Source: Aquificaceae bacterium
GTDB lineage: Bacteria; Aquificota; Aquificia; Aquificales; Aquificaceae
Direction: 5' to 3'
NCBI GenBank assembly: GCA_015487835.1
Contig: WFOY01000053.1
Span: forward strand, 1 to 8,119
DNA length: 8,119 nt
The notes beneath the pieces are model-generated. The model saw only the letters and a program-made list of their open reading frames with translations, did not search any database and had not been told where the DNA came from. Of the stretch, positions 1-8,119 are shown in pieces (position 1 is the stretch's first letter; each line of letters starts with the position of its first letter). The position numbers and the translations under genes are program-made.

Positions 1-214
1 GGTTGACCAGGACACCTGCACCGCCTGTGAGCTCTGCTACGACAGGATACCGGAAGTGTTCAAAAATATAGGGGACGGCATAGCGGACGTGGTGGAGGTT
101 CACATAGAGGACGGGGACGAGAGGTGGATGAACGTTCCCGAGGACCTGGAGGGAGAGGTTCAGGAGGTTGCGGACGAGTGTCCAAGCGGTTCAATAATAG
201 TTGAGGAGGCGTAA
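1..214 (+). CDS. Ferredoxin, single [4Fe-4S] cluster (5' end missing)
   Basis: This is the C-terminal 70 residues of a small soluble electron carrier; the first whole codon is at base 2 and the start lies outside the window. The visible part begins just before the cluster motif CTACELC (C-x2-C-x2-C), and the fourth ligand is in DECPSG near the C-terminus, which gives one [4Fe-4S] cluster. The protein is very acidic. It is a close paralogue of the next gene: about 55 of 70 aligned residues are identical by hand count, with one codon of length difference. In Hydrogenobacter, tandem ferredoxins of this kind feed low-potential electrons to 2-oxoacid:ferredoxin oxidoreductases of the reductive TCA cycle, so that role is inferred here. 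Its last codons (203-209, GAGGAGG) double as the ribosome binding site of the next ferredoxin, so the two are surely cotranscribed. Confidence 0.93.
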   Translation, partial: VDQDTCTACELCYDRIPEVFKNIGDGIADVVEVHIEDGDERWMNVPEDLEGEVQEVADECPSGSIIVEEA

Positions 215-217
215 GCC

Positions 218-457
218 ATGGCGAACAAGAAGGTTCGCATAGAGTACGACACCTGCACCGCCTGCGAGCTCTGTTACGACAGGATACCTGAAGTCTTCAA
301 GAACAGAGGTGACGGTATAGCGGACGTGGTCCGCTATGACATAGATGAGGACGAAGAGGTCAAGTGGATGTTCGTCCCTGAGGACCTGGAGGGGGAAGTG
401 GAAGAGGTGGCCGACGAGTGCCCCAGCGGATCGATAATAGTTGAGGACGCGGACTAA
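218..457 (+). CDS. Ferredoxin, single [4Fe-4S] cluster (complete)
   Basis: This is a complete 79-residue ferredoxin that carries electrons in the cytoplasm. The ligands are C13, C16 and C19 (CTACELC) and C68 (ECPSG), with no second cluster motif, so it holds one [4Fe-4S] cluster. About 20 acidic residues fall after position 40, which suits docking on a basic partner enzyme. The ATG at 218 has a strong Shine-Dalgarno GAGGAGG at 203-209, eight bases upstream, inside the previous ferredoxin gene from which it is separated by only three bases. It is the second member of a recent tandem duplication; the pairs differ mainly in the acidic segment at residues 39-51. Its 3' end overlaps the next gene by 17 bases. 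The likely partners (pyruvate or 2-oxoglutarate:ferredoxin oxidoreductase) come from family knowledge and are not visible here. Confidence 0.95.
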   Translation: MANKKVRIEYDTCTACELCYDRIPEVFKNRGDGIADVVRYDIDEDEEVKWMFVPEDLEGEVEEVADECPSGSIIVEDAD

Positions 458-1205
458 AGTAGTCTTCTTAGGGACGGCCGGAGGACGGATAACGACCTTT
501 CGCCTGGTCAGGCGGTCAGGTGGTTTCCTTATAGATACGGGAAGAACCTTAGCCCACGTGGATCCTGGGCCGGGGTCTTTCGTCTACCTTAAGGAAATAG
601 GTGTGGACTACAGGGATATAGACCTCTTGGTTCTCTCCCACATACATCTCGACCACACCGCGGACGTGAACACCCTGATAGAGGCTTGCACCGACGGCGG
701 AAGGAGGAAGGATCTGTACCTCTTCTGTCCAAGGTCCGCCCTGGAGGGAGAGGACAGGGTAGTCCTCCCCTACTTAAGAAGGAGGCTAAAGGATGTCGGC
801 CTACTCAGGGAAGGAGTGACAGCAGAGTGCAAGGACCTTAAGGTGAGCGTTATCATGAGGCACACCCATCACGGGGCGGAGACCTACGGCCTCTCCTTCA
901 ACGACAGGGTTGTCTACATGACCTGTGGCAGATACGAGGAGAGGATGCTGGAGGAGTACCCTGACAACCCCGAACTCCTCATAGTAAACACCACCTTCTA
1001 CAAGAAGAGGGAGGGTATAGACCACCTATCGGTGGAGGAGATAAAGGAGTTCCTCAAGGTCAAGAGGCCCAAGAGGACGGTAATCACCCACTTCAGTATG
1101 GAGATGCACGAGAAGGACCCGAGAAGGGTGGCGGAGGATCTCTCCCAGGAACTTGGTCTCGAGGTCATTCCAGCGGAGGACGGTATGGTCCTGGACCTAA
1201 ATTAA
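441..1205 (+). CDS. Metallo-beta-lactamase-fold hydrolase, possibly mono-metal
   Basis: The protein has 254 residues with the MBL fold, related to RNase Z/PhnP-like hydrolases. It opens with a strand and LGTAGGR (residues 10-16), then DPGPG (41-45), the metal motif H67-x-H69-x-D71-H72, a histidine cluster H141/H143/H144, and a final THF histidine H217 preceded by IDHLS (193-197). The usual bridging aspartate should lie in a strand reading like Y-x-SDT; here it reads YMTCGRY, so the Asp appears to be C162. Substrate is unknown. The start is TTG at 441: a TAG stop sits immediately upstream in frame, and the fold begins only about seven residues later, so no other start fits. It lies inside the ferredoxin gene, which implies translational coupling. 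No good Shine-Dalgarno is seen. The gene is five bases ahead of the decarboxylase gene, so a shared transcript is likely. Confidence 0.85.
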   Translation: MRTRTKVVFLGTAGGRITTFRLVRRSGGFLIDTGRTLAHVDPGPGSFVYLKEIGVDYRDIDLLVLSHIHLDHTADVNTLIEACTDGGRRKDLYLFCPRSALEGEDRVVLPYLRRRLKDVGLLREGVTAECKDLKVSVIMRHTHHGAETYGLSFNDRVVYMTCGRYEERMLEEYPDNPELLIVNTTFYKKREGIDHLSVEEIKEFLKVKRPKRTVITHFSMEMHEKDPRRVAEDLSQELGLEVIPAEDGMVLDLN

Positions 1206-1210
1206 TATCC

Positions 1211-2380
1211 ATGGAGAGGACCCTCTCGGCGGGAGATATACAGTTCGGCTACGCGAAGAGGTACTTCGAGGAGTTCATATCGTCGAGACCGAAGATAAGG
1301 GAAGCCCTGAACAAGGTGGAGACGCCCGCTATCCTCATGGACCTGGAGGGCATAAAGGCGAGGTACGTCCAGATAAGGTACCACCTTCCCGAGGTTAACG
1401 TTTACTACGCGGTGAAGGCCAACGACCACATAGATGTCCTGAGGGCCCTTGCGGAGGTCGGTTCAGGCTTCGAGGTGGCCTCCTCAGGAGAGCTCGAGAA
1501 GGTTTTATCTTTAAAGGTTCCCCCCGAGAGGGTTATATCCAGCAACCCCGTAAAGCCCGAGGAGTTCATAGACTTCGCCTACAGGTCTGGGGTTAACCGC
1601 TTCGCGGTGGACAGCTTCACAGAGGTGGAGAAGATAGCGAGGGTTGCCCCCAGGTCCAGGGTGTACGTGAGGGTCACCGTACCCAACGAGGGGAGCGACT
1701 GGCCCCTTTCGAGGAAGTTCGGTGTCGATCCAGAGACGGCCCTCGACATACTGGAGTTCGCAAAAGAAAAAGGTCTTGTGCCCGTAGGGATAACCTTCCA
1801 CGTGGGTTCCCAGTGTAACAACCTCAGGAACTGGTTCATAGCCGTAAGGGACTCCTCCTACCTCTGGGAGAGGGCAAGATCAAGGGGTCTGAGGCTGATG
1901 GTCCTCAACATGGGCGGTGGGATCCCGGTCAGGTACCTGTACGAGTCCTTAAGGGTGGAGGACGTAGCCTACTACGTAAAGGGCCTTTTGAGGAAATACT
2001 TCTCCGTACCCCCTTACGAGCTCCAGATAGAGCCAGGTAGGGGCATAGTGGGTGATCAGGGAGTGCTCGTCACCAGGGTGATCGGAAAGGCTAAGAGAGG
2101 GGAGGAGAACTGGGTCTACCTGGACACGGGTGTGTTCAACGGGCTGGCGGAGACCCTCGGCGGGATCAGGTACCCCATGTTCCTGGAGAGGGAAGGGGAT
2201 CTCAAGGAGTGGGTGGTCGGGGGTGTTTCCTGCGACAGCCTTGACGTTATAGCGAGGAACATATACCTTCCTGAACCTGAGGTTGGGGACAGGGTTTACA
2301 TACTCTCGGCGGGAGCCTATACGTCCGTCTACGCGAGCGAGTTCAACGGCTTCCCGAAGCCGAAGGTCATATGTCTGTGA
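1211..2380 (+). CDS. PLP-dependent decarboxylase, ornithine decarboxylase type
   Basis: This 389-residue protein belongs to the alanine-racemase-fold (group IV) amino-acid decarboxylases. Visible landmarks are YYAVKAN with the PLP lysine K69, HVGSQ (197-201) with the ring-stacking histidine, the phosphate loop GGG (235-237), EPGR (274-277), and the C-terminal-domain CDSLD (341-345), with Y370 in SAGAYTSVYASEFNGF. CDSLD is the ornithine/arginine type signature; diaminopimelate decarboxylases have CESGD, so polyamine synthesis (ornithine to putrescine) is the best guess, with lysine, arginine or carboxyspermidine-type substrates possible. The position of the substrate-binding Asp of eukaryotic ODC seems to be T307 in YLDTGVFNGL, which keeps the substrate open. 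About 35 residues precede the conserved core. The ATG at 1211 follows the MBL stop by five bases and has no clear Shine-Dalgarno, so translation may depend on coupling. Its 3' end overlaps the convergent PilT-like gene by 14 bases. Confidence 0.85.
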   Translation: MERTLSAGDIQFGYAKRYFEEFISSRPKIREALNKVETPAILMDLEGIKARYVQIRYHLPEVNVYYAVKANDHIDVLRALAEVGSGFEVASSGELEKVLSLKVPPERVISSNPVKPEEFIDFAYRSGVNRFAVDSFTEVEKIARVAPRSRVYVRVTVPNEGSDWPLSRKFGVDPETALDILEFAKEKGLVPVGITFHVGSQCNNLRNWFIAVRDSSYLWERARSRGLRLMVLNMGGGIPVRYLYESLRVEDVAYYVKGLLRKYFSVPPYELQIEPGRGIVGDQGVLVTRVIGKAKRGEENWVYLDTGVFNGLAETLGGIRYPMFLEREGDLKEWVVGGVSCDSLDVIARNIYLPEPEVGDRVYILSAGAYTSVYASEFNGFPKPKVICL

Positions 2381-3215
2381 GCGTGAACTTTATCTTCTCC
2401 TTCTCGTCCAGGGAGAGGTCCACCACCTTCGAGATCAGTCCCGTTATCTCCTGGTACTCCTCCTTCAGGAACACGTATATGCTCCTCTTTAATGCCTCCA
2501 CGCTCGAAGCGGTTACGCTCATTATGGTCAGTATAGGTATGTCGAAGAGGCGTCTCGCAGCCTTGAGGGCGTCCTTCAGCATTATGTCGCTCATGTATAT
2601 GATCTCGGGGTTAAGAAACAGGGCCTCCTCCACACCCTCCTCGAAGGTGTCCACGTCAACGCCCACCTCCCTCTGGATCACTATGGAGTTGCTGTGCCTT
2701 ATCAGATAGGTGATCGGCCTCTCAAGAACGTAGAGAAGACCCGTCTCCCTGTCGCATATCTCCTGGAGGAGGGAATAGGAGAAGAGGTTGTGGATCACGT
2801 AGGAGGCCCCTATTATCGTGACTATACCGTTGGTATTGAGGAGTGTGTCCAGCAGGTTCTCTATCTCCGCCCTGTTGGAGACTATGTTCTCGAGCCTCGG
2901 TATCTCGTAGGGGACCTTGACTATGCTGACCACGTAGCTTCCCCTCTGGGTTAGGTAGGTCACCCTTATCCTCCCAACCTCGGGGAGCCCGAAGGAGAAG
3001 AGGCCTTCCCTCCCGAGCGGGCCGAGGGAGGTGGTGGTGTTTGACCTGAGGGATATGAGCGTGTCCCTTATGTCCTCAGGGGATAGGATTATGTCCATTA
3101 TCCTGTTGATCCTCCTGTCCCTCCTCTCCACGGGCGAGGCCTTGGGAGCTAGGATAACCTCCGTGAACTCCCTCCTCTCTCCGAGGAAGTTAAGTATCTC
3201 AGGAGCCAGGTTCAT
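2367..3215 (-). CDS. PilT/GspE-like protein with degenerate ATPase motifs
   Basis: The protein has 282 residues and resembles type IV pilus retraction ATPases over most of its length. The N-terminal domain shows LSPEDI (44-49) and GRIRVTYLTQRG then IPRLE (81-109), matching the GRFRvN.f.QRG...iP.LE stretch of PilT. The core shows QREVGVD (181-187), an almost perfect PilT Asp/His-box neighbour. However, the Walker A site GPTGSGKST is replaced by GASYVIHNL (136-144), the Asp box EDPIE by ERPIT (165-169), the Walker B GEMRD by SDIML (209-213), and the HTN histidine box is absent. It therefore probably cannot bind or hydrolyse ATP normally. The reading frame is intact and the fold residues are kept, which argues for a working pseudo-enzyme, perhaps a regulator or structural partner of the real PilT/PilB hexamers. 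No other pilus gene is in the window. The frame extends upstream to a TTG at 3254, but the ATG at 3215 has the ribosome site and aligns with PilT N-termini. Confidence 0.8.
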   Translation of the reverse strand: MNLAPEILNFLGERREFTEVILAPKASPVERRDRRINRIMDIILSPEDIRDTLISLRSNTTTSLGPLGREGLFSFGLPEVGRIRVTYLTQRGSYVVSIVKVPYEIPRLENIVSNRAEIENLLDTLLNTNGIVTIIGASYVIHNLFSYSLLQEICDRETGLLYVLERPITYLIRHSNSIVIQREVGVDVDTFEEGVEEALFLNPEIIYMSDIMLKDALKAARRLFDIPILTIMSVTASSVEALKRSIYVFLKEEYQEITGLISKVVDLSLDEKEKIKFTLTDI

Positions 3216-3305
3216 TCCATCCCCCTCAAAGTATTTTATAGCCGATGACTGCAATCATACTTAAGTTTTCAATTTACTATATTCTTAAGAGAGGAGGCAC
3301 ACCCG
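3216..3305. promoter_or_regulatory. AT-rich divergent promoter region (PilT-like / mrp)
   Basis: These 90 bases are the longest non-coding stretch in the window and lie between two divergent starts, so they must hold promoters for both sides. On the minus strand TATAAAA (3240 to 3234) is a good -10-like box, but a start from it would leave almost no leader. On the plus strand TACTATATT (3275-3283) is -10-like, and GAGGAGG (3291-3297) is a strong ribosome site eight bases before the mrp ATG. I see no convincing -35 box for either, so the exact promoters remain uncertain. A TTAAG repeat occurs at 3261-3265 and, as CTTAAG, at 3284-3289. Confidence 0.45.
3221..3227 (-). promoter_or_regulatory. 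Ribosome binding site fixing the start of the PilT-like gene
   Basis: On the minus strand GAGGGGG lies five bases before the ATG at 3215. It supports that start over the in-frame TTG at 3254, which has no comparable signal and would add 13 residues absent from the family. Confidence 0.75.
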
Positions 3306-4358
3306 ATGGCAGTAAAGGATATCATGGACGCCCTGAGAGGTAAAGATCTGAGCGATCTGGGTCTTAAGGAAAACCTGGCACAGCTGGTGAAGGACATAAA
3401 GCTGATAGGTGAAGACCTGGATGTGGTCCTCTACCTTCCCAAGCCGGGGATCGAGAGCCTCCTGAGGGATAAGGTGCACCAGGCCCTCTCCGGCGTTCCG
3501 GAGGTGAAGAACATAAGGGTGAGGTTCGCTGACTCACCGCCTCCCCAACCCAAGCAGGAGATACCGGTAGGTCAGCCCGCCTTCACGAGGCGTCCGGTTC
3601 CGGGCATCAGGCACATGATAGCTGTGGGGAGCGGAAAGGGTGGTGTGGGAAAGTCAACGGTGGCCGTGAACTTGGCCTTAGCCCTCAGGAATATAGGTTA
3701 CAAGGTTGGCCTCTTGGATGCGGACATATACGGCCCCAGCGTCCCAACCCTATTGGGTATAAAGGGTGAGAGGATAACGGTAAGCGAGAGGAACAAGCTC
3801 GTTCCCATTGAGAGGTTCGGCATAAAGGTCCTCTCCATAGGTCTCATGCTCCCCTCCGAGGATACGCCCGTCATATGGCGTGGCCCTATGCTCATGAAGG
3901 CCCTCACCCAGTTCCTCTTCGACACCGAGTGGGGAGAACTCGACTACCTGATCTTAGACCTCCCTCCTGGGACGGGAGACGTCCAGCTCACCTTGGCACA
4001 GAACGTGGAGATGTCGGGTGCTATCGTTGTGACCACACCCCAGGACGTTGCCCTCGCAGATGTGAGGAAGGCCACCTCCATGTTCAAGGAGGTGAACGTT
4101 CCAGTCTTAGGTGTCATAGAGAACATGGCCTACTTCACCTGTCCGGATACGGGGAAGAGGTACCACATATTCGGCAAGGGTAAGGTGGCCGAGTTCGCAG
4201 CCTCTTACAACCTGAAGATCCTCGGTTCCATACCCATCGATCCGGAGGTCGCGGAGAGGTCCGACAGGGGAGAGCCTGTGGTCATAACCCACCCGGACTC
4301 GGAGGTGGCGAGGGCGTTCGTTGGTATAGCTAAGATAATAGCCCAGAATTTAGGTTAA
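3306..4358 (+). CDS. mrp: Mrp/ApbC (NBP35 family) Fe-S cluster carrier ATPase
   Basis: This 350-residue cytoplasmic P-loop protein carries and delivers Fe-S clusters to apo-proteins. Residues 1-75 form a MIP18/DUF59-type domain, followed by a proline-rich linker (77-100) and the ATPase domain. That domain has the deviant Walker A GSGKGGVGKST (108-118, with signature lysine K111 and P-loop lysine K116), the Mrp signature DADIYGPS (138-145), and switch II DLPPGTGDVQLT (218-229). The usual cluster-binding CxxC after ENMAYF is here C279-P-D-T282, so one cysteine is lost; some Mrp homologues lack one or both, so function is not excluded. Length is normal for the family. The ATG at 3306 has GAGGAGG eight bases upstream. 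The gene is followed after 13 bases by an IscS homologue, so the two probably form an Fe-S assembly operon. Confidence 0.95.
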   Translation: MAVKDIMDALRGKDLSDLGLKENLAQLVKDIKLIGEDLDVVLYLPKPGIESLLRDKVHQALSGVPEVKNIRVRFADSPPPQPKQEIPVGQPAFTRRPVPGIRHMIAVGSGKGGVGKSTVAVNLALALRNIGYKVGLLDADIYGPSVPTLLGIKGERITVSERNKLVPIERFGIKVLSIGLMLPSEDTPVIWRGPMLMKALTQFLFDTEWGELDYLILDLPPGTGDVQLTLAQNVEMSGAIVVTTPQDVALADVRKATSMFKEVNVPVLGVIENMAYFTCPDTGKRYHIFGKGKVAEFAASYNLKILGSIPIDPEVAERSDRGEPVVITHPDSEVARAFVGIAKIIAQNLG

Positions 4359-4371
4359 AGGAGGTAAGAGG

Positions 4372-5601
4372 ATGTTTATCAGGAAAGCTGGTCAGAAGGT
4401 TGTTTACTTAGATCACATAGCGACCACACCGGTCGCCGACGAGGTCCTTGAGGCTATGCTCCCCTATTTTAAGGAGCACTTCGGGAACCCCACCTCCCTC
4501 CACAGCTTCGGTCAGGTGACCAAGAAGGCCATAAACGAAGCTAGGGAGAAGATAGCCACGCTGATAAACGCCAACACTCCCGAGGAGATCATATTCACCT
4601 CCGGTGGCATCGAGGCTAACAACCTGGCCATAAAGGGTATAGCGAGCGCCTACAAGAGAAGGGGAAAGCACATAGTGACCACCGAGATAGAGCACCACTC
4701 CATACTCCACCCCTGCAAAACCTTAGAGAGAGAAGGATGGGAGGTCACCTACCTCAAGCCGGACAGGTACGGTCTTATAGATCCGGACCAGGTCAGGGAA
4801 GCCGTGAGGGAGGACACGGTTCTTGTATCAATCGGCCACTCGAACAGGGAGATAGGGACCATCCAGAACATAAAGGATCTCGTCCAGGCTGCAAAGGAAA
4901 AGAACCCCAAGGTGATCTTCCACACGGACGCCGCCCCTACCCTGGGACACTACCCCGTGGACCTCAAAGAGTGGGGTGTGGACGCGGCCTCCTTTACGGC
5001 ACACCTTATGTACGGGCCCAAAGGTGTGGGCGCCCTCTGGACCAGGAAGGGGGTGAAGGTAAGGCCCCTGATAGAGGGTGGCACCCAGGAGAGGGGTGTT
5101 AGGGCTGGCACCGAGAACGTCCCAGGTATAGTCGGCTTCGGAGCTGCCGCCGAACTCGCCATGAAGGAGCTCGAGGACAGGATGAAAAGGCTCTCCTCTT
5201 ACAGGGACAAGCTCAAGAAGGCTATAGAGGAGAAGCTTCAGTACATAGAGTTCACAGGTCACCCGACCCAGAGGCTACCCCACCACCTCTCGCTCATAGT
5301 CCACTTCATAGAGGGTGAGGCCATGCTCCTCAGGTGTGACCTGATGGGCATAGAGACCGCCTCGGGTTCAGCCTGCGTCTCTCTTGCACTGAAGCAGTCC
5401 CACGTACTCTTCGCCATAGGTGTTCCCAAAGAGGTGTCCAACGGGTCCCTGGTCTTCAGCTTCGGAAGGGAGAACACGGAGGAGGACGTCGATTACGTGG
5501 CCGAGGAGTTCCCCAAGATAGTGAACTGGCTAAGAAGCGTCTCCCCCTTCAATCCTGAGAACTGGGAGAAGTACGTCAAGTCCAGGGAGGGAGCCCACTG
5601 A
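4372..5601 (+). CDS. IscS/NifS-like protein lacking the PLP lysine
   Basis: The protein has 409 residues and is a full-length homologue of class I cysteine desulfurases: YLDHIATTPV (12-21), TSGGIEANNLA (76-86), H108 in EIEHHS, HTDAAPTLGH (184-193), the RAGTEN loop (244-249) and SGSACVS with the mobile-loop cysteine C335. The site that reads SGHK-x-YGPKG in active enzymes reads TAHLMYGPKG (209-218), so the Schiff-base lysine (E. coli K206) is L212. By the same alignment T76 is I80, N155 is R159 and Q183 is P189, while the ring-stacking H108 and D186 remain. Normal PLP-dependent desulfuration is therefore unlikely. It may provide a cysteine ligand or an IscU docking surface in cluster assembly, as suggested for A. 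fulgidus IscS. AAGGAGGT (4358-4365), overlapping the mrp stop codon, lies six bases before the ATG. Confidence 0.9.
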   Translation: MFIRKAGQKVVYLDHIATTPVADEVLEAMLPYFKEHFGNPTSLHSFGQVTKKAINEAREKIATLINANTPEEIIFTSGGIEANNLAIKGIASAYKRRGKHIVTTEIEHHSILHPCKTLEREGWEVTYLKPDRYGLIDPDQVREAVREDTVLVSIGHSNREIGTIQNIKDLVQAAKEKNPKVIFHTDAAPTLGHYPVDLKEWGVDAASFTAHLMYGPKGVGALWTRKGVKVRPLIEGGTQERGVRAGTENVPGIVGFGAAAELAMKELEDRMKRLSSYRDKLKKAIEEKLQYIEFTGHPTQRLPHHLSLIVHFIEGEAMLLRCDLMGIETASGSACVSLALKQSHVLFAIGVPKEVSNGSLVFSFGRENTEEDVDYVAEEFPKIVNWLRSVSPFNPENWEKYVKSREGAH

Positions 5602-5620
5602 GATAACGGCTCTGGCTCCC
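5589..5620. repeat. Inverted repeat between convergent genes, possible terminator
   Basis: GGGAGCC (5589-5595) and GGCTCCC (5614-5620) can form a seven-base-pair stem with an 18-base loop. The left arm lies in the last codons of the IscS-like gene. A T5 run (5630-5634) follows, but nine bases beyond the stem, which is poor for an intrinsic terminator on the plus strand; on the minus strand no T-run follows. It may help end transcription between the two convergent genes, but this is weak evidence. Confidence 0.3.
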
Positions 5621-5632
5621 CTTCGCCCCTTT

Positions 5633-6127
5633 TTACACGAGGATGCAGCAGAAGGGCTTTAGTTTGACCTCCACCAGTTTCAGGAACTCCCTGTAGGGCT
5701 TCCCGGTAACGGGGTCCCTCAGATCCTGCTCAAGATCCAGAAGGGGCACCAAGACAAAGTCCCTCTCCTTCATCCTGGGGTGCGGGATCTCCAACCTGTT
5801 GGTTCTGACTATGAGGTTTCCGTAGAGGAGTATGTCTATGTCTATCTCCCTGGGTCCCCACCTGAAGCGGTGGACCCTACCGATCCTCTTCTCTATTGAC
5901 TTTACCTTATCCAGGAGTTCCTCGGGCCTAAGGTCTGTCTCTAAGGAGACCACGCAGTTCAAGAATTCGGGCTGGTCTTTGTAGCCCCAGGGCTGGCTCT
6001 CGTACACGGTTGAGACCGCTACGATCTTACCTGTTTCCCTCAGATGATCCACGGCCCTGGTCAGATACCCAATACGGTCTCCCAGATTGCTCCCCAAACT
6101 GAGATAGATCCTGTTCCTTGACTGCAT
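5633..6127 (-). CDS. folK: 2-amino-4-hydroxy-6-hydroxymethyldihydropteridine pyrophosphokinase
   Basis: This 164-residue enzyme transfers pyrophosphate from ATP to the pterin alcohol, one step before dihydropteroate synthase in folate biosynthesis. The family signatures are all present in order: LGSNLGDR (11-18), YES-x-PWGY with QPEFLN (43-57), RWGPREIDIDIL (89-100) with the Mg-binding aspartates D95 and D97, and IPHPRMKERDFVLVPL (114-129). Length is normal. The open frame continues 89 codons upstream, but that part runs antisense through the flavoprotein gene and looks like no FolK; the ATG at 6127 starts right before the first conserved strand. Its ribosome site is weak (AGGT just before ATG). 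It is alone on its strand, divergent from the flavoprotein gene by 48 bases and convergent with the IscS-like gene (31-base gap). Confidence 0.95.
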   Translation of the reverse strand: MQSRNRIYLSLGSNLGDRIGYLTRAVDHLRETGKIVAVSTVYESQPWGYKDQPEFLNCVVSLETDLRPEELLDKVKSIEKRIGRVHRFRWGPREIDIDILLYGNLIVRTNRLEIPHPRMKERDFVLVPLLDLEQDLRDPVTGKPYREFLKLVEVKLKPFCCILV

Positions 6128-6175
6128 ACCTGCGGAGTTTAAAATTAATACAACTTGCTTTAAAGGAGTCTCGGT
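6128..6175. promoter_or_regulatory. Short AT-rich divergent region (folK / flavoprotein gene)
   Basis: These 48 bases separate two divergent start codons. The centre (6138-6164) is AT-rich, with TAATAC (6146-6151) on the plus strand and TATTAAT on the minus strand as candidate -10 boxes; no convincing -35 box is seen. AAAGGAG (6162-6168) is the ribosome site for the plus-strand gene, seven bases before its ATG. Because the region is so short, any promoter for one gene must have its upstream part within the other gene. Confidence 0.4.
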
Positions 6176-7324
6176 ATGAACCTGCCAAAGCTGAGGATCA
6201 GACACATAGAGGTCGATATCCCCATCATCCAGGGCGGGATGGGTGTGGGTCTCTCCTGGGAGAACCTGGCCGGTTCGGTGGCCGCCTGCGGTGCCATAGG
6301 TGTGGTTTCGGCCGTAGGAACAGGCTACAGGCACCCCGATATGGTCAAGAGGGACAAGTTCGGTAGGCCTATAGGGTCCTACAACATCCACCACCCTGAG
6401 TCTTTGAAAAGGATCATAAGGGACGCCAAGATCATATCGGGTGGCAAGGGTGCCATAGGGGTTAACATACTGGCCGCGATAACGGACTACGACAGGGTGG
6501 CCAGGGACGCGGTTGAGGCCGGGGCCGATCTCATCATATCTGGTGCTGGACTACCCCTGAAGCTCCCCCAGTACGTTGACGGTGCTGACGTGGCGTTGGT
6601 TCCCATAGTATCCTCCGCGAGGGCTCTTAACCTCATATGCAGAACCTGGAAGAAGAGGTACGGGAGGCTACCCGACGCCGTGGTCCTGGAGGGTCCCAAG
6701 TCGGGGGGACACCAGGGGTTCAAGTACGAGGACTGTTTCAAGAAGGAGTACCAGCTGAAGAGCCTCTTCCCGAGCGTTCTGGAGGAGGCCAAGAGGTGGG
6801 GTAACATACCCGTTATAGTGGCGGGAGGTGTCTGGAGCTACAAAGACATACTCTGGTTCATCGAGAGGGGTGCGGCGGGTGTCCAGATGGCCACCAGGTT
6901 CATAGCCACCCACGAGTGCGACGCACCCCTGATCTACAAAGAGATAGTCTTAGAGTCTAAGAAGGAGGATATAATGCTCCTCAAGTCTCCCGTCGGGTAC
7001 CCGCTCAGGGTTATAAGAACACCCTTTATAGAGAAGCTCCTGGGTGGTATAAACGGGTGGAAGGGTTGTGTGTCCCACTGCGTAACACCCTGCAACAAGG
7101 GGGAGGAGGCCAAGAAGGTGGGCTTCTGCATAGCTGACAGGCTCGGTGCGGCCTGGCTCGGCAACTACGAGGAGGGCATATTTATAAGCGGGGCCAACGG
7201 CTACAGGCTGAAGAAACAGGGCATAATCCACGTCAGGGATCTTATAGACATACTGACCGGTAAGAAAGAGGACCCCACCCTGTCCAAAGACAAGAAGAGG
7301 ATTATAGTGCCCTTACAGATGTGA
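6176..7324 (+). CDS. Nitronate monooxygenase-family FMN protein with extra cysteine cluster
   Basis: This 382-residue TIM-barrel flavoprotein belongs to the nitronate monooxygenase / 2-nitropropane dioxygenase family. The start PIIQGGMGVGLS (16-27), the LEGPKSGGHQG segment (171-181) with the family's active-site histidine H179, the FMN-phosphate loops VAGGVWS (215-221) and GVQMATRFIAT (235-245) are all visible. The C-terminal part carries C298-x3-C302-x3-C306-x11-C318, followed by ISGANGYRL (337-345). Classical fungal and Pseudomonas enzymes of about 330-360 residues do not have this cysteine motif as far as I recall; it could bind an Fe-S cluster or metal. Members with such a C-terminus in anaerobes are annotated only as flavin oxidoreductases, so the substrate is open. 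The ATG at 6176 has AAAGGAG seven bases upstream. The last 23 bases overlap the end of the convergent PgeF-like gene. Confidence 0.87.
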   Translation: MNLPKLRIRHIEVDIPIIQGGMGVGLSWENLAGSVAACGAIGVVSAVGTGYRHPDMVKRDKFGRPIGSYNIHHPESLKRIIRDAKIISGGKGAIGVNILAAITDYDRVARDAVEAGADLIISGAGLPLKLPQYVDGADVALVPIVSSARALNLICRTWKKRYGRLPDAVVLEGPKSGGHQGFKYEDCFKKEYQLKSLFPSVLEEAKRWGNIPVIVAGGVWSYKDILWFIERGAAGVQMATRFIATHECDAPLIYKEIVLESKKEDIMLLKSPVGYPLRVIRTPFIEKLLGGINGWKGCVSHCVTPCNKGEEAKKVGFCIADRLGAAWLGNYEEGIFISGANGYRLKKQGIIHVRDLIDILTGKKEDPTLSKDKKRIIVPLQM

Positions 7325-7928
7325 GGATCCTGTCCTCGGTTCTGTCCCTCCTGTAGGAAGGAAGCTGGGGTGAGCAGACGGTACACCTCTCATAGATACC
7401 CACGCTTCCCACGCCTGCCTCTTTCAGCCTGGTCACCACAGCCTCCTGGAGGTCCATGTAAAGCTTGCCGTCCCTCTCCACGAGCCCCTCGAACATATCC
7501 CTGAACTCCTCCCCCACCTCGTAACAGCAGGCCTTCGCGGCCGGTCCCACGAAGGCAAAGACCCTACGGAGGTCCTCCCACCTGGACAGCACCTCCAGGG
7601 ATCTCTCCACTATACCTGAGTAAAGTCCCCTCCAGCCTACGTGGGCGACCCCAAACCACTCCTCTCCTATAAGAACTAACGGCACGCAGTCGGCCGTCTT
7701 TACACCTATCTCTACACCTTCCAGGTTTGTGACCACAGCGTCACCTATCAGGGGTGGGTGGGGGAAGGTAGTGAGCAGTATCACCCTGTTGGTGTGCTTC
7801 TGGATGGGGAGGTACATCCTGGAATGGGCCCTCCACACAGTCCTGACACTTACCAGTTTTCCCCGGATCTGGAAGGAGTGGATCAGCCCCTCAGTCTCTT
7901 TGCCTTCTCTGAGGTCCTCGCCACGCAT
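7302..7928 (-). CDS. pgeF: PgeF/YfiH-type multicopper-oxidase-like (laccase-domain) protein
   Basis: This 208-residue protein belongs to the YfiH/YlmD family, which in E. coli edits peptidoglycan precursors by removing wrongly added L-serine, and in other bacteria was described as a laccase or purine nucleoside phosphorylase. GLIHSF (14-19), QKHTNRV (43-49), GDAVVTN with TADCVPLVL (62-86), AHVGWRGL (95-102), CCYEVG (134-139) and SYRRD (191-195) are visible. The predicted Zn ligands are H45, C81 and H96, matching E. coli H71, C107 and H124 in order. It is shorter than the usual 240-280 residues, mainly because of a short segment between GLIHSF and QKHTNRV. The ATG at 7928 lies inside proC (46-base overlap), and no other usable start precedes GLIHSF. 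Clustering with proC is common in bacteria (yggS-proC and ylmD-ylmE neighbourhoods). Confidence 0.9.
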   Translation of the reverse strand: MRGEDLREGKETEGLIHSFQIRGKLVSVRTVWRAHSRMYLPIQKHTNRVILLTTFPHPPLIGDAVVTNLEGVEIGVKTADCVPLVLIGEEWFGVAHVGWRGLYSGIVERSLEVLSRWEDLRRVFAFVGPAAKACCYEVGEEFRDMFEGLVERDGKLYMDLQEAVVTRLKEAGVGSVGIYERCTVCSPQLPSYRRDRTEDRILTSVRAL

Positions 7929-8119
7929 TCGATCACCGTTCCCTTAAAACCTCTCTCTTCGAGTACCTTTATACCTTCTATCGTCGTTCCACCCGGAGAT
8001 GTTACCTTCACCAGCCACTCGTTGGGGTTTAGCCTTGAGGACCTGAGAAGTTCCGCGGTACCGAGGACGGTGTCTATCGCTATCCTGAGGGCCTGGTCGT
8101 AGGGGAAACCTTCCCTGAC
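7883..8119 (-). CDS. proC: Pyrroline-5-carboxylate reductase, C-terminal part (5' end missing)
   Basis: Only the last 78 residues are in the window; the stop TGA is at 7885-7883 and the gene continues past the right edge. The visible part is the helical dimerisation and substrate-binding domain, with the family signature VTSPGGTTIEGIKVLE (fragment residues 39-54), preceded by LRIAIDTVLGTAELLR. The enzyme reduces 1-pyrroline-5-carboxylate to proline with NAD(P)H. It overlaps the start of the PgeF-like gene by 46 bases and so shares its transcript. The NAD(P)-binding domain lies outside the window and cannot be assessed. Confidence 0.93.
   Translation of the reverse strand, partial: VREGFPYDQALRIAIDTVLGTAELLRSSRLNPNEWLVKVTSPGGTTIEGIKVLEERGFKGTVIECVARTSEKAKRLRG

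What the first reader, a model, noticed from the sequence alone, without database searches (positions are those of the whole stretch)
5002..5019. IscS homologue without the PLP Schiff-base lysine (K to L212)
Active cysteine desulfurases read SGHK-x-YGPKG; this protein reads TAHLMYGPKG. The codon is CTT (5005-5007), so at least two and probably three base changes separate it from AAA/AAG, which makes a sequencing error unlikely. Without this lysine, PLP cannot be held as an internal aldimine and the ordinary sulfur transfer chemistry should fail. I recall that Archaeoglobus fulgidus IscS also lacks this lysine, was reported to have no desulfurase activity, and was proposed to supply a cysteine ligand for an IscU-bound cluster. 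If this host is a bacterium, it would extend such a PLP-free IscS role to bacteria.
Basis: partly seen in the sequence, partly recalled or inferred. Interest (0 to 1): 0.8.

Follow-up and report, generated by a model that had tools for sequence, protein, structure and literature searches.

The report
Cofactor-less IscS partner of IscU
A bacterium of the Aquifex family carries an IscS protein that has lost the lysine which normally holds its vitamin-B6 cofactor, as have its relatives in three bacterial phyla, and it likely helps build iron-sulfur clusters as a cofactor-free partner of IscU, which matters because in most near-complete genomes of this family no intact cysteine desulfurase was found.

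Summary
In detail: residue 212 of this IscS-type protein is leucine (CTT, 5005-5007), where E. coli IscS has the PLP lysine, Lys206. It is not an isolated change. Of 362 rows (this protein and listed homologues from Aquificaceae with Leu or one Phe, Hydrogenothermaceae with Tyr, Nitrospirota and Chloroflexota with Gln), none has the lysine, the substrate arginine or Gln183; the loop cysteine is kept in 361, with one gap. With nine active-site columns left out, sampled members form one clade (support 96/93). The IscU-binding face is kept; mrp/apbC lies directly upstream in 29 of 30 Aquificaceae loci; in eight of eight Hydrogenothermaceae and Nitrospirota loci iscU follows. PDB entry 9wfy holds the wild-type Aquifex orthologue together with IscU. 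In 36 of 43 near-complete Aquificaceae genomes it is the only strong class-V aminotransferase hit, and none of 18 genomes tested has a SUF scaffold. Best reading: a PLP-free IscU partner like A. fulgidus IscS, likely lending Cys335 to the nascent cluster while sulfur likely arrives as sulfide. The kind is known from an archaeon and the orthologue's structure is deposited, so this is a new member of a known kind; its spread, and its being the only candidate in many genomes, is the interesting part. Chemistry is untested here.

The parts
4372..5601 (+). iscS-type gene (here called IscS*), 409 aa, class-V aminotransferase fold without the PLP lysine
5002..5019 (+). HLMYGP motif; L212 (CTT, 5005-5007) stands where the Schiff-base lysine (E. 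coli Lys206) belongs
   Evidence: sequence; codon table; alignment with E. coli IscS
4609..4611 (+). I80 in place of Thr76 (E. coli numbering)
   Evidence: Ile in 121/121 Aquificota rows
4846..4848 (+). R159 in place of Asn155
   Evidence: Arg in 121/121 Aquificota rows
4936..4938 (+). P189 in place of Gln183
   Evidence: no Gln in 362 rows
5452..5454 (+). V361 in place of Arg354 (substrate-carboxylate arginine; role recalled)
   Evidence: no Arg in the 360 rows that have a residue
5374..5376 (+). C335, the mobile-loop cysteine (E. coli Cys328; A. fulgidus Cys321, the cluster ligand)
   Evidence: Cys in 361 of 362 rows, one gap; A. fulgidus role from PMC9769115 passage
5311..5319 (+). E314-G315-E316, start of the IscU-binding helix (E. 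coli 309-311)
   Evidence: E 361/362, G 362/362, E 361/362; contact region from PMC2854127 passage
5542..5598 (+). C-terminal segment from S391-P392 through W398, the IscU-binding C-terminus
   Evidence: E. coli IscS lacking residues 376-404 does not bind IscU (PMC2854127 passage)
4359..4365 (+). Shine-Dalgarno-like AGGAGGT; iscS* starts 13 bases after the mrp stop
   Evidence: sequence
3306..4358 (+). mrp/apbC-type P-loop NTPase (Fe-S carrier family), directly upstream
   Evidence: best NCBIfam models ApbC and MrpORP, both below their cut-offs; upstream in 29 of 30 Aquificaceae loci with upstream DNA

Best explanation
This is an IscS-type protein that has lost the PLP lysine and most of the PLP and substrate site but kept the loop cysteine and the IscU-docking face, and it likely works as a cofactor-free partner of the scaffold IscU, predicted to lend Cys335 to a growing [2Fe-2S] cluster while the sulfur would come as sulfide instead of from cysteine. 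Shown by sequence: loss of the lysine and of the Gln183, Asn155 and Arg354 equivalents; a loop Cys kept in 361 of 362 rows; a kept IscU face; linkage to mrp/apbC here and to iscU in the Hydrogenothermaceae, Nitrospirota and Chloroflexota loci examined. Shown for the Aquifex orthologue: wild-type IscS* and IscU are in one PDB entry. Inferred: no PLP and no desulfurase activity in the cell, Cys335 as cluster ligand (as in A. fulgidus), sulfide as sulfur source, ApbC and Nfu as onward carriers.
For: Site counts: Lys 0 of 362, loop Cys 361 of 362, Gln183 0 of 362, Arg354 0 of 360. One clade without the trait columns, 31 rows, 96/93. Strong purifying selection. IscU face kept. Operons: mrp-iscS*-iscU-PP-loop-tusA-nfu in Hydrogenothermaceae, 4 of 4 loci; tusA-iscS*-iscU in Nitrospirota, 4 of 4; iscS*-iscU in the one Chloroflexota locus. 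PDB 9wfy chains: wild-type Aquifex IscS* (identical over 406 residues) plus IscU. Co-occurrence with IscU: 19 of 20 Aquificaceae and Hydrogenothermaceae genomes, 0 of 6 outside them. No SUFBD core in 18 of 18, found in 4 of 4 outside and 14 of 14 controls. No second strong Aminotran_5 hit in 36 of 43 near-complete Aquificaceae genomes. Sulfide can feed IscU in E. coli lacking IscS (PMC13015791 abstract) and feeds SMS (PMC12192291 passages). A. fulgidus precedent.
Against: No measurement of PLP content, activity, cluster or sulfur source exists in these calls. E. coli K206A keeps some PLP. The equivalents of His104 and Asp180 stay invariant in 362 rows, and that of His205 in the Aquificota and Nitrospirota rows, which a purely structural partner would not obviously need. 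A tusA gene lies within 2 kb of iscU in 17 of 17 genomes, which fits a persulfide route as well. This genome and 7 of the other 18 examined carry a lysine-type desulfurase gene (one split between two frames). G033, 99% complete, has IscU but no IscS* hit; G010 has IscS* but no IscU hit; G015, 92% complete, has a lysine-type gene and no IscS* hit; L031 lacks mrp upstream. I could not read the coordinates of 9wfy.
Confidence: 0.6

Rival explanations
1. Persulfide relay: TusA (recalled to be loaded by rhodaneses in sulfur oxidisers) passes sulfane sulfur to Cys335, and IscS* hands it to IscU; IscS* is a sulfur shuttle without its own sulfur-producing chemistry.
For: tusA within 2 kb of iscU in 17 of 17 Aquificales genomes and directly upstream of iscS* in 4 of 4 Nitrospirota loci; loop Cys kept; E. 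coli IscS hands sulfur to TusA through this cysteine (PMC2854127 passage); the acidic pair Glu49/Asp52 of the E. coli TusA face stays acidic in most Nitrospirota rows, and Arg55 is kept in nearly all rows.
Against: The main TusA contact Trp45 is lost in all 362 rows, and in Aquificota Glu49 is mostly Lys and Asp52 mostly Asn. TusA there may serve the neighbouring PP-loop thiolation enzyme. In A. fulgidus the cysteine is a cluster ligand.
Confidence: 0.22
2. The pocket has been re-used: the kept His108, Asp186, His211 and the new Arg159 bind another ligand, such as iron or an oxyanion, and IscS* delivers or gates that ligand for IscU.
For: His104 and Asp180 equivalents invariant in 362 of 362 rows, His205 equivalent in all Aquificota and Nitrospirota rows, and Arg159 invariant in 121 of 121 Aquificota rows after loss of PLP contacts.
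Against: These residues may only be structural; the residue at 159 differs between lineages (Arg; Pro; mostly Gly, Asn or Ser), and Chloroflexota have Asn or Ser for His211.
Confidence: 0.09
3. It is a helper or regulatory subunit of a lysine-type desulfurase, forming mixed dimers or guiding it to IscU.
For: Lysine-type NifS-like genes exist in this genome, A. aeolicus, most Hydrogenothermaceae (21 of 26 near-complete genomes have a second hit; 18 of those 21 seen to have the lysine) and the five Nitrospirota and Chloroflexota genomes only in part inspected.
Against: 36 of 43 near-complete Aquificaceae genomes have no such hit and yet keep IscS*.
Confidence: 0.05
4. It is still a PLP enzyme, holding PLP without a Schiff base or through another lysine.
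For: E. coli K206A still holds some PLP (PMC9978102 passage); His104 and Asp180 equivalents are kept.
Against: Gln183 and Arg354 equivalents are gone in every row with a residue, and Asn155 in all but 17 of 362; K206A, Q183E and H104Q E. coli IscS are inactive, although R354K is active. Depositors changed two to nine positions of the Aquifex protein stepwise towards the canonical residues, beginning with R159N plus L212K, which suggests that the wild type lacks the activity.
Confidence: 0.04

Closest known systems
Aquifex aeolicus IscS-type protein, PDB 9wfy (wild type, with IscU) and engineered 9wfe, 9wfb, 9wf8, 9wew, 9wer, 9wep
   Same: 89% identical orthologue with the same Leu212, Arg159, Pro189, Val361 and loop Cys; IscU is in the same entry.
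   Different: Named only 'cysteine desulfurase' in the PDB table; no paper found; no statement on function seen. Species name is recalled from the chromosome length of G001.
Archaeoglobus fulgidus IscS (4eb5, 4eb7, 4hvk, 4r5f)
   Same: PLP lysine replaced, loop Cys kept, complex with IscU, no desulfurase activity reported; nearest solved relative after the Aquifex set, 361 bits against 317 for E. coli IscS.
   Different: Archaeal; Asp instead of Leu/Tyr/Gln; about 43% identical. A. fulgidus is listed among SmsCB owners (figure legend in PMC12192291), whereas no SufB-type gene was found in the 18 Aquificales genomes tested.
Methanosarcina acetivorans IscS1
   Same: Lacks the catalytic lysine; proposed to act like A. 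fulgidus IscS (PMC7585200 passage).
   Different: Function untested there; the organism has active IscS2.
E. coli IscS (ISC system)
   Different: This protein lacks the Lys206, Gln183, Asn155, Thr76 and Arg354 equivalents.
SMS (SmsCB) and sulfide-fed Fe-S assembly
   Same: Cluster assembly without a cysteine desulfurase, sulfide as sulfur source (PMC12192291 passages).
   Different: SMS is SufBC-like; here the scaffold would be IscU.

Membership tests
Active IscS/NifS cysteine desulfurase | Schiff-base lysine (E. coli Lys206) | tested here: not met
   Leu212; Lys in 0 of 362 rows
Active IscS/NifS cysteine desulfurase | Gln183, Asn155 and substrate Arg354 equivalents | tested here: not met
   Pro189, Arg159, Val361
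Active IscS/NifS cysteine desulfurase | Loop cysteine (Cys328), His104 and Asp180 | tested here: met
   Cys335, His108, Asp186
Active IscS/NifS cysteine desulfurase | Class-V, IscS-like fold | tested here: met
Active IscS/NifS cysteine desulfurase | NCBIfam equivalog cut-offs | tested here: not met
   TIGR03402 488.1 of 530.75 and TIGR02006 390.4 of 643.2 bits; only the subfamily model NF002806 is passed, 333.7 of 304. The lysine-bearing A. aeolicus NifS-like protein also misses the equivalog cut-offs, so this row weighs little.
Active IscS/NifS cysteine desulfurase | Desulfurase activity | not testable with these tools
   needs protein
A. fulgidus-type PLP-free IscS | Lysine replaced, loop cysteine kept | tested here: met
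   A. fulgidus state
A. fulgidus-type PLP-free IscS | Binds IscU | tested here: inconclusive
   IscU face kept; PDB 9wfy holds the orthologue and IscU; not shown for this protein, coordinates not read
A. fulgidus-type PLP-free IscS | IscS cysteine is a cluster ligand; no desulfurase activity | not testable with these tools
   needs structure and assays
A. fulgidus-type PLP-free IscS | Same clade as A. fulgidus IscS | tested here: inconclusive
   pairwise bits favour it; A. fulgidus was not in the tree
MIS (minimal ISC system) | IscS-like plus IscU-like, no carrier | tested here: inconclusive
   definition from PMC12192291 passage; here ApbC and Nfu genes are linked
SUF or SMS system | SufB/SmsB scaffold in the genome | tested here: not met
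   SUFBD core in 0 of 18 Aquificaceae and Hydrogenothermaceae genomes, the window's own (81.4% complete) among them

The most novel reading that the evidence does not exclude
Most Aquificaceae build all their iron-sulfur clusters with no cysteine desulfurase and no SUF system at all: IscU plus a PLP-free IscS, running on sulfide, in a bacterial clade that lost the PLP lysine once and then spread or diverged across Aquificota, Nitrospirota and Chloroflexota. That would make an ISC system that works without cysteine-derived sulfur an ordinary bacterial way of life and not an archaeal oddity.
Probability: 0.45. Interest if true: 0.78.

Novelty: new member of a known kind. Interest (0 to 1): 0.6.

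Why it matters
Cysteine desulfurase is usually taken as the first step of Fe-S cluster assembly in bacteria. Here a conserved clade has dismantled that step and kept the part that docks IscU, and in many genomes no intact replacement of that protein family was found. If confirmed, it separates the two jobs of IscS (making sulfur, shaping the cluster on IscU) in organisms that can be grown, such as H. thermophilus (recalled), and makes the question whether IscS is a cluster ligand directly testable. It also warns that database entries of this clade, those with a name mostly called cysteine desulfurase, probably lack that activity.

Tried and rejected
Sequencing error or pseudogene: rejected. 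A single odd genome: rejected. TusA relay as the main reading: kept as a rival, since the TusA face is only partly kept. Attempts to place A. fulgidus IscS in the tree failed: its sequence could not be reached, because the seven Aquifex entries always ranked above it. The tree was built with nine active-site columns left out to avoid grouping by the trait; long branches (L066, L059, L055, and the second degenerate paralogues L112, L138, L145, which are also lysine-less and fall outside the clade) are unsure. Literature: searches listed no paper that I recognised as treating the Aquificota protein or the PDB codes; subscription journals and preprints are not held. The fold library with entries up to 8 April 2026 does not show the 9wfy set among its rows, so those entries are probably later. 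In one search I labelled position 109 as the PLP-stacking histidine; one search shows that the His104 equivalent is 108. Homologue counts rest on the best 120 hits of three searches (one listed plus the window protein and P0122, 362 rows, of which P0122/P0123 and the query locus are near-copies); they are not a random sample, a few rows are partial (P0086, P0098, P0099), and only some rows bear an organism name, so the group names are read from those. The family names f1 = Aquificaceae and f2 = Hydrogenothermaceae are likewise read from named kin, not given by the tool.

Full report
What is there. The window is one whole contig (G000:C53) of an 81.4% complete genome; the nearest named records are Aquificaceae. 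The ORF 4372-5601 encodes a 409-residue IscS/NifS-type protein. It starts 13 bases after the stop of an mrp/apbC gene, with an AGGAGGT just before it. Residue 212, the position of the PLP lysine, is leucine (CTT, 5005-5007). Against E. coli IscS Thr76 is Ile80, Asn155 is Arg159, Gln183 is Pro189, Lys206 is Leu212 and Arg354 is Val361; Cys328 (C335), His104 (H108), Asp180 (D186) and His205 (H211) are kept. The roles of single PLP contacts are partly recalled; in E. coli H104Q, D180G, Q183E, K206A and C328S abolish activity while R354K does not (PMC9978102 passages).

It is a conserved family. In 34 Aquificota-type loci that cover the site, 33 have Leu and one Phe (one record is titled Acidobacteria). 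In 362 rows (the best 120 hits of three protein searches, plus two queries) the residue is Leu 98 and Phe 1 in Aquificaceae, Tyr 22 of 22 in Hydrogenothermaceae, Gln 121 of 121 in Nitrospirota and Gln 120 of 120 in Chloroflexota; never Lys. The Arg354 position is Val, Ile or Leu in all 360 rows with a residue; Gln183 is absent from all 362; the loop Cys is present in 361 with one gap. Chloroflexota keep Thr76, and 17 of their rows keep Asn155, so they are less eroded. Silent change at codon 212 and dN far below dS show selection for the protein.

One origin. A tree of 60 rows, made without nine active-site columns, puts the 31 lysine-less rows of these four groups in one clade (96/93); the lysine-bearing Actinomycetota row L045 is the next branch (86/90), and the seven lysine-type desulfurases of the same Aquificota families lie elsewhere. 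Three further lysine-less rows, second paralogues of Aquificaceae, fall outside on a long branch. A. fulgidus could not be included; by pairwise score it is the nearest other solved structure for the window protein, for the Nitrospirota protein and for the Chloroflexota protein.

Partners. mrp/apbC lies directly upstream in 29 of 30 Aquificaceae loci with upstream DNA; L031 is the exception, and four loci start inside or at the gene. In Hydrogenothermaceae the order is mrp - iscS* - iscU - PP-loop protein (ThiI/NFACT-R_2) - tusA - nfu - an aroE-like gene (my reading) in four of four loci; in L152 a gene on the other strand lies between iscS* and iscU, and a BFD-like ferredoxin gene after iscU. 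In Aquificaceae the second half is a separate locus: iscU - PP-loop - tusA - nfu in five of five (L155-L159), while L004 ends after tusA. In four of four Nitrospirota loci the order is tusA - iscS* - iscU, and in the Chloroflexota locus L042 iscU follows iscS*. The IscU proteins keep their cluster cysteines and the aspartate in 19 of 19 loci. The E309-G310-E311 helix start that E. coli IscS uses for IscU is kept in 361-362 of 362 rows, and the C-terminal Ser-Pro in nearly all; the Trp is kept outside Chloroflexota. Of the TusA face, Trp45 is lost everywhere, while Arg55 is kept in nearly all rows and the acidic pair is lost mainly in Aquificota.

What else could make sulfur or clusters. An Aminotran_5 search of 19 genomes found lysine-type desulfurases in eight (one of them split between two frames in G082) and none in eleven, among them H. 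thermophilus TK-6 (G028) and the genomes that I recall as Hydrogenobaculum and Thermocrinis; the middle-scoring hits of these eleven were read one by one and are serine-glyoxylate-type aminotransferases by their GGSQK motif (my naming) or second degenerate IscS paralogues, while hits under 50 bits were not read. Over the order, 43 Aquificaceae genomes are at least 90% complete: in 36 IscS* is the only match at E 1e-45 or better; in six another match is present (all six have the lysine; in G015 it stands instead of IscS*, in G020 it is a fragment); G033 has none (places checked). Of 26 such Hydrogenothermaceae genomes 21 have a second match, 18 of which were seen to have the lysine and three (G088, G092, G102) were not read, and 5 have none. 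SUFBD core: 0 of 18 in these two families, 4 of 4 outside, 14 of 14 controls. IscU: 19 of 20 in the two families, 0 of 6 outside. IscS* itself is in 96 of 136 phylum genomes, all in these two families: 99 matched, and three of those (G015, G072, G095) only by a match of about 35% identity, the other type. TusA lies within 2 kb of iscU in 17 of 17. In Nitrospirota and Chloroflexota, by contrast, lysine-type genes were seen beside IscS* in the same genomes (L162, L163, L165, L166, L168).

Mechanism. Loss of the lysine, the substrate arginine and further PLP contacts makes PLP-driven cysteine desulfuration very unlikely. What selection keeps is the fold, the IscU face and the loop cysteine. In A. 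fulgidus the same set gives an IscS-IscU complex whose IscS Cys321 ligates a [2Fe-2S] cluster (seen with IscU D35A), without desulfurase activity (PMC7585200 and PMC9769115 passages). Sulfide can replace IscS in E. coli provided IscU is there (PMC13015791 abstract), and M. [quoted passage not shown] So I commit to a PLP-free IscU partner with Cys335 as likely ligand and sulfide as likely source (0.6), with a TusA-fed persulfide relay as the main rival (0.22).

Novelty. The kind is published for an archaeon, suggested for M. acetivorans IscS1, and the Aquifex orthologue's structure is public, so this protein is a new member of a known kind. Not found in the papers searched: that one bacterial clade across three phyla shares the loss, and that most near-complete Aquificaceae genomes show no lysine-type desulfurase and those tested no SUF.

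Noticed in passing
L154:10242-11432 (-), H. thermophilus; also L138:130-1260 (-) and L145:324-1412 (-): A second, more degenerate IscS/NifS-like paralogue (lysine replaced by Ser or Phe, DGP[SF]L.[GA]PQG, a loop Cys kept) sits beside a nifV-like gene in a stretch with nifB and nifH: possibly a NifS that also lost its chemistry.
   Followed up: partly
L202 (G030:C112:1900-3600): A third kind of lysine-less paralogue (Tyr at the lysine, Arg159, Ile for Arg354, loop Cys kept) that, unlike IscS*, has lost the EGE start of the IscU helix (reads KSE).
   Followed up: partly
window 4693-4695, 4927-4929, 5002-5004: His108, Asp186 and His211, PLP contacts in active IscS, stay conserved although the rest of the PLP site is gone; no explanation yet.
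   Followed up: no
window 2367-3254 (-): PilT-family protein (NCBIfam pilT_fam, E 1.4e-22, below cut-off) whose Walker A place seems to read TIIGASYVIHNLF, i.e. looks like another dead enzyme; a similar-looking ORF is divergent to mrp-iscS* in H. thermophilus too (L151:11458-12294).
   Followed up: no
L155-L159, L150, L152, L153, L160: Conserved order iscU - PP-loop protein (ThiI-like with NFACT-R_2 domain and several Cys pairs) - tusA - nfu in nine of nine loci, with an aroE-like gene behind in eight: looks like a joint Fe-S and tRNA-thiolation unit.
   Followed up: partly
G105-G111 (third family of the order): No Aminotran_5 match at E 1e-45 in 7 of 7 genomes; the two tested lack IscU and the one tested has a SufB-like protein: candidates for a bacterial SMS without any desulfurase.
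   Followed up: no
L002:1-1020 (-), own genome C37: The own lysine-type NifS-like gene is cut by the contig end and lies near an fdhE-like gene (my reading of the ORF), suggesting a role in formate dehydrogenase maturation.
   Followed up: no
L148 and L110 (G082:C1:1692837-1693909): Lysine-type desulfurase gene split into two frames in a complete Hydrogenothermaceae genome.
   Followed up: no
L155:8472-9604 and L147:358-1484 (genome taken as A. aeolicus): Both the PP-loop gene and a class-V aminotransferase gene appear as two overlapping frames, perhaps frameshifts in the reference.
   Followed up: no
window 2-457: Two tandem, very similar small ferredoxin-like ORFs with a CTACELC motif (no NCBIfam match for the second).
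   Followed up: no
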